A stretch of 64,000 nt of DNA from an uncultured Bacilli bacterium. Its GTDB lineage: Bacteria > Bacillota_I > Bacilli_A > RFN20 > CAG-826. Both the position numbers and the translations under genes were made by a program. The notes below the pieces were generated by a model, which ran no database searches, was not told where the DNA came from, and saw only the letters and a list, made by a program, of their open reading frames with translations. The stretch is from NCBI GenBank assembly GCA_944350425.1, contig CALVOX010000003.1:1-64000 (forward strand). Reading direction: 5' to 3'. Shown here one piece after another: positions 1-64,000 of this stretch; the stretch's first letter is position 1; the number at the start of each line of letters is the position of its first letter.

Positions 1-92
1 AATACAGGCTTAAAAATGGTTATAATTGGTAAAAAAACGATAGCAAAAAATGGTCCAGTAAATAGGGTACCCACCATATTAAGTGAAATTAC

Positions 93-137
93 CCCCATTT
101 TTTTGCCCAATAGGGTAAATATAAAAATGGGGTTTTT
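93..137 (+). terminator. Terminator-like hairpin in front of the transposase relic
   Basis: Arms CCCCATTTTT (93-102) and AAAAATGGGG (123-132) are perfectly complementary. The loop contains a small GCCC-AATA-GGGT stem, and TTTTTATT follows. This has the form of an intrinsic terminator read on the plus strand and lies about 10 bases before the first ATG of the transposase remnant. Insertion sequences often carry such a structure upstream of the transposase to block read-through from the host; that role is inferred. Confidence 0.5.
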
Positions 138-141
138 ATTT

Positions 142-700
142 ATGAAATTTACACTTGAAGAAAAACTTCACTATGTCAAACTTCATTTAGAAGAAAATAT
201 ATTTCTTTTAAAGGCGAAGTAGGGAAAATTGCACCAAATTTACTTAATTATGATTTTACAACAATAAAACCATATGAAAAATTAGAAACCGATATTATTG
301 TTTTTATTGGTGAATTTGGAAAACTATATCTTTCGCCTATCATAGATTTTCATACATGAGAGATTCTTGCATACGATTTATTTGAACATCCTGATTCTAG
401 ACAGATTGTTCGAATGTTAAAAAGCTTAGAAAAAATCATAAAATTAAATATTTCGGAACGATTCTTCATAGTGATCAAGGTCGGCAATATCAAATGGAGA
501 AATATAGAAATGAACTAAATAAATTAAATATTATTCAATCAATGTCAAGAAAAAGAAATTGTTTAGATAATTCTCCTACCGAAAATTTCTTTGGAAGAAT
601 GAAAGAAGAAATGTTCTATGGCAAAGAGAAAAAATTTAAAAATATTGAGCAATTAAAAATTGAAATAATTAATCTAAATGTTATATTTAAATATTCATAG
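142..700 (+). pseudogene. Broken IS3-family (IS150-like) transposase
   Basis: Three reading-frame pieces together spell a decayed transposase. Frame 1 from the ATG at 142 gives a helix-turn-helix-like start (MKFTLEEKLHYVKLH), as in IS3 OrfA. From about 213, frame 3 gives the OrfB integrase core, with GEVGKIAPNLL, then a TDI-like first-Asp region and GKLYLSPIIDFH, interrupted by a TGA at 357 where the family has Gly. From about 452, frame 2 gives LHSDQGRQYQ, SMSRKRNCLDNSPTENFFG and the C-terminus, holding the second Asp and the Glu of the DDE triad. Most of orfA and the start of orfB are missing, so there is an internal deletion as well as a nonsense change and a frameshift. No clear terminal inverted repeats or target duplications are visible, so the element boundaries are unknown. 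It cannot encode an active transposase. Confidence 0.85.
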
Positions 701-856
701 TGTAAAAAATTTTTAAAAAAATACTTTTATGCGTAAAAAAATATTTTTATTTGCTCTTTTTTTATTATATACAAAATTATGTTTAATATGATTTAATTTT
801 TACAGAGTTGATGAACCCCTAGGCAAAATTATGAGGGAAATATCAAAGAAAAATAA

Positions 857-878
857 GTCGATAACCATCGGCTTTTTT
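857..878. terminator. Short hairpin with T tail
   Basis: GTCGAT-AACC-ATCGGC (857-872, one G-U pair) is followed by TTTTTT on the plus strand. On the minus strand the same hairpin is followed by a T-rich stretch, so it could end transcription from both sides. The GH13 gene on the minus strand stops just beyond it at 898. The rest of 701-897 shows no gene, only AT-rich sequence. Confidence 0.5.
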
Positions 879-897
879 GTTTTGTAAAATTAATAAA

Positions 898-2634
898 TTA
901 TTTATAAATTACAAAACCATCTCTTTTTAAAATATGTGATTCTAAATTGTTTTGAAGTAACTCTTCTTTATTTAAAAGATAACTTGAAACATCAACTTCA
1001 TCAAACTTTGTATTTATTAGTTCGTTAAGTATTGTTTCGTTAGTATAACGATTATAAATTGTGACTTTTAATAAATTTAATACATATTCAATTTTAAATT
1101 CATATTCATTTAAGCTATAAGTTTTATGTAAATCAATCAATGATTTAATTATATTAAATCTTTTTTTATCCCATGTATCTTCATTCCACTTAAACATCTT
1201 TCGGCAATCAGGGTCATTATATCCATCGAGTCCAGTTTCATCGCCATAAAAAATCATTGGGATTCCGGTATATAAATAAAGAAGAGAGAAGGCAATTAAA
1301 GTTCTATCTTCATTAAAAGAAGCAAGATTAATAAATCTAGCAGTATCATGAGAATCAAGAAGATTAACCATATTGTGATTAACTGCATCTTTATATTTAA
1401 TTTTAAGCATATTAATTCTTGATACAAACTCTTCTTCATTAATTTCTTGGTAAGCTAAAAGGTCTAAAACGCATGAAGTAAAAGGATAATTCATTAAAGA
1501 ATCAAATTCACTTCCGTCTTCAACAAAGGCATGTCCATCATGCCAGTTCTCACCAATTAAAAATATACTTGGATCGATTTTTTCTAACTCAAATTTTAAC
1601 TTTTTCCGGAATTTATGAGGAATTTCATCACTAACGTCCATTCTATATGCATCAATATGATAATTTATTAAGTAATGCTTACAAACATCAATAACATAGT
1701 TAATAACTTCTTCATTATTTAAATTTAGTTTTGGCATGAATTTTCCAAATCCGAAAGATTCAAAATTAACTTTATCTAAATCTACTTTATCATCGTTATT
1801 ATGAATTATAAACCAATAGTAATACTTAGAATTCTTTCCGTTTTTTACTACATCTTCAAAGATTGGATTATAAAAAGCAACATGATTAAAAACACCATCT
1901 AAAACAATTAAAATATCTCTTTTATGTGCTTCTTCTACTAATTCTTTAAAAGTAGTTTCATCACCAAAATCTTTTGCAATCTTATAATAATCATATGTTT
2001 CGTATTTATGATTAGAATAACTTTCAAAAATAGGTGTTAAATATAGCGCGTTGACTCCTAGTTTTTGAAGGTAATCAAGTTTTTTAGTAATCCCTTTTAA
2101 ATTACCACCCGCAAAACACAAGCGGTCAATCAAATCGTTACATCCCCATCTAATGTTGATTTTATTATTAACAACATTTTCCTCACCATTAAAAAATCTA
2201 TCGACAAAAATCTGATAGAAACATCTATTTTTAAATTTAGAATTAACTCTAACTATATCACTTGAATTTATATATGGTAGTTGGAAATAATCATAGACAG
2301 CATTATCAAAGTTATATGTTCCTTCACTAATAAGTTTCCCTTCGCTATAATAATAAACTTTGTCATCATTAGTAATAATTTTAAAAATATAGCCGACTCT
2401 AACATCATCAACTGTTAAATAAATATAATAAAAATCAAAATACTTCGTTTCTAATTTTGAAGTTATTTCAACTTCATTTTGTTCGCTTAATATTTTATAT
2501 TTTGAATTATAAATTAGAAAAACTTTTTTAATATCATCGTTATGTTTTGTTCTTAAAGTAATTTTTAGTTCTTTTAAGTCAGTAGCATAAGAATATATGC
2601 TCTCATTTCTATGATATAAGCTTGAAAAATCCAT
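898..2634 (-). CDS. GH13 alpha-glycosidase (cyclomaltodextrinase/neopullulanase type)
   Basis: Hydrolyses alpha-1,4 (and probably alpha-1,6) glucosidic bonds in maltodextrins; no signal peptide, so cytoplasmic. An N-terminal beta-rich domain (about 1-130, CBM34-like) precedes a TIM barrel. All four GH13 regions are present: DGVFNH near 251, YRMDVSDE with nucleophile Asp near 338, IGENWHD with acid/base Glu near 367, and LLDSHDT with the third Asp near 435 (numbered from the upstream ATG). The reading frame has an ATG at 2649 without a ribosome site. The ATG five codons later (2634) has GGAG at good spacing and begins like family members, so I use it. The response regulator gene ends 36-51 bases upstream, so the two are probably co-transcribed. 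Substrate preference within GH13 cannot be settled from sequence. Confidence 0.9.
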   Translation of the reverse strand: MDFSSLYHRNESIYSYATDLKELKITLRTKHNDDIKKVFLIYNSKYKILSEQNEVEITSKLETKYFDFYYIYLTVDDVRVGYIFKIITNDDKVYYYSEGKLISEGTYNFDNAVYDYFQLPYINSSDIVRVNSKFKNRCFYQIFVDRFFNGEENVVNNKINIRWGCNDLIDRLCFAGGNLKGITKKLDYLQKLGVNALYLTPIFESYSNHKYETYDYYKIAKDFGDETTFKELVEEAHKRDILIVLDGVFNHVAFYNPIFEDVVKNGKNSKYYYWFIIHNNDDKVDLDKVNFESFGFGKFMPKLNLNNEEVINYVIDVCKHYLINYHIDAYRMDVSDEIPHKFRKKLKFELEKIDPSIFLIGENWHDGHAFVEDGSEFDSLMNYPFTSCVLDLLAYQEINEEEFVSRINMLKIKYKDAVNHNMVNLLDSHDTARFINLASFNEDRTLIAFSLLYLYTGIPMIFYGDETGLDGYNDPDCRKMFKWNEDTWDKKRFNIIKSLIDLHKTYSLNEYEFKIEYVLNLLKVTIYNRYTNETILNELINTKFDEVDVSSYLLNKEELLQNNLESHILKRDGFVIYK

Positions 2635-2685
2635 AAAAGTTTTCTCCATTTTAGATTTAATTTTTAAAACGTAGTAAATATTTAA

Positions 2686-3396
2686 TTATTTAGTATCATT
2701 TTCATCTTTAATAATATTCATTTTGTATCCCATACCAACGGCAGTTTCGATTAACTTTTTAGCATTTTTATCTTTTTCAATTTTTCTTCTAATTCCAGCT
2801 AAGAATACTCTTAAACCATTTTGATCTTGCCCATTATTTCCCCGAACAGAAGAGATTAATTCATTATAAGAAACAACTTTTCCTATGTTTGTAGCTAAAA
2901 TGAGCAAAATTTTATATTCAAAATTTGTTAAATGAATTTCTTTTCCATTAACAAAAATCAATTTTCCACCATAATCAATTGTTAAAGGACCGTTGATTAA
3001 AAGGTGTTCTTCTTCACTTTTTCTATATCTAAATTCTTTATTAATTCTAGCAAGTAACTCCAAAAAATAATAAGGTTTAACTAAGTAGTCATTAGCTCCA
3101 GCATTAAGGGCTAAAATTTTATCATCAATTCCTGCTCTTTTACTAACAACAATAATTGGAATAATATTATTAAAACTTCTTAATGATTCGATAAAAAACA
3201 AGCCGTCACGATCTGGTAAATTAAGCTCCAAAAGAACTAAATCTATAATATCTTTAATACAATAATCAATTCCTTCCTGACAAGAAGCAACAACTATGGT
3301 GTTAAATCCTTTTTCTTTTAGCTCATTTTTAAGAGTATTTGTGCTAAAACGATCATTATCAATAATTAAAATCCTTTTTTGTTTTTTTTCAGCCAT
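2686..3396 (-). CDS. OmpR-family response regulator with Glu at the phosphorylation site
   Basis: Receiver domain (about 8-120) plus winged-helix DNA-binding domain (about 130-230), closest in feel to KdpE/OmpR proteins. The phosphoacceptor position reads LLELNLPDRDG: residue 57 is Glu (codon GAG) where the family has Asp. The N-terminal acidic cluster reads IIDND, so the second acidic metal ligand is Asn14. The switch Ser (VVSKR) and the Lys of VKPY remain. No histidine kinase is encoded in the window. The protein is therefore probably an orphan regulator that works without phosphorylation or is locked on. A TATAAT box ends six bases before the ATG and there is no ribosome site, so this gene may have its own leaderless transcript within the fhs-amylase series. 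Target genes are unknown; the GH13 gene just downstream is the obvious candidate. Confidence 0.88.
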   Translation of the reverse strand: MAEKKQKRILIIDNDRFSTNTLKNELKEKGFNTIVVASCQEGIDYCIKDIIDLVLLELNLPDRDGLFFIESLRSFNNIIPIIVVSKRAGIDDKILALNAGANDYLVKPYYFLELLARINKEFRYRKSEEEHLLINGPLTIDYGGKLIFVNGKEIHLTNFEYKILLILATNIGKVVSYNELISSVRGNNGQDQNGLRVFLAGIRRKIEKDKNAKKLIETAVGMGYKMNIIKDENDTK

Positions 3397-3402
3397 GTTT
3401 AA

Positions 3403-3408
3403 ATTATA
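3403..3408 (-). promoter_or_regulatory. -10 box (TATAAT) placed for a leaderless start
   Basis: On the minus strand TATAAT is followed by TTAAAC and then the ATG of the response regulator. A start site 6-7 bases past the box falls on the ATG itself. No purine-rich ribosome site precedes the ATG, and no strong -35 is visible. Confidence 0.5.
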
Positions 3409-3438
3409 TATTAAAATTAAGATTATATTAAGAAAAAA

Positions 3439-5076
3439 CTAAAAGTTAACTGCACGTGGATTTTTAGGCAAACCAGGCATAGTTAAAACATTACCAGTTA
3501 AAACAACGATAAATTTCGCACCATTAGAAACATAAATATCTTTAACATTTAAAGTAAAATCTTTTGGTACATTTAGAAGCTTTGGATCATCACTTAACGA
3601 ATTTGGTGTTTTAGCCATGCAAATGTAGTAATTCGATGCATTTAACTTTTTAATTTCTTCAATTTTTTCTAAAGCTAAATCACTAAATTTAACATCTTTT
3701 GCACCATAAATTTCTTTAGCAATATTATTAATTTTATTTTCAATAGAATCATTCAAATCATAGATATATTCAATGTCTTTTTCTTTCGTATCTAAAACTT
3801 CTAATACTTTATTAGCTAGATCAATCGCACCAGCTCCACCTTTAATAAAGCCATCTAAAAAAGCGAATTTAATATTTCTTTCTCTAAGCAACTTTTCAAG
3901 TGTTCTAATTTCTTCTTCATCATCGCTATCAAAATGATTTATAGCAATAACAATAGGGAGATTAAATTTAGATAAAGATTCATAGTGTTTAAATAAATTA
4001 GCGCTACCTTTTTCTAAAGCTTCAACATTTTTAATATTTAAGTCATCAAATTCTTGTCCACCATGAAGTTTTAAAGCTCTTATTGTTGCAACTAAAACAA
4101 CCATTTTTGGTTTTAAGTTACCTTCTCGACATTTAATATCTAAAAATTTTTCAGCTCCTAGGTCACTTCCAAATCCTGCTTCTTCAATTAAAATATCTCC
4201 AAGTTTTGAAGCATATCTTGTTCCGATTAACGAGGCACAACCATGAGCAATATTAGCAAAAGGCCCTCCATGAACTAAGACTGGATTTCCTTCTAAAGTT
4301 TGAACTATATTTGGTAATAATGCATCTTTCATTAACATAAAAATAGCATTATCAATATTAAATTCTTTTAAATAAATAGGTCTTCCATCAAGACTATAGG
4401 CAACTAAAATATCACCTACTCTTTTCATAAAATCATCTTCATCTTTTGCAATACATAAAATCGCCATTAGTTCACTTGCCACAGTTATTACAAAGTGTTC
4501 TTTTCTTTGAATTCCATTTATTTTAGAACCTAAACCTATTTGAACTTCTCTTAATTCTCTATCATTTACATCTAAAGCTCTTTGCCATAAAATACGGTCT
4601 TTATCGATGTTTAAAGGATTACCTTGATAAATTGAATTATCAATAACTGCGCTAATTAAATTAATCGATGAAGTTAAAGCGTGCATATCCCCAGTAAAAT
4701 GAAGATTAATATCAGTTTCAGGTTCTATTTTTACTTTGCCTCCACCACAAGCTCCACCTTTTAAGCCAAAAGTTGGCCCCATAGAAGGTTCTCTAAGTAA
4801 AGCAATTGCTTTCTTGTGCAATAAATTTAATCCATCGACTAAAGCAATAGAGGTTGTTGTTTTTCCTTCTCCGGCCTTAGTTGGAGTAATAGCACTTACT
4901 AAGACTAATGAAGCATCTTTTTTTGATTTAAATTTAGTAAGTACTTCTTCTTTAATCTTCGCTTTATATTCGCCATAAAATATTAAGTCATCTTCATTTA
5001 ATCCAATTTTTTTAGCAATATCTTTTATCTTAATTAAATTATCATATTCATTATAACTATATTTTTTGTTTTCCAT
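3439..5076 (-). CDS. fhs: Formate--tetrahydrofolate ligase
   Basis: Makes 10-formyl-tetrahydrofolate from formate, tetrahydrofolate and ATP, feeding one-carbon units to purine and fMet-tRNA synthesis; cytosolic. The nucleotide-binding signature TPTKAGEGKTTT lies at residues 64-75, followed by the conserved REPSMGPTFGLKGGA stretch and HFTGDMHA. At 545 residues it is close to the usual length (about 555), and both ends match the family, including the C-terminal MPGLPKNPRA motif. The ATG is preceded by AAAGGAG at normal spacing. It lies 16 bases after tcdA and 42 bases before the response regulator on the same strand, so transcription from tcdA probably continues through it. Confidence 0.97.
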   Translation of the reverse strand: MENKKYSYNEYDNLIKIKDIAKKIGLNEDDLIFYGEYKAKIKEEVLTKFKSKKDASLVLVSAITPTKAGEGKTTTSIALVDGLNLLHKKAIALLREPSMGPTFGLKGGACGGGKVKIEPETDINLHFTGDMHALTSSINLISAVIDNSIYQGNPLNIDKDRILWQRALDVNDRELREVQIGLGSKINGIQRKEHFVITVASELMAILCIAKDEDDFMKRVGDILVAYSLDGRPIYLKEFNIDNAIFMLMKDALLPNIVQTLEGNPVLVHGGPFANIAHGCASLIGTRYASKLGDILIEEAGFGSDLGAEKFLDIKCREGNLKPKMVVLVATIRALKLHGGQEFDDLNIKNVEALEKGSANLFKHYESLSKFNLPIVIAINHFDSDDEEEIRTLEKLLRERNIKFAFLDGFIKGGAGAIDLANKVLEVLDTKEKDIEYIYDLNDSIENKINNIAKEIYGAKDVKFSDLALEKIEEIKKLNASNYYICMAKTPNSLSDDPKLLNVPKDFTLNVKDIYVSNGAKFIVVLTGNVLTMPGLPKNPRAVNF

Positions 5077-5092
5077 TATTCTTACTCCTTTC

Positions 5093-5797
5093 TTATTTTA
5101 ATAAATCATTAATTACATAATTTGCAATAGATAATCCTGCAACATTAGGTACAAAAACACTTGAAGCAATTACATTGTTATCGATAAATTTTGACTTATC
5201 TATAACTTCGAAAGAAAATGCACACATTATTTTATTTAATTCGTTTGTTCCTTCTTTTTTTAATAAATATCTTAATTTTTTTGCTAAAGGGTCATCATGA
5301 GTTTTGTTTAAAGAAGTTATTTCTATTTTAGAAGTATCAATTCTTTTACCCATACCTAAGGAAGAAATTATTTTTTTATTATTAGTTAAAGCATATTTAA
5401 TTAGTTTAATTTTTGCTTTAATATCATCAATCGCATCAATTATATAATCTGAATCATCTAATATATTTAAATTAAAATCATCGTCGATTTTACTAGGATA
5501 AATACTTATATCTAAACTATTTTCTTCTCTTAATTTCACTAACTTTTCTTTTAATGCATCGACTTTAAGTTTATTTACATCATTAATATCATATGCTATT
5601 TGACGGTTTAAATTAGATAATTCCACTTTATCTTTATCAATTAATACTAGTTTTTTAATTCCGACTCTTACTAAAGATAAAGGAATGATTGAACCGACTC
5701 CTCCTAGTCCTATTATTGTTATTTTATACTTAGATAAATCTTCAAATTTATCTAAGTATAATGCTTTATTTCTTAAATCTATTTCTTCAAAATTCAT
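5093..5797 (-). CDS. tcdA: tRNA threonylcarbamoyladenosine dehydratase (E1-like)
   Basis: E1-like ThiF-fold enzyme that uses ATP to cyclise t6A to ct6A at tRNA position 37 (TcdA/CsdL/YgdL family). The adenylation site is visible: GLGGVGS near residues 31-37, DKDKVELSNLNRQ near 55-67, and the long central DAIDD segment. It is not MoeB or ThiF proper, because no zinc-binding CxxC pairs are seen. The reading frame also has an ATG two codons upstream, but that ATG sits directly against the TATAAT box. The ATG at 5797 lies six bases past the box, matching the leaderless pattern seen elsewhere here. It is the first gene of a minus-strand series with fhs. Confidence 0.88.
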   Translation of the reverse strand: MNFEEIDLRNKALYLDKFEDLSKYKITIIGLGGVGSIIPLSLVRVGIKKLVLIDKDKVELSNLNRQIAYDINDVNKLKVDALKEKLVKLREENSLDISIYPSKIDDDFNLNILDDSDYIIDAIDDIKAKIKLIKYALTNNKKIISSLGMGKRIDTSKIEITSLNKTHDDPLAKKLRYLLKKEGTNELNKIMCAFSFEVIDKSKFIDNNVIASSVFVPNVAGLSIANYVINDLLK

Positions 5798-5803
5798 AAA
5801 CAT

Positions 5804-5809
5804 ATTATA
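5804..5809 (-). promoter_or_regulatory. -10 box (TATAAT) of tcdA, leaderless arrangement
   Basis: Minus-strand TATAAT followed by ATGTTT and then the ATG chosen for tcdA. The upstream ATG would lie between the -10 box and the start site, so it cannot be translated from this promoter. Confidence 0.5.
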
Positions 5810-5889
5810 TAGTTTAAGTAATTACTTTGATATTACTTTTATAAAGATGTTTAAACTAGTAAAATAATTTTTAGTTTAAAGGAGTAATT

Positions 5890-6477
5890 ATGATTGATAT
5901 TGTTTTAGCAAGTAATAATAAAGGTAAGATGAAAGAATATGAGGAGCTATTTGAAGGATATCCTATTTCTTTACATCTATTAAACGAATTAAATATAGTA
6001 AGTGACCCAAAAGAAGATGGTAAAACTTATATCGAAAATGCTTTAATTAAAGCGGAAGCTATTAAAGATAAAACTTCCTTTTATATTTTAGCTGATGATA
6101 GTGGAGTTGAATTTGAGGCCTTAGGAGACCACTTTCCAGGAATTAATACCCATCGTTACGCTTTAGAAAACGGCGGAAATGAAAAACTTAATCCTAAATT
6201 AGCTAAAGAAATAGGAGGAACAAAAGCTACATTTTATTGTGCTTTAGCTTTAATTACACCTAGTAAAGAAACACATACTTTTTTAGGTGAAGTAAAAGGA
6301 AAAGTATCAAACAAAGTCGAAGGAACTAATGGTTTTGGTTATGACCCAATATTTATTATAGATGGAAACGAACATCCTAATGCTTATTATAGTGACGAAG
6401 TAAAAAATAAAATGTCCCATCGAGCAAAAGCTACTTTTAAATTAATTGAGTGGTTTAAAGACAATAAGATATTTTAA
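5890..6477 (+). CDS. rdgB: XTP/dITP (non-canonical purine NTP) pyrophosphatase
   Basis: HAM1/RdgB-family enzyme that hydrolyses dITP, XTP and related triphosphates to monophosphates, keeping deaminated purines out of nucleic acids. The phosphate-binding start LASNNKGK (6-13), the catalytic acidic pair in ADDSGVEFEAL (Asp69-Asp70) and the NGFGYDP base-binding motif (147-153) are all present. At 195 residues it has the family length. TAAAGGAG before the ATG fixes the start. It is divergent from tcdA and converges with the zinc-ribbon gene; no partner gene is linked. Confidence 0.96.
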   Translation: MIDIVLASNNKGKMKEYEELFEGYPISLHLLNELNIVSDPKEDGKTYIENALIKAEAIKDKTSFYILADDSGVEFEALGDHFPGINTHRYALENGGNEKLNPKLAKEIGGTKATFYCALALITPSKETHTFLGEVKGKVSNKVEGTNGFGYDPIFIIDGNEHPNAYYSDEVKNKMSHRAKATFKLIEWFKDNKIF

Positions 6478-6481
6478 ATTA

Positions 6482-6507
6482 ATAAAAAGGTTAACTTTAT
6501 GTTAACC
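6482..6507 (-). terminator. Intrinsic terminator of the zinc-ribbon gene
   Basis: GGTTAAC-ATAAA-GTTAACC on the minus strand, followed by TTTTTATT. It sits between the converging rdgB and zinc-ribbon genes; the T tract points to use by the minus-strand gene. Confidence 0.7.
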
Positions 6508-6539
6508 CTAAATATTCAATAAAATTAAATAAATCTTAT

Positions 6540-7505
6540 TTATTTATTAATTCTTTTGAAGAAAATAATAAAATAAATAATTAATGCTCCTAAAGGAACA
6601 AAAGTAAGATACTTCAAAACATCATTATTTAAAGTAAAACCTAAAATAATGAAGATTAATCCAATCGCAATTAAACTTCCAGAAAGAATATAGAAAAGTC
6701 TCATTTCTTTTTGGAATTTTTTTGATGGACGTATAACTCTTTCATCTTCATAAGTAACTTCTTCTAACTTAACAATATTTTCACTAGGAGTATCGATAAA
6801 TTCAAGAGTATTGCTATCTTTATTAAACTTAAATTCACCTTTATTAACTAAGTTATGATAAGACTTAAGTTCTTCTTCACATTTAGCAAGATATTTTTCT
6901 AGTCTTGGCAAAACATTTGAATTCGATTCATCTTCAAAAAATACTTCTTTTTCTCCTTCTTTTAAAAGAGGCATAGTATCTTTTAAATAAATTAAAACAT
7001 TTAAAATATCTTTTACAGTTTTGAAGTATATTAAAGTATATTTTTCATTTAAAAATACATTATTCTCATTTACTAAATGCTTAGCAGTAAAGGAAAAATA
7101 GACATGGACATTTTGCAATAAATCTTTCAAAAATGCTAAGAATAAATATGTATTAGTTGAATCTAAAGTTATCGTATTTTCTTCAAGTAAAGGTATAACT
7201 TGATCATAATTTGTAGATGATAATGTATTTAAATATAAAATATTTAAAATATATTTACTTCTTATATCAAAATCATCCGGATTCATCTTAAGTAAAGTTT
7301 CATAACATTCATTAGATTCAACAAATTTTAATCTAGAATATAATCTAAAACCTTTCTTTTTTAGCATTTGATAGTTTCTATCAAATGCTCTAATTCCATC
7401 AACTATTGTAAAAGTTGTATTACATTCATCACATTTGATTTCGTAATCTTTATTTTCATCAGCTTCTAAAATTTTACCGCAATAAGGACAAACAATTTTT
7501 CTCAT
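6540..7505 (-). CDS. Zinc-ribbon membrane protein of unknown function
   Basis: No family recognised. The N-terminus is a zinc ribbon with two CxxC pairs (Cys6/Cys9 and Cys25/Cys28). A predicted helical, TPR-like middle follows (segments such as YETLLKMNPDDFDIRSKYIL near 70-90, and repeated helical stretches to about 240). Two hydrophobic segments near 269-290 and 296-314 then anchor the C-terminus. There is no signal peptide, so the ribbon and helical region are probably cytoplasmic with a C-terminal membrane hairpin. TATAAT ends seven bases before the ATG and no ribosome site is visible, suggesting a leaderless mRNA. The gene stands alone between rdgB and a gene relic. Confidence 0.8.
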   Translation of the reverse strand: MRKIVCPYCGKILEADENKDYEIKCDECNTTFTIVDGIRAFDRNYQMLKKKGFRLYSRLKFVESNECYETLLKMNPDDFDIRSKYILNILYLNTLSSTNYDQVIPLLEENTITLDSTNTYLFLAFLKDLLQNVHVYFSFTAKHLVNENNVFLNEKYTLIYFKTVKDILNVLIYLKDTMPLLKEGEKEVFFEDESNSNVLPRLEKYLAKCEEELKSYHNLVNKGEFKFNKDSNTLEFIDTPSENIVKLEEVTYEDERVIRPSKKFQKEMRLFYILSGSLIAIGLIFIILGFTLNNDVLKYLTFVPLGALIIYFIIFFKRINK

Positions 7506-7512
7506 AACGAAA

Positions 7513-7518
7513 ATTATA
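7513..7518 (-). promoter_or_regulatory. -10 box (TATAAT) seven bases before the zinc-ribbon gene ATG
   Basis: Minus strand reads TG-TATAAT-TTTCGTT-ATG. The spacing leaves no room for a 5' leader, and no Shine-Dalgarno sequence is present. Confidence 0.5.
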
Positions 7519-7584
7519 CATTAATTATTCTTATTTTAAATGAAATTTATAAATAATCTTCAATAACCATTCTATTTCTTTAAG

Positions 7585-7843
7585 CTAATTTATTAACACT
7601 ATATCCAATAAAAACGATTTCACTATTTTTAACCTTATTATTTATATCGTTAATTTCGTTTATTGAATATAAATTATTTACTAACTCAAAATGGTATATA
7701 TGATTAGAAGCTTTGATATTTCCTTTACATCTAATTATATTTCCATAAAATCCTCTTGTAATATCTTCAAGAAGGGATATTAATTCATATAAAGAATTAA
7801 ATTTAATAAATTGTTTAATTGAAAAGTTAATTAAATCAGGATT
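7585..7843 (-). pseudogene. Relic of a CobW/COG0523-type GTPase C-terminal domain
   Basis: An open frame of 85 codons ends with TAG at 7585 and is closed upstream by TAA at 7844-7846, with no usable start codon. It reads through YELISLLEDITRGFYGNI, then IIRCKGNIK, then HFELVNNLYSINEI. This has the layout of the CobW C-terminal domain (helix, Y-G-x-I-x-R-x-KG strand, F-x-x-V strand), found in zinc and other metallochaperone GTPases. The GTPase domain is gone. The stretch 7506-7929 otherwise holds only the M18 terminator. It is too short and start-less to be a gene; I call it a decayed fragment. Confidence 0.6.
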
Positions 7844-7862
7844 TTAAAAACAATAACTTTTT

Positions 7863-7918
7863 TTAAAATAAAAGGACTATTCAATCCTCAATTGATATTT
7901 AAGTTTTGAATAGTCCTT
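7863..7918 (-). terminator. Terminator of the M18 aminopeptidase gene
   Basis: Arms AAGGACTATTCAA and TTGAATAGTCCTT (7872-7884 and 7906-7918) with a 21-base loop, followed on the minus strand by TTTTATTTT. It lies just after the aminopeptidase stop codon at 7930. Confidence 0.7.
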
Positions 7919-7929
7919 CGATTTCAATA

Positions 7930-9294
7930 TTATTCAATATTTAATAAGAATACTTTATATGCTTGATATGCTTCAAAAACATCTACTTTTGAAACAACTT
8001 CCATTGGAGCATGCATATTTAATACTGCAATTCCTGCGTCGATAACATTCATGTTAAGGTTAGCCAAGATATAAGCAATAGTTCCGCCGCCACCTTGGTC
8101 AACTCTACCAAGCTCAGCAGTTTGATAATTAATATTTTCTTTATCTAAAATATTTCTAAGTTTAGCTATATATTCTGGCATTGCATCATTACATCCGCCT
8201 TTACCTCTACTACCTGTATATTTATTAAAGACGATACCTTTACCTAAGAAAGCACTATTTTTAAGTTCGTTTACTCCTAAATATAAAGGGTCAACCCCAG
8301 CACTAACATCACTAGAAAGCATATAAGATTCAGTTAAAGCACTTCTAAGTTTTAAATCGTTATAATCTTCTTGTTTTGAAATTAAAGTTGCAATAATGTT
8401 TTCAAAGAAACGAGATTGAGCACCAGTTGCACCAACTGAACCAATTTCTTCTTTATCAACTAAAATTGTACAAGCAGTTCTTTTTGGAGTATCAATATCT
8501 AAGATAGCTTTTAAAGAAGTATAGGCACAAACTCTATCATCGTGTCCATAACCAGCAACCATTGATCTATCTAAACCATAGTCTCTAGATTTTCCAGCAG
8601 GAACGATTTCAAGTTCGGCGCTTAAAAAATCTTCTTCTTCAACATCATATTTATCTTTTAATAATTTTAAGATATTGCCTTTAACTGCTTCTTTATCTTT
8701 GCCTTTTAAAGGAATTGAACCAATAGTTAAATCTAAATCTTCACCTTCAATTACTTTAGCAGCATTTTTTTGCATTTGGTCAGCACTTAAATGAATTAAT
8801 AAATCAGAAATACCAAAGACTGGATCATCTTCTTTGTCACCAATATTAACTTCAATTACGCTCCCATCTTTTTTACAAATTACACCAACTAAACAAAGTG
8901 GTATAGTAACCCATTGATATTTTTTAATACCACCATAATAATGAGTATCAAGCAAAGCAAAATTTTGTGCTTCATAAAGAGGATTTTGTTTGACATCAAT
9001 TCTAGGCGAATCAATATGAGCCCCTAAAATATTTAATCCTTTAGATACTTTCTCTTCACCAATAATAAATAAAGCAATATTTTTATTTTTATTAGTTACA
9101 TATACTTTATCCCCAGGTTTTAAAGTTTCAAATTCACTTAATTCTTTAAATCCATGTTTTTTAGCAAGTTCAACACTTTCTTTTACGACTAATCTTTCGT
9201 TTTTACCATTAGATAAAAATTCTTTATAACCTTCATTAAAAGACATGATAGGTTCTAAATCATCGTATTTTTCCCATGCATATTTAGAATACAT
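7930..9294 (-). CDS. M18-family aminopeptidase
   Basis: Dinuclear zinc aminopeptidase of the M18 (aspartyl aminopeptidase/aminopeptidase I) family that removes N-terminal residues from peptides in the cytosol. Metal and catalytic residues are visible: GAHIDSPR (His93, Asp95), GYGHDDR (bridging Asp near 252), DKEEIGS (Glu pair near 282-283), SSDVSAG, and the C-terminal MHAPMEV with its His ligand. At 454 residues it fits the bacterial M18 length. GGAGG lies 12 bases before the ATG, slightly long spacing but the only candidate. It is monocistronic: a hairpin terminator follows, and 286 empty bases separate it from the next gene upstream. Confidence 0.93.
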   Translation of the reverse strand: MYSKYAWEKYDDLEPIMSFNEGYKEFLSNGKNERLVVKESVELAKKHGFKELSEFETLKPGDKVYVTNKNKNIALFIIGEEKVSKGLNILGAHIDSPRIDVKQNPLYEAQNFALLDTHYYGGIKKYQWVTIPLCLVGVICKKDGSVIEVNIGDKEDDPVFGISDLLIHLSADQMQKNAAKVIEGEDLDLTIGSIPLKGKDKEAVKGNILKLLKDKYDVEEEDFLSAELEIVPAGKSRDYGLDRSMVAGYGHDDRVCAYTSLKAILDIDTPKRTACTILVDKEEIGSVGATGAQSRFFENIIATLISKQEDYNDLKLRSALTESYMLSSDVSAGVDPLYLGVNELKNSAFLGKGIVFNKYTGSRGKGGCNDAMPEYIAKLRNILDKENINYQTAELGRVDQGGGGTIAYILANLNMNVIDAGIAVLNMHAPMEVVSKVDVFEAYQAYKVFLLNIE

Positions 9295-9580
9295 ATTTAT
9301 TATTAACCTCCACTAACCTTAAAATTGTATAACATTTAAAATATTTTAAAAGTATTAGTTAATAATTATTTTGATTTATCATTGAATTGATAGATCATTT
9401 TTTTAATATAGATAATCTTTCATTACTAATTTATTTATCTCTTATTAATATATTTTCTTATATACGTTAAACACTAGATATAAATCATTTTTAATAAATG
9501 TATAATAGGTTAATCAGAATAGAATATAGTTAAAAAACTAAATTAAAAGTCTAGATTTTATAATTAATTTTTCTATATTA

Positions 9581-10705
9581 TTAGAAATTCTTGCAAATAT
9601 TTTTAATACTTTCTTTAGATAATAAAGAAATAACATCGTTAAACGAAGTATAAGTTAAAGTTTTTAAATAAAAGTATAATTTATTAATAAAATTATTCAG
9701 ATAATCATCATTATCAATGTAATCTTTATCATCATATGATGATAAAGCTTCTTCAAATATAGAAATAATTATTCTTCTTATATAACAAATAATTGAATCT
9801 TCTATCCAATAAAGATAAGTAATATTACTATTTGTAGATTCATTTCTAATAAATCTTATATAAGAAGATAAAGCATCGAGAGGATTGTGATAAATATCGA
9901 TATAACAATAATTAATTAACATATTATTAGCTATATATTTATTATTAACTAATTTAGTTTCATTAAAACTAAATGCATCATCATTTAAGATAATTATCTT
10001 ATCTCTTGATTTATTATTAAATAATGGTAAGAGATATTTATTAAAAATATTTATTATTTCGATATCTTTTTCAATAACAATTATCTTATTTACATCTTCT
10101 TTTAAAGATGCTAGATAAATAAAATAACCTAATCCTAAACCATAAACTACTATATTGCCTTTAATTTTACTTATATCTTCTTTCATCGTATTAATTTCAT
10201 GAGGTATTATTGACATCCATGTCTCATCGTTTTTATCTAAAACTAAATACTTAAAAGGAGTATTAAAATAACCTAAAGAATTAATTTCTTTATAATCTTT
10301 GTCTTTAACTTTTATTTCATCATAAAGAAAATAATTAAATGGTTTATAGTATTTATAATATAAATGATAAGAATTATCATTCATCTTTATTTTTACTTCT
10401 TTTGGTTTAATATCAAGATAATATCTATCATTTATATAATCTTTTATATCTAATTCTTTGATATTAGAAACTTCATAATCGTTTAATTTAGTTAAGGTAT
10501 ATTCATCATTTAAATCTAACTCTAATGAATTTAAAAATATATCTTTTGATTCGTTAAAATTACTTATTTCATCATTATCGAGATATGTAAGATAATCAAA
10601 ATAAGTATTATATAATGAATTAACAAAGATATTATCGTTTTTTGTTTCTATCAACTTATTTAGTAATTCTAAATCTTCTTTATTTAATTTAGATAAATCA
10701 ATCAT
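9581..10705 (-). CDS. Unknown protein with a Rossmann-like nucleotide/SAM-binding core
   Basis: Not recognised as a named family. The middle of the protein carries VVYGLGLGYF (186-195) followed about 15 residues later by VIEKD (210-214). This is the glycine loop and acidic strand end of a Rossmann fold, as in SAM-dependent methyltransferases or DUF115-type proteins. The N-terminal 130 residues and C-terminal 110 residues look helical, with no membrane segments or signal peptide. Asn, Asp and Lys content is high, like the rest of the genome. AAGGGA lies a few bases before the ATG. It stands alone; the 286 bases at 9295-9580 hold only AT-rich sequence in which I see no gene or clear structure. 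It could be a methyltransferase, but the catalytic motif is not identifiable. Confidence 0.75.
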   Translation of the reverse strand: MIDLSKLNKEDLELLNKLIETKNDNIFVNSLYNTYFDYLTYLDNDEISNFNESKDIFLNSLELDLNDEYTLTKLNDYEVSNIKELDIKDYINDRYYLDIKPKEVKIKMNDNSYHLYYKYYKPFNYFLYDEIKVKDKDYKEINSLGYFNTPFKYLVLDKNDETWMSIIPHEINTMKEDISKIKGNIVVYGLGLGYFIYLASLKEDVNKIIVIEKDIEIINIFNKYLLPLFNNKSRDKIIILNDDAFSFNETKLVNNKYIANNMLINYCYIDIYHNPLDALSSYIRFIRNESTNSNITYLYWIEDSIICYIRRIIISIFEEALSSYDDKDYIDNDDYLNNFINKLYFYLKTLTYTSFNDVISLLSKESIKNICKNF

Positions 10706-10788
10706 ACTTCTTCCCTTTTATTTAACTAATAACATAATAATACTAAAAAAATTAATGCATATTAATTTATTTTAATATTTAACTTAGT

Positions 10789-10794
10789 TATACT
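10789..10794 (+). promoter_or_regulatory. -10 box (TATACT) six bases before the GNAT gene
   Basis: TATACT-TAATTT-ATG with no ribosome site; another leaderless-type start. Confidence 0.45.
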
Positions 10795-10800
10795 TAATTT

Positions 10801-11046
10801 ATGAAATTTGAACTTGAAAATAATACATTAAATGCGATTGAAGAAGAAAATATTGTTGGTTACATCGATTTTGAGTTAGAGAATAATATTTTAAACGTAA
10901 CTCATACATTTGTTGATCCATCTCAAAGAGGTAAAGGACTTGCTAAACTTATGATGGATGAAATATATGATTATTCAAAGAAGAATAATTATCAAATTAA
11001 GGCTAGTTGTTCTTACGCCATTAAATATTTAGAAAATTTGAATTAA
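10801..11046 (+). CDS. Small GNAT-fold N-acetyltransferase (YjdJ/NATD1 type)
   Basis: A minimal GCN5-related acetyltransferase of 81 residues. It has two antiparallel strand pairs (YIDFELENNILNVTHTFV), then the acetyl-CoA loop PSQRGKGLAKLMMDEI (about 39-55) with the R-G-x-G-x-A pattern, then the terminal CSYAIKYLE strand-helix typical of the NATD1/PF14542 group. The substrate is not predictable; these short forms are often found as stand-alone genes. No Shine-Dalgarno sequence is present, and the -10 box ends six bases before the ATG. Confidence 0.88.
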   Translation: MKFELENNTLNAIEEENIVGYIDFELENNILNVTHTFVDPSQRGKGLAKLMMDEIYDYSKKNNYQIKASCSYAIKYLENLN

Positions 11047-11094
11047 CTCGATAACTATCAATAAATATCTCTTTAAATAAGCAAGAATCTGCTA

Positions 11095-11100
11095 TATAAT
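11095..11100 (+). promoter_or_regulatory. -10 box (TATAAT) of the CNNM/CorC pair
   Basis: TATAAT with no convincing -35; start-site spacing leaves a leader of about 25 bases carrying AAAGGAG before the GTG start at 11131. Confidence 0.45.
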
Positions 11101-11130
11101 AATACTCATTTATAAAGGAGATTTTTTTAA

Positions 11131-12300
11131 GTGGACCCGCGATGTATTAGTTTTTCTACTTTTTTAAATGAAAACCAAGCAATTACTGTTCTTGGAATGC
11201 CAGATTATGTAATTTGGATTCTGATTGCAATAATGCTAATTATAAGTGGACTTTTTAGTGCAAGTGAAAATGCATATACAAATTGCAATAAATATCATTT
11301 TCAAACATTAGCTGATAAAGGAAATTTTACTGCTAAAATAATCGTTAAATTAATTAACAAATTCGATTCTACTTTAGTAAATGTTTTAATAGGTAATAAT
11401 ATTGTTCAAACATTAATGTCTTATTTTTCAGCGACTTTATTTTTAAATATGTCTATTGCCTATGGCTGGGCGGATGGTGTTGAAGCTATTTTATCAACTG
11501 TCGTAATGGCTTTTTTAGTTTATGTTATTTCTGATACTTGTCCAAAAATATTATCAAAAGCTATTCCAAATAAAATGGCGATAATATTAGCTTATCCAGT
11601 TTTAATTACTTCTTATATTCTTCTTCCAATCTCATGGATTTTTAAAGGAATATTATTTATTGTCCATAAATTATTTAAAATTAAAGATACTCCCCTTCTT
11701 TCAAAAGACGATTTAATTCATAGTGCTTCTTTAGCAATTAACGATGAAAAAGAAGACGAAGGCGAAACTGATGATGAAGATGAGGAAAAATTGTTTGAAA
11801 ATGACGAAAAAGATCTTTTAAATAACGTCTTTAATTTTGATGAATTAAAGGTAAAAGATGTTTATACCAAGAAAGAAAAAGTTTTTTCAATTAATATTCA
11901 AGGATTAACTGTATCTAAATTAAATGAAATTTTGGTTGATGTGAAGTATTCACGTATTCCAATTTATGAAGGAAATAAAGAAAATGTTATTGGTATATTA
12001 GTTCTTAAAACTTATTTTGAAGAATATGTTAAAGATAAGCACTTAGATATTCGCTCTATTTTAGAAGATATTGTAAAAATCGATATTAATATGAATATTG
12101 ACGATGCTTTTAATGAATTAAATAAAGAAAAAGTTCATCTTGGCATTGTTTATAATAACTTAGAAATGGTTGGAATTATATCAATGGAAGATATTTTAGA
12201 AGAATTAATTGATGATATTGATGAAACTCCATTAGGACAACAAACTCCAACTAAAGTATTAACTCTAGCTTCTTCAAAGGAGGATAAAAAACATGAATAA
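11131..12300 (+). CDS. CNNM/CorC-type membrane protein (DUF21 + CBS pair), first of two
   Basis: Membrane protein of the CNNM/CorC (HlyC/CorC) family, linked in other bacteria to magnesium or cobalt transport. The N-terminal DUF21 domain (about 25-190) has four hydrophobic segments and the motif SGLFSASENAY. A very acidic linker (about 205-235) leads into a CBS pair (about 235-375). The C-terminal CorC_HlyC domain found in most relatives is absent, and the protein stops at 389 residues. Start: GTG at 11131 with AAAGGAG ten bases upstream; no better in-frame ATG precedes the first membrane segment. It overlaps the next gene by eight bases, so the two are translated together and may form a heterodimer. 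Confidence 0.88.
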   Translation: MDPRCISFSTFLNENQAITVLGMPDYVIWILIAIMLIISGLFSASENAYTNCNKYHFQTLADKGNFTAKIIVKLINKFDSTLVNVLIGNNIVQTLMSYFSATLFLNMSIAYGWADGVEAILSTVVMAFLVYVISDTCPKILSKAIPNKMAIILAYPVLITSYILLPISWIFKGILFIVHKLFKIKDTPLLSKDDLIHSASLAINDEKEDEGETDDEDEEKLFENDEKDLLNNVFNFDELKVKDVYTKKEKVFSINIQGLTVSKLNEILVDVKYSRIPIYEGNKENVIGILVLKTYFEEYVKDKHLDIRSILEDIVKIDINMNIDDAFNELNKEKVHLGIVYNNLEMVGIISMEDILEELIDDIDETPLGQQTPTKVLTLASSKEDKKHE

Positions 12301-13618
12301 TCCTTCTTTGATGATAATTGTTTATTCAATTGCTTTAATTTTATTACTATTTTTATCTTTCTTTTTCTCATCTAGCGATATGGCTTATGGCTCTATTGAT
12401 ATGGTTAGATTTGATAGAGAAAAAGAAAATAACAAATCTAAACGTTTTAGATGGGCTTATAAACTCGAATCTAATTACGATAAAACAATTTCAACAATTT
12501 TACTTTTGAATGATACTGTTAATGCAGGTTTAGATTCTGTTTCAACCCTTTTAGGTGCTTCGATTGCTTATTTAGTTTTTGCAAATAGTAACGAAGTTGA
12601 TATTTTAAATCAAGCTGAAACATTTGGCTTAATTTCTTCAATGATTTGCTTAGTTGTTAAAATTATTTTTGGGGAAATTATCGCTAAATCAATCGGAAAA
12701 ATTTATAACTTTAGTCTCGCTAAATTATATTCTCCTATTTTAAGAGTATTTGATATAGTTTTAACCCCAATTACTTATGTTGTTAGTGGATTTGGCAAAA
12801 TTATAACTTATCCTGTAGTTCATAAAATAAACGATGTCACAATATTAGAAGAAGATCTACATAATATGGTGGATGATATTGAGGCTCAAGGAAGTGTTGA
12901 TGAAAAACAAGCTTCATTACTTCATGATGCAATCAAATATACAACAACAGAAGCTTATGAAATAATGACTCCAAGAGTTAATATGTTTGCAATTGATGTA
13001 GAAGATGATATCTATGAAATTATTAATAATCCTGAAATATATCATTATTCTAGGATTCCAGTATATGAAGGTACGATTGATAATATAATCGGATATGTTT
13101 CAACAAGAAGATTAATTTTAATGACTTTTAAAAAAGAAAAAATTGATTTAAGAAGAATTCTTTCTAAACCATTAAAATTCCCACGTTCAACTGAAATTAA
13201 TGATATTTTAAAAACATTTAAGAAAACAAAGAAACACTTTGCCTTAATAATTGATGAATATGGTGGCGTTGAAGGTTTACTTACAATGGAAGATATCTTA
13301 GAAGAAATAGTTGGCGATATCCGGGATGAAAATGATGATCCTACAGCACAAATTGTTGAAAGAAAAGATGGTACTTATATTGTTGATGGTATGGTAAATC
13401 TTGAAGACTTCTGTGATAAATTCGACATCGATTATGATGAAATTAACACGGATTACGTTACAATTGGTGGATTCTGTATTGAATTATTAGATGATCAATT
13501 TGCTTCAATTGGAGATAGAATCGAATTCAGAAATCTAGATATGAAAGTAATTGCATTAGATAAAAACAATTCTATTGAGAAATTACTTGTTAGAGTAGAA
13601 ACTAAAGAAGATGATTAA
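12293..13618 (+). CDS. CNNM/CorC-type membrane protein (DUF21 + CBS + CorC_HlyC), second of two
   Basis: Full-length member of the same family as its upstream neighbour. DUF21 membrane domain (about 1-190, with FFSSSDMAYGS in the first helix), CBS pair (about 205-330, including IMTPRVNMF and YSRIPVYEG), and CorC_HlyC domain (about 345-430, DGTYIVDGMVNLEDF). It is probably involved in divalent cation export or homeostasis; the ion is not predictable. AAAGGAGG lies eight bases before the ATG, inside the end of the first gene. A strong bidirectional terminator follows the stop codon. Confidence 0.92.
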   Translation: MNNPSLMIIVYSIALILLLFLSFFFSSSDMAYGSIDMVRFDREKENNKSKRFRWAYKLESNYDKTISTILLLNDTVNAGLDSVSTLLGASIAYLVFANSNEVDILNQAETFGLISSMICLVVKIIFGEIIAKSIGKIYNFSLAKLYSPILRVFDIVLTPITYVVSGFGKIITYPVVHKINDVTILEEDLHNMVDDIEAQGSVDEKQASLLHDAIKYTTTEAYEIMTPRVNMFAIDVEDDIYEIINNPEIYHYSRIPVYEGTIDNIIGYVSTRRLILMTFKKEKIDLRRILSKPLKFPRSTEINDILKTFKKTKKHFALIIDEYGGVEGLLTMEDILEEIVGDIRDENDDPTAQIVERKDGTYIVDGMVNLEDFCDKFDIDYDEINTDYVTIGGFCIELLDDQFASIGDRIEFRNLDMKVIALDKNNSIEKLLVRVETKEDD

Positions 13619-13650
13619 AACCTCTAAGGCGCTTTGCCTTAGAGGTTTTT
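13617..13650. terminator. Strong bidirectional terminator
   Basis: Perfect 14-base stem AAAACCTCTAAGGC / GCCTTAGAGGTTTT with a five-base loop and T tracts on both strands. It separates the converging CNNM pair and the CvpA-like gene. Confidence 0.9.
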
Positions 13651-13653
13651 TAC

Positions 13654-15096
13654 TTATAAAGAATTTAAAATTTCATATCCTTTATCTAATAAGTCTTGAA
13701 CTTCTACTTTTAACTCTTCGTATTTATTTAAAGCATCACCGACTTGAACTATCGCTTCATCTATATCGGCTTTGTTAGTATTAAATTCATCGACTAAAGA
13801 GTCAAATTTTTCTCTTAAAGTCGCAACATCACCAATGTTGTCTTCAATAGTTGTATCAATAAAGGATTGAATTTTATCAATATCTTCCTTAATAATTGCA
13901 CTAATATCATTAGAGAAAATAATTAATTCTTCATCAAAGTTTTTACCATTTATAGTTGAACCGGTAAAGTTAACATTATCTAAAAGGAACGAGAACCAAG
14001 AAGAGGATGAAACTTCTTCACCTAAATATGAATTAAAGTAAGATTTAACTTTATTTGCATAATCAGCAATATCAGTTGCAATAGTGAAAGAATCTTTCAT
14101 TTCTTCAAGCATTGGCTTTAATTCGTTTTGATAATCATCAAGTAATCCTCTATATTCTTCATAGTAATCAATATAAGTTTGATTTTCACTAATAACTTCA
14201 GAAATTTCAGCTTTAAAAGTATCTACTTGATCTAAACCTTCATTAACTTTAGAGATAACTTCTTTAGCCTCTGCTTGTTCACTACTTGAAAGAGAAGGCA
14301 TTTTTGCATTTAACTTATTAACTAAAGATTCAGCTTCATTTACTAAAGATTCTACTTCACCTTCATAAGAATTAACTACACCACAATATTCATCTAACTT
14401 AGTTAAATATGATTGATTTTCTTCGAGAAAAGCATCTGCATCTTTTGAGATATCATCAAGTTCATTTAAAGTAGTACCATTAGTATTGACGAAAGTTGTA
14501 AGTTCATTTGAAACATTATCAACAACTATATAAGCTTTGTTATAAGTTTTTGCGGCGCTTTGATAAGGACTCAAAATAAAACAAATTAAAAAGAAAGAAT
14601 AAATAAAGTTAATTCCTAAAGATATAAAACGATGAGAAATTTTGTTACAAAGAATATTCTTTTTATGTAATACCTTTTTAATACCTAAACCATAGATGAG
14701 CCAAGAAATACCATAAGCAAAAGGCAAAGCTATAATTGAACCACTTAAAAAACAAATATTAGTACCAACATTTGTAAATAAAGTATGATAATATGAATTT
14801 TCCAAATAATTTCCAGTAATTAAGCTTAAATCTATACCCAATTGATTGCCGATATTTTGTAATTCATCATTAGCTGTACTTAAAGCATTTGAGACATAAG
14901 AAGCTAAATCAGAGATTGAAGTATTAAATAATGATAAAATCGAAGGCAAACAAGCGTTAAGTATTAACATAAAAATATAGGCAAATAAAATAAAAAGAAC
15001 TACATTTATCGCCGACATTACAGGGTTTCTAAAAAAGCCCACAACTAAACAAACAACAATTATAAAAATAACTATTAAATCGATTAAGAAAAGCAT
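13654..15096 (-). CDS. CvpA-like membrane protein with a long extracytoplasmic coiled coil
   Basis: The N-terminal 190 residues hold four hydrophobic segments arranged as in CvpA/colicin V production proteins (first helix FLIDLIVIFIIVVCLVVGFF, then a FRNP turn and a second helix). A region of about 290 residues follows with strong heptad character and many Glu, Asn and Ser, containing Leu- and Val-rich helical repeats (for instance EVESLVNEAESLVNKLN) and no further membrane segment. It probably projects outside the cell. The open frame extends to a TTG at 15138, but the ATG at 15096 has AAGGGTAGG upstream and directly starts the first helix, so I use it. Function unknown; the coiled-coil tail is unusual for CvpA proteins, which normally end after the membrane domain. 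Confidence 0.75.
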   Translation of the reverse strand: MLFLIDLIVIFIIVVCLVVGFFRNPVMSAINVVLFILFAYIFMLILNACLPSILSLFNTSISDLASYVSNALSTANDELQNIGNQLGIDLSLITGNYLENSYYHTLFTNVGTNICFLSGSIIALPFAYGISWLIYGLGIKKVLHKKNILCNKISHRFISLGINFIYSFFLICFILSPYQSAAKTYNKAYIVVDNVSNELTTFVNTNGTTLNELDDISKDADAFLEENQSYLTKLDEYCGVVNSYEGEVESLVNEAESLVNKLNAKMPSLSSSEQAEAKEVISKVNEGLDQVDTFKAEISEVISENQTYIDYYEEYRGLLDDYQNELKPMLEEMKDSFTIATDIADYANKVKSYFNSYLGEEVSSSSWFSFLLDNVNFTGSTINGKNFDEELIIFSNDISAIIKEDIDKIQSFIDTTIEDNIGDVATLREKFDSLVDEFNTNKADIDEAIVQVGDALNKYEELKVEVQDLLDKGYEILNSL

Positions 15097-15212
15097 AAAA
15101 TTACCTACCCTTCTTATTCTACCCCAAGAAAAAATCAAACTAAAAGCGAAAATTTTAAATTATCTTATTTAGTGACTATCATGGATACTTTTTAATTGAT
15201 GTTTATATAAAC

Positions 15213-15235
15213 AAAAAAAGGTACCTTTAAGTACC
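15213..15235 (-). terminator. Terminator after tRNA-Phe
   Basis: Minus strand GGTAC-TTAAAG-GTACC followed by TTTTTTT, 18 bases after the CCA end of tRNA-Phe. Confidence 0.8.
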
Positions 15236-15252
15236 ATTCATATTAATATTAG

Positions 15253-15328
<76 letters not shown>

Positions 15329-15344
15329 AATTATTTTTAAATAA

Positions 15345-15420
15345 TGGCGGACCAGACGAGAATCGAACTCGCGATCTCCACTGTGACAGAGTGGCATGTT
15401 AACCGCTACACCACTGGTCC
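15345..15420 (-). tRNA. tRNA-Asp (GTC)
   Basis: 76 bases. Acceptor GGACCAG / CTGGTCC, anticodon stem CCACT / AGTGG with loop CTGTCAC (anticodon GTC), discriminator G and an encoded CCA. It is separated from tRNA-Phe by 16 bases. A good promoter and a palindrome lie directly upstream. Confidence 0.96.
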
Positions 15421-15426
15421 AACTCA

Positions 15427-15460
15427 TTTATTAAGCGCTTTATTTCACGCGCTTAATAAA
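15427..15460. repeat. 12-bp perfect inverted repeat overlapping the tRNA promoter
   Basis: TTTATTAAGCGC (15427-15438) and GCGCTTAATAAA (15449-15460) with a ten-base spacer. One arm overlaps the -10 box of the tRNA promoter and the other lies in the predicted leader. No T tract follows on either strand, so it is not a normal terminator of tyrS. It could be an operator or a leader hairpin that guides 5' processing of tRNA-Asp. Confidence 0.7.
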
Positions 15461-15487
15461 TATACCATAACAACGAATTGATGACAA
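15459..15487 (-). promoter_or_regulatory. Promoter of the tRNA-Asp/tRNA-Phe unit
   Basis: Minus strand TTGTCA (15482-15487), exactly 17 bases, then TATATT (15459-15464). Predicted start near 15452, about 32 bases before the tRNA. It begins inside the 3' flank of tyrS, which lacks its own terminator. Confidence 0.8.
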
Positions 15488-15495
15488 GCACTTTT

Positions 15496-16743
15496 TTACT
15501 TAATTACAGCTAGATAATAATTCTTTTTTCCTCTTCTTAAAACAACATATTTTTCATGAAGTGTTTTAGAGGAATCAATGAGTAAATTAGGGTCAGTTTC
15601 TTTGTGTCCGTTTATAGACACTGCACCGTTATTAATGAATTCTCTAGCTTCTCTCTTTGATTTAGCAGCCTTTGTTTCAATTAATAAATCTTCAAGTTTC
15701 AAAGGAGAGACTTCTACTTTTAATGAACCAAATAATTCTTCAATACTTTCTGCACTTAAAGTATCGACTTCTCCTGAGAATAAAACTTCGCTCATCTTTT
15801 TAGCTTCACTAGCTTTTTCTTCACCATGAACAATTTTAACGACTTCATAAGCTAAAGCTTTTTGTCCAATTCTTTGGCCTAAATTAGCTAAATGTTCTTT
15901 TTCGATTTTCTCGATTTCTTCTTTAGTTAAGAAGGTGAAAACTTTTAAGTATCTAATTGCGTCTTCATCACTTTGGTTGATGAAGAATTGATATAACTTA
16001 TAAGGTGATGTAAGTTTTGGATCTAAGAATAAAGCACCATCTTCGCTCTTACCAAATTTCTTACCATCGCTTCTAGTAATAAGATGAGCTGTCATACATT
16101 CAGCTTCAACATCATTTCCTTCAAGTTTTCTAATAAGTTCAAGACCAGCAGTTAAATTTCCCCATTGATCACTTCCACCAATTTGAATATGGCAATCTTG
16201 CTCTTTAAATAATTTATAAAAGTCAATTGATTGAAGTGTCATGTATGAAAATTCAGTTAAAGAAATACCATTTTCTAATCTTGAAGAAATAATATCTTTG
16301 CTTAGCATGTAGTTAATGTTAAAGAATTTTGCATAATCTCTAAGATATTCAAGTAAACTGATTTTAGATAACCAATCATAGTTATTTAATAAAATTCCTT
16401 TACTTGGATCATCAAAATTTAAAAATTTCGATAATTGATTCTTAATACATTCAGTGTTTTGCTTAATTGTTTCTGGAGTTAAGAAAGATCTTTCTTTACT
16501 TTTTCCTGAAGGATCTCCAATCATGCCCGTTGCTCCACCAGCAACAGCAATAATTCTATGACCAGCTCTTTGCAATCTCATTAAAATAGAAATCATAACG
16601 AAATTACCAATGTGCATTGATGATGCACTAGGATCAAAACCGCAATAAATTGTTTGAGGCTTTTCAAACATCTTTTTTAAATGTTCTTCATTTGAGTAAT
16701 CTTTAATCAAACCTCTCCAATTTAAATCGTCAATAATATTCAT
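15496..16743 (-). CDS. tyrS: Tyrosyl-tRNA synthetase
   Basis: Class I synthetase charging tRNA-Tyr. The HIGH-type signature is HIGN (44-47, in GFDPSASSMHIGN), the KMSKS-type loop is KFGKS (229-233), the tyrosine-binding QIGGSDQWGN is present, and an S4-like RNA-binding domain ends the protein (about 345-410). At 415 residues it is the normal bacterial length. It follows apt by 22 bases on the same strand and has no T-box leader of its own, so it is probably co-transcribed with apt and possibly the LacI-type gene. No terminator follows before the tRNA promoter. Confidence 0.97.
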   Translation of the reverse strand: MNIIDDLNWRGLIKDYSNEEHLKKMFEKPQTIYCGFDPSASSMHIGNFVMISILMRLQRAGHRIIAVAGGATGMIGDPSGKSKERSFLTPETIKQNTECIKNQLSKFLNFDDPSKGILLNNYDWLSKISLLEYLRDYAKFFNINYMLSKDIISSRLENGISLTEFSYMTLQSIDFYKLFKEQDCHIQIGGSDQWGNLTAGLELIRKLEGNDVEAECMTAHLITRSDGKKFGKSEDGALFLDPKLTSPYKLYQFFINQSDEDAIRYLKVFTFLTKEEIEKIEKEHLANLGQRIGQKALAYEVVKIVHGEEKASEAKKMSEVLFSGEVDTLSAESIEELFGSLKVEVSPLKLEDLLIETKAAKSKREAREFINNGAVSINGHKETDPNLLIDSSKTLHEKYVVLRRGKKNYYLAVIK

Positions 16744-16765
16744 ATTTACCTACTTTCAATTTAAA

Positions 16766-17476
16766 CTAATCTCTATATTTAATATAACCAATTCTACCAT
16801 TCATATCTTTTTGAATAATATTAATAATCGAAGATTTATTAATAACATCTTCGCTTCCGTCTTCATAAACTACTCTAATATCTTCTTCGTCTACTTTTTC
16901 TTTATATTTACAGGTTAAGAACTTACCTTTATTAATTGATAAAGTGTCTCCTACATGGAGACCATAGTTAACAATTGAAACTACTGGAATTCCCATCTGT
17001 TTATAACCTTGTAATGATCTTAACTCAATTAAGAATAATCCCATAATAGGTATTCCACCAGCTTCTTTAACTAAATCAACCATAGCTTTAGCACTTCCGC
17101 CAGTAGCAATTAAATCATCGATAATAATAACTTTATCGCCTGGTTTAATAGCATCCTTAGGAATTTCAATAGTATTTGAACCATATTCAAGATCATAAGA
17201 TACGCTATAACCAACAAGAGGTAATTTACCTTTTTTTCTTGCTAAAACTAAACCTTTATTATTCATTGAACATAAAGGAGCAGCAAAAATAAAACCTCTT
17301 GATTCAGCAGCGATAATTTTATCCCGATTTTCATAAGAAGGAAGTTCTTTATTTAAATCCATAATAACTTGGTGGAAAGCATCACCGTTAGCTAAAAGAG
17401 GGGTAATATCTCTAAATTTAATTCCTTCAATAGGGAAATCATTTATAGTTCTAATATATTGATCGTATAAATCCAT
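16766..17476 (-). CDS. apt: Adenine phosphoribosyltransferase with a C-terminal extension
   Basis: Salvages adenine to AMP using PRPP. The type I PRTase fold is clear: FPIEGIKFRDITPLL at the start, ESRGFIF near 58, and the PRPP loop IIIDDLIATGGSA (117-129). Ordinary Apt proteins end near residue 170-175; this one continues for about 60 residues. The extra part is beta-rich, charged and ends GRIGYIKYRD; I recognise no domain in it. CAGGAGA before the ATG fixes the start. It sits between a LacI-type regulator gene (41 bases upstream) and tyrS (22 bases downstream). Confidence 0.93.
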   Translation of the reverse strand: MDLYDQYIRTINDFPIEGIKFRDITPLLANGDAFHQVIMDLNKELPSYENRDKIIAAESRGFIFAAPLCSMNNKGLVLARKKGKLPLVGYSVSYDLEYGSNTIEIPKDAIKPGDKVIIIDDLIATGGSAKAMVDLVKEAGGIPIMGLFLIELRSLQGYKQMGIPVVSIVNYGLHVGDTLSINKGKFLTCKYKEKVDEEDIRVVYEDGSEDVINKSSIINIIQKDMNGRIGYIKYRD

Positions 17477-17517
17477 GGCAATCTCCTGACTAAAACAACT
17501 AAATATTTTAATAAATT

Positions 17518-18519
17518 TTAGAAGCGAGTTGAATCTTTTTTTACATATCTAGATTCAAACTTATAAACTTTATCTACAAGTTGATTATTTATTAAATCAA
17601 CTAACATATACATTGCTCTTTTGCCAACTTCTTGCATATCGATATATAAATTAGTAATGGTTGGACGAATAATGGATGAATATTTAGTTCCAATAATCGA
17701 TAAAACTTCAATATCTTCCGGTACATTTAACCCGCTATCGGCAGCAGCATTTAAAACAGCTGCAGCAATAGAATCACGATAAGCGATAACATATTCCTTT
17801 TTAACACGTTTAAATCTCTCTAAGAAATCTTGGTATGTTCTAAGATAAGAGTCATCGCAGTTCATAATGTCATATTCTCGATCATTCTCTAGATGAGTTT
17901 GAATAAAGGCATTTTCAACTCTCGACAATAATCTACCAGCATTATGAACATGGAGGAAAGTCATTTTTTTATCGCCTTTATTAAAGTAATCTGAAATTAC
18001 TTTTTTTAGAACATGTTCATAGCCAAAAGGAATAGAAGCAATTTTTGAGGCAGTAATATAATTGTTAACTGCAACAACAGGTACCCCATAGGAATTGAAT
18101 AATTCAATATCTTCTTCATTTAATTCATCATCAAAGACAATAACTCCATCAACATGGGTTTTAATAATTTTTTCAATTGATTCAATCGCATCGCTTCTTG
18201 AATGAGAAGAAGTATATAAGTTAGTTGTAAAGCCTTTAGATTTACAAACTTCGATAATACCATTTAACATATTAGAAATATAAACGTAATTTGCACTAGG
18301 AATAATAATACCAATTGAAGTTGTTTTATTAGTGGCTAAGGCTTGAGCCAATCCACTAGGTTTGTAGCCAAGCTTATTAATAATAGATAAAACTTTATCT
18401 CTTGTTTCTTCTTTTACTGTTGTAGTGTTATTAATAACTCTACTTACAGTTGCAAGAGATACTCCAGCTGCTTTAGCTACTTCATATATAGTTACTCTTT
18501 CTTTGTAATCTTTATTCAT
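17518..18519 (-). CDS. LacI/CcpA-family transcriptional regulator
   Basis: N-terminal LacI helix-turn-helix (VTIYEVAKAAGVSLATVSRV, residues 8-27), hinge helix (LGYKPSGLAQALA), then a periplasmic-binding-protein-like effector domain to residue 333. The head resembles CcpA more than sugar-operon repressors, but the effector domain is not close enough for me to call it CcpA. There is no Shine-Dalgarno sequence of note. Two TGAAAA/TTTTCA palindromes flank the predicted promoter (TTGTCA-17-CAAAAT), which suggests autoregulation. apt and tyrS follow closely on the same strand. Confidence 0.9.
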   Translation of the reverse strand: MNKDYKERVTIYEVAKAAGVSLATVSRVINNTTTVKEETRDKVLSIINKLGYKPSGLAQALATNKTTSIGIIIPSANYVYISNMLNGIIEVCKSKGFTTNLYTSSHSRSDAIESIEKIIKTHVDGVIVFDDELNEEDIELFNSYGVPVVAVNNYITASKIASIPFGYEHVLKKVISDYFNKGDKKMTFLHVHNAGRLLSRVENAFIQTHLENDREYDIMNCDDSYLRTYQDFLERFKRVKKEYVIAYRDSIAAAVLNAAADSGLNVPEDIEVLSIIGTKYSSIIRPTITNLYIDMQEVGKRAMYMLVDLINNQLVDKVYKFESRYVKKDSTRF

Positions 18520-18560
18520 ACGTTAATTCGATATTTTTAATAGGTTTCAAAAAAATTTAG

Positions 18561-18573
18561 TGAAAATTTTTCA
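18561..18573. promoter_or_regulatory. Operator-like palindrome O2 (TGAAAA-T-TTTTCA)
   Basis: Inverted repeat with a one-base centre, downstream of the predicted LacI-gene start site and 42 bases before its start codon. The half-site matches the outer part of the cre consensus, but the central CG is missing. Confidence 0.45.
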
Positions 18574-18585
18574 AAAACCTCTTAC

Positions 18586-18614
18586 ATTTTGTGATATTTT
18601 AAAAGATTTGACAA
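18586..18614 (-). promoter_or_regulatory. Predicted promoter of the LacI-type gene
   Basis: Minus strand TTGTCA (18609-18614), 17 bases, CAAAAT (18586-18591). It gives a leader of about 60 bases. Confidence 0.4.
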
Positions 18615-18630
18615 GCAAAAAATAAAATAT

Positions 18631-18648
18631 TATGAAAAAATTTTCATA
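18631..18648. promoter_or_regulatory. Operator-like palindrome O1 (TATGAAAA-AA-TTTTCATA)
   Basis: Perfect 8-bp arms around AA, upstream of the -35 of the LacI-type gene. Its centre lies about 72 bases, close to seven helical turns, from the centre of the second palindrome. Shape and half-sites suit a LacI-family dimer. Confidence 0.5.
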
Positions 18649-18702
18649 AATTTAAAAAATAAGGATTAATATCGGTAATTTTTAGATTAATCAATATGAA
18701 AT

Positions 18703-19332
18703 TTATCCTTTATAATCAATAAAAAAATCATCGCCAACTTTTAAAGAATCATCATTAATTTCTAAAAGTCCATGTATATTTTCATATCCTTTTAAACCTA
18801 ATTCTCTACCGCTACAAAGCATTCCGAAACTTTCAACTTTCATAAGTTTTCCTGGAACAATTTGTTTGCCGTCAGGCATAAAAGTATAAGGTAAAGCACA
18901 AACGCATTTTAGATCAAGTCTAGCATTAAATGCTCCACATACAATTTGAAGAGGTTCTTCTTCACCAATATCAACTTTACAAATATGTAAATGGTCGCTA
19001 TCTGGATGTTCTTCAATATCGACAATCTTAGCAATTCTAAATCCTGAATCTGTTAAATAAGGAAGAGGTTTTAATCCTTTTGAAGTTAATAATAAATTTA
19101 AAACATCAGTAACTTCATTATTCAAATGATGAATAAAACCATCTGCTTTTATTTTAATAATATCGGAAATATTAAAAACATTTATACCAACTAAATCGTC
19201 GTTATCGTACAAAGCAACGACATTATCATGTTTTTCTACTCGAGTAGGATATTCATTTGGTTTAAATTCAATAAGTAAAACATCGCCTATTGTCTTATGA
19301 TTGTAATAAAGTCCATATCTATTATTTTCCAT
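18703..19332 (-). CDS. ytpR: YtpR-type tRNA-binding (EMAP/OB-fold) domain protein
   Basis: N-terminal DUF4479-like domain (about 1-90) and a C-terminal tRNA-binding OB domain (about 95-205) resembling the N-terminus of PheRS beta. Markers are DIEEHPDSDHLHICKVDIG, QIVCGAFNAR and ESFGMLCSGRELGL. Family members bind structured RNA; the precise job is unsettled. The frame opens with an ATG at 19359 that lies inside the upstream M42 gene. The ATG at 19332, right after that gene's stop and behind AGGAAAGTAGGT, is the better start. It is last in a pepV-trmB-M42-ytpR operon. Confidence 0.9.
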   Translation of the reverse strand: MENNRYGLYYNHKTIGDVLLIEFKPNEYPTRVEKHDNVVALYDNDDLVGINVFNISDIIKIKADGFIHHLNNEVTDVLNLLLTSKGLKPLPYLTDSGFRIAKIVDIEEHPDSDHLHICKVDIGEEEPLQIVCGAFNARLDLKCVCALPYTFMPDGKQIVPGKLMKVESFGMLCSGRELGLKGYENIHGLLEINDDSLKVGDDFFIDYKG

Positions 19333-19333
19333 A

Positions 19334-20416
19334 TTAATACCTACTTTCCTTAAATTCATTAATTTTAGCTCTATTAAGTTCTTTTAACATATAAATTAAA
19401 GAATCTCTTGCTGAAATATAGTCCTCGACATCCATTATGCTAGATTGTGTATGAATCGATCTTGCACAAATACAATGAGTTAAAGTCATAACATTTCTTA
19501 GATGAACTTGACCCGCATTCGTTCCTCCCATTGTTTCAAAATATTGATACTTACCATTAGTTTTTGTAACTGCTTCTTTTTGCCATTTAAGTAAAGCTTT
19601 TGAGGCAATCATATTTGAATCAACGAATCTAAGCAAAACGCCTCCACCGATTTTACCAAATTCTGAATTAGAAACACTATCTTTTGCAGTCGAACAATCT
19701 AAAACAAATGCAAAATCTGGCTTAATTTCTTGATAAATTGTTTGTACTCCTCTTAAACCGACTTCTTCTTGAGTAGAACCGCCAACATATAAATCGAAAG
19801 GTAGGTCAATTTCTTTTAAAATATTTAAAATATCAAGTCCTAAAATGATTCCGTATCTATCATCAAGAGCTTTAGATAATATTCTTTTTCCACTATTTAA
19901 AAACTCGATTTCTCCTTTTAAAGAAATCATGTTTCCAATTTCGACTCCGTTAGTAATAGCATCTTCTTTAGAAATAAAGCCAAAATCCATTAATAAATTA
20001 TCTCTATTAACTTCTTGGCTTTGCCCTTTTAATAAATGTGGTGGGGTTGAATCTATCGCACCTTCGAAAGTTTTTCCTTCGTCTGTAGTTAAAGTGACTC
20101 TATTTGATAATAATGTTTGGTAGTTAAATCCTCCTAAAGGATAAGGAACGATTAAGCCGTTTTCTTTAATATCTTTAACCATAAACCCAACTTCATCCAT
20201 GTGAGCATCAATCATAACTTTGAGATTAGTTGGATTATTTTTACTCTTTTTTAAAGCAAAAATTGAACCTAAATTATCTTTTACAAGTTCTAAACCTAAT
20301 TTTTTATACTCACTAACTAAATAATGAGCTACTTGTTTTTCATTTCCGCTAACTCCATTAAGTTGGGTTAATTCTTTAAAATATTTAATTTCTAAATCAT
20401 TTAATAACCTTTCCAT
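19334..20416 (-). CDS. M42-family metallo-aminopeptidase
   Basis: Cytosolic dinuclear metal aminopeptidase of the M42 family (YsdC/FrvX/PepA-glutamyl type). Metal ligands are visible: DAHMDEVGF (His and Asp near 69-71), ALDDRYG (bridging Asp), STQEEVGLRG (catalytic Glu pair), LDCS (Asp) and the C-terminal SIHTQSS (His). At 360 residues it is the family length. AAGGAGAG precedes the ATG. It lies nine bases after trmB, suggesting a shared transcript. These enzymes often form tetrahedral peptidase complexes; substrate preference (Glu or Leu) is not readable here. Confidence 0.94.
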   Translation of the reverse strand: MERLLNDLEIKYFKELTQLNGVSGNEKQVAHYLVSEYKKLGLELVKDNLGSIFALKKSKNNPTNLKVMIDAHMDEVGFMVKDIKENGLIVPYPLGGFNYQTLLSNRVTLTTDEGKTFEGAIDSTPPHLLKGQSQEVNRDNLLMDFGFISKEDAITNGVEIGNMISLKGEIEFLNSGKRILSKALDDRYGIILGLDILNILKEIDLPFDLYVGGSTQEEVGLRGVQTIYQEIKPDFAFVLDCSTAKDSVSNSEFGKIGGGVLLRFVDSNMIASKALLKWQKEAVTKTNGKYQYFETMGGTNAGQVHLRNVMTLTHCICARSIHTQSSIMDVEDYISARDSLIYMLKELNRAKINEFKESRY

Positions 20417-20425
20417 ATTCTCTCC

Positions 20426-21049
20426 TTATTTAGTTAAAATGAGTTTTTTAATTTTTATATTTTGAGACTTAAACTTTTCTTCAAACTCTGTTTCTTCATC
20501 AACACTTGCATCAACTTGATAATCTAAATTCTCATAAATAATTTTAAAGCCATTCTCAATAAAAGATTCTCTTGAGTAAGTAAAGAAGTCATCATTGTCT
20601 GTTTTAAAATAAATTTTTCCATCTGGTTTTAAAATATTTTTATAAGATTCTAGAAACAACTTTGAAGTAAGTCTTCTTTTTTCATGTCTTTTTTTAGGCC
20701 AAGGGTCACTAAAGTTTAAAAAAATTCCGTCAAAGGTATCTTTATCTAGCAAAGAAGATAGTTTAAAAAAGTCGTCAGCTACCATTTTAACATTGTTAAT
20801 TTCCTTATTTTCATCAATCTTTTTTAAACAAATTCCAGCAATAGTAGGAGAAATTTCGACTACCAAAAAATTATAATTAGGAAATTTTTCAGCCATTCCT
20901 AAAATAAATTTGCCTTTACCTGGGCCAATTTCTAAAAAACATGCCTTCTCATTCAAAAAAGCTTTTATAGAATCAATATCTTCTAATTTAAAGATATTTC
21001 GTGATTCATTTAAATAATCTACTGCCCATTGTTTGAATTTCGTTCTCAT
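20426..21049 (-). CDS. trmB: tRNA (guanine-N7-)-methyltransferase
   Basis: SAM-dependent enzyme that methylates G46 in the variable loop of tRNAs. The SAM loop is FLEIGPGKGKF (about 37-47), and the TrmB signature NFSDPWPKKRHEKRRL follows near residue 122, then FKTDNDDFF. At 207 residues it is normal. Its ATG shares a base with the pepV stop (TAATG), indicating translational coupling. Linkage to pepV and ytpR is the usual Bacilli arrangement. Confidence 0.97.
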   Translation of the reverse strand: MRTKFKQWAVDYLNESRNIFKLEDIDSIKAFLNEKACFLEIGPGKGKFILGMAEKFPNYNFLVVEISPTIAGICLKKIDENKEINNVKMVADDFFKLSSLLDKDTFDGIFLNFSDPWPKKRHEKRRLTSKLFLESYKNILKPDGKIYFKTDNDDFFTYSRESFIENGFKIIYENLDYQVDASVDEETEFEEKFKSQNIKIKKLILTK

Positions 21050-22410
21050 TATTTTAAGTTACCTAAAGCGTAAATTGCATGAGCGTAAAGTGACATGGAT
21101 GTATAGAAATCTTCCAAGTCAATTTTTTCATTAGCATCATGAATATGATCGATTTTGCCAGGGAAATTTGAACCAAAAGCAACAGTGCTTTTAGCTTCTT
21201 TGGCATAAGTTCCGCCACCAATTGTTTTTGGTTTATTAATAGTATCACCAGTTTCTTCAACGTAAATATTAGCCAAGACTTTGATGAATGGGGTATTTTC
21301 TGGATCAAAATATAAAACTTCAGAACCTTTACTATAAGTAATTTCGTAAGGAGATTCGCTTCTAATCTTAGAAATTACTTCATCTATATTAACATTTTCT
21401 GGATATCTAAAATTAACATCCATCGTAAACATTGAATTTTCATAAGAAATTAAGCCAACATTATAAGTTGTTGAACCCATGTTTTTTGTTTCGTAATAGC
21501 AATACAAATTCTTTCCGAAAGGATTTTCGTATTCGTTAGCTAAAAGTGATAAATGTGGCTCATTGTAGCAATCACCCAAAACAGATAAAGCAATTACACC
21601 AGCGTTAACACCAAGTTCAGGAGTAGAACCATGAGCAGCTTTTCCAATAAACTCGAAAGTATTATCATTTAATTTTTTATATTTAATTAGCTCATGTTTC
21701 TTTAAATATTCTTCTAATTTCTCTGGTGTTTTAACTTTAACAACAGCACTATCAATAACAGAGTTGACTACTACTCCAGCTTTTATAGAAATAATATCTT
21801 CAAATTCTTCTTTGCCTTCATAGCGATAATTTGTAATACCTTTTTCGCCATAAATTAATGGGAAATCACCATCTGGTGTAAAACCATAGGTTGGTTGCTC
21901 TTTCTTTAACTCATTGAAATAATATTCTAGGCAAGATGAACCTCTTTCTTCATCTCCTCCAAAAACAAGTCTTACTCTAAAGTTTTTAATTAAGCCATTA
22001 TCTTTTAAAGCTTTTAAAGCATAATAAGATGCAATGCCTGGCCCTTTGTCATCACTTGTTCCTCTACCATAAAGAGAACCATCTTTTAAGGTTGGTGTAA
22101 AAGGGTCACTGTTCCACCCAACACTTGATACAGGAACAACATCTTGGTGGGCTAAAACATAAATCAAATTTTGACCTTCACCATAAGAAATTTCTAAACA
22201 TCTTCCGTCGCATCTATCAATGCTAAAACCATCTTTTAAAGCTAATTCACTTAAAAAATCGAAGCATTTTTTAACACCTTCTCCATAAGGAGCATCTTTT
22301 GAGATTGTTTTACCATCATAAACACTATCAATAGAGATATCTTTTTTTAATGTTTCTAAAGCGTCATTATAATAAGGTTTTACCAATTCTTTAAAATTAA
22401 TTTCGTTCAT
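21049..22410 (-). CDS. pepV: M20-family dipeptidase PepV
   Basis: Zinc dipeptidase that cleaves dipeptides in the cytosol. Motifs: LAHQDVVPV with the first metal-ligand His, GRGTSDDKGPG with the bridging Asp, GGDEERGSS with the catalytic Glu, and the C-terminal IHDANEK with the last His. The insertion domain between, typical of PepV, is present. The frame runs to a TTG at 22425, but the ATG at 22410 preceded by GCGAGGA is the true start (453 residues). TATAAT lies at 22431-22436 on the minus strand. It heads the pepV-trmB-M42-ytpR operon. Confidence 0.94.
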   Translation of the reverse strand: MNEINFKELVKPYYNDALETLKKDISIDSVYDGKTISKDAPYGEGVKKCFDFLSELALKDGFSIDRCDGRCLEISYGEGQNLIYVLAHQDVVPVSSVGWNSDPFTPTLKDGSLYGRGTSDDKGPGIASYYALKALKDNGLIKNFRVRLVFGGDEERGSSCLEYYFNELKKEQPTYGFTPDGDFPLIYGEKGITNYRYEGKEEFEDIISIKAGVVVNSVIDSAVVKVKTPEKLEEYLKKHELIKYKKLNDNTFEFIGKAAHGSTPELGVNAGVIALSVLGDCYNEPHLSLLANEYENPFGKNLYCYYETKNMGSTTYNVGLISYENSMFTMDVNFRYPENVNIDEVISKIRSESPYEITYSKGSEVLYFDPENTPFIKVLANIYVEETGDTINKPKTIGGGTYAKEAKSTVAFGSNFPGKIDHIHDANEKIDLEDFYTSMSLYAHAIYALGNLK

Positions 22411-22430
22411 AAAAAATCCTCGCAAGAAAT

Positions 22431-22436
22431 ATTATA
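22431..22436 (-). promoter_or_regulatory. -10 box (TATAAT) of pepV
   Basis: TATAAT gives a start near 22424 and a short leader of about 14 bases that still contains the GAGG ribosome site. No good -35 is seen. Confidence 0.4.
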
Positions 22437-22455
22437 CTTAATTTTAAAAAACTTG

Positions 22456-23103
22456 CTATGCGCGAACTACTTTAAATTTATTATCATCTATCTCTTTAAC
22501 GAATTTAATTTGTCTAATTGCTAAATATGCAGGTAAAACAATAACAAAAGCAATAGCACTTTCTACAAGCATATTAACTGCGGCCGCTGTAGAGATTAAT
22601 GCCAAGAATGCCTCGTTATTTAAAACATTGCTTAATCCTAATGAAGCAGTAATATGGAATGGGTCTAAAACTCCAAAAACATATAGGCAAGACATTGTTA
22701 AAACTGTATGTAAGCAAGTGAAGGCAAAACATAAAAATGGTGCAACAATTGAAAACTTAACAATGTTAGTGTGTTTTTTAACTAAATCAAAAACAAGTCC
22801 AGCGATTAAACCAAATAAAGCTCTTGGGAGTACAGAAACAAAAGGATTTAAAAAAGCAAAATCAATAGTTCCTGGGTACATACTAGCTTTTATTAATGAT
22901 GTTAGACCAAAAATAAAACCATAAAATAACCCTTTTTTCCATCCAAATATACATGCTCCTATTAAAACAAAAAGATGCATGATTTGAATTGAAATTGGTC
23001 CAACTTGAATATATCCTAAATAAGGAACGAATGTAAAAAGCACAAAAAGCGCAATAAATAATGCATCAATTGCGATGCTTCTCATTAAATGTAAATTTTT
23101 CAT
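22456..23103 (-). CDS. ECF transporter S component, probably for pantothenate
   Basis: Integral membrane protein with five to six hydrophobic helices, of the energy-coupling-factor S type. The N-terminal helix (RSIAIDALFIALFVLFTFV) and GPISIQIMHLFVLIGACIFG fit the family, as do the FGLTSLIKASMYPG loop and FLNPFVSVLPRALFGL. It starts two bases after the coaX stop, so the pair is one operon. That linkage to pantothenate kinase points to pantothenate (PanT-like) as the vitamin; this is inference from context. No ECF ATPase or T component is in the window, so it must borrow a shared module. Confidence 0.88.
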   Translation of the reverse strand: MKNLHLMRSIAIDALFIALFVLFTFVPYLGYIQVGPISIQIMHLFVLIGACIFGWKKGLFYGFIFGLTSLIKASMYPGTIDFAFLNPFVSVLPRALFGLIAGLVFDLVKKHTNIVKFSIVAPFLCFAFTCLHTVLTMSCLYVFGVLDPFHITASLGLSNVLNNEAFLALISTAAAVNMLVESAIAFVIVLPAYLAIRQIKFVKEIDDNKFKVVRA

Positions 23104-23105
23104 TA

Positions 23106-23870
23106 TTATTTCTCACTTTCATTAATTTTATAAATCTTAAATAATCCATCTAAGGCTAAATTTTCTTCATAAGCAAAACAGACAATCTCATCTTTAATAA
23201 TTTTAGAAAATCCACCAGTTAAAACTCTATTTAAAGTGTAACCTAATTCATTTTCCATACGTCTTGCAAATTCGCTTACCATATAAGCTTGGCCATAAAT
23301 TACACCGGATTGAATACATTCTTTAGTATTTTTGCAAATAATTTTGCTTGGTTTTTCTAACAATACATCGTAAAGTTGGGCAGTATTATCAACTAAACCT
23401 TTTAAAGATACTTTCATTCCAGCAGTAATAATTCCACCAACAAAATATCCGTTTTTATCGATAACAGATAATTTAGTGGTAGTTCCTAAATCTGCAATGA
23501 CAAGAGGTGCTTTATATTTTTCTAAAGCTCCTACAGCCGTAGAAATAAAATCGGTTCCAAGTTCTTTTGGATTATCGATTTTAATTGGAAGTCTAGTTTT
23601 TAAATCTTTATTTAAAACTTTGACTTTTACGTTGAATACTTTTCTAATTGAATCTTCTAATACTTTTGTTAATGATGGTACAACGCTTGAAATAATCGCT
23701 CCGTTACAGGATAAATTATCTTGAGCAACAAGAAGTTTTAAACGCATAGCAAAATCGTCGCTACTTCTAGTTTCTTTAGATAAAAACAAATAACGACTTT
23801 TCAAAAGTCCCGTTTCATCATAAAAGCCGAGATCAATTGCAGTATTCCCACAATCTAAACACAAAATCAT
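23106..23870 (-). CDS. coaX: Type III pantothenate kinase
   Basis: First step of CoA synthesis, phosphorylating pantothenate with ATP. The ASKHA-fold signatures are LCLDCGNTAIDLG (about 3-15), the central LGTDFI with the catalytic Asp, and VIADLGTTTKLSVID with GGIITAGMK. At 254 residues it is the family length. GAAAGGAG precedes the ATG. It forms an operon with the S component just downstream. Confidence 0.96.
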   Translation of the reverse strand: MILCLDCGNTAIDLGFYDETGLLKSRYLFLSKETRSSDDFAMRLKLLVAQDNLSCNGAIISSVVPSLTKVLEDSIRKVFNVKVKVLNKDLKTRLPIKIDNPKELGTDFISTAVGALEKYKAPLVIADLGTTTKLSVIDKNGYFVGGIITAGMKVSLKGLVDNTAQLYDVLLEKPSKIICKNTKECIQSGVIYGQAYMVSEFARRMENELGYTLNRVLTGGFSKIIKDEIVCFAYEENLALDGLFKIYKINESEK

Positions 23871-23975
23871 ACTTTCTCCTTTCTACAATCTAATTTCTTA
23901 GTATCGTGAAACGTACGTAATAAATAATAATCTCACTTTTAGTTAAAATCAATAAAATTAATAATTAAACATTAT

Positions 23976-24007
23976 AAGAAAAATTAGAGCTCATCGAGCT
24001 CTAATTT
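23976..24007 (-). terminator. Terminator of leuS
   Basis: AAATTAGAGCTC-GAT-GAGCTCTAATTT read on the minus strand, followed by TTCTT. The hairpin starts six bases after the leuS stop codon; there is no gene between it and coaX. Confidence 0.75.
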
Positions 24008-24013
24008 AATTTT

Positions 24014-26413
24014 TTAACCTTTAATTACAATATTTACGATTCTTCCTTTAACGTAAATTACTTTAACAATTTCTTTACCTTCAATGAATTTCGTTACTTT
24101 TTCTGAGCCTAAGGCTTTTTCTTTAACGCTATTTTCATCTTCATCAACATTAACTTCGATTGTATCTCTTAATTTACCGTTTACTTGAACAGCAAGTTTA
24201 ATAGTATTTTTCGTTAGTTTAGATTCATCGTATGTTGGCCAAGAAGTATAAGTAATCATATCGTCGTGTCCTAAAATATGCCAAATTTCTTCTCCAACAA
24301 AAGGGCAAATACAATCAAACATTTTAATGAAATTTTCCATGTAAGGCTTATAAATTGATTTAGCTTTATAAACCTCATTAATGAATATCATCATTTGTGA
24401 AATTGCAGTATTAAATTGTAATGATTCGAAGTCTTTAGTAACTTTTTTAACAGTATAATTATAGACATAATCGAGTTCATGTAAGTTTTCGTCACTAAAT
24501 CTAGTTACATATTCGCTTTCGGTATAAAGACGATAAACTCTATCAATAAATTTTCTAGATCCTTCACATCCGCCATCATTCCAAGGCAAGGAATCTTCTA
24601 AAGGACCCATAAACATTTCGTAAAGTCTTAATGTATCGGCACCATATTTTTCAACAATATCATCAGGATTAATAACGTTTCCTCTAGATTTTGACATTTT
24701 TTCACCATTTGAACCTAGAATCATCCCTTGATGGAATAATTTTTTAAATGGTTCTTTACAAGAAACTACGCCTTTATCATAAAGATATTTATGCCAGAAA
24801 CGAGCATAAAGTAGATGTAAAACTGCATGTTCTTGTCCACCAACATATAAGTCTACAGGTAACCAGTGGTCTAAAAGTTTTTTATCAGCAATTTCTTTAT
24901 CATTATGTGGATCGATATATCTTATATAATACCAACAAGATCCAGCCCATTGAGGCATTGTGTTAGTTTCTCTAACACCTTCTTTACCGTTTTTGTTTAC
25001 GTGCAACCAAGAAATAGCGTGAACTAGTGGCGATTCTCCTGTTCCTGATGGTTTATATTCATCAAGCTCTGGTAAAACTAAAGGTAAATCATCTTCGACC
25101 CCTACTGTTCCATCTTTATAGAAAATAATAGGAATAGGTTCTCCCCAATATCTTTGTCTAGAGAAAAGCCAATCTCTAAGTTTGTAGTTGACTTTAAAAT
25201 TGCCTTTACCAAGTTCAATTAATTTATTAGTAATCGTTTTTTTGGCTTCATCAATCATCATTCCGTTAATAAAATCAGAATTAATATGTTTTGCATCGCC
25301 AGTAAAAGCTTCTTTAGAAATATCTCCTTCTAAGACAGGTATAATATCAATACCATACTTTTTAGCAAAAACATAATCTCTTTCATCATGAGCTGGGCAA
25401 GCCATGACAGCTCCGCTTCCATAAGAAGCTAAGACATAATCGCCAATATAAATAGGAATTTCTTTATTGTTGATTGGATTAATTGCATAAGCGCCAGTAA
25501 AAATACCGGTTTTTTCTTTATTAGTTCCTGTTCTTTCAAGATCTGATTTAGATTCGCATTCTTTAATGTATGCTTCTACTTTATCTTTTTCCTCCTTAGT
25601 AGTAATCTTCTTAACTAAAGGATGTTCTGGAGCTAAAGTAACAAAGGTTGCTCCAAATAATGTATCAGCTCTTGTTGTATATACTTTAAATGAATCAGTT
25701 GTACCTTTAACATCAAAAACTATCTCAGTTCCATAGCTTTTTCCTATCCAGTTTATTTGCATTTCAATCGTTGAATTTGGCCAATCGAGTTCATCTAAAT
25801 CGCTTGCTAATCTATCGGCATAAGCAGTAATTCTTAAATTCCATTGTTTCATTGGCTTTCTAATTACAGGGTAGCCTCCTCTTTCACTTTTTCCGTCAAT
25901 AACTTCTTCATTTGCTAAGACAGTACCAAGTTCAGGACAAAAATTAACAGGTTTATAATCGACATAAGCAAGATTATCTTGATACATCATTGAAAATATC
26001 TTTTGTGTCCATTTGTAATAAGAAGGCTCACAAGTTGTTACTTCACGGTCATAATCATAAGAAAAACCAAGCAACTGTAATTGTCTTCTAAAGTTATTAA
26101 TATTTTTTATAGTAAATTCATATGGATGTTTATTCATTTTCATCGCATATTGTTCTGCAGGTAGGCCAAAAGAATCCCAACCAATAGGATGAAGAACATT
26201 AAAACCTTGCATCCTCTTCATTCTTGCAATAATATCAGTTGCTGTATATCCTTCTGGGTGACCTACATGTAAACCTTGGCCACTAGGGAAAGGGAACATA
26301 TCAAGTACATAATATTTTGGTTTAGAAAAATCATAAACATCAGTTTTATATTCTTTGTTCTTTAACCAAATCTCTCTCCATTTCTTCTCTACTGCTAAAT
26401 GGTTATAAGCCAT
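24014..26413 (-). CDS. leuS: Leucyl-tRNA synthetase
   Basis: Class I synthetase charging tRNA-Leu. HIGH appears as HVGH (in [14 protein letters not shown], near residue 50), KMSKS as EKMSKSRGN near 570. The CP1 editing domain is present with the T-rich [12 protein letters not shown] motif and the conserved Asp in AHDERDY. At 799 residues it is typical of Bacilli. AGAAAGGAG precedes the ATG. A leucine T-box leader controls it, so expression rises when uncharged tRNA-Leu accumulates. Confidence 0.98.
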
Positions 26414-26420
26414 AAAAACT

Positions 26421-26645
26421 CCTTTCTAATAAAAAGTCCTTATATCAAAAAGATATAAGGACGTAAAAACTTAATTTACGCGGTACCACCTTATTTCGTA
26501 TAAAATAATACGCACTTAATTTGTTAAAAATAATTTAATAACGATGAGACTTTATTTTATAACTACTACCTTCCACCAAACATAGCTCTCTATAAGTTAA
26601 ATAAATAAATTATTCGTCATTCATAAAGTTATCATTATTGATAAC
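26421..26645 (-). promoter_or_regulatory. T-box leader of leuS (Leu, CUC specifier)
   Basis: Minus-strand leader with the canonical T-box core AAGGTGGTACCGCG (near 26478-26491), which pairs with the CCA end of uncharged tRNA. A stem I region carries the AGAGAGC and GGTGGAAGGTAG elements, and a CTC triplet at 26546-26548 followed by A fits a leucine specifier. The terminator is GTCCTTATATC-TTTTT-GATATAAGGAC with a T tract (26431-26462). The promoter is not obvious; TATAAC at about 26667 lies in the end of glgA. Confidence 0.93.
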
Positions 26646-26659
26646 CTTTTTCAAGAGAC

Positions 26660-28111
26660 TTAATTGTTATAGGAAAGAACTAACTCGTAAAGTTCAAGAT
26701 ATTTATCTGCACTCTTATCCCAAGTATGGTCTGCTTTCATTGCATTATGTACAAGTTCATTAAATACCTTTTTATGATTATAGAAAGTATCTAAAGCGAC
26801 ATCAACGCACCGTCTTGCACTATCTTGATTATAATCATCAAAACCGAAACCATTAGCTACATCTTGATTTTTTCTTTCTTTATCATAGCAAATAACACTA
26901 TCTTTTAACCCACCTGTTCTTCTAACTAATGGTAAAGAACCATATCGATGAGCAATCATTTGTCCTAAACCGCAAGGTTCAAATGCACTTGGCATAATGA
27001 AGAAATCGCTAGAAGCATAAAGTTTATGAGCGATATCATCACTATAGCCAATATAGACAAAAGTATCATTAGGATGGCGAGAATATAAATCATTGAACAT
27101 TTGTTCAGCATCATATTGTCCGCTTCCTAAAACTGCAAAAGTTCCACCATTTCCAATTAAATGTTCAGCCATAGCATAGATTAAATCTAAGCCCTTTTGA
27201 TCTGTTAAACGAGAAACTACTGCAAAAAGAGGTTTATTTGGATCTAGACCATGTTCTTTAGCAAAAGTTTCTTTATTAATTTTTTTATCTGTTAAGAAAT
27301 TTTTAGTATTGTATTTATGATAAATCAAATTATCTTTTGAAGGATCAAATTCTTTGTAATCCATTCCATTTAATATACCAACAAAGTCGTTTTGTCTTAA
27401 AACTAAGTCGTACCAAAGTCCTTTGCTACCTTCAACGGTTGTAAGTTCAAAAGCATGTGTTGGCGAAACAGTTGTTATTTTATCGGCATATTTAATTCCA
27501 GCTTTTAAGGTTGAAACTTGATCATCAAATCTAACACTACCGTTATCATATAACCAAAGTGGTAAATTATATAAATCACCTAAAGATTCTCTTGAAAGAT
27601 ATCCCTTAAATAATGGGTTATGAATTGTTAAAACTGTCCTAATCTTTCCTAAAATAGGATCGTTTTGATATAAATTCTTTAGGATACAAGGAATCATTCC
27701 TCCCTGCCAATCGTGAACATGGCAAATATCAATTCTAAATGGTAAATGTTTGATAAGTTCAATTACCGCATTAGCGAAGAATGCAAATCTTTCACCATCG
27801 TCATAAAAGCCATATAAACCGCCATCTCTACTAAAATAATAATCGTTTTCAATGAAGAAATAATCGATTCCATCATGTAAGCAATATAAAATATTAGCAT
27901 TTTGTTCTCTCCAAGACATTTTTACCGGAAAAGAATAAATAAAAGTTACATGGTTTTTCTCAAAATTAAATTTACTCTTATATAAAGGTGAAACTACTAG
28001 AACATTATGCCCTTTCTTTACAAATTCTCTGCTTAAAGAATAAGCGACGTCTCCTAGACCACCTGTTTTCGAATAAGGCAAGCATTCGCTTGTGGCCATT
28101 AAGATGTTCAT
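26660..28111 (-). CDS. glgA: Glycogen synthase (ADP-glucose)
   Basis: GT5-family enzyme that extends alpha-1,4-glucan from ADP-glucose; cytosolic. The N-terminal nucleotide-sugar loop KTGGLGDVAYSL (15-26), the VHDWQGGMIP region, the TTVSPTHAFELT segment and the C-terminal GLGQMIAHRYGSLPLVRRTGGL are all typical. At 483 residues it is complete. It starts two bases after glgD, the last gene of the glgCDA operon. The leuS T-box leader begins in or just after its 3' end; no terminator separates them. Confidence 0.97.
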   Translation of the reverse strand: MNILMATSECLPYSKTGGLGDVAYSLSREFVKKGHNVLVVSPLYKSKFNFEKNHVTFIYSFPVKMSWREQNANILYCLHDGIDYFFIENDYYFSRDGGLYGFYDDGERFAFFANAVIELIKHLPFRIDICHVHDWQGGMIPCILKNLYQNDPILGKIRTVLTIHNPLFKGYLSRESLGDLYNLPLWLYDNGSVRFDDQVSTLKAGIKYADKITTVSPTHAFELTTVEGSKGLWYDLVLRQNDFVGILNGMDYKEFDPSKDNLIYHKYNTKNFLTDKKINKETFAKEHGLDPNKPLFAVVSRLTDQKGLDLIYAMAEHLIGNGGTFAVLGSGQYDAEQMFNDLYSRHPNDTFVYIGYSDDIAHKLYASSDFFIMPSAFEPCGLGQMIAHRYGSLPLVRRTGGLKDSVICYDKERKNQDVANGFGFDDYNQDSARRCVDVALDTFYNHKKVFNELVHNAMKADHTWDKSADKYLELYELVLSYNN

Positions 28112-28113
28112 AG

Positions 28114-29238
28114 TTATAAATTCACTCCTTGTGGAACATAGATTAAAGAACCATCACTGCTTTTTACTTCTTTTTTATTTTCAAATTTGCAAAGTTTATC
28201 AGCAATGACTCCATCTAAATGTACACCAGATTTAATAACACAATCAGTAAAAATAATTGAGTTTTTAACGCTAGCACCTTCTTCAACAATAACATTTCTA
28301 GCTAAAATTGAATTTTCAACAGTACCATAAACTGTACAACCATTAGCAATTAAAGAATCTTTAACTGATGCTTTTTGGCCATATAAAACTGGTCTAGTAT
28401 CATGAGTTCTTGTATATATTTTCCATTCTTTATCAAAGAAATGGCAAGAATCATGTCCAAGTAACTCTTTAAGTTCCATTGAAACGTTATAATATTTTTC
28501 TAAAGAGTTAACATAACGGACTGGTGTTTCATTTTTGATAGCATGGATATTCGTATCACCATATTTTTGAATATAGGTCATCATATCAGTGATTGAGAAA
28601 GCTTTCGATAAAGAACCTGTTTTATTTAAAAAATCTTTTAAAACTTCTTTATTGAAAACAAAAGTTTTAAGACCTAAATAAACTTCATCATCATTCGAAG
28701 TAATTTCTTCAACTTTTTGGATATTTCCTAAGGCGTTGATTGTATATTTATTTAAGCCAAGGAAATCAACCCCAGCATTTTTAACAGGAGTATAAACACA
28801 AGAAACCCCTTTTCCGCTAGCGATATGTTCATCAATTACCTTTGCATAATCGACTCTTGAAATAAATCCAACAGGGATTACGATTACATATTTTGAGCTT
28901 TCATCATAAAGGAAGTAATCGTTAGCTCTAATATTATTAATATCTGTATTGAAATAAGGATTTTTTAAGCCATCTTCATTTAACATTAAATTGAAATAAC
29001 CAGTTTTAGAATTTTTTAAGTAAGTATTATTGTTGGTTAAATGTTTAACAACACTTCTAAAATGGTCTTTAATCAAAATACTAATATCATCAATACCGGA
29101 ATTAGTTAAATTACTTAAAGCGAAATCAATAAAAGCATATCTACCTAAAACTGTTGTTGAAGCAACAGGTCTTTTTTCTGTTAAAACACCAAGTTCAGGA
29201 GATGCATGTAAATCAATAAGTGCAAAAACGTTCTTCAT
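28114..29238 (-). CDS. glgD: GlgD subunit of glucose-1-phosphate adenylyltransferase
   Basis: Non-catalytic or modulatory partner of GlgC in Firmicutes. The nucleotidyltransferase fold is recognisable (TTVLGRYAFIDFALSNL near 29-45), but the catalytic GGxGxRL loop of GlgC is replaced by the LIDLHASPELGVLTEKRPVA start, as is usual for GlgD. A left-handed beta-helix follows (repeats such as SLIANGCTVYGTVENSIL and ASVKNSIIFTDCVIKSG, about 285-350). Gaps to glgC and glgA are two bases each. Together with GlgC it makes ADP-glucose. Confidence 0.95.
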   Translation of the reverse strand: MKNVFALIDLHASPELGVLTEKRPVASTTVLGRYAFIDFALSNLTNSGIDDISILIKDHFRSVVKHLTNNNTYLKNSKTGYFNLMLNEDGLKNPYFNTDINNIRANDYFLYDESSKYVIVIPVGFISRVDYAKVIDEHIASGKGVSCVYTPVKNAGVDFLGLNKYTINALGNIQKVEEITSNDDEVYLGLKTFVFNKEVLKDFLNKTGSLSKAFSITDMMTYIQKYGDTNIHAIKNETPVRYVNSLEKYYNVSMELKELLGHDSCHFFDKEWKIYTRTHDTRPVLYGQKASVKDSLIANGCTVYGTVENSILARNVIVEEGASVKNSIIFTDCVIKSGVHLDGVIADKLCKFENKKEVKSSDGSLIYVPQGVNL

Positions 29239-29240
29239 AA

Positions 29241-30374
29241 TTATTGTAAATTCCTTTCGTAATCTAAAAGAATGATTTCTCCAGTTCCTTTATTAATTAC
29301 TTCATTTTCTTTAATTATTGTATCTGGCCCTAAAATTGCATTTTCAACATAAGCGCCGCTTTTAATAACAACACCAGGCATTAAGACAGATTTAATTACT
29401 TTAGCATCTTTTTCGATTAAAACTTCGTTTGAAATAACAGACTCTTCAACATTACCATAGATGAAAGCGCCTTGATTGATTAAGCAATCTTTAACAACGG
29501 CAGATTTATCGATAAATTGAGGATAAGATGATGTATCTTCACTATAAACTTTTGGATAATCATCGAAATGAATTGTTTCTTCATTTCTTTGAGATGGTAA
29601 AAGTTCCATATTAGCTTGATGTAAAGAATCAAGAGTTCCAACATCTCTCCAATATCCTTTAAATCTATAAGCAACTAATTTTTGATTATTATTTAACATC
29701 TTAGGAATAATATTTTTTCCAAAATCATGCTCACTATCTGGATCTTTAGCATCTTCTAACAAAGCTTTTCTTAAAACTTTATATGTAAATACGTAAACAC
29801 CCATAGAGGCAAGATTTGATTTAGGTACTTTTGGTTTTTCAACGAATTTTGTAATTGTATCATTAGAATCAACCTCAAGTATTCCGAATCTTGAAGCTTC
29901 TTTAATATCAACTTCAAGAACTGAAATTGTACAATCGGCCTTTGACTCGATATGAAGTTGTATCATCTTATCATAAGTAGTTTTATAAATATGATCGCCA
30001 GATAAGATTAATACGTATTTTGGATCTTCATCATCGAGAAATGCTAAGTTTTGATAAATTGCATCAGCTGTTCCTTTGTACCAATTAGCTCCATCTTCTG
30101 TTTGACGTGGGGCTAAAGCTACACAAGTTGAACCAACTCCATCAAATCCCCACTTGGCACCATTACCAATGTAGTTATTTAAAACGATACTCTCGTATTG
30201 AGTTAAAACACCAACCGAGTCAATCGAAGAATTAGCTACGTTAGATAAAGAAAAATCTATGATTCTATATTTTCCACCAAAATAAACCGCTGGTTTAGCA
30301 ACTCTTTTGGTTAAAGCATGGAGTCTAGTACCCTTACCTCCAGCAAGAATCATTGCTACAACATTTCTACCCAT
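29241..30374 (-). CDS. glgC: Glucose-1-phosphate adenylyltransferase
   Basis: Makes ADP-glucose from glucose-1-phosphate and ATP, the committed step of glycogen synthesis. Catalytic loop AGGKGTRLHALTKRVAKPAV (10-29), substrate motifs YRIIDFSLSN, ILSGDHIYK and FVEKPKVP, then a beta-helix C-terminus. At 377 residues it is typical of Bacilli. GGGAGGAAAAT before the ATG marks a strong start, with TATAAT at 30393-30398 on the minus strand. First gene of the glgCDA operon; no branching enzyme or phosphorylase gene is in the window. Confidence 0.97.
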   Translation of the reverse strand: MGRNVVAMILAGGKGTRLHALTKRVAKPAVYFGGKYRIIDFSLSNVANSSIDSVGVLTQYESIVLNNYIGNGAKWGFDGVGSTCVALAPRQTEDGANWYKGTADAIYQNLAFLDDEDPKYVLILSGDHIYKTTYDKMIQLHIESKADCTISVLEVDIKEASRFGILEVDSNDTITKFVEKPKVPKSNLASMGVYVFTYKVLRKALLEDAKDPDSEHDFGKNIIPKMLNNNQKLVAYRFKGYWRDVGTLDSLHQANMELLPSQRNEETIHFDDYPKVYSEDTSSYPQFIDKSAVVKDCLINQGAFIYGNVEESVISNEVLIEKDAKVIKSVLMPGVVIKSGAYVENAILGPDTIIKENEVINKGTGEIILLDYERNLQ

Positions 30375-30392
30375 ATTTTCCTCCCTTTTTGT

Positions 30393-30398
30393 ATTATA
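30393..30398 (-). promoter_or_regulatory. -10 box (TATAAT) of the glgCDA operon
   Basis: TATAAT on the minus strand, 18 bases before the end of the ribosome site of glgC; the -35 region is weak. Confidence 0.4.
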
Positions 30399-30444
30399 TT
30401 TTTTAGGTAAAATATTTTTCTGATATCTATATAATAAATCAAAT

Positions 30445-33400
30445 TTAATCTAATTTTGAGAAAATTCTAACACAAGATGAATTTTTTGTATGCAAAACAA
30501 CTAATGTTTCGTCTACTAAAGGCGAAATATCTGGTATTTTATCGCTAGGACAAGAGATGATAACTTGAAGATTGAACTTTCTAAGAAGTTTAACAGCTTC
30601 TTTAATTCTTCCTCTATCCATTTTGGAAAATGCTTCATCAAAAACAATGAGTCTAGAGGTATTTGCCATCTCTCCTTCTTGATTAACATGATAAAGTTGT
30701 GCAAAAGAAGCAAGAACCGCAATATAGAATGGAGTTTGAGTTTCACCACCACTCTTCTTTTTAATCATTTTAGAAAGTCTTTGTTCTTCGCCGCTTTCTT
30801 TATTTATAACAATAAGATCGAAATCTAAATAAGAACGATAATCAGTGAATCTGGAAATATTTTGGAGAAGTTCTTCATTACTTCCTTTATCGTCATTAAC
30901 ATCGACAATTTGTCTAAATAAATCCTCCATAACATCTTTATATTTATTTAAGAATAAGGATTCATCTTCTCCGCCTTCGAGAATAATATCATCTTTTAGC
31001 ATATCATAATATCTTCTAAAGACTAAGGATGGTTTTACTGTAAAACGATATAAGTCAACACCAAAAGAAGATTCTTTTAAAGCATTATTAAGGTTGTCGA
31101 TTTGGTCTTCAACATCACTAATCGCTCCTCTAAGTTTAAAGATAAAATCATCTTTAAATTGTTGAGTTGCTTTTAAGTATGCATCATGAATTTGTTCCGT
31201 ATAATCAGGGAGCTTAACGTCTCTAAATTCTTTAAGTTCCTTTTCAAAAGTCTCGTTATCTTTTGTATCAGGATCGTAAGAAAGTCGATATTCATGAACA
31301 TAATCTCTTCTTAATTTACAAACTTGAGTAAAAATATTATTGAAAATATATTGAATTCTTGAAAGAGTAGCATTTGCTTCGCTTAAAATTTCAATATAAG
31401 TTTTACCTTCAGCAACTTTTTCTTTAAAATAAGGCTCAGCTTCGCTTAAAACAAATGAAACATCATAATTTTTATCTAAAGATTCCTTTCTTTCTTTAAT
31501 TAGATTTTCTTCAGTGCTTACCTTATCATTTTTCAAAGATTCAATTTGCTTAATTAAATTTCCTTTTTCTAAAAGTAATGATTCTTTTTGAGCATTAACC
31601 TCTTTAATATCATCGTCAACGTCTTCTAAACGTTTATCTAAAGAAGCAATTAGAGCCGTGTCTTGTTCGCTAAGTTCATTATCAAGGTATTCTAAAGTCT
31701 CTTTGTAACCTTTTAATTCACTGCTTCTTGCAATAGATTTTAAAATATGTTCAATTTCACTATTAGATATAAGTTCAAGATTATTAGCTTCAGTTATTAA
31801 ATTATTTAATTCTTTATAATAAGAAATATTTAATAAATTAGATTTAAGTTGTTTTGCTTTTTCGTCAAAGAAACGTGAGCCAATATCTCGACCGATATAA
31901 CTTTCTTGATATAAACGAGGATTAATTTTAGAAAGAGTAAAATTACGATATAAATCGCATTCTCTTGTTATACCATTTTGAGAAAGTCGAGCCTCTTCAA
32001 TATCATCAGCCTTAGTAAGTCTTCCAATTAAGAAATTTGTATAGGCTCTTGCACCTTCATGTTCAGTTTCAATTTCAGAAGCAAGTGAATCTTCGTTATA
32101 TTCATAATTACGATCAATGATTTTTTCTTGGTCAACTAAAGCAGTTGAATAATAACGATATTCTTCAAGTAGTCTTCTTAAAATACTATAAGCATCAAGG
32201 TAATATTTTGGGGCAACAAAAAGGTTAAATTTCTGTGAATAGAGATAACCTTCAATTGCATTAGCCCACTCTTCGTCTTTAATAGAAACTAAGTCGCAAT
32301 AAAGTTCGACATCGATTTTCTTGTTAAATTTTAAAGATAATTCATCTTGTAATCTTTTTTTGATTAAAGTTAAACGTTGGTCAAAAGGTTTAGTACCTTT
32401 TTTCATATTTGCTTGTTCTTCTTTTAAACTTTCGACACGTTTAGAAAGATTAGAAATAGTTCTAGCCAAAGAAATAGCTAAAGAAGAAACGTTTTCTTTA
32501 AAGTTTTTCGTAACATCTTTAAATTCACTCAAATCATCTTTGTTTATACTTAAAATATCAGTTTCAATTTTTGATTTTAATGAAGTTCCAACTTTAACAA
32601 CATTCTTAGACGAAGTCAAAATTTCAGAAATTTCCTCTGCTTTATCTTCATCAAGAGCATCTTTATCAACTTTATTTAAATTTTCAAGTAAAGAATTAGC
32701 TTCATGTAAATATGAATTAACATAATAAGTTAATTCAGAATTAACGCTAGATATTTCTTCATTTATTTGATTAATTTTTTGGTTAACTTCTTTCTTTTGA
32801 TTATATAAATCTTCACTAATCTTTGCGACATTATTATTCATTTTATCTTGAATTAAACGTAGTTTTCTTTTTTCGAGTTCGTTTAAATCTAATCTATATT
32901 CTTCTAGTTCGTTATCAATTTCTTTTATTCTATCTTCACTTTTAACGATTTCTTCTTTAAAAGCTTTTAATTTTTCTTCACTAGAATAAAGCTCACACCT
33001 TTCAATTAAATATTTGTTAAGTAAAAAATCTCCTTCTCTTTCTTTATAAGAAGAATAGACCCTAGAAATTTCTTCAAGTTTATCAACTCTTTGCTTAATA
33101 TTTTCGCTTTCAACTTGAAGTTTACGATATTGTAAAATATTTTCTTGAAGATGCGATAAATCTAAATTTTCTTGTGGGTTACAAACATATTCGGTAATAA
33201 ACGTTGTAATATCTGTAATTGGGGAGAAAGATGTCGATTTCTTTAAAAGCGAGAAATAGATATCTTTTAATCCGCCAAGACGTCTTTTTAAAAATTCTTG
33301 ATATTGTTTATTTGAATCGAAAAAACGATATTTACCGTCGTATTCATTCTTCAAATATTTAACTAATGCTTTATATTCAAGCGGTACTTTATTAACAACA

Positions 33401-33816
33401 AATTCATTTTCAGGAATTTTATCTTCAATATTAAAGAAATGATGTTCTTCACTTCCATCTTCATAAGTATCTAAACAAATACCTAAAACAAAATCTTTAT
33501 TTTCAAAATCATCATGAAATTCAATTGCTATATAAGAAGTAAATCTTCCATTTCTTAGGTATCTAAAACCACCAGAAGAATCATCGCCAATTTCACCTCT
33601 AAGATAACCTTTTAAGGTACGAGAAGATTTTCCTAAAGCGGCTTTATTGAAGTTATAACCTGTAGTATCTCCTAATAAAACAACTTCAATACCATCAATC
33701 AAAGTTGATTTACCACTACCATTAAGTCCAGTTAAAAATACAATAGGTTTAATATCAAAAGTTTCGTTCCAAAAATAATGCCAGTTTATAATTTTAATTT
33801 TCGTAATAAGTTTCAT
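30445..33816 (-). CDS. jetC: JetC-like SMC ATPase (Wadjet/MksB/MukB-like)
   Basis: The ATPase of a MukB/MksB-type SMC complex. Walker A GLNGSGKST lies at residues 30-38. Two long coiled-coil arms (about 230-500 and 690-930) flank a hinge, and the C-terminal head has the signature KKKSGGETQTPFYIAVL and Walker B RLIVFDEAFSKMD. The 1123-residue length and the DEAFSKMD form match JetC of Wadjet systems and MksB/EptC rather than SMC or RecN. It overlaps jetB by 23 bases and ends 70 bases before glgC. The nuclease gene jetD, normally next to jetC, is not here. Such complexes extrude DNA loops; in Wadjet they detect plasmids, in MksBEF they compact chromosomes. Confidence 0.92.
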   Translation of the reverse strand: MKLITKIKIINWHYFWNETFDIKPIVFLTGLNGSGKSTLIDGIEVVLLGDTTGYNFNKAALGKSSRTLKGYLRGEIGDDSSGGFRYLRNGRFTSYIAIEFHDDFENKDFVLGICLDTYEDGSEEHHFFNIEDKIPENEFVVNKVPLEYKALVKYLKNEYDGKYRFFDSNKQYQEFLKRRLGGLKDIYFSLLKKSTSFSPITDITTFITEYVCNPQENLDLSHLQENILQYRKLQVESENIKQRVDKLEEISRVYSSYKEREGDFLLNKYLIERCELYSSEEKLKAFKEEIVKSEDRIKEIDNELEEYRLDLNELEKRKLRLIQDKMNNNVAKISEDLYNQKKEVNQKINQINEEISSVNSELTYYVNSYLHEANSLLENLNKVDKDALDEDKAEEISEILTSSKNVVKVGTSLKSKIETDILSINKDDLSEFKDVTKNFKENVSSLAISLARTISNLSKRVESLKEEQANMKKGTKPFDQRLTLIKKRLQDELSLKFNKKIDVELYCDLVSIKDEEWANAIEGYLYSQKFNLFVAPKYYLDAYSILRRLLEEYRYYSTALVDQEKIIDRNYEYNEDSLASEIETEHEGARAYTNFLIGRLTKADDIEEARLSQNGITRECDLYRNFTLSKINPRLYQESYIGRDIGSRFFDEKAKQLKSNLLNISYYKELNNLITEANNLELISNSEIEHILKSIARSSELKGYKETLEYLDNELSEQDTALIASLDKRLEDVDDDIKEVNAQKESLLLEKGNLIKQIESLKNDKVSTEENLIKERKESLDKNYDVSFVLSEAEPYFKEKVAEGKTYIEILSEANATLSRIQYIFNNIFTQVCKLRRDYVHEYRLSYDPDTKDNETFEKELKEFRDVKLPDYTEQIHDAYLKATQQFKDDFIFKLRGAISDVEDQIDNLNNALKESSFGVDLYRFTVKPSLVFRRYYDMLKDDIILEGGEDESLFLNKYKDVMEDLFRQIVDVNDDKGSNEELLQNISRFTDYRSYLDFDLIVINKESGEEQRLSKMIKKKSGGETQTPFYIAVLASFAQLYHVNQEGEMANTSRLIVFDEAFSKMDRGRIKEAVKLLRKFNLQVIISCPSDKIPDISPLVDETLVVLHTKNSSCVRIFSKLD

Positions 33817-34450
33817 CTTCTTTTACCTCATCATTTTCGTTTAAGGAATTAATTTGATCAAGTGCATTCGACATTGCAGCAACTTTCTCATTGTCTAAAG
33901 CATATACAATCGAAGGAAGAATATAAAAAGCTACATTCCCTTCATCATAATTTCCACTAACTTTATTTAAAATATTATGTTGGACTAAAAATCTTAATGA
34001 TTTTGCTAAATTTCTTCCAGTTAGTTTTTTATTTGGAAGTAAAATTCCATGTTCTAACATTGTTCTTACTAAAGATTGAGTAGTTAAATAAATTGCTTCA
34101 CTTGTAGAAGAAGATTGATCTCTTTCGGTTTCATAAATTAATCTCAATGTAAAAATTAATAAAGAAGTTTCTCTATCAAGACGAAAATGATTTTCATTAT
34201 TTTCATTTAGCAAAGCAACAACGCCTAAAATAGTATCTTTTTCAATTCTCCAATTAGCAAAGGAAAGATAAGAGTTAATTAACTCATAATTTTTTTCAAT
34301 AAAACGGTAGGTGGGAGATATTTTTATAATTTTTTCTTTAGGGTCAAAGATATCTCTAACGATAAAACCTTTGAGCAAAATTGTATTAACAATACTTCCA
34401 AATTGGTTTTTTTCACCAAGAGATAGTTCGTTATATTTTTCTTCAAACAT
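33794..34450 (-). CDS. jetB: JetB-like kleisin-associated subunit (DUF4194)
   Basis: Small winged-helix partner of the JetC ATPase (DUF4194/MksE-like). Markers are LNENNENHFRLDRETSLLIFTLRLIYE, TTQSLVRTMLEHG and the winged-helix ending FLVQHNILNKVSG. The acidic C-terminal tail (NENDEVKEDETYYEN) is translated across the start of jetC. AGGAGG lies 11 bases before its ATG, across the jetA stop. Position between jetA and jetC is the canonical order. Confidence 0.9.
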   Translation of the reverse strand: MFEEKYNELSLGEKNQFGSIVNTILLKGFIVRDIFDPKEKIIKISPTYRFIEKNYELINSYLSFANWRIEKDTILGVVALLNENNENHFRLDRETSLLIFTLRLIYETERDQSSSTSEAIYLTTQSLVRTMLEHGILLPNKKLTGRNLAKSLRFLVQHNILNKVSGNYDEGNVAFYILPSIVYALDNEKVAAMSNALDQINSLNENDEVKEDETYYEN

Positions 34451-34452
34451 TA

Positions 34453-35889
34453 TTAATTATCCTCCTTTACTTGTTCGTCTTTTTTTACAAAAGTGAAATC
34501 AGGAATTAAATATCCGCCGTTAACAACTTCTTTGTTATCGTTCAACTCAATTGTATAAAACGAAGTATCATCGTCATATTTACAAATAGCTAAAATTAAG
34601 TAAATAATCGATTCTTCCGAATCTAAAACCATATCTTTAGTTGAAATTTCTTTCTTTCCTGAAAGTGAAGATTCAATAAATGAATAAACCTTATCATCGC
34701 TAAACATATTTGATGTATGTTCAATAAATTCATCCATCATAACATCGCTAGCATCATCAAAATAAGGAATTTCCATTGGTTCACCTTTTTCTTTAAATCT
34801 TTTTAAGATTGGTAAAATAAGTGAGTCAGAATCAATGTAACCTTGCTCATAGAAATCAAAAGACTCGTTCATCATATCTAAGATTTTATTGCGGAAACGA
34901 GTATCATCTTTACTAGCAGCAAAATATTTAAAGATATTTTCTAAATGACCTTTAATGGTTCGGTCAGAATTATTTAAATATAAAATCTTTTGAGTAGAAG
35001 CTTTAGTGTATTGACTATTTTCTTTGTCAATCGAATTAATTAATGAATTAAGACTAGAATAAGTATCAGTTATGTAATTTATTTTTGTAATAATATCATT
35101 TTCAATTTCTTGCTTATTATTATTTCTTGCACTCAAAGAAGCAAGTAAAACTAATTTATTTCTAATTTCTTTGTTATTTAACCATCTATCAAGGATTTTA
35201 ATAATAGGCCTTTTAAATTTAGCAACACTATCAAAAGTTTTTAATGGATGGTAATATCGATCACTAATTTTCTTTTTATAAATATCAAAATAAGAATGCA
35301 AAACTTCGTTTGTATCAAATAATTTAGTCAATCTATTTTGAAATATTCTAATTGAGTGAGTTAAAGTAATAAGTTCAACTTTTAATTTCTTAGTATTTTC
35401 ATAACATCTTAAAAGAGTTGCATAGATTAAATCATCAAGTTCTTCATCTTCAAGTTTTAATTCGCTATAAGTTGAATGAACTAAAGAAACATAAGGAGAT
35501 TCTTCATCACTAACAATATCATTAAATGTTTTTAATAATGAAATTGTATAAGGTGGTAAAACTACTACTTCTTCATAGTTATCTATATCCATCGAAATAT
35601 CGACCCAACCTGTTTCTTCTAATCTTCTTAAAATAAAAGAAGCTTTTGAAGAATCGCTTAGCAAAGCACCTTCTTCTAACTCTTCCTTACTTAATTCTTC
35701 CTCCAAATCCAATAAATCTAAACTCGTTTCTTTAGCTTTAATTGCACTTAAAAAATCATTCTTTTTTATTACACTTTCTTCATTTTGAAGTAATGAATAA
35801 AGAATTTGCAAAGCTTCGATATAAATCTCTCTATTTTTTCCAGAAAATATAGAGAAATAATTACTAGGAACTATATTAAATAAATTCAT
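34453..35889 (-). CDS. jetA: JetA-like kleisin subunit
   Basis: Kleisin-type subunit of the JetABC complex (Wadjet JetA/MksF). The N-terminus NLFNIVPSNYFSIFSGKNRE followed by IYIEALQILYSLL is characteristic, and the body is helical throughout. An ATG seven codons upstream (35910) is in frame, but the family begins at MNLF, so I use 35889. Neither start has a ribosome site; a TATAAT box precedes the upstream ATG by four bases. First gene of the jetABC operon, divergent from rpmB, with a palindrome between them. Confidence 0.9.
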   Translation of the reverse strand: MNLFNIVPSNYFSIFSGKNREIYIEALQILYSLLQNEESVIKKNDFLSAIKAKETSLDLLDLEEELSKEELEEGALLSDSSKASFILRRLEETGWVDISMDIDNYEEVVVLPPYTISLLKTFNDIVSDEESPYVSLVHSTYSELKLEDEELDDLIYATLLRCYENTKKLKVELITLTHSIRIFQNRLTKLFDTNEVLHSYFDIYKKKISDRYYHPLKTFDSVAKFKRPIIKILDRWLNNKEIRNKLVLLASLSARNNNKQEIENDIITKINYITDTYSSLNSLINSIDKENSQYTKASTQKILYLNNSDRTIKGHLENIFKYFAASKDDTRFRNKILDMMNESFDFYEQGYIDSDSLILPILKRFKEKGEPMEIPYFDDASDVMMDEFIEHTSNMFSDDKVYSFIESSLSGKKEISTKDMVLDSEESIIYLILAICKYDDDTSFYTIELNDNKEVVNGGYLIPDFTFVKKDEQVKEDN

Positions 35890-36009
35890 AATTTGTATAA
35901 AAAATAACATTGAAATTATATCATTAATAGGTTCTATAAAAAAGCAAAAATAAAGTTTTTTTGTGTAAGATTTATAAGATATTTTTTTAAATTATTAAGC
36001 AAAAATCAT

Positions 36010-36034
36010 CTATTTAATTATCGTAATTAAATAG
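36010..36034. repeat. 11-bp perfect inverted repeat between jetA and rpmB
   Basis: CTATTTAATTA-TCG-TAATTAAATAG. No T tract follows on either side, so it is not a terminator. It lies in the shared upstream region of the divergent jetA and rpmB genes; the rest of 35911-36129 holds the rpmB promoter and AT-rich sequence. Confidence 0.6.
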
Positions 36035-36066
36035 AAAGAAACTCGATTATATTCCTTCTTTTATTG

Positions 36067-36095
36067 TTGCAGGGCATTTCCTTTTGTGGTATTAT
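36067..36095 (+). promoter_or_regulatory. rpmB promoter
   Basis: TTGCAG (36067-36072), 17 bases, TATTAT (36090-36095); a leader of about 28 bases ends in AAAAAGGAGG before the rpmB ATG. Confidence 0.75.
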
Positions 36096-36129
36096 CTTTA
36101 AGCATTAATTGAAAAAGGAGGTCTCGAAT

Positions 36130-36321
36130 ATGTCTAGAGTATGCCCAATTACAGGTAAACATCCAGTTAGCGGAAACAAACGTTCACACTCACTTATTGC
36201 TACACGTAGAAGATGGGATGTCAATCTCCACACCTATAAAATTGAAATTAACGGAAAAATCTGTAAAGTTAGAATGAGTGCTAGAGCTTATAGAACACTC
36301 AATAAATCTAACGCTAAATAA
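36130..36321 (+). CDS. rpmB: Ribosomal protein bL28
   Basis: Large-subunit ribosomal protein of 63 residues. The start MSRVCPITGKHPVSGNKRSH and the KVRMSARAYRTLNK end are standard L28. An ATG seven codons earlier (36109) is in frame but lies upstream of AAAAAGGAGG, so translation begins at 36130. It has a well-formed promoter and a strong terminator and is monocistronic. Confidence 0.97.
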   Translation: MSRVCPITGKHPVSGNKRSHSLIATRRRWDVNLHTYKIEINGKICKVRMSARAYRTLNKSNAK

Positions 36322-36337
36322 TATAATTTATAAATTT

Positions 36338-36370
36338 AAATAACCAAGTCAAGTTGACTTGGTTATTTTT
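36338..36370. terminator. Bidirectional terminator after rpmB
   Basis: Near-perfect palindrome AAATAACCAAGTCAA / TTGACTTGGTTATTT with T tracts on both strands, shared by rpmB and the converging membrane-protein gene. Confidence 0.88.
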
Positions 36371-37026
36371 TAACCAAAAGCTGCTGTAATTAAAGGGATA
36401 AATGAAATAATATAAGCTAAAAAACTTCCCCATTCTAAACCTGCAAGATAATTAAACTTAGGTCTATAGAAAGTTTGGGCATCAACTTTTACCATTTTTG
36501 ACCAATTTTTATATGTTGGATTTAAACCAATAATTAGTAGAAAAATTATACCGATTATAGTAAAAACCCAAATCAAAACTTTATTTGAAACAATAAATCC
36601 AGCGGAATAGTTATTAGTAAAAATAAATATTTCTACTAAATAAATTAAAAATGTTAATAAGTAGAAAACAATTGCAAAAAATACATGTAATTTATAATTG
36701 GAAAGTTTTATAAAAAATAAAACATGAAATATAAAAATATCAATCACAAAAAGTATTCCAATAAAATATGCAATCGGTTTAGTATAGTTTTTAACAATAA
36801 AGAAAGCTGCAGCAAAAACAAAACATAAAATGCCAATTAAAAGTGCAACTTCTAATCCCCACGACTTTTTTTGATCTCTTTTAAATTGATTTAATTCAAA
36901 AGGAAGATAAGAAAGTGGAGAATATTTTGCACTTCCAGTTTTAGAAAAAGCTAATGCCATAAGTCCAAAACTTAAAGACGTAAAGATAATTCCGCAAATA
37001 ACTAAAACTAATATAGAAACTGCCAT
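36370..37026 (-). CDS. Polytopic membrane protein of unknown function
   Basis: Six or so hydrophobic segments over 218 residues, starting ILVLVICGIIFTSLSFGLMA, with no recognised domain. The long charged turn after helix 1 (SKTGSAKYSPLSYLPFELNQ) and the NPTYKNWSKMVK loop are the only hydrophilic parts. It follows rpe by six bases with AAAAGGAG before the ATG, so it is the last gene of the gmk-to-rpe block. The position is where many Bacilli have thiN or another small gene; I see no link to thiamine. Confidence 0.75.
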   Translation of the reverse strand: MAVSILVLVICGIIFTSLSFGLMALAFSKTGSAKYSPLSYLPFELNQFKRDQKKSWGLEVALLIGILCFVFAAAFFIVKNYTKPIAYFIGILFVIDIFIFHVLFFIKLSNYKLHVFFAIVFYLLTFLIYLVEIFIFTNNYSAGFIVSNKVLIWVFTIIGIIFLLIIGLNPTYKNWSKMVKVDAQTFYRPKFNYLAGLEWGSFLAYIISFIPLITAAFG

Positions 37027-37032
37027 ATTAAC

Positions 37033-37692
37033 CTATTCTCCTTTTAATAAAGAAATTGCTTTCATTCGAGACTCTGCTTTAAAGATATATGATCCAGAAA
37101 CTAATATATCAGCTCCTTTTTCTATGCATTTTCTCGAAGTTATATCATTAATTCCGCCATCAACCTCGATTAAAAAGTGATAGGAATCTTCTGTTCTTAT
37201 TTTATCAAAAAATTCGATTTTATTTAACGAATTTGTCATAAATTCTTGTCCACCGAATCCTGGCTCAACACTCATTACTAAAACTAAATCTAAATAGGGT
37301 AAAAAATCCTCAATTTCTTTTGGGGCAGTATTTGGTTTGATTGATAAACCAACCTTTGCTCCTTCTTTATGAATTAATTCAATTAATGGTAGAATTTCTT
37401 CCTTCTTCATCGCTTCATAATGAAAAGTAATAATATTTGCACCGTTTTTTATAAATTCTAAATAATATTTTTTAGGATCGCTTATCATTAAATGCACATC
37501 GATTATTAATGAAGTAACATTTTTAATACATTTTAAAACATATGGCCCAAAAGAAATATTATTAACAAAATGCCCGTCCATTACATCGAAGTGCAAATAA
37601 GATGCACCTTCTTCTTTCAATGAACTTATTTCTTTTTCTAAATTTTTAAAATCAGCGGATAAAATTGATGGAGCAACAAATACTTTCTTCAT
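37033..37692 (-). CDS. rpe: Ribulose-phosphate 3-epimerase
   Basis: Interconverts ribulose-5-phosphate and xylulose-5-phosphate. TIM-barrel signatures: VAPSILSADFKNLEKE at the start, HFDVMDGHFVNN (metal ligands near 34-40), VHLMISDP, VMSVEPGFGGQ, and VDGGIN with the catalytic Asp near 176. At 219 residues it is standard. It lies 14 bases after prkC; the Bacilli stp-prkC-rsgA-rpe order is kept except that rsgA is missing here. Confidence 0.97.
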   Translation of the reverse strand: MKKVFVAPSILSADFKNLEKEISSLKEEGASYLHFDVMDGHFVNNISFGPYVLKCIKNVTSLIIDVHLMISDPKKYYLEFIKNGANIITFHYEAMKKEEILPLIELIHKEGAKVGLSIKPNTAPKEIEDFLPYLDLVLVMSVEPGFGGQEFMTNSLNKIEFFDKIRTEDSYHFLIEVDGGINDITSRKCIEKGADILVSGSYIFKAESRMKAISLLKGE

Positions 37693-37706
37693 ACTTCTAT
37701 TTTATA

Positions 37707-38609
37707 TTATTTTCTTCTACTATAGTTAAAAATTCGGTCAAAAAAATTGACTGATTTTGAAATAACAGATTTATTATGATAAAGTTTTTCAATATCGTTT
37801 TTCATTTCACTTGCCGTTTTATATCTTAAAGATAAATCTTTATTAGTTGCTTTAAACACAATATCTTCTGTTTCTTTTGGCAAAGAAACCATAAAACTTA
37901 ATGGCGAAGGAATATCATATTTTATATGAGCAAGGGCTATCTTATTAATGTTATCTTCGTCTCCCTTACTCATAAATGGCAAACACCCAGTTAAAAGTTC
38001 TAGAAAAGTTACTCCAGCACTATAAATATCACTTTGTTCGTTTGCTTTTGCTCCTTTTATAACTTCTGGAGCCATATAGTGAACTGTTCCAACAACTTTT
38101 TTATATTCATCGATTCCCATTCTTGAACCTTTAATAATTGAGATACCAAAATCCGAAACTTTAGCAATTCCATCGGTCCCATAAAATATATTTTGCGGCT
38201 TTAAATCGCGATGTATTATTCCTTTTTGATGCATAAAAGTTAAAGCTGATAAAACTTGAATCATAATTTGGCAAGATTCAGCTAAAGAAAAATATCCTTT
38301 AAAATTTAAAGCATCTTTTAGGGTTTGCCCTTTTTGAAACTCATTTACAATAAAAGCTTGTCCCTTATATCTTCCATAGTTAAAAATTTTTACAATATTT
38401 GGATGATATAAAGAAGAAGCAATACGGGCTTCATTTTCGAATCTTATTTGATTTTCTGTTATATTCATCGAAGCTTCGTTTAAAATCTTTATCGCTACAC
38501 TTCTTTTCATTATTATGTCATGAGCTTCATAAACATCACTCATTCCGCCATGTCCTAAAAAAGCTCTCACCTTATATCTATCATCAATCATGTCTGAGAT
38601 ATTAATCAT
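37707..38609 (-). CDS. prkC: Soluble Ser/Thr protein kinase (PrkC kinase domain only)
   Basis: Hanks-type kinase with all key elements: glycine loop LGHGGMSDVY, VAIKIL lysine, HRDLKPQN, VSDFG, and YMAPE activation end. The protein stops about 20 residues after the kinase fold (300 residues in total). It has no transmembrane helix and no PASTA repeats, unlike PrkC of walled Firmicutes. The frame opens at 38654, but the ATG at 38609 with GGGAG seven bases upstream overlaps the stp stop and begins like PrkC. Partner of the PP2C phosphatase directly upstream. Confidence 0.93.
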   Translation of the reverse strand: MINISDMIDDRYKVRAFLGHGGMSDVYEAHDIIMKRSVAIKILNEASMNITENQIRFENEARIASSLYHPNIVKIFNYGRYKGQAFIVNEFQKGQTLKDALNFKGYFSLAESCQIMIQVLSALTFMHQKGIIHRDLKPQNIFYGTDGIAKVSDFGISIIKGSRMGIDEYKKVVGTVHYMAPEVIKGAKANEQSDIYSAGVTFLELLTGCLPFMSKGDEDNINKIALAHIKYDIPSPLSFMVSLPKETEDIVFKATNKDLSLRYKTASEMKNDIEKLYHNKSVISKSVNFFDRIFNYSRRK

Positions 38610-39357
38610 TATTTGACTCCCATAAAATCGCAGAAATATTATCGCTTCCGCCATTAAAATTTGCTAAATTCACTAAAGAGTTAATTTTTTCATCAACAGT
38701 ATTTTTATTATTCAAAGTAGCCTCAATATCTTTCTTATCAACATTATTGTAAAGTCCATCGCTGCAAAGAAAAATACTCTCGCCATGATATTCATAAATA
38801 TTTATATCAAAAGAAACAGATGGGAAAAGTCCAATTGCATTGATTAAATAATGCTTTTTTGGATGGGTTTCGGCTTCTTTGCTACTAATTTGTCCTGATC
38901 TTAAAAGATAATTTACATATGTTTGATCTTCAGTTTTTTGAATTAGTTTACCATCTACTAAGAAATAACATCTAGAATCACCAGCATTTAAAATAATAAT
39001 CTTATCATTATGAATTAAAGCTAAGCACAAAGTTGTCCCACAACCTTTATAATTCTCATCAAAATCTTGCGTTCTGAAAATAAATTTATTAATTGCTTTA
39101 ACTTCTTTTACTAGCCAAAAATAAGCATTAAATATAGAAAAGAATTTATCTTTTGATTTAAAATCTCGTTCAAGAAATTCTTTTATTGTACCTGAAGCAA
39201 ATTCACCTTTTCTATGACCACCCATGCCATCAGCAACAAAAAGCAAAACGTCATTTGAAAAATTAACGAATCCCATAACTTGATCTTCGTTTGTTTTTCT
39301 TATCTTTCCTATGTCACATTTATAGGCGAAAATGCCATTATACTTATTTCTTCTCAT
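38602..39357 (-). CDS. stp: PP2C-family Ser/Thr phosphatase
   Basis: Dephosphorylates targets of the adjacent kinase. Metal-binding motifs: CDIGKIRKTNEDQV (first Asp and Glu region), VADGMGGHRKGE, NAGDSRCYFL, CSDGLYNNV and GGSDNISAI. At 251 residues it is normal for PrpC/Stp. Its start overlaps the rlmN end by 14 bases and its stop overlaps the prkC start, so the trio is tightly coupled. Confidence 0.96.
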   Translation of the reverse strand: MRRNKYNGIFAYKCDIGKIRKTNEDQVMGFVNFSNDVLLFVADGMGGHRKGEFASGTIKEFLERDFKSKDKFFSIFNAYFWLVKEVKAINKFIFRTQDFDENYKGCGTTLCLALIHNDKIIILNAGDSRCYFLVDGKLIQKTEDQTYVNYLLRSGQISSKEAETHPKKHYLINAIGLFPSVSFDINIYEYHGESIFLCSDGLYNNVDKKDIEATLNNKNTVDEKINSLVNLANFNGGSDNISAILWESNND

Positions 39358-40387
39358 TTTTTGCTCTCAATTGCCCACATGCAGCATCAATATCTGTACC
39401 GAACTCTTTTCTTATTGTAGCCGTAACTCCACATTTTGTTAATGTATCTAAAAAATTATGGACAGATTTTTCATCACTTCTTTGATAAACGAGCTCTTTA
39501 ATTGGATTATATGGAATTAAATTTACATAAGCTAGAGTTCCCTTAATAAGTCTTGCAAGTTCCTTAGCATTTTCTTGTGAATCGTTTAATCCTTTTAATA
39601 AAATATACTCAAAAGTTACTCTTCTTCCAGCTTCCTTTTCATAATATTTAACAGCAGACATAAGTTCATCCATAGGATATTGCTTAGATATTGGCATAAT
39701 TTTATTGCGAATTTCATCATTTGGTGCATGCAAAGAAATCGCTAAATTAATTTGTAAACCTTCTTTAGCATATTTTCTAATTCCTTCAACTAGTCCGCAT
39801 GTAGAAACAGTAATATGTCTTGCTCCAATAGCAAAACCATAAGGATGATTCAATATACGAATAAAATCTAAAACATTGTCATAATTATCAAAAGGTTCTC
39901 CAGTTCCCATTACAACAATGTGAGTAACTCTTTTATTAACATCTTCTTCTTTTAATAAATCATCCAAAACGAGAACTTGGCCAATCATTTCAGATGTTTC
40001 TAAATTTCTTTTTTTCTTTAAAAATCCTGAAGCGCAAAAAGCACAACCCATGTTGCAGCCAACTTCGCTAGAAACACAAGCAACATTTCCGTAGTTATAG
40101 CGCATTAAAACCGTTTCAACTAAAGCGCCATCTTCCATTTGAAGCAATAGTTTAATTGTTCCATCGCTACTTACTTGTTTTTTAAAAATACTTGGTTTGT
40201 TTAAGTTAAAATCTTTCTTTAAAACGTCTCTAAAAGCAGCTGAAATATCGCTCATTTCATCAAAATTTGTAACTCTTTTTTCATAAATCCACTTAAAAAG
40301 TTGAGTAGCACGATATTTCTTTTGAAAATACTCATTAACAAGTAGTTCTTCTAGTTTTTCTATTTTAAAGTTATAAAGGTTGAACAT
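39344..40387 (-). CDS. rlmN: Dual-specificity 23S rRNA/tRNA adenine C2-methyltransferase (radical SAM)
   Basis: Radical SAM enzyme that methylates A2503 of 23S rRNA and A37 of tRNAs. The cluster motif is CNMGCAFCASG (C-x3-C-x2-C, near 110-117), the GTGEPFDNYDN SAM loop follows, and the C-terminal catalytic Cys is in DAACGQLRAK. At 347 residues it is complete. The ATG shares one base with the upstream stop (TAATG). Confidence 0.97.
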   Translation of the reverse strand: MFNLYNFKIEKLEELLVNEYFQKKYRATQLFKWIYEKRVTNFDEMSDISAAFRDVLKKDFNLNKPSIFKKQVSSDGTIKLLLQMEDGALVETVLMRYNYGNVACVSSEVGCNMGCAFCASGFLKKKRNLETSEMIGQVLVLDDLLKEEDVNKRVTHIVVMGTGEPFDNYDNVLDFIRILNHPYGFAIGARHITVSTCGLVEGIRKYAKEGLQINLAISLHAPNDEIRNKIMPISKQYPMDELMSAVKYYEKEAGRRVTFEYILLKGLNDSQENAKELARLIKGTLAYVNLIPYNPIKELVYQRSDEKSVHNFLDTLTKCGVTATIRKEFGTDIDAACGQLRAKNEKK

Positions 40388-41628
40388 TATTTAATTCTCC
40401 TAATTAAGGCAAAATATAAAATTGAATTTTCTTCTTTAGTTGGAACATACATGCGCTGTAAATCTAAAGAATAAGAATCTTGATTTTTTTCTATAAAATC
40501 TTTTACAACATAGGCTGTTTCGTTAAGATTCAAAGTTGGGACTATATAAAGAAGTACCCCGTTAAACGCTAGCTTCTTCGATAGAGAAACAAGTCCTTCT
40601 TTTTGATTTTTGATAAGTTGATCAAAAGAAGCTGAATCAAAATATAAAGAGTAATCCGGTTCTTTTCTAAATATTTCAAAGTTAGAAGATTTAGGAGCGT
40701 AAAGAATAAAGTGTTGCTCTTCTTTTACTACATCGTTTATATCCTTCTCGATAGAGGTAAAAGTTTTCACGTAATCAAAATTATATTCGTTAATACCCGC
40801 GAAAAGTTTATTTTCACCTTCCATAGATGAAACAAAAGATAATTTATTATTTTTGTCAGCAAATTTTCTTAAAAAGTCATAACAAATAGTATCCTCATCG
40901 CCTATAAAACAAGTTAGATTCGAGTTAGTATAATCTTCTACTTCATCAAGAACGAGTTGAGTTGCAAATTGAGATGAGTAAATAATTCCATCATGATAGG
41001 CATCCTCTTTTCGTATTGAGTTATCAAGCAGAAATTCATAAAAATAAGAATTTATTTTCTTATAATTAGAATTTGGCTTAAAACCTTTCATATATTTAAC
41101 TGCCACAAACTGTCTTGGCATAGATGAAATCTCGTAAACTATTCTAAGACCATTAATTCTTCCATATTGTTTAGTAATTAGTTTAATTAACCATTCTGGT
41201 TTATTAAATCTTAAGGAATAATAACCGATACTTCCTTTTTTAATATCAAAAAATAGATAATTTCTTTTTTTAGAAATAACTTCTCTAATATAGGTAATTT
41301 CGTTTTTACTTAAAACATATCCTTTTTGAATAATAAAAGTTAAAAAAGAAGTAAACATTGCATTAGAATCTTCTTTATGCGTAAAAGCATTATTTACATA
41401 AAGTAAACCTAATTTAATTATTTCATCGCTTTCTTTTGGAAAATTTAATAATTTAGATAAATGGCAAATTAAAAAATAATTACGGAAAAATAAAGAAGAG
41501 ATGCGAGCTATTTCAAGTTGATCGTATCTACTTAAATCTTTAGTATACCTTTTGAATACATTTTTGAAAGGTTCATGATTTCTAAAGACTTCTTTAATAA
41601 TGTTGGTTGAAGTTTCATATAAATCCAT
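40387..41628 (-). CDS. RsmB-like protein lacking both catalytic cysteines
   Basis: Occupies the place of rsmB (16S rRNA m5C967 methyltransferase) before rlmN, with an N-terminal NusB-like helical domain and a C-terminal Rossmann-like domain. The PC catalytic motif reads YAPKSSNFEIFRKEPD, with Lys instead of Cys and Tyr instead of the preceding Asp. The TC motif reads LLYIVPTLNLNET, with Pro instead of Cys. The SAM loop DACAAPGGKT is replaced by TCFIGDEDTIC. The surrounding sequence still aligns well (for example the LIKNQKEGLVSLSKKLAFNG helix). It is therefore very unlikely to methylate RNA; it may bind the ribosome only. The frame extends to a TTG at 41673; the ATG at 41628 is the more likely start, though neither has a clear ribosome site. 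Confidence 0.85.
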   Translation of the reverse strand: MDLYETSTNIIKEVFRNHEPFKNVFKRYTKDLSRYDQLEIARISSLFFRNYFLICHLSKLLNFPKESDEIIKLGLLYVNNAFTHKEDSNAMFTSFLTFIIQKGYVLSKNEITYIREVISKKRNYLFFDIKKGSIGYYSLRFNKPEWLIKLITKQYGRINGLRIVYEISSMPRQFVAVKYMKGFKPNSNYKKINSYFYEFLLDNSIRKEDAYHDGIIYSSQFATQLVLDEVEDYTNSNLTCFIGDEDTICYDFLRKFADKNNKLSFVSSMEGENKLFAGINEYNFDYVKTFTSIEKDINDVVKEEQHFILYAPKSSNFEIFRKEPDYSLYFDSASFDQLIKNQKEGLVSLSKKLAFNGVLLYIVPTLNLNETAYVVKDFIEKNQDSYSLDLQRMYVPTKEENSILYFALIRRIK

Positions 41629-41714
41629 AACGACAATTAATTTGCTTTTATCCAAAAAAGCTTTTATTTTCAAATAATTATAAGTTAGAAAAATAAATAA
41701 TTAAATACTTGACA

Positions 41715-42191
41715 TTATTTATCTTTTTTCTCTTTATTAGCTTTAGCTAATTTTTCTTCAAATCCTTCGAAAGCATTCCCTAAATAAATGTCTTCATTAG
41801 AAGTATTTTCTTCTTCGTTTTCCTCATAAACATCAACGGAATTTTCTTCATCCATATAACGAGGATAGTCTTCGTTTTCATATTTATGATAATTATTGAT
41901 TGAAAAATAATAGAAGATACATTCTAAATGAACGGTAATGTTCTTAATATAATTTTCAATAATTTTATAAGCATCTTCTTCTAAAACGCTTAATTTTTTA
42001 GGAGCATGAACTTCTACTAAAATGGAGTAAGTATTTTGATCAACGCCTTCATGAACATATAAACATTCAGGTGCGAAAAAATTAATTTCATCTTTTGAAA
42101 TTTCATATAAATTTGCTAGTTTAGATGTCATATCTCTTGACAAATCATTTAATAAATAAGGATCAATTCCATAAACTTTAATTGTTATCAT
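41715..42191 (-). CDS. DUF1904-like small protein with an acidic tail
   Basis: The first 115 residues resemble DUF1904 proteins (tautomerase-like fold): a start such as ITIKVYGIDPYLLNDLSRDM, a central FFAPECLYV strand and YFSINNYHKYENEDYPRY at the end. The last 45 residues are highly acidic, then basic (AKANKEKKDK), and probably disordered. No catalytic proline follows the initiator Met, so tautomerase activity is unlikely. GAGG precedes the ATG. It lies between priA and the rsmB-like gene, where other Firmicutes carry def and fmt. Function unknown. Confidence 0.7.
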   Translation of the reverse strand: MITIKVYGIDPYLLNDLSRDMTSKLANLYEISKDEINFFAPECLYVHEGVDQNTYSILVEVHAPKKLSVLEEDAYKIIENYIKNITVHLECIFYYFSINNYHKYENEDYPRYMDEENSVDVYEENEEENTSNEDIYLGNAFEGFEEKLAKANKEKKDK

Positions 42192-42250
42192 TTTTTAGCC
42201 TCTTAATTTTCTTACATTATGATATAAGATTAGAACCTTAAAATCAAAGA

Positions 42251-44431
42251 TTATAAATCATAAGGATTTAGGTCAACATATAATCGAATATTTTTTGAAT
42301 TTTGAAACTTAAATAGTAATGATTGTAAGACAACTTTTACTCCGGTTAAATGTCCTGACTTTATAATTATTGTATAAGAATAATATGATTTATATAGATT
42401 TTGTATTTTTGAAAGCGAAACGTGGTCATTAATTAAAACTCGAGTCAATTCGCCCTCAATTCTTCTTGCTTCATTATAAGCTTCATACGGAGTTTTAGAA
42501 CAAACTTTAAGAGCAATTTGATTTACAAATGGAGGATAAAAGTATTTATATCTTCTTTTAATCTCAAAATTATAGAAAGAATCGTAATCACTATTTATTG
42601 CAAAGTTAATTACTTTATTATCTACTTGATATGTTTGAACCACAGCTTCTCCATCAATATATCTTCCGCTTCTTCCAATAGTTTGAACAAGTAAAGAAAA
42701 TGTATTTTCATTTGCTTTATATGAAGGAATATTAAGCATAGTATCGGCGTTAATAATTCCGACTAAAGATACATCTTTAAAATCATGTCCTTTAGCTACA
42801 ATTTGAGTTCCGATTAATACTTGAACTTTTTTTGAATTAAAATCTTCTAAAACTTTTTGAATTTGATTTAAAGTTGGGGTTTCATCACTATCTAAAACAA
42901 CGTAGTCGACTCCTTTAAATATTTTTTCAAATTCTTCTTTTACTTTTTCAATACCAAACCCATTATAGCTAATGTTAAGTGAGTTACAACTTGGGCAACG
43001 ATGAGTAAATTTATGATCATAATCGCAGTGATGGCACATTAAGTGGTCATTACTTCTATGATAAACAAGTGGCAAATTGCAATTTGGACATTTAAAAACA
43101 TAACCACATGAGTCACATATTAAGCTTGAAGAATATCCTCTTTTATTAATCATTAAAATAATTTGTTGTTTTTTCTTAAGTTTTTCATATATTTTATCAA
43201 TCAGAAAATTAGAAAAGATAGCTGAACCGCTTGTAAAATTACTCTTTCTTTTAAAATCAATTAATGAAATAACGTTTTCTTTCGGATTAAAGTATCTCGT
43301 ATTTAAAGTTTCTAATCTAATTTTTTTATTTTTAGCTTTTGCCATTAAATCGATCGAAGGTGTGGCACTTCCAAAAATTACTTTTGCGCCTTCAATATTA
43401 CTACGAAGTATAGCGATATCTTTGGCATTATATGTTAAATCAAAATCTTGTTTATAAGATTCATCATGTTCTTCATCGATAATAATATATTTTAAATTCT
43501 GAATAGGAGCAAAAATAGCGCTTCTTGTTCCAACTACAATCTTAACCTTTCCATCCGAGATTTTTCGATATTCATCATATCGTTCAGCTTGAGTTAAAGA
43601 GGAATGTAAAACGGCGATTTCTTCCTTAAAGTAAGAGATAATATGCGAAATCATCAAAGGCGTTAAGGCAACTTCAGGAACCAAAATTAATGTACCTTTA
43701 TTTTCTTTTAAAGCGTCTTCAATTAATTTAATATAGACTATTGTTTTTCCACTTCCTGTAACCCCTTTAAGAAGGAAAGTGTTTTCACGTGAGAAGATAA
43801 TATCTTCTAAAACTGCCTTTTGTTCTTCGCTAAGATTAATAATTTCATCATAATCAAAAGTAGCATTAGCTTGATAGCGATATTTCTCTTTTTCTATTAT
43901 TCTAATTATATTTTTGTTCAGTAAATTAGTTAAAGTCTTTGAGTCACCTAGATCATCGTATTGAACTAGTTTGGAATTAACAAATTTATTCAAAATTCTA
44001 TCTTCGATTTTATTTTCGGGAATATAGTTTTCATCAATCAATTCGTAAAACTTAATATATTGGATTTTAGCCTTATTAGTAAACGATGAATCTCCTCTTA
44101 AAGAAGGAGGCAACATTGTATTTAATACCCCAATCATCGTGTAAAGATATCTTTCTTTAACTTTTTTTGCTAAATAAAGGAGATTTTTATTAATAATTGG
44201 TTTCTCGTCAATAATTTCACTAATTTCTTTAAGTTTAAAACCTAATTCTTTCTGCTTTTGTTCTAAATCATCTATTTTTTCAACTTTTAAAATAAATCCA
44301 ACTAAAAATTGGCCATTAAAATTTATTCTAACTCTAGAGCCAACAAAAACTTCTTTACTTGAATAATAAGTAAAATTTCTATCAAGAGATAAAACTTTAT
44401 GTTCAGTTAAAACTGAAAGTAAATAAATCAT
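42251..44431 (-). CDS. priA: Primosomal protein N' (replication restart helicase)
   Basis: Superfamily 2 helicase that loads the replisome at stalled forks. Walker A GVTGSGKTIVY, DEEHDESY as Walker B, and the zinc-binding insert with four CxxC pairs (CDSCGYVFKCPNC, then CHHC and CPSC) are all present, followed by QIVAKGHDF and QTIGRSGR helicase motifs. At 726 residues it is slightly short, as in reduced Firmicutes. It overlaps gmk as ATGA. coaBC and rpoZ, usual neighbours between gmk and priA, are absent. Confidence 0.96.
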   Translation of the reverse strand: MIYLLSVLTEHKVLSLDRNFTYYSSKEVFVGSRVRINFNGQFLVGFILKVEKIDDLEQKQKELGFKLKEISEIIDEKPIINKNLLYLAKKVKERYLYTMIGVLNTMLPPSLRGDSSFTNKAKIQYIKFYELIDENYIPENKIEDRILNKFVNSKLVQYDDLGDSKTLTNLLNKNIIRIIEKEKYRYQANATFDYDEIINLSEEQKAVLEDIIFSRENTFLLKGVTGSGKTIVYIKLIEDALKENKGTLILVPEVALTPLMISHIISYFKEEIAVLHSSLTQAERYDEYRKISDGKVKIVVGTRSAIFAPIQNLKYIIIDEEHDESYKQDFDLTYNAKDIAILRSNIEGAKVIFGSATPSIDLMAKAKNKKIRLETLNTRYFNPKENVISLIDFKRKSNFTSGSAIFSNFLIDKIYEKLKKKQQIILMINKRGYSSSLICDSCGYVFKCPNCNLPLVYHRSNDHLMCHHCDYDHKFTHRCPSCNSLNISYNGFGIEKVKEEFEKIFKGVDYVVLDSDETPTLNQIQKVLEDFNSKKVQVLIGTQIVAKGHDFKDVSLVGIINADTMLNIPSYKANENTFSLLVQTIGRSGRYIDGEAVVQTYQVDNKVINFAINSDYDSFYNFEIKRRYKYFYPPFVNQIALKVCSKTPYEAYNEARRIEGELTRVLINDHVSLSKIQNLYKSYYSYTIIIKSGHLTGVKVVLQSLLFKFQNSKNIRLYVDLNPYDL

Positions 44432-45006
44432 TTACTTAATTTTAATTTATTTTCAATAATTTGTTTAATTTCTTTTGCACATTCTTGAGGAACGACGTTC
44501 GTAACCACAAAATCATAGTTTGAAGCAAGTTTAAGTTCTTCTTTAGCTTTTTCTAATCTTTCTTTGATTTTGCATTCACATTCACTATTTCTCCCTCTAA
44601 TTCTTTTTTCAAGTTCTTCTATAGAAGGGCAAGTTAAAAAAATAGAGATTTCGTCTTCTTTGTGAAGGCTTTTTAATACTTGTCTTGCTCCGTTTGTTTC
44701 AATTTCAACCAGAACATTTTTTCCTTCACTTCTTAATTTATCAACGTAAGTTCTTAAAGTTCCATACATATTTCCACAGAATTCGGTATATTCTAAGAAC
44801 TCACCTTTACTAACTTTATTGAGAAATTCTTGTTTGCTAATAAAAAAATAATCGACACCGTCTACTTCTCCTGCTCTTGGACTTCTTGTTGTACAAGAAA
44901 CTGAGAAAGCAAGATTTAAAGAAGGATCTTTTATTAGATAACTTCTTACAGTACCTTTTCCAACCCCGCTTGGTCCACTTAATATAATTAGCAATCCCTT
45001 TTCCAT
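44428..45006 (-). CDS. gmk: Guanylate kinase
   Basis: Phosphorylates GMP to GDP. P-loop LSGPSGVGKGTV (9-20), GMP-binding SVSCTTRSPRAGEVDGVDYF, and EIETNGARQVL (in place of the usual E-x-x-G-A). At 192 residues it is complete. It ends with TGA shared with the priA ATG, showing that TGA is a stop here. There is no ribosome site; a promoter TTGATA-17-TATCAT ends six bases before the ATG, so the message is probably leaderless. Confidence 0.96.
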   Translation of the reverse strand: MEKGLLIILSGPSGVGKGTVRSYLIKDPSLNLAFSVSCTTRSPRAGEVDGVDYFFISKQEFLNKVSKGEFLEYTEFCGNMYGTLRTYVDKLRSEGKNVLVEIETNGARQVLKSLHKEDEISIFLTCPSIEELEKRIRGRNSECECKIKERLEKAKEELKLASNYDFVVTNVVPQECAKEIKQIIENKLKLSK

Positions 45007-45012
45007 TTAAAT

Positions 45013-45041
45013 ATGATATTATTCTGCTCCATCAATATCAA
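45013..45041 (-). promoter_or_regulatory. gmk promoter, leaderless spacing
   Basis: Minus strand TTGATA (45036-45041), 17 bases, TATCAT (45013-45018), then ATTTAA and the gmk ATG. A start site on or next to the ATG is expected. Confidence 0.6.
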
Positions 45042-45066
45042 GAAATAATTTGTCAATAATTACTCT

Positions 45067-45082
45067 AAAAAGTCAACTTTTT
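45067..45082 (-). terminator. Weak hairpin after the HAD gene
   Basis: AAAAAGT-TG-ACTTTTT on the minus strand; the T run is inside the stem, so termination may be inefficient. Confidence 0.35.
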
Positions 45083-45087
45083 AATGT

Positions 45088-45879
45088 TTAATCAAGTAAA
45101 CCAAATTTTTGTAAAGCATTATATATTCCATCATTTTCAATGTTATCAGTTACATAATAAGCATGTTTTTTGGCTTCATCTTTTCCATTTCCTAAGCAAA
45201 TTCCAAACTTAACATATTCAAACATTGGAATATCGTTAATATCGTCACCAAAAGCCATTATTTGATTACTTTCGAATTTTGATTCATCAATTATTGCTTT
45301 AATCCCTTCATCTTTGCTAAATTCTTTCATAGTAATTTCAACATTGTTTTCAGCAAATCGATTATAAAAAAGATTGTTATTATTTATAAAATCTTTTAAA
45401 TCTTTTTCCTCGTTTTCATATAGAAAAACTTGGAAAGCTAATATATCTTCATTCTTATATTCGCTAATATCTAAAGGAAATGGCTCATAATAAACCTTAT
45501 AAAAATCATCAACTATATCTTTATTTTTAATATTTATATAAGTTTTAGATTTTGTAATTAATAAAAAAGAAAACACTGTATTATTTAAATAATTTAAAAT
45601 TTTATCTTTTAAATCATCTTTAAAAGTATAGGCATATATTTCTTTATTATTATAAGAAGCTAAAGCACCATTTGAAGTAACGAATCCATCGAAAGGTATA
45701 AGATCAAAAACTTTTAATTTTTCTAATGCATAGTAACTTCTTGCTGAATTTATGATTAATTTAATGCCTTTCTTATGAACTTCGTTTAAACCTTCAATTG
45801 CTTTAACGTTATAATTTCTAACTTTATGATCGAATAAAGTCCGATCAAAATCTAAAAAAATAGCTTTAATTTCATTCAT
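45088..45879 (-). CDS. Cof-type HAD-IIB phosphatase
   Basis: Haloacid dehalogenase superfamily phosphatase with a C2 cap (Cof/YwpJ group). Motif I FLDFDRTLFDH (nucleophile Asp near 10), motif II INSARS, motif III Lys in the FSKDEG area, and motif IV MAFGDDINDIPMF with GICLGNGKDEAK. Substrate not predictable: sugar phosphates, FMN or other small phosphates are known for relatives. At 263 residues it is normal. It stands alone, with no ribosome site in front of the ATG. Confidence 0.92.
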   Translation of the reverse strand: MNEIKAIFLDFDRTLFDHKVRNYNVKAIEGLNEVHKKGIKLIINSARSYYALEKLKVFDLIPFDGFVTSNGALASYNNKEIYAYTFKDDLKDKILNYLNNTVFSFLLITKSKTYINIKNKDIVDDFYKVYYEPFPLDISEYKNEDILAFQVFLYENEEKDLKDFINNNNLFYNRFAENNVEITMKEFSKDEGIKAIIDESKFESNQIMAFGDDINDIPMFEYVKFGICLGNGKDEAKKHAYYVTDNIENDGIYNALQKFGLLD

Positions 45880-45969
45880 AACTTTATACTAAATTTAAAA
45901 TTATTGATTTTCAAATATTTTATAAGAAACAATCAATGTTTTTCACTATATTATTGAGCAAACAATTAT

Positions 45970-45975
45970 TATAAT
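45970..45975 (+). promoter_or_regulatory. -10 box (TATAAT) seven bases before the RqcH-like gene
   Basis: TATAAT-AATTTAT-ATG, with no Shine-Dalgarno sequence; leaderless arrangement. Confidence 0.5.
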
Positions 45976-45982
45976 AATTTAT

Positions 45983-47419
45983 ATGACAAAATTAGATTTT
46001 TTAAAAGAAAAAATAAATACTGTTAACGAAAAACTTAAAGGAGCCTATGTAAATAAAATTAATGCTCTTTCTTCTTTAGATTATTTATTCACTTTTTCTA
46101 GACACTCGTTATCTCTTTTTATATCACTAGTATCTCAAAATCCATTTTTTAATGTAACAGATCAAATAAATAATAAAAACACACTTCAATCTTTATTTAT
46201 TCAAACCTTAAGAAATAAATTACTGAATTCATGTTTTATTGAAGCAACTTTAAAAAATGATGATTCAATTATTGATTTTAAATTTATTAAAACCACTGAT
46301 ACTTACGATAAAATTGAATACCACCTTTTATTTGAACTTTTTAAAGGAAATACTAATTTAATTCTTTTAAATAAAGATAAGATTGAACTTGCTTTTAGAT
46401 ATCATTCTTTAGAAACAAACCATCCTTTAATATTAAATACTATCTATCTTCCTCCAAAAAAAATTGATTTTCTTAAAGATATTGATGTTGAACAAGAACT
46501 TACTAAAGAAAAAGAGTATTTTTCTAATATAAATTCGAAATATTTAAAAGAAAAATATGATTTTTTAATTTCAAAACTTAAAAGAAAAAGAAAAACTCTT
46601 TTAAATAAAGAGGCTTCTTTGCAAAACGATCTTTCAAAAGCAAGTGAAAACTTAAAGTACAAAGATTATGGCGATTATTTTCTAACAATAATGCACGATA
46701 TTAAAAAAGGACAATCTTCCTTTACTTATGAAGGAAAAGAAATTCCTTTAAAAGAAGAATATTCGATGAGCGATAATTTAATGTATTTATATAAAATCTA
46801 TAAAAAGGCAAAAAATACTATCGCTTTAACTACTAATTTCTTAAAAGAAACAAGAGATGATATCTCATACATCGATAATATTTTATCTTTAAAAGATATT
46901 TATAACGAAGTTGACTACGAAGAACTTTTAAAAGAACTTAACACTAATCAAATAATTAAAATTAAAAACTTTAATTCTTCAAAGAATAAAAATAATCGCA
47001 AAAATAAAGAAACTAAGGCTATAAATCCCTATTATATTACCTACAATAATCACAGAATTGCTTATGGTAAAAATAACCTCCAAAATAACGAATTAACATT
47101 CAAAAGAGCCAATAAAAATGACATTTATTTACACATAGCTAATACACATGGATCCCACGTGGTAATCTTTTTAAACGATAACGATCGAGAAACAAATGAT
47201 GTCGATGATAAGACACTTAATTTTGCTTTAAATCTCGTATTATATTTATCGAAAAAAAGCGACGGTACCATATATGTTGCTAAAATTAAAGATATTAAAA
47301 AAGGCCAAACTCCAGGCTTAGCCAATTTAATTAAATACGATTCTTATTTTGCAAAATCAAATATTGATATAAAAGAAATAGAAGGCTTAATCAAAAACGA
47401 ACAAAGATTACTTAATTAA
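45983..47419 (+). CDS. rqcH: RqcH/NFACT-family protein (ribosome quality control)
   Basis: Homologue of RqcH/Rqc2/FbpA, which adds alanine tails to stalled nascent chains on 50S subunits. An NFACT-N domain (1-180), a coiled-coil middle (about 180-310) and the NFACT-R domain (about 340-450, with THGSHVVI, DDKTLNFALNLVLYLS and KKGQTPGLANLIKY) are present. At 478 residues it is about 90 shorter than the B. subtilis protein. The DR pair needed for tRNA recruitment (D97/R98) appears as Asp94-Ser95 in KNDDSIIDF, so tailing may be impaired. The end overlaps trmL by 12 bases, tail to tail. Confidence 0.9.
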   Translation: MTKLDFLKEKINTVNEKLKGAYVNKINALSSLDYLFTFSRHSLSLFISLVSQNPFFNVTDQINNKNTLQSLFIQTLRNKLLNSCFIEATLKNDDSIIDFKFIKTTDTYDKIEYHLLFELFKGNTNLILLNKDKIELAFRYHSLETNHPLILNTIYLPPKKIDFLKDIDVEQELTKEKEYFSNINSKYLKEKYDFLISKLKRKRKTLLNKEASLQNDLSKASENLKYKDYGDYFLTIMHDIKKGQSSFTYEGKEIPLKEEYSMSDNLMYLYKIYKKAKNTIALTTNFLKETRDDISYIDNILSLKDIYNEVDYEELLKELNTNQIIKIKNFNSSKNKNNRKNKETKAINPYYITYNNHRIAYGKNNLQNNELTFKRANKNDIYLHIANTHGSHVVIFLNDNDRETNDVDDKTLNFALNLVLYLSKKSDGTIYVAKIKDIKKGQTPGLANLIKYDSYFAKSNIDIKEIEGLIKNEQRLLN

Positions 47420-47917
47420 ATAATCTTCACCTTTAATAACCTCACTTGTAGCAAGACCATAAAAATTAACTTGTCTTAAAGCTTCATATAAAACGATTGC
47501 TACACTATTTGATAGATTTAAACTTCTAGCGGAAATTGCCATTGGAATTCTAATTGTAGTATCTAAATGCTCTTTTAAAACTTCTTTTGGTATTCCAGTT
47601 GATTCCCTTCCAAACATAAAAATATATTCTTCACTAGGATCATTAACTTTTATTGAAGAATAAACATTTGTTGAATATCTTGTAACGTAAAATATCTTTT
47701 TATTTCTATAATCTTTTAAAAATTCTTCATAAGAAGGATAGATTTTAATTTTAGCTAAATCAATATAATCCATACCAGCTCTTTTTAAAGCTTTATCATC
47801 TAAAGTAAAAGATAAAGGACCAATAATAACTAAACTTGATTCGGTAGCATTACAAGTACGAATAATATTACCTACATTTGATGGTTTCTCTGGTTCATAT
47901 AAAACAATTTTTATCAT
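47408..47917 (-). CDS. trmL: tRNA (cytidine/uridine-34-2'-O)-methyltransferase
   Basis: SpoU-family (SPOUT) enzyme that methylates the wobble base of tRNA-Leu isoacceptors. Motif 1 EPEKPSNVGNIIRTCNAT (8-25), motif 2 FMFGRESTGIPKEVL and motif 3 RIPMAISARSLNLSNSVAI mark the knotted SAM site. At 169 residues it is the usual length. It is divergent from the LicA-like gene, and the two promoters lie within 50 bases. TAAAAT ten bases before the ATG leaves almost no leader. Confidence 0.94.
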   Translation of the reverse strand: MIKIVLYEPEKPSNVGNIIRTCNATESSLVIIGPLSFTLDDKALKRAGMDYIDLAKIKIYPSYEEFLKDYRNKKIFYVTRYSTNVYSSIKVNDPSEEYIFMFGRESTGIPKEVLKEHLDTTIRIPMAISARSLNLSNSVAIVLYEALRQVNFYGLATSEVIKGEDYLIK

Positions 47918-47954
47918 ATCGTGAAAAATTTTATCATTTAATATTATTTTTTTG

Positions 47955-47960
47955 TATAAT
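47955..47960 (+). promoter_or_regulatory. -10 box (TATAAT) seven bases before the LicA-like gene
   Basis: TATAAT-TATTTAC-ATG; a TTATCA -35 candidate at 47931-47936 with 18-base spacing. No ribosome site. Confidence 0.5.
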
Positions 47961-47967
47961 TATTTAC

Positions 47968-48795
47968 ATGGATCAAAACATTAAGACTTTGTTTACAGAA
48001 ATCACAAAAAAAGAAGCCCGCACTTCTCTTTTTTTAGAGGAAAGCATTACTAACAATAATTATTTAATTAATGATGCTTATGTTTTAAGAATCCCTAAAA
48101 TTAATCCTGAAAAAGCTACTAATTATGCTCACGAGAAAAATAATTACAAAGTATTAGAACCTCTAAAAATAAGCGAAAAACTTCTTTATTTAGATGAAGT
48201 TCATGGCTATAAAATCACAAAATTTATTCATAACACCCGTTTTTATCAAGAAATTAACAATGAAGTTATGAATAATATTGCAAGATTATTAAAAAAACTT
48301 CATGGTTCAGGCATAAAAGTTCCATATGGTTATCAACTTTTTAATCGTTTAAATAATTATAAAGAATTAATCGATCCTAAATATTACATCGCTGATGATT
48401 ATGAGAAAAAAGTTATTAAAAATGTTGAAAAAATTTTCAATAAAGAAGAATTAACTTTCTGCCATAATGATTTAGTTAGAGGAAATCTCCTATTTAGATT
48501 CAACACAACTTTCATTATCGATTGGGAAAACGGAGCGATGAATAATCCTTTATTCGACCTTGCTTCCTTTATTAGTGAGAATAACCTTACTTCTTCGCAA
48601 GAAGAATACTTTTTAAAAAAATATTTTGGATACAAATATTCATTATTAAAAAGAAAAAGAGTCGATATCTTTGTTGAATTCCAAGATATCTTATTCTATT
48701 ACTGGGCTTTAGCATATTTCCTCTCACGAAAAGAAGAAGTCTATCTTCGTATAGCTAAAGAAAAATTAGAAAGAATAACATCAAAATTACCTTAG
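47968..48795 (+). CDS. Choline/ethanolamine kinase-like phosphotransferase (LicA/APH fold)
   Basis: Aminoglycoside-phosphotransferase-fold kinase resembling LicA and choline kinases. Catalytic loop FCHNDLVRGNLLF (about 165-177) and metal-binding IIDWENGAMNNPLFDLASF. The N-terminal lobe begins FLEESITNNNYLINDAYVLR. The open frame continues upstream to 47878, but that part overlaps the divergent trmL gene and its promoter; the ATG at 47968 fits both the family and the -10 box. The last codons lie in the terminator hairpin. The natural substrate may be choline, ethanolamine or a sugar; no lic genes are nearby. Confidence 0.88.
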   Translation: MDQNIKTLFTEITKKEARTSLFLEESITNNNYLINDAYVLRIPKINPEKATNYAHEKNNYKVLEPLKISEKLLYLDEVHGYKITKFIHNTRFYQEINNEVMNNIARLLKKLHGSGIKVPYGYQLFNRLNNYKELIDPKYYIADDYEKKVIKNVEKIFNKEELTFCHNDLVRGNLLFRFNTTFIIDWENGAMNNPLFDLASFISENNLTSSQEEYFLKKYFGYKYSLLKRKRVDIFVEFQDILFYYWALAYFLSRKEEVYLRIAKEKLERITSKLP

Positions 48796-48815
48796 GCTTA
48801 ACCTAAGGTAATTTT
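48783..48815. terminator. Bidirectional terminator between the LicA-like gene and ppa
   Basis: AAAATTACCTTAGG-CTTAA-CCTAAGGTAATTTT followed by T-rich sequence both ways; it contains the stop codon of the LicA-like gene. Confidence 0.88.
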
Positions 48816-48816
48816 A

Positions 48817-49353
48817 TTATTCGTTAGTTTTATTAAATAAAGCGATTGATTCATTAATTAGCTCAAGAGCTAATTTTTCGTCACCAACTTCACCAACTGC
48901 TGTCTCTTTTCCTTCAAGCACTTTATAAACACTGAAAAAATGTATAATTTCATCTACAAGGTGTTTAGCCAAATCATTTATAGAATTAATTTGTGAATAA
49001 AAAGGATCTTTAATAGGAACAGCTAAAATTTTATCATCTCTTCTTCCGTTATCTAACATTCTAACGACACCAATTGGTCTTGCCATACAATAAGATAAAG
49101 GCAAAAGTTCCTCGCTAGAAACAACTAAAACATCCATTGGATCTCCATCATCACATAAGGTCAAAGGAATATAACCATAGTTTTGTGGGTAGTGAGTTGA
49201 TGTATATAAAATCCTATCTAGTCTGAGTAGACCAGTTTCTTTATCAATTTCGTATTTATTCTTCATCCCTTTTGAAATCTCAATAAGGACAGGGAAACGA
49301 GAACCATCAAATTTTATATTTTTAAATCTTTCATCAGTTAAATTTATCTTCAT
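48817..49353 (-). CDS. ppa: Family I inorganic pyrophosphatase
   Basis: Hydrolyses pyrophosphate to drive biosynthesis. Substrate-binding KNKYEIDKETG, the signature DDGDPMDVLV with two active-site Asp residues, and DNGRRDDKILAVP with the third Asp pair and the Lys. At 178 residues it is standard for family I, not the DHH family II common in Bacilli. Its ATG overlaps the stop of the upstream ATP-grasp gene by one base (TAATG), so the two are translationally coupled. Confidence 0.95.
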   Translation of the reverse strand: MKINLTDERFKNIKFDGSRFPVLIEISKGMKNKYEIDKETGLLRLDRILYTSTHYPQNYGYIPLTLCDDGDPMDVLVVSSEELLPLSYCMARPIGVVRMLDNGRRDDKILAVPIKDPFYSQINSINDLAKHLVDEIIHFFSVYKVLEGKETAVGEVGDEKLALELINESIALFNKTNE

Positions 49354-50552
49354 TAGTCAATCTTCTTTCTTACAAATTTGTCAAATTCATTAACTTCTTC
49401 TAGCGTTTTAAATTTAGCCATAATATAGGAATCACCCATATCATCACTTAATGCTCTAGGATAATATCCATAAGTTGTAATATTCATCTTATATTTAGTT
49501 AAAACTTCATCTAAACTATGTTCATAATGTGCTTCATTTCTTCTTGAAGAACTTACAGCATAATATTTTTCATAATCCATTTTTTGTCTATTTTCATCAA
49601 AAGCCATTACATCAGCAAATATACGATAACAATCAACAGAATTGGCATAGTTTATAAGGTCTGGAGTATATCCACCTGCTACTCTAAAGTTAGCTTCAAG
49701 AGGTACAATGTCGCCAGCTTTTCCTAAATATGGATGATCTTTTCTTAATCTAAAGAATTCAAAGTGAAAAAATCTTCTTTTTAAACCAAAAGCCTTAACT
49801 GCTCTTTCTCCGATTTCTTTTAAATCGTCAGGAACTTTAGGCAAACAGCAATACATATCATCACTCTTATTTAAGACAACATCAACAGTATTTACTGCAA
49901 AGAAGTGTGAAGTTTCAAATACTACATCTCCTTTTGAATTAGTAATACCATCAAAAGAGATTATACTTCCATCAACATATTCTTCAAATATATATTCTTT
50001 ATCCTTTGGAAGAGACATATAATAGCTTTCAAGTTCAAATTCGTTATCAATTTTATATGCTCCTTGAGCACCTACTCCTACATTTGGTTTAACAAATACA
50101 GGGTAACCGACGGTATTAGCAAAAGCTTTTACATCCTCTAAAGATTTTGGAAGGCAGAATCTTGCACATTTAAGACCTGCTTGCTCATAAAATTGTTTTT
50201 GATTAGATTTCTTCATTCTAAAGACAATTTCTTCATTAGAAAATGAAGTCATAACTCCAAAATCATCTCTTAATTTAGCATCTTTTTGAAGCCAATATTC
50301 ATTATTTGATTCAATGTATTCAATAGGTCCGTATTTATCTCTAAAATAATTTAATGCTCTTTTTTCGTTTTCATAGACGTCCATGAAAGGGCAACAATAA
50401 TATTCATTTAATGCATATTGGCATTGGTTTGGGATTTCATTATATGGAGCATCTCCTATTCCCAAAACATTAAAGCCGTTATCTTTCAAAGCTATGCAAA
50501 ATTTCCAATACGAATCTGGAAAATGTGGCGAAATAAATACAAAATTTCTCAT
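49353..50552 (-). CDS. ATP-grasp ligase of unknown substrate
   Basis: ATP-dependent carboxylate-amine/thiol ligase fold. An N-terminal pre-ATP-grasp Rossmann domain (FVFISPHFPDSYWKF to about 110) is followed by the ATP-grasp core: FVKPNVGVGAQGAYKI near 150-165, IFEEYVDGSIISFDG near 195-210, FHFEFFRL, and the metal-binding PLEANFRVAGGYTPDL near 290. The substrate cannot be inferred. GAGGA precedes the ATG. It is coupled to ppa; ATP-grasp enzymes release phosphate, not pyrophosphate, so the link is not simply removal of its own product. Confidence 0.85.
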   Translation of the reverse strand: MRNFVFISPHFPDSYWKFCIALKDNGFNVLGIGDAPYNEIPNQCQYALNEYYCCPFMDVYENEKRALNYFRDKYGPIEYIESNNEYWLQKDAKLRDDFGVMTSFSNEEIVFRMKKSNQKQFYEQAGLKCARFCLPKSLEDVKAFANTVGYPVFVKPNVGVGAQGAYKIDNEFELESYYMSLPKDKEYIFEEYVDGSIISFDGITNSKGDVVFETSHFFAVNTVDVVLNKSDDMYCCLPKVPDDLKEIGERAVKAFGLKRRFFHFEFFRLRKDHPYLGKAGDIVPLEANFRVAGGYTPDLINYANSVDCYRIFADVMAFDENRQKMDYEKYYAVSSSRRNEAHYEHSLDEVLTKYKMNITTYGYYPRALSDDMGDSYIMAKFKTLEEVNEFDKFVRKKID

Positions 50553-50701
50553 AAAAATTCCTCAAACGAATATATTTTACACTCATTTTGTGTTGCTTGG
50601 TATTAATATATAATTAAATTTTCTAAAAATATTGTATCAAGGATCGACTTTTCTTTAAAATACTTTTTTAACTTTTTCTAGGTTTTAACTAATTATTCAT
50701 A

Positions 50702-50707
50702 TATAAT
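50702..50707 (+). promoter_or_regulatory. -10 box (TATAAT) of the nucleoside kinase gene
   Basis: TATAAT 50 bases before the ribosome site; weak -35. The rest of 50553-50763 holds no gene. Confidence 0.4.
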
Positions 50708-50763
50708 AATTTCACGCAAAAATTTTGAAAGTAATAATTATTTTTATTTAGAAAGGAGGCAAA

Positions 50764-52416
50764 ATGAGCTTTATTTTAACTATCAACGACACCGAAACAA
50801 AGATATTTGATAAAAGTATTAAGATAATTGACTTAATTTCGGATATTGATAAAGATTTTTCTTATATTGCTGCTTTAGTAAATGGGCGTATTAGAGAACT
50901 CGATTATTCTGTCCATTATGATGCAACTATAAAGCTTTTAACATTAAAAGATTCATTAGCAAACGGAGTTTACGAAAGAGGAATCCGTTATTTATTTGCA
51001 ATGGCAGTTTTTAATTTATATAGAGATACTCAGTTTAGACTAAGTTACTCTATTTCTAGATCAATTTTTGCAAATAAAGTTAGTGGAAGTCTGAGAGTAA
51101 CTAACGACGTTGTAAATAAAATTGAAAACGAGATGAAACGACTTGTTTCGCTCAATTTACCATTTAATCGAATTATAATTACAAACGAGGAAGCAACAAA
51201 ATTATTCAAGGAACATAACTTAGATGATAAACTCGCTACTTTAAAATATCGTCCAGAAAAAACTGTTCATTTATATAAAGTTGATAATTATTTCAACTAT
51301 ATGTATGGAAAAATGGTTCCTTCGACAGGATATTTAAAAGATTTCAAATTACGTTATTATCATCCTGGTATTTTAATTCAATATCCTCGAAGCGAAACTA
51401 ATGGAGAAATTCCACCATTCATTGATGAACCAATGTTCCAAGATACTTTAGAAGGAGCTAATGCTTGGTCAAGTCTAGTTCATTTATCTACAGTTGCAGA
51501 TATTAACGACTATTCTTCGAACAAACAAGGTACTAATCTAATTAATGTTTGCGAAAATAAACATAATAGGATGTTAGTCCAAATTGGCGATAAAATCCAA
51601 AAAAACATTTCTAACATCAGACTTATTTGTATTGCTGGTCCATCATCAAGCGGAAAAACTACTTTTGCTGATCGTCTCACTTTAGAATTAGTTTCAAGAG
51701 GAATTAATCCGATAAGAATTTCAATTGATGACTACTATAAAAGAAGAGAGGATGTTCCTCTTGATGAAGATGGTAACAAAGATTTTGAAACTCTTGATGC
51801 TTTAGATATTGAAACTTTCAATGAAAACATTTTATCTTTATTAGAAGGCGAGGAAGTTGCTATTCCAACATATGATTTCAAAACTAATTCTAGACATTAT
51901 GATCGAAAAGTTAAAATCGGTCCTAATGATCCAATAGTAATTGAAGGAATTCATGCTTTAAATGAAAATTTAACTCATTTAATTCCAAAACAAATTAAAT
52001 ATAAAATATATATTTCGCCACAAGCTCAAATAAATCTAGATAATGTTAATCCTATATCTTTAACAGATATAAGATTAATTAGAAGAATTGTCCGTGATGC
52101 AAAATATCGTAACTCTAGTGCTGAAGAGACAATTTCTATGCGGCCTAGTGTCCGTAGAGGAGAATTTAAATGGATATACAAAACTCAGCAAGATGCAGAT
52201 TTTGTATTTGATTCATTCTTAAATTACGAATTATGTGTAATGAAAAAATACGCAATGCCATTATTAGAAAAAATCGATAAAGATGGTAAATATGGTACAG
52301 ACGCTGCAAGATTAGTTAAACTACTTAAATATTTTGTTGATATCGATGAAAAATATATTCCTTGTAACTCGATATTAAGAGAGTTTATTGGTGGATCTTC
52401 TTATCGTGATATTTAA
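50764..52416 (+). CDS. Nucleoside (uridine-type) kinase with TGS/SAD-like N-terminus
   Basis: Fusion protein common in Firmicutes. A TGS-like domain (about 1-65) and a ThrRS second-additional-domain-like region (about 70-230, with SYSISRSIFANK and KYRPEKTVHLYKVDNYF) precede a uridine-kinase/phosphoribulokinase domain (about 275-470). The P-loop is AGPSSSGKTTFADRL near 294-308, with the substrate motif ISIDDYY following. It is usually annotated as nucleoside kinase; whether the synthetase-like half binds tRNA is not known. AGAAAGGAGG precedes the ATG. Monocistronic, with a strong terminator after it. Confidence 0.92.
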   Translation: MSFILTINDTETKIFDKSIKIIDLISDIDKDFSYIAALVNGRIRELDYSVHYDATIKLLTLKDSLANGVYERGIRYLFAMAVFNLYRDTQFRLSYSISRSIFANKVSGSLRVTNDVVNKIENEMKRLVSLNLPFNRIIITNEEATKLFKEHNLDDKLATLKYRPEKTVHLYKVDNYFNYMYGKMVPSTGYLKDFKLRYYHPGILIQYPRSETNGEIPPFIDEPMFQDTLEGANAWSSLVHLSTVADINDYSSNKQGTNLINVCENKHNRMLVQIGDKIQKNISNIRLICIAGPSSSGKTTFADRLTLELVSRGINPIRISIDDYYKRREDVPLDEDGNKDFETLDALDIETFNENILSLLEGEEVAIPTYDFKTNSRHYDRKVKIGPNDPIVIEGIHALNENLTHLIPKQIKYKIYISPQAQINLDNVNPISLTDIRLIRRIVRDAKYRNSSAEETISMRPSVRRGEFKWIYKTQQDADFVFDSFLNYELCVMKKYAMPLLEKIDKDGKYGTDAARLVKLLKYFVDIDEKYIPCNSILREFIGGSSYRDI

Positions 52417-52420
52417 AAGC

Positions 52421-52450
52421 AAAATCCAACTCTAATCGGAGTTGGATTTT
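52421..52450. terminator. Bidirectional terminator
   Basis: AAAATCCAACTC / GAGTTGGATTTT with a six-base loop and T tracts on both sides, ending the nucleoside kinase gene and the converging glycerol operon. Confidence 0.9.
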
Positions 52451-52462
52451 TCATTACCATCA

Positions 52463-53599
52463 TTATTCTTTTTTTACTTTAAATTTTGAAACAAAAGTTT
52501 GATTCATTTCACCATATAAAGCCATAAGTTCACTCAAATATACTTTTCTAAGATTTGAATAATAAGCAATTTCATTTTTAGAACCTACTCTTGTATATAA
52601 TTTAGCAAAAATGTTTTCAATTCTAAAAAAAGTGTCATATAAATTTAAATTTGCCAAAGTTGAATAATACTCTCTATTTGAATAGATTAAAAATGGTGAT
52701 GAATGAGCAATTTCACTAGCTAATTCATATATTTTTGAATATCTTTTTAAATTAGCTAATGTTTCAACACCATCTCTAAAGTTTAGTTTATAATCCACAT
52801 TAAACTCTTTATCTTTAATAGCAAAAAGATAACCATATTCAATAAATTTCTTCATATTGCAAGATCTAAGCCCTTTTTCTTTAATTTGCGCTTTAATTTC
52901 TTGAAATAATTCATCTATTCTATTTTCATCATTTATTTGGTGCCTAAAAGCTAAAGCATATTCAATATGTTTAAAATAGGCATCGAAAACATCTTTTCCA
53001 TAAGTAGTTAAAACAATTAAAAGACATTCATTTTCGTGTAAAGTTCTCCAAGTTGAAAAAGCTTCAACATCAAATCCAGAAATTAATAAATTAATGATAC
53101 ATTGAGATAAATTTAAGGAATTCTTAAGTAAATCTTTTACCAAATTATCATACTTGTTTAATTTAATATTATCTCGATTAAGGATAGTTAAACAAAAATT
53201 TAAATACAAATTAATAGTTGAGATTTTCGGATTAAATTTATTTAAAAATGCTTTGGATTTTACATTAAGCTGCTCATTAGTCAAATATTTATCACAGCAA
53301 ATTGATGAAATAAACGACACAAAATTCTCGTCTTGAAATATATTCGAATAATCCTCAACTTTTATCTTATGAGAGTATACATAAAAACTAAATTCATTAA
53401 CAATATACAAAATAACAATTAATGGATTAACAAAGTTAAAATCTCTAAAATCTGCTTTATTTAGAACTTCTTCTATTCCAGAAGAAACCAAAGAATATAC
53501 TTCATATAATTCTTTATAAATATCTAAAATTGGTTTTGGCGAATTTAACCTTTGTAAAATATTTTTAAATTCTTGTTCATTAATTGTTACTACCTTCAT
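52463..53599 (-). CDS. DUF5677-like helical protein
   Basis: All-helical protein of 378 residues without membrane segments or signal peptide. The central stretch VEAFSTWRTLHENECLLIVL and the later ELASEIAHSSPFLIYS, with conserved Arg-x3-Glu and an S-x-x-x-H pattern, resemble DUF5677 (a HEPN-like family seen near defence and stress genes). The assignment is tentative. It starts one base after the glpK stop, so it belongs to the glycerol operon as its last gene. Function unknown; the operon position may be chance read-through. Confidence 0.65.
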   Translation of the reverse strand: MKVVTINEQEFKNILQRLNSPKPILDIYKELYEVYSLVSSGIEEVLNKADFRDFNFVNPLIVILYIVNEFSFYVYSHKIKVEDYSNIFQDENFVSFISSICCDKYLTNEQLNVKSKAFLNKFNPKISTINLYLNFCLTILNRDNIKLNKYDNLVKDLLKNSLNLSQCIINLLISGFDVEAFSTWRTLHENECLLIVLTTYGKDVFDAYFKHIEYALAFRHQINDENRIDELFQEIKAQIKEKGLRSCNMKKFIEYGYLFAIKDKEFNVDYKLNFRDGVETLANLKRYSKIYELASEIAHSSPFLIYSNREYYSTLANLNLYDTFFRIENIFAKLYTRVGSKNEIAYYSNLRKVYLSELMALYGEMNQTFVSKFKVKKE

Positions 53600-53600
53600 T

Positions 53601-55076
53601 TTATCTAAATACCCTTGTTGCCTCGACGGCTTTTTTCCATTTATTTGTTATCTCTAATATATCTTTTTCATCTAAAGATGGGAAATATTTCTTATTAATT
53701 TTATGTACTTTTGATATCTCATCAATATCTTTCCAATACCCTGATTCTAAACCTGCTAAATAAGCAGCCCCTAAAGAAGTTGTTTCTAAATTCTTTGGTA
53801 AATTCACTTCACTATTTAAAATATCCGATTGGAACTGCATTAAATATGAATTCTCGCTAGCGCCACCATCAACTTTAAGTATTTCTATTTTCTTCTTAGT
53901 AACTTTACTCATTTCATCAATAACATCTTTTGTTTGTAATGCAATTGAATTTAAAGTTGCTCTAATAAAATGCTCTTTTTTTGTTCCACGAGTTAAACCA
54001 AAAATAGCACCTCTGCAATCATCATCCCAATAAGGAGCGCCTAAACCGGTAAAAGCGGGGACTACATAAACTCCTAAAGTATCGTTTACTCTTCTAGCAT
54101 AGTTTTCGCTTTCTGCAGCACTTTTTATCATTCTCATTTGGTCCCTGAGCCATTGAATTGAGGCTCCAGCCACAAAAACGCTGCCTTCAATTGCATAAAC
54201 CACTTTATCTTTAATCTTCCAAGCAATTGTCGTAATTAATCCGTTTTTATCAATAATAGGTTTATCTCCGATATTCATTAAAACGAAACAACCAGTACCA
54301 TAAGTGGCTTTAACATCCCCTTCATGAATACAATTTTGGCCGAATAAAGCAGCTTGTTGATCTCCGGCAACCCCACAAATTTTAAGATTATCATTCAAAA
54401 AAGATGCATTTCCAAAATAATATGATGAAGGGCAAACTTCTGGAAGCATGCATTTTGGAATATTAAATAATTTTAGTAAGTCATCTTCCCATTTTAATGT
54501 ATGAATATTAAAAAGCATTGTTCTAGAAGCATTAGTAACATCTGTTTTAAAAATTTTATGCCTTGAAATTTTATACATTATCCAAGTATCGATTGTACCA
54601 AAAAGTAGTTCACCTTTTTCTGCTCTTTCTTGTCCATTTTCAATATGGTCAAGAATAAATCTAATTTTTGATGCACTAAAATATGGATTAATAATTAAGC
54701 CCGTTTTTTCTTTAACAAAATCGGTCTTATCTTTAACTTGGTCACAAATATATGCGCTTTGTCTAGACTGCCAAACTAAAGCATTATAAACAGGCATACC
54801 AGTTTTCTTATCAAAAATTATCGTAGTTTCTCTTTGGTTTGAAAGACCGATAGAATCAATATTATCAAAAGTTAAATTAGTTCTAACAAGTAAATCATTT
54901 ATAACATTTAATACTGAAACAAATACTTCGTTTGCATCTTGCTCTACCCAACCATCAAAAGGAAAAAGACATCTTACTTCTTGCTGAGCTTTAGCGACAA
55001 TATTCCCTTCTTTATCAACCAAAGAGGCTCTAGTTGAGGTAGTTCCTTGGTCTATTGCTAATATAAATTTTTCCAT
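53601..55076 (-). CDS. glpK: Glycerol kinase
   Basis: Phosphorylates glycerol to glycerol-3-phosphate. FGGY-kinase signatures: IDQGTTSTRASLVD (about 6-19), QSRQSAYICDQ with substrate-contact residues, TYGTGCFVLMN, and DGGASENSYLMQFQSDIL. At about 491 residues it is complete. The frame begins with a GTG at 55085, but the ATG at 55076 with AAAGGTG upstream is correct. It sits 11 bases after the lipase-like gene in the glycerol operon. Confidence 0.97.
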   Translation of the reverse strand: MEKFILAIDQGTTSTRASLVDKEGNIVAKAQQEVRCLFPFDGWVEQDANEVFVSVLNVINDLLVRTNLTFDNIDSIGLSNQRETTIIFDKKTGMPVYNALVWQSRQSAYICDQVKDKTDFVKEKTGLIINPYFSASKIRFILDHIENGQERAEKGELLFGTIDTWIMYKISRHKIFKTDVTNASRTMLFNIHTLKWEDDLLKLFNIPKCMLPEVCPSSYYFGNASFLNDNLKICGVAGDQQAALFGQNCIHEGDVKATYGTGCFVLMNIGDKPIIDKNGLITTIAWKIKDKVVYAIEGSVFVAGASIQWLRDQMRMIKSAAESENYARRVNDTLGVYVVPAFTGLGAPYWDDDCRGAIFGLTRGTKKEHFIRATLNSIALQTKDVIDEMSKVTKKKIEILKVDGGASENSYLMQFQSDILNSEVNLPKNLETTSLGAAYLAGLESGYWKDIDEISKVHKINKKYFPSLDEKDILEITNKWKKAVEATRVFR

Positions 55077-55087
55077 AATGTGCACCT

Positions 55088-56185
55088 TTATTTATTCTTT
55101 AATAAATTTTTTAAATATAATTTAAAAAATTCTCTTACCATTCCTTTTACTTTCTTCTTCTTTTCTTCATCATATGTTTTAATGGTTGAAACATATTTAT
55201 CATTTGAGAAAAGAAAGTCTTTAACTAAAGCTCCTAATGTCAAAGCTTTATTGGATTTACAAATCGCAAACACAAAATCTAAAAAATCTTTTACTTCTTC
55301 GCTTGAATATTTTTGAACCCAAGGATTAAAAGTATCTTGCAAAGATTTTGAATACGTTGTTAAAGATGAAGTCTTATTAAAATCTAGATAATCTTTTTTT
55401 CGATCTAAATTCCGTGTTAATAAATCATGACTTGCTACTGAAATATTATTTGAAGTAACAACTTCAAAATTTGATGAATTATCAAATAATATACCAACTA
55501 CATCATCTTGAGGAACTATTTTAACTAATTTTGCCTTATAAGTATCATAATCATAAGTATCGTTTTTAAAACCAGGACCATCAAAATTATAAACATAATC
55601 GATTCTAGCTTTATCCTTTTTAGAGAGATTGAAAAAAGTATAATACGATAAATTTCCACCTTTAGAATGCCCAGTTAAAATTGCTTTTCCCTTAATCTTT
55701 GACAAAACTTCTTTTGCATATTTTTTTGCAAGTATTTGAGCACCAACTTTATCATATAAAGTCATCAACATGTCTTCTTTGAAACCATTTAATGTATTAT
55801 CAGTTCCTCTATAGCAAATCACCCATCTATCATCTATAAGAAATGTTAAAGCAAAAAATTGAATCGAATCTTTTATTGAAAAATCATCTTTGAAATAACC
55901 TACTTTTAAATCTTTATAACGAGATGATTTAAAAAATAATTCTAAAAATTCTTTATAACCATTTCCAATTGTTAAATATTTTTTGTGAAGGATCTTTATT
56001 ATGTTTGATTTTCCAAAAACATAAAGATCTAAAAGTTCATCATTTTTTAATTCTTTATAATAAGTTGTGTCAATGAAGTTAGCATAAGATAGCGTTGTTA
56101 AAACAGCAACATCAATTATATTAAATGGTGTTCTTTTAAAAGAATCGTTCCCTTTTATATTTAAATAATTTCTAATTGTTGCCAA
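55088..56185 (-). CDS. Mbeg1/DUF2974-like alpha/beta hydrolase (lipase-like)
   Basis: Lipase-like serine hydrolase fold. Nucleophile elbow ILTGHSKGGNLSYYTFF (Ser near residue 173), oxyanion-strand segment RWVICYRGTDNTLNGF, a NFDGPGF segment and the late catalytic His likely in VASHDLL. The GHSKGGN form is typical of the DUF2974/Mbeg1-like family. There is no signal peptide, so it acts in the cytosol. It lies between DUF1667 and glpK in the glycerol operon, which suggests it may release glycerol or acylglycerols for GlpK; that is inference only. The C-terminus is very basic. Confidence 0.83.
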   Translation of the reverse strand: MATIRNYLNIKGNDSFKRTPFNIIDVAVLTTLSYANFIDTTYYKELKNDELLDLYVFGKSNIIKILHKKYLTIGNGYKEFLELFFKSSRYKDLKVGYFKDDFSIKDSIQFFALTFLIDDRWVICYRGTDNTLNGFKEDMLMTLYDKVGAQILAKKYAKEVLSKIKGKAILTGHSKGGNLSYYTFFNLSKKDKARIDYVYNFDGPGFKNDTYDYDTYKAKLVKIVPQDDVVGILFDNSSNFEVVTSNNISVASHDLLTRNLDRKKDYLDFNKTSSLTTYSKSLQDTFNPWVQKYSSEEVKDFLDFVFAICKSNKALTLGALVKDFLFSNDKYVSTIKTYDEEKKKKVKGMVREFFKLYLKNLLKNK

Positions 56186-56197
56186 ATTTTATTCCTC

Positions 56198-56542
56198 TTA
56201 TTTAACTTCTTTGGTTGAAATAATATCTATATCTGTATTGAATATATTTTTGATCAAAACTTGATGCATTGAAATCGGAGCTTCTACTCTTATTTTCTTT
56301 AATTCCTTCATTACATCTAATAATAAATCTTTCGAAATCGATGAAGAAGTTTTTACACTTACATAAGTATCTTTTCTGTTAGAAACTTTAACAGTTGAAG
56401 TTAGCATTCTTTTAGGACAAGTTAGTTCTTCTTTAACATAATTAAGTCCTCTTAAGCAAGTATAGCCGGTAATATTTTCATTGTCATCAACTTTAATTCG
56501 GCACCCTTTTGGGCAAACAATGCAAATAAATTCTTTTCCCAT
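56198..56542 (-). CDS. DUF1667 protein
   Basis: Small Cys-containing protein typically found beside GlpA-like and FAD oxidoreductase genes. The N-terminal CIVCPKGCRIKVDD and GYTCLRGLNYV carry four Cys residues, followed by CPKRMLTSTVKV. These may bind a cluster or a metal; the partner FAD enzymes suggest electron transfer. At 114 residues it is the family length. It starts one base after the preceding stop, in the glycerol operon. Confidence 0.9.
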   Translation of the reverse strand: MGKEFICIVCPKGCRIKVDDNENITGYTCLRGLNYVKEELTCPKRMLTSTVKVSNRKDTYVSVKTSSSISKDLLLDVMKELKKIRVEAPISMHQVLIKNIFNTDIDIISTKEVK

Positions 56543-56543
56543 A

Positions 56544-57815
56544 TTAAAGAGCCCTCACCTCTACCTTCAATTGATTTATTTCGTTTAAAGGCAAATTATT
56601 AACATTAAGTTGTACCATTTCTGATGGTAATAAATCTGCTTTGTTAAATTTCTTTATTACCTTATCATTTTCATCTTTAAAGAGTATCTCAGCCCTAGAA
56701 ATTGGTTTTTTTACTCTAAAAGAAAATAAAATATTTTCTAAAGATTCATAAACTTTAATCTCATTTGGTAAAAGATACGACATATTTTCGTTATGCGAAG
56801 TTAAAATAACCTTATCATATTTTTCTCTACCATTAAGAATAAGATTAGCGGCATTTTTACCAGCTAATTCGCTTTCTAAGGATACATAATCTACTAAGTC
56901 ATGAACATGTAAAACATTTCCACATGAAAATATAGAATCAAGGCTAGTTTCGAGGTTTTGATCTACATATGCTCCTTTTGTCTCTAAGTTAACTTTCGCC
57001 CCACAATTTTTTAACATTGCATTAAAAGGATATAGACCAATCGAAAGTAAAAGTGTGTCACATTTAATAAATTGTTCACTTCCTTTTATTGGAATTAAGT
57101 TATCATCAACATCCGAAATAGTGATACCTTCAAGTTGGTTTATTCCATGAATTTTAGTAACAGTATTATGAAGTCTTAAAGGAATATTGAAATCATTTAA
57201 GCATTGGACAATATTACGATTAAGTCCATTTGAATATGGCATAATTTCACTAACACCAATGACATTAGCACCTTCAAGTTTCATACGTCTAGCCATAATT
57301 AATCCTATATCGCCAGAACCTAAAATATATACGTTTTTCCCGACTAAATAACCATCAATATTTAAATATCTTTGAGCTAAACCAGCAGTAAATACACCAT
57401 TTGGTCTTTCACCCGGAATCATGATTTGCCCCTGGGTTCTCTCATTACAACCAGCAGCAAAAATTAATGCTTTATAATTTAAAGTTCTATAACCTTCTTC
57501 TGAATTAGAATAAGTGATTTCTTTAGCTTTTGAACTTATTGAATAAACCAAAGTGTCTAATAAATAAGGAATGTTTTTTTCTTTGATAAAAGAAATATAT
57601 TTATAAGCATATTCTGGCCCAGTCAATTCTTCTTTAAATTTATGTAAGCCAAAACCATTATGAATACATTGATTTAAAATACCACCAAGTTCAGATGATC
57701 TTTCGATAATTAAAATATCTCTTATTCCATTTTCATAAGCTGATTTGGCTGCACTTAATCCCGCACTTCCGCCACCAATAATAACTAAATCTACTTGTTT
57801 ATTCATTTTATTCAC
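56544..57815 (-). CDS. NAD(P)/FAD-dependent oxidoreductase of the glycerol operon
   Basis: Two-dinucleotide-binding flavoprotein. FAD loop DLVIIGGGSAGLSAAKSA (9-26), NAD loop NVYILGSGDIGLIMARRM near 160, and SIFSCGNVLHVHDLVDYVS at the FAD C-terminal site. A redox-active Cys pair of the CxxxxC type is not apparent, so it is probably an electron carrier linking NAD(P)H to the GlpA-like subunit, as in GlpABC-like or NADH-dependent sets. It overlaps the GlpA-like gene by eight bases. Confidence 0.9.
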   Translation of the reverse strand: MNKMNKQVDLVIIGGGSAGLSAAKSAYENGIRDILIIERSSELGGILNQCIHNGFGLHKFKEELTGPEYAYKYISFIKEKNIPYLLDTLVYSISSKAKEITYSNSEEGYRTLNYKALIFAAGCNERTQGQIMIPGERPNGVFTAGLAQRYLNIDGYLVGKNVYILGSGDIGLIMARRMKLEGANVIGVSEIMPYSNGLNRNIVQCLNDFNIPLRLHNTVTKIHGINQLEGITISDVDDNLIPIKGSEQFIKCDTLLLSIGLYPFNAMLKNCGAKVNLETKGAYVDQNLETSLDSIFSCGNVLHVHDLVDYVSLESELAGKNAANLILNGREKYDKVILTSHNENMSYLLPNEIKVYESLENILFSFRVKKPISRAEILFKDENDKVIKKFNKADLLPSEMVQLNVNNLPLNEINQLKVEVRAL

Positions 57816-59268
57816 CTTTACTTGGATATTTTAAAATTTCGCTACCTTCATCTTTATAGCAAATTTGGTTTATATTAACATTCAACTCTCTTGCTAAAAT
57901 TTTTAATACTTCATCTTGGCAGAAACAACCTTGGCACTTGCCAAAACCTGCTCTAAGTCTTTTCTTTATACCTTTTATAGTACGTGCACCACAATTACGA
58001 TGTATTGAATCAATAATTTCGCCTTCACTTACTTTTTCACAACGACAAATAATATGTCCATAAGCAGGATTTTTCTTAATTAATTCGTTATATTGCTCTT
58101 TTCCTAATGAAGATAATTTTAAAACTTTTCTTCTTTCTGGATTATAATTTTTGTTTTGCTCAAAATTTAATTTTGCTTGAATTAAATTTGATACATATTC
58201 TCCTATTGCCGGAGAAGAAGCTAGTCCAGGAGACATGATCCCACCTACATTAAAAAATAAAGGATTTTCTTTTGATTCTTCGATAATGAAATCATCTATA
58301 TCAGGATTTGGCCTAGTTCCTGCAAAAGTTCTAATTACTTCACCATAGGGAATATTTTTAATTAATTTAGATGCTACTTTTTTAATTTCATTTAAAGTAA
58401 AAGAATCGGTTGAAGTATCGTAAATACTTGTTAATTCATTTGAAGGACCAACAATATAGTTAAATGAAGTTGTAGGAGATACTAAAACTCCTTTTCCAAC
58501 TTTAGTTGGACACATAAATAACGTATGCTTTACAAAATTTTGATTAAAGTGATCAAGTAGAATATATTCTCCTTTACGAGGGATAATTTCATACTTAGGT
58601 TTTTCTATTAAAGAAGTAATTTTATCGCTATATAAACCAGTCGCATTAACAAGTGATTTTGTAATATATTCATCGTTATTTTTTGTATAAACATGATATA
58701 AACCTGTTTCTTCATCTCGTTTTATATTTATAACTTCAGAGTTTAATGCAAGATTAATTCCATTATCCATCGCATTTTCCATAAAGCCAACCGTTAATTC
58801 AAAAGGCGAAACAATAGCACTATCTTTAGCAAGTAAAGCATACTTACATTCTTCATTTAAAATAGGTTCAAGTTCATGAAGTTCTTCTTTTTCAATAAAT
58901 CTAGCATCGACACCATTCTTTTTTGCTCTTTCGACTAAGTCTAAAAGGGTTAATTTGTCATCTTCGTTAAAGCCTATTGTTAAAGAACCGTTCTTAATAT
59001 AAGGAACATCTAATTCCTTACAAACTTGTTCCATCATTTTGTTACCTAAAACATTAAACTTAGCTTTTAAAGTTCCTGGTTTTGGATCATAACCAGAATG
59101 AACAATTGCACTATTAGCACTACTTACCTCTTCGCAAACATCACTATGTTTTTCTAAAAGAATTGCATTTAATTTAAATCTAGATAAATATCTTGCAATA
59201 GAACAGCCGATTACTCCTCCGCCTATAATTAAACAATCAAAAATATTTTTATTTTTATTTAAACTCAT
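57808..59268 (-). CDS. GlpA-like FAD-dependent glycerol-3-phosphate dehydrogenase with BFD [2Fe-2S] domain
   Basis: Oxidises glycerol-3-phosphate to dihydroxyacetone phosphate. The FAD loop DCLIIGGGVIGCSIARYLSR opens the protein, the DAO fold runs to about residue 380, and a C-terminal BFD-like domain follows with CRCEKVSEGEIIDS and GFGKCQGCFCQDEV (four Cys). This is the anaerobic GlpA type, not GlpO or GlpD. The frame extends to a TTG at 59319, but the ATG at 59268 with GTAGGA upstream is the start. It has a TATAAT box upstream and heads the glycerol operon (GlpA-like, FAD, DUF1667, hydrolase, GlpK, DUF5677-like). Confidence 0.93.
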   Translation of the reverse strand: MSLNKNKNIFDCLIIGGGVIGCSIARYLSRFKLNAILLEKHSDVCEEVSSANSAIVHSGYDPKPGTLKAKFNVLGNKMMEQVCKELDVPYIKNGSLTIGFNEDDKLTLLDLVERAKKNGVDARFIEKEELHELEPILNEECKYALLAKDSAIVSPFELTVGFMENAMDNGINLALNSEVINIKRDEETGLYHVYTKNNDEYITKSLVNATGLYSDKITSLIEKPKYEIIPRKGEYILLDHFNQNFVKHTLFMCPTKVGKGVLVSPTTSFNYIVGPSNELTSIYDTSTDSFTLNEIKKVASKLIKNIPYGEVIRTFAGTRPNPDIDDFIIEESKENPLFFNVGGIMSPGLASSPAIGEYVSNLIQAKLNFEQNKNYNPERRKVLKLSSLGKEQYNELIKKNPAYGHIICRCEKVSEGEIIDSIHRNCGARTIKGIKKRLRAGFGKCQGCFCQDEVLKILARELNVNINQICYKDEGSEILKYPSKGE

Positions 59269-59336
59269 ATCTAAAATTCCTACGTTAATTATATGATAAA
59301 CTGATTTAGTAAAGAACAATAAGTTTTCTTTTTAAT

Positions 59337-59370
59337 ATTAAAAGTCATATCTAGATTTAGATATGACTTT
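59337..59370 (-). terminator. Terminator after the MazG-like gene
   Basis: AAAGTCATATCTA / TAGATATGACTTT with a four-base loop, followed on the minus strand by TTTTAATATT; it separates the FprA/MazG unit from the glycerol operon. Confidence 0.75.
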
Positions 59371-59395
59371 ACAAAATAAAGGTAATATTAGAAAA

Positions 59396-59740
59396 TTATT
59401 CTTCTCTATTTTTAGATAAATCGCTAGAAAAAGTTTCTCCATGGTATCTTTTATGAAGTTTATTAAGGTTATATTCTGCAACTTCTTCTAACGTAATTCC
59501 TAATCCAGAAGCTGTTTCAGCTATATACCATAAAACATCTCCAAGTTCATCTTTTAAATGCTCTTTATCTAAATCATGTCCTTGATATTTAAATTTTTTA
59601 ACGATATCGCAGCATTCACCGGCTTCTCCGGCTAAACCTAAGACACCGTTTGTAATCATGTCTTTTTTTCCTTCTTCAGAAATTAGGTTATAAGCATACT
59701 TTTGATATTCATTAAAAGAGATAGATTCTTTCTTTTCCAT
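59396..59740 (-). CDS. MazG-like nucleotide pyrophosphohydrolase
   Basis: All-alpha NTP pyrophosphohydrolase. The metal-binding GEAGECCDIVK (near 34-44) and DELGDVLWYIAE (near 65-76) give the two acidic helices of the E-x2-E and E-x2-D fold. At 114 residues it is a single-domain form of the MazG/iMazG type. It lies five bases after FprA, so it is probably co-transcribed, and may remove oxidised or excess nucleotides; no ribosome site is obvious. Confidence 0.9.
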   Translation of the reverse strand: MEKKESISFNEYQKYAYNLISEEGKKDMITNGVLGLAGEAGECCDIVKKFKYQGHDLDKEHLKDELGDVLWYIAETASGLGITLEEVAEYNLNKLHKRYHGETFSSDLSKNREE

Positions 59741-59745
59741 AAAAA

Positions 59746-61575
59746 CTAATTAACGTATCTTTCAAAATCTTCTGCACCATGTTTACAAAGTGGGCAAATA
59801 AAATCTTTTGGTAATACTTCACCTTCATAAACATAACCACAGATTTTACAAATCCAACCATTAACCTTTTTCTCGCTTCTAGCTGGTTTAGGTTTAATGT
59901 TTGCCATATAGTAAGAATAAGTTAAAGATTCTTCTTTGGATAATTGTTGAGATTCAGAAATAGTCGCAATAAATAAGTAATGAGATCCTAAATCTTCACA
60001 AGAAATAACATCTAATGATATAAATGCATTAACATATTTTGTTAAATAAGTTAAACCATTTTTTGAAACCTTATAATCTTTGAAAGTTTCAAATTTATTT
60101 GCATCTCTACCACTTTGGAAACCAAAGTTTTTGAAAACACTAAATGGTGTGTTAACACTTAAAATTGAAACATTAGCTTTTTTAGTTTCTTTAACAACTT
60201 CAGCACTATAATTATGCTTATTAATTGTGAATGCGATTCTATTTGGATTTTCTCCTACTTGGTTAACAGTATTTAAAATCATTCCATTATCTTTTCCGTT
60301 AGAATCTTTTGAAGTTAAAACATATAAGCCATAAGAAATTGAGAATAAAGGATTTTCGCTTAATTTAACTGCTGGGAAATCATCAGCAATTTTTCTTGCT
60401 AAAGCTTTAACATTTTCTGTTTGTGAGCTTCTAATAGCAGATTTAATTGTAAAAGAAACATCTTCTAAAATCTTAATATTTTTCATTTCAGAGAAGATTT
60501 TCTTCATTAAATTTAATGAATTAGGAGCCCAAGAACCATTTTCTACTAAAGCAACGGTTCTATTTTGCATATTATGATATTTTAAATCGAGTAAAAATTC
60601 TTCTACAGGGGTAAAGATTCCCATATTATAAGTTGAAGCAACAACTACTAAATGAGAATATTTGAATGTTTCAGAAACCAAAATAGATTTATCGGTTTTT
60701 GATGCATCATACATATGAATATCTCTAATTCCCTCACTTGCAAGTTGGTCAGCAATAAGATTAGCTACTTTTTCACCATTACCATAAATTGAACCATAAA
60801 CGATTAAAACACCTTGTTGTTCAGGTTCATATCTTGACCATTTATCGTATAAAGAAATCAAATAAGATAAATCTTGTCTCCAAATTGGACCATGTAAAGG
60901 ACAAATTGTATCAATTTCAATAGTTGATGCTTTCTTTAAAGCAGCTTGAACTTGTGATCCGTATTTTCCGACGATATTAGTATAATATCTTCTTGCTTCG
61001 TCTAAACATGTATTTTTAAAATCGATTTCGTGTGCGAATAAATTACCGCTTAATGCATTAAATGTACCAAAAGCGTCAGCTGAGAATAAAGTTTTAGTAT
61101 AGATATCATAAGTTAAAAGAACTTCTGGCCAGTGAACCATTGGAGCAGCTACGAATGTTAAGGTGTGCTTACCTAACAATAAAGTATCCCCTTCTTTTAC
61201 AATGATTAATTTCTCAACAGTTTCACCATCATTATAATTTTGGAACATTGTATAAGCTTTATCAGAAGTAACAAGAGTAGTTTCAGGGTGTTTTAACAAA
61301 ACCTTCTTAATTTCATAAGAATGGTCTGGTTCCATATGTTGAACAATTAAATAATCAAGTTTTCTACCTTCTAATACATCTTCTATTTTTTCAAAGAAAA
61401 TGTCTTCCACACTAACATCAACTGTGTCGAGTAAACAAGTTTTTTCATCTAAAATAATGTAAGAATTATAGGAAACACCATTTGTTAAAGGATAAATGTT
61501 TTCAAATAAAGCAAGTCTTCTATCGCTTGCTCCCACATAATAAGTATTTTTTGTAACAAGTCTTTTTGAGTACAT
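59746..61575 (-). CDS. FprA-type flavodiiron protein with C-terminal rubredoxin
   Basis: Reduces oxygen (or NO) to water in anaerobes. The metallo-beta-lactamase diiron domain (about 1-240, HMEPDHSYE with the HxExD site) is followed by a flavodoxin domain (about 255-400, IVYGSIYGNGEKVA), a flavin-reductase-like domain (about 405-560) and a rubredoxin (WICKICGYVYEG and CPLC). The rubredoxin lets the enzyme take electrons directly. GGGGGAAAGT precedes the ATG. It is divergent from the desulfoferrodoxin gene, forming an oxidative-stress pair. Confidence 0.96.
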   Translation of the reverse strand: MYSKRLVTKNTYYVGASDRRLALFENIYPLTNGVSYNSYIILDEKTCLLDTVDVSVEDIFFEKIEDVLEGRKLDYLIVQHMEPDHSYEIKKVLLKHPETTLVTSDKAYTMFQNYNDGETVEKLIIVKEGDTLLLGKHTLTFVAAPMVHWPEVLLTYDIYTKTLFSADAFGTFNALSGNLFAHEIDFKNTCLDEARRYYTNIVGKYGSQVQAALKKASTIEIDTICPLHGPIWRQDLSYLISLYDKWSRYEPEQQGVLIVYGSIYGNGEKVANLIADQLASEGIRDIHMYDASKTDKSILVSETFKYSHLVVVASTYNMGIFTPVEEFLLDLKYHNMQNRTVALVENGSWAPNSLNLMKKIFSEMKNIKILEDVSFTIKSAIRSSQTENVKALARKIADDFPAVKLSENPLFSISYGLYVLTSKDSNGKDNGMILNTVNQVGENPNRIAFTINKHNYSAEVVKETKKANVSILSVNTPFSVFKNFGFQSGRDANKFETFKDYKVSKNGLTYLTKYVNAFISLDVISCEDLGSHYLFIATISESQQLSKEESLTYSYYMANIKPKPARSEKKVNGWICKICGYVYEGEVLPKDFICPLCKHGAEDFERYVN

Positions 61576-61592
61576 ACTTTCCCCCTAAATAA

Positions 61593-61607
61593 ACACAATA
61601 ATTATAT
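61593..61607 (-). promoter_or_regulatory. PerR-box-like sequence over the fprA -10 region
   Basis: Minus strand ATATAATTATTGTGT matches the PerR consensus TTATAATNATTATAA at 10-11 of 14 positions and contains the TATAAT box of the fprA gene. Half the match comes from the -10 box itself, so this is weak. Confidence 0.25.
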
Positions 61608-61693
61608 CTTATTTACGTGTTCTAATAAACATAGAAGATAAAAAAATTAATAGGAATTATTTTCATTAAGCATTAAATTATGGAGCAAGATTA

Positions 61694-61722
61694 TTGTTAA
61701 ATTTCTTTTTTAAAATTATAAT
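61694..61722 (+). promoter_or_regulatory. Desulfoferrodoxin promoter
   Basis: TTGTTA (61694-61699), exactly 17 bases, TATAAT (61717-61722). Confidence 0.8.
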
Positions 61723-61753
61723 TAAGAAAAATAAAAAGGAGAAATTATAGCTT

Positions 61754-62137
61754 ATGGCAGAATTAAAATTATTTAAATGTGATAAATGCGGAAAAATTGT
61801 TGAACTTATTCCAGGAACTCATGGTTGCCAAACTATTTGCTGTGGTGAACCTATGAAAGAATTAGTTGCAAATACTACAGATGCTGCATTAGAAAAACAT
61901 GTTCCAGTTGTAACTGTTAATGGTAACCACGTTCATGTCCAAGTTGGCAGCGTTGAACATCCTATGACTGACGAACACCATATTGCATTTGTTTATCTTG
62001 TTACTGATAAAGCAACTCATAGAGTAGATTTAGCTCATGACGGAAAACCTGTTGCGGATTTCTATGTTGAAGGTGAAAAACCATTAAAAGTTTACGAATT
62101 CTGCAACCTCCATGGTTTATGGGTAAAAGAACTTTAA
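61754..62137 (+). CDS. dfx: Desulfoferrodoxin (superoxide reductase)
   Basis: Reduces superoxide to peroxide without making oxygen. The N-terminal desulforedoxin centre has CDKCGK and TICCGEPM (four Cys for Fe), and the superoxide reductase domain carries HVPVV, NHVHVQVGSVEHPMTDEHHI and CNLHGLW (four His plus Cys around the active iron). At 127 residues it is a complete two-centre form. GGAG lies 12 bases before the ATG; this spacing is long but there is no closer option. It is divergent from fprA. Confidence 0.97.
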   Translation: MAELKLFKCDKCGKIVELIPGTHGCQTICCGEPMKELVANTTDAALEKHVPVVTVNGNHVHVQVGSVEHPMTDEHHIAFVYLVTDKATHRVDLAHDGKPVADFYVEGEKPLKVYEFCNLHGLWVKEL

Positions 62138-62163
62138 TCTTAAATATTATTAAATAATTAATT

Positions 62164-62193
62164 AAAATAACTTAGGAACTCCTAAGTTATTTT
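62164..62193 (+). terminator. Terminator after desulfoferrodoxin
   Basis: AAAATAACTTAGG-AACT-CCTAAGTTATTTT followed by AAAATTATT; good stem, modest tail. Confidence 0.75.
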
Positions 62194-62209
62194 AAAATTA
62201 TTAAGAATT

Positions 62210-63136
62210 ATGGTTTTATTTATTAGCGGAAGATGCGACATATTAACTTATTATCCCAAATGGTTATTAAATCGAATAAAAGAAGGCTTTGTAGATACTA
62301 GAAATCCTTATTTTCCAAAACAAGTTTCTAGAATCTATTTCAAAAATGTTGATATGATAGTTTTTTGCACTAAAAATCCTCGTCCATTTTTACCTTACTT
62401 GGATGAAGTTGATAAATTGCTTCCTACTACTCCTTTAATATTTCATATAACCATAACCCCTTATAATAAAGATATTGAACCAATAATTGCACCTTTAAAG
62501 AAAGATGTAATTGAAGACATTAAATATTTATCAAATAGATATGGTAAAAACAAAATATTCGTCCGATATGATCCAATTATTAAAAATAAACATTACACCA
62601 TTTCTTACCACATAAAAGCATTTAAAAAACTATTTTATTTAATTAAAGATTATACATCTAATATTGTGATATCATTTGTCGATAAATATAAAAATACGTT
62701 AAAAAATGATAAAGAAATGAAAATAGAGGAATTTACTAACGAAGATTATAAAAATATCGGCGAATCTTTTTATGAAATAGTAAAAGGTAGCGATATAAAA
62801 ATATTTACTTGTGGTGAAAAAGAAAACTTAATGTCTTATGGTTTTGATAAAGGTAGCTGCATTACAAAAGAATATGTAAAAGAAATATGTAAGGAATTTG
62901 GAAAAGATATTTCAACCTCGAAACAAACTTTTAGAAAACAAAATAATCATTATTGCGAGTGTATCAAAATGGTTGATATAGGTTATTACAATTGTTGCCT
63001 ATCTTATTGCAAATATTGTTATGCCAACTATGATGAAAGAAAAGTAAAATATAACTTTTATAAGCACGATGAAAATTCTTCCTTACTTATCGGAAAATTA
63101 GAAGATGATGATGTTATAAAAGAGCGTATAAATTAA
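62210..63136 (+). CDS. DUF1848 protein with a C-terminal cysteine cluster
   Basis: DUF1848 family. The start VLFISGRCDILTYYP, then RNPYFPKQVSRIYF, then MIVFCTKNPRPFLPYLD are characteristic. Near the C-terminus is a dense cluster CECIKMVDIGYYNCC followed by YCKYCYANYD, with six Cys over about 25 residues. Such spacing suggests an iron-sulfur cluster; the C-x2-C-x2-N order is not that of classic radical SAM. Function unknown. The ATG lies immediately after the dfx terminator with no ribosome site; a weak TTATTA box six bases upstream could give a leaderless start. Confidence 0.88.
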   Translation: MVLFISGRCDILTYYPKWLLNRIKEGFVDTRNPYFPKQVSRIYFKNVDMIVFCTKNPRPFLPYLDEVDKLLPTTPLIFHITITPYNKDIEPIIAPLKKDVIEDIKYLSNRYGKNKIFVRYDPIIKNKHYTISYHIKAFKKLFYLIKDYTSNIVISFVDKYKNTLKNDKEMKIEEFTNEDYKNIGESFYEIVKGSDIKIFTCGEKENLMSYGFDKGSCITKEYVKEICKEFGKDISTSKQTFRKQNNHYCECIKMVDIGYYNCCLSYCKYCYANYDERKVKYNFYKHDENSSLLIGKLEDDDVIKERIN

Positions 63137-63139
63137 CGT

Positions 63140-63168
63140 TTGATTTACCTAGCAAGTTTTGATATTAT
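63140..63168 (+). promoter_or_regulatory. tRNA-His promoter
   Basis: TTGATT (63140-63145), exactly 17 bases, TATTAT (63163-63168). The -35 lies just after the stop codon of the DUF1848 gene. Confidence 0.8.
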
Positions 63169-63188
63169 ATTAAGGCACTTAAAAATAT

Positions 63189-63265
63189 GGCGAAATTGGA
63201 GAAGCGGTTAACTCACTTGGCTGTGAACCAAGCATTCACCGGTTCGATCCCGGTATTTCGCCCCA
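63189..63265 (+). tRNA. tRNA-His (GTG)
   Basis: 77 bases including the extra 5' G of tRNA-His. Acceptor GGCGAAAT pairs with ATTTCGCC (8 bp), the anticodon stem CTTGG / CCAAG holds loop CTGTGAA with anticodon GTG, and CCA is encoded. It has its own promoter and terminator. Confidence 0.96.
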
Positions 63266-63276
63266 TATAGTGTATA

Positions 63277-63302
63277 AACGCGATAACTATCGCGTTTTTT
63301 TA
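63277..63302 (+). terminator. Terminator of tRNA-His
   Basis: AAACGCGATA-AC-TATCGCGTTT followed by TTTT. Confidence 0.85.
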
Positions 63303-63312
63303 TTTTCTAAAG

Positions 63313-63339
63313 AAAAAAGGCTTACCCACATAAGCCTTT
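63313..63339 (-). terminator. Terminator of the decarboxylase gene
   Basis: Minus strand AAAGGCTTA-TGTGGG-TAAGCCTTT followed by TTTC. Confidence 0.75.
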
Positions 63340-63342
63340 AAA

Positions 63343-64000
63343 TTACTTCTTTTTATCAAAGAAAGATTGTTGGAAACTATTAGCCATCATTTTCATTTTA
63401 GATTTATTTAAGAACTTCTCTAGTTCTTCTTCTTTTAATTTCTTCTCATCAATAACGCTAACAGCATTAGGTCCTTCATAGTCGCTTATAATATTTGCTT
63501 TAATTTTTCTATAATAAGCAAGTTCATCAATTACTTCTTTAGTGAATCTTTCTCCAGGAACAATTAAAGGAATTCCAGGTGGATAAATCATGATTGTTTC
63601 TTTTGCTATTTTATTTAAGGCGTTTTGTAATTTAACTACTTTTAAAGGAGCCTGATAAGCTTCTCTAGGAGTTAAAGCTAACTCTGGAAAGTGAGTCATA
63701 TAACGATGATTTTCATATGTCATAGTAGGTTCATAATATTTCTCGCTAATCTTTCTTAATGCGTTACATAAAATAGTTATATCTTTTTCTTTTGAACCAA
63801 CAGTAAAAAGTAATAAGAAAACATAATTTTCAGCTAATTCTATTTGAATATGAAAACGATCTCTTAAAATTTTATATAGCTCGAATCCTGAAATTGATAA
63901 CTTATCAATTTCAACACAAACTTTTGTATCGTCATAAGAAAAGGCACCTTTTGATTTAAAATACTCTTTATCATGTGCAATAAATCCAGGTATTTTATTA
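63343..64000 (-). CDS. Orn/Lys/Arg decarboxylase, C-terminal part (cut by window edge)
   Basis: The minus-strand frame is open from the stop at 63343 to the window end with no stop codon, so the gene continues beyond 64000. The readable part (219 codons) covers the C-terminal region of PLP-dependent ornithine/lysine/arginine decarboxylases: ISGFELYKILRDRFHIQIEL, then NYVFLLLFTVGSKEKDITIL and the terminal domain with IMIYPPGIPLIVPGE. The PLP-binding domain is outside the window. An internal ATG at 63723 is not a real start. Fits the SpeA/YaaO/Cad group, probably making polyamine precursors; substrate unknown. Confidence 0.9.
   Translation of the reverse strand, partial: NKIPGFIAHDKEYFKSKGAFSYDDTKVCVEIDKLSISGFELYKILRDRFHIQIELAENYVFLLLFTVGSKEKDITILCNALRKISEKYYEPTMTYENHRYMTHFPELALTPREAYQAPLKVVKLQNALNKIAKETIMIYPPGIPLIVPGERFTKEVIDELAYYRKIKANIISDYEGPNAVSVIDEKKLKEEELEKFLNKSKMKMMANSFQQSFFDKKK

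Follow-up and report, generated by a model that had tools for sequence, protein, structure and literature searches.

An RsmB homologue that has lost its SAM loop and catalytic cysteines, retained before rlmN in uncultured Bacilli, as a candidate SAM-independent 30S assembly factor

The window, a stretch of 64,000 nucleotides from a genome of uncultured Bacilli, encodes a protein (P0001, hereafter pseudo-RsmB) that is the lineage's RsmB orthologue, very probably dead for m5C formation and retained as a binding protein. By analogy with E. coli RsmB, and with a probability of about 0.6, we propose that it is a SAM-independent assembly chaperone of the 30S subunit, acting on helix 31 (h31) and the 3' domain of 16S rRNA. 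Whether the methyl group or the presence of the protein matters in assembly is a long-standing question about rRNA methyltransferases. The pseudo-RsmBs are seemingly a natural separation-of-function experiment, in which catalysis is gone while selection has kept the protein in a large group of gut Bacilli (37 genera sampled) and, through a separate event, in a second family.

Locus and gene organization

The source genome (G000; 1.15 Mb, 17 contigs, 95% complete) belongs to a genus of uncultured Bacilli/Mollicutes metagenome-assembled genomes. The gene order at the locus is gmk-priA-DUF1904-P0001-rlmN-prpC-prkC-rpe, and the features considered here are as follows.

39344-40387, minus strand: rlmN, directly downstream of P0001
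40387-41628, minus strand: pseudo-RsmB P0001, 413 aa; Cys325 replaced by Ser314, Cys375 by Pro364, and the SAM loop (residues ~239-250) replaced
41629-41673, minus strand: possible 15-codon in-frame N-terminal extension of P0001, with a TTG start at 41673
41715-42191, minus strand: DUF1904-like P0002, adjoining pseudo-RsmB upstream; tautomerase/MIF-like fold, acidic low-confidence stretch, tail motif YLGNAFEGF
42251-44431, minus strand: priA, the upstream boundary of the locus

The P0001 frame is intact over 413 codons from the ATG at 41628. The TTG at 41673 is a less probable start, as the alignment of relatives begins at the ATG. The rlmN start codon and the pseudo-RsmB stop codon have one base in common. 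Locus comparison identified the place before rlmN as the conserved, ancestral position of RsmB; an intact frame in this place had been claimed by an earlier note made from the sequence alone, and both parts of the claim were borne out.

Loss of catalytic motifs

P0001 scored 41 bits against NF011494, the curated RsmB equivalog profile (cut-off 319), and therefore should not carry a methyltransferase annotation; against Pfam RsmB-F it scored 26.7 (cut-off 27). In an alignment anchored on E. coli RsmB (L065) and its relatives, the SAM loop LDLCAAPGGKT of E. coli corresponded to TCFIGDEDTIC in P0001, and the motif II aspartate D277 was also gone. The PC-motif cysteine C325 aligned with S314 and the TC-motif cysteine C375 with P364. 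The earlier description of an RsmB homologue without the SAM loop and either catalytic cysteine was thus confirmed, apart from one detail: its reading of PCS as PKS was off by one position, the PC cysteine column being S314 and not K313. The change in this column is from C to S, since members of family f3 read SSELGL or SSNLGM where canonical proteins have CSGFGV.

The same losses recurred in a survey of orthologues. The TC cysteine and the SAM loop were missing in all 86 proteins examined (families f1, f3 and f5; 37 genera), among which the sequence from G166 ends at a contig edge just at the TC motif. In E. coli numbering, and with a canonical reference set of nine proteins only, retention among the 86 was 0% for C375, D252, K260, D277 and D322 and 9% for C325, so that about a tenth still have a cysteine at the PC position. 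Residues that are nearly invariant in canonical RsmBs and lie outside the active site were largely retained: P144 (96%), W146 (82%), P324 (95%), G357 (98%), Y361 (95%), E370 (99%) and P396 (93%). Lineage-specific invariant residues include S315, R321, T365, N401 and S402, and the former PC and TC sites carry conserved PxSS(N) and T-x(3)-KE, respectively. Cysteines that might serve catalysis elsewhere in the chain were looked for, and no suitable column was found in the pseudo-RsmB set; cysteine is commonest in a column of the N-terminal domain at which P0001 has Leu. A frame, sequencing or assembly error was excluded, as independently assembled genomes, e.g. G023 (93% identical), have the same losses in intact frames. 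Taken on its sequence, P0001 is very probably catalytically dead as an m5C methyltransferase.

Predicted fold and selection

An AF2 model of P0001 built from 20 sequences of the genus had a pLDDT of 88.5 and a pTM of 0.84. Its best structural match was E. coli RsmB with SAM (1sqf; Foldseek E 4.4e-19), and VIA-align of residues 1-412 with 1sqf gave a Z of 32.5 over 394 residues at 13% identity, N-terminal domain included. By sequence, the pseudo-RsmB profile had no match among solved structures, whereas the fold search succeeded. In the predicted model, then, the RsmB fold is kept over the full length and the chemistry is lost; the earlier expectation that the flanking structure still aligns held for the whole chain. 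Compared with RsmB (Fmu/Sun; 1sqf, 1sqg), the 16S m5C967 methyltransferase, P0001 shares the place before rlmN, the full-length fold and the conserved non-catalytic residues, and differs in the loss of the SAM loop, the motif II Asp and the PC and TC cysteines, and in the DUF1904 gene upstream.

The NG86 dN/dS between the pseudo-RsmBs of G000 and G023 was 0.066. Over 13 pseudo-RsmB pairs the values ranged from 0.04 to 0.26, as pairwise estimates of which some have high dS; one canonical RsmB pair gave 0.147 and the neighbouring rlmN 0.02 to 0.09. Pseudo-RsmB is almost certainly maintained by selection. Order-wide conservation, purifying selection, the full-length fold and two origins lend strong support to the earlier suggestion of a pseudoenzyme retained for binding.

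Distribution and origins of the catalytic loss

Pseudo-RsmB was found in 25 of the 26 genomes of the genus, the window's included; the one without it is 52% complete. In a survey of 279 genomes of the order, the majority of genomes in f1, f3 and f5 had an orthologue, and canonical RsmB occupied the same locus in the sister families f2, f6, f7 and f8. No orthologue was found by this survey in genomes of f4, f1g9 or f1g6. In f5g28, two loci (L246, L247) have an extremely degraded pseudo-RsmB in the usual place before rlmN, and L246 has no DUF1904 gene within ~4 kb upstream. Pseudo-RsmB is therefore dispensable in some settings, given its absence from f1g9, f1g6 and f4 and its degradation in f5g28. 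Weak matches suggested f17 as a further degenerate clade; this was rejected, as a search with the RsmB profile of the order yielded no full-length orthologue in that family.

In a PriA+RlmN tree of 23 loci, a single branch with support of 100/100 parted pseudo from canonical carriers, and one ancestral loss thus accounts for the pseudo-RsmBs of the order. This tree was used instead of one based on RlmN only, which was too weak and placed some f1 rows outside. A second set of pseudo-RsmBs came from another family of Bacilli, f23, genera g86 and g121 (G363, G315, G523; L250, L251, L241), where the RsmBs are of ~360 aa. These proteins have APSSN, SPSSN or APSSG for PCSG and TNT for TCT, and their SAM loop is broken. 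They clustered with canonical RsmBs of f23 (100/99), and a clade uniting every pseudo-RsmB, those of f23 among them, was rejected (AU p = 0.00034). Together these results indicate that catalysis, with a C-to-S change at the PC site, was lost at least twice; PSSN at the PC motif is convergent between f23 and the pseudo clade of the order.

DUF1904-like neighbour

A DUF1904-like gene adjoined pseudo-RsmB on its upstream side at every f1 and f3 locus whose flank was long enough, and at most f5 loci (G055, G050, G045; missing in G038 and G063). It was present at none of the canonical loci, where priA abuts rsmB. The DUF1904-like and pseudo-RsmB genes are co-directional, and they often overlap or are separated by only a few bases. 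The earlier note was right about the gene context before rlmN and overlooked this linked gene.

P0002 scored 21.8 bits against Pfam DUF1904 (cut-off 24.1), and 12 of 19 relatives matched at E<=0.01. Its predicted fold matched the DUF1904/tautomerase structure 4m1a (E 2.6e-6, TM 0.78 on target). P0002 shares the tautomerase/MIF-like fold of the DUF1904 family (4m1a, 1u9d) and differs from it in an extra acidic tail with a conserved end motif and in its operon with pseudo-RsmB. The acidic stretch is of low confidence, and the tail motif, [YF]xG[ND]xF, is conserved in most members. Conserved tail motifs of this kind are the type of element that docks onto partners. Judging by gene linkage, P0002 is probably a partner of pseudo-RsmB. 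The partner is not obligatory, since the gene was not found next to the f23 pseudo-RsmBs or in G038 and G063. A literature search returned nothing informative on DUF1904, a family of unknown function for which this locus names a candidate role as partner.

Helix 31 and the fate of m5C967

Among the matches listed, all 35 genomes with canonical RsmB had C967-A968, and the 56 pseudo-RsmB carriers with 16S data had C967-U968 (40), C967-A968 (13) or A967-U968 (3). Among the 41 listed genomes without canonical RsmB, from seven families, 39 lacked C967 in every listed copy; of the other two, one had C967-U968 and one had two different 16S copies. Genomes in these tallies are not independent, and at the family level they compare 9 canonical families with 7 without the enzyme. 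The tallies agree with the reported loss of RsmB in the Pneumoniae, Hominis and AAP groups of Mollicutes (PMC4014445). U968 and pseudo-RsmB are not strictly linked, as 13 of the 56 carriers keep A968. The three A967 carriers (G017 of the window's genus, G132 and G170) have intact pseudo-RsmBs. Across the class Bacilli, nearly every RsmB-less family among the matches listed read AU or GU at positions 967-968. The RsmB-less genome G372 has two 16S copies on one contig (C1:1062366 and C1:1122548), with h31 loops C967-A968 and A967-U968.

No 16S copy was found in the G000 assembly. The only complete RsmB/F enzyme of this genome is RsmF (C1:178790-179653), which keeps CAAPGGKT, DAPCSG and STCS and has the RsmF N-terminal and PUA domains. 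RsmF (YebU) and P0001 share the methyltransferase domain of one superfamily; RsmF differs in keeping CAAPGGKT, DAPCS and STCS and in its own N-terminal and PUA domains. RsmD, the writer of the neighbouring m2G966, exceeded its cut-off in 50 of the 59 genomes; the G000 protein fell short of it (87.7 vs 117.5 bits). As the earlier note suggested, m5C967 is likely absent, because no further RsmB was detected in G000 and three carriers, one of the same genus, lack C967.

Proposed function and alternative explanations

The earlier note had raised ribosome assembly as a possible role, and this is also the reading that we favour. Pseudo-RsmB would bind nascent or early pre-16S rRNA in the 3' domain around h31, hold the h31 loop against misfolding with no methyl transfer, and depart once ribosomal proteins join; the DUF1904-like protein might dock via its tail motif and aid binding or release, as an example of joint work. 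In vitro, recombinant E. coli RsmB and RsmD together lower a misfolded class of the nascent 3' domain independently of SAM, an effect mimicked by replacement of the h31 loop (PMC13004024). In E. coli, knocking out rsmB causes 17S precursor rRNA to accumulate, and RsmB acts ahead of S19 joining (PMC7056703). The likeness lies in the proposed sequestration of h31 during co-transcriptional folding without methylation. The E. coli enzymes, however, were active and assayed jointly, whereas pseudo-RsmB has lost catalysis and its role is read here from sequence and predicted fold. A chaperone fits the selection on the RsmB fold and non-catalytic residues without SAM loop or cysteines, even in C967-less genomes. 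In NSUN4-MTERF4 (PMC3916286; 4fp9, 7of3), too, an m5C methyltransferase fold works with a partner protein to assemble a subunit, apart from its role in methylation; NSUN4 differs in being catalytically competent and in working with MTERF4, partly on the large subunit of the mitoribosome. The T. brucei Nop2 homologue keeps both cysteines, unlike pseudo-RsmB. In the literature searched, no paper on RsmB as a pseudoenzyme was found.

Charge counts against the chaperone reading, as many pseudo-RsmBs are net acidic: they average -1 per 100 aa, compared with +1.2 for canonical RsmBs, with genus averages down to -3.7; P0001 and the window's genus are at +1.6. In some lineages pseudo-RsmB may bind protein and not RNA. 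The loss of the protein from some lineages counts against a chaperone as well. Acidity and the tight linkage with DUF1904 and rlmN would also suit a subunit that plays no part at h31 and instead regulates or scaffolds DUF1904 or another enzyme; dead methyltransferases are commonly found paired with active partners. We consider this reading rather unlikely, because the full-length RsmB fold is kept, N-terminal domain included, and because these lineages also have a changed h31 sequence. Pseudo-RsmB might instead catalyse a different reaction or use a different cofactor, with the Ser/Asn/Lys of the former PC site and the Thr of the former TC site taking part. This would explain why PxSS(N) and T-x(3)-KE are conserved and why PSSN recurs in the second origin. 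It is improbable, however: motif I residues vary freely among genera, so that there is no constant cofactor site, and canonical proteins already have this S and T next to their cysteines (CS, CT).

It is very unlikely that m5C967 is still formed by RsmF, whether unaided or together with pseudo-RsmB. The DAPCS and STCS motifs of RsmF are intact and C967 is kept in 53 of the 56 pseudo carriers among the matches listed, but its N-terminal and PUA domains are those of RsmF, RsmF-like proteins also accompany canonical RsmB in relatives, and C967 is gone in three carriers. Decay of an RsmB relic heading for loss might be read from the several sister lineages without detectable RsmB and from the very degraded f5g28 proteins. 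For P0001 it is scarcely credible, given the intact frames in nearly all loci, the dN/dS values of the 13 pairs, the lineage-specific invariant residues and an origin that predates the split of the three families.

Returning to the chaperone, its retention suggests that the protein, and not the methyl mark, aids ribosome building, and predicts a methyl-independent role of RsmB more widely. Pseudo-RsmBs offer a ready set of natural catalytically dead proteins for an h31 folding assay. More tentatively, pseudo-RsmB and DUF1904 might form a two-component, SAM-free 30S assembly factor born of catalytic loss, with which h31 (position 968, at times 967) co-evolved, the chaperone having split from the chemistry at least twice in Bacilli; we regard this fuller scheme as possible but doubtful.

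Other features of the window

At canonical loci and at several pseudo loci, rsgA sits next to prkC with rpe on its other side; in the window's genus it is absent from that interval (37692-37707 in the window). The condensin genes JetA, JetB and JetC (MksBEF/Wadjet type I) lie at 30445-35910 on the minus strand. No JetD-like nuclease ORF is evident beside them, and the next genes, at 29241-30374, are glgC-like.
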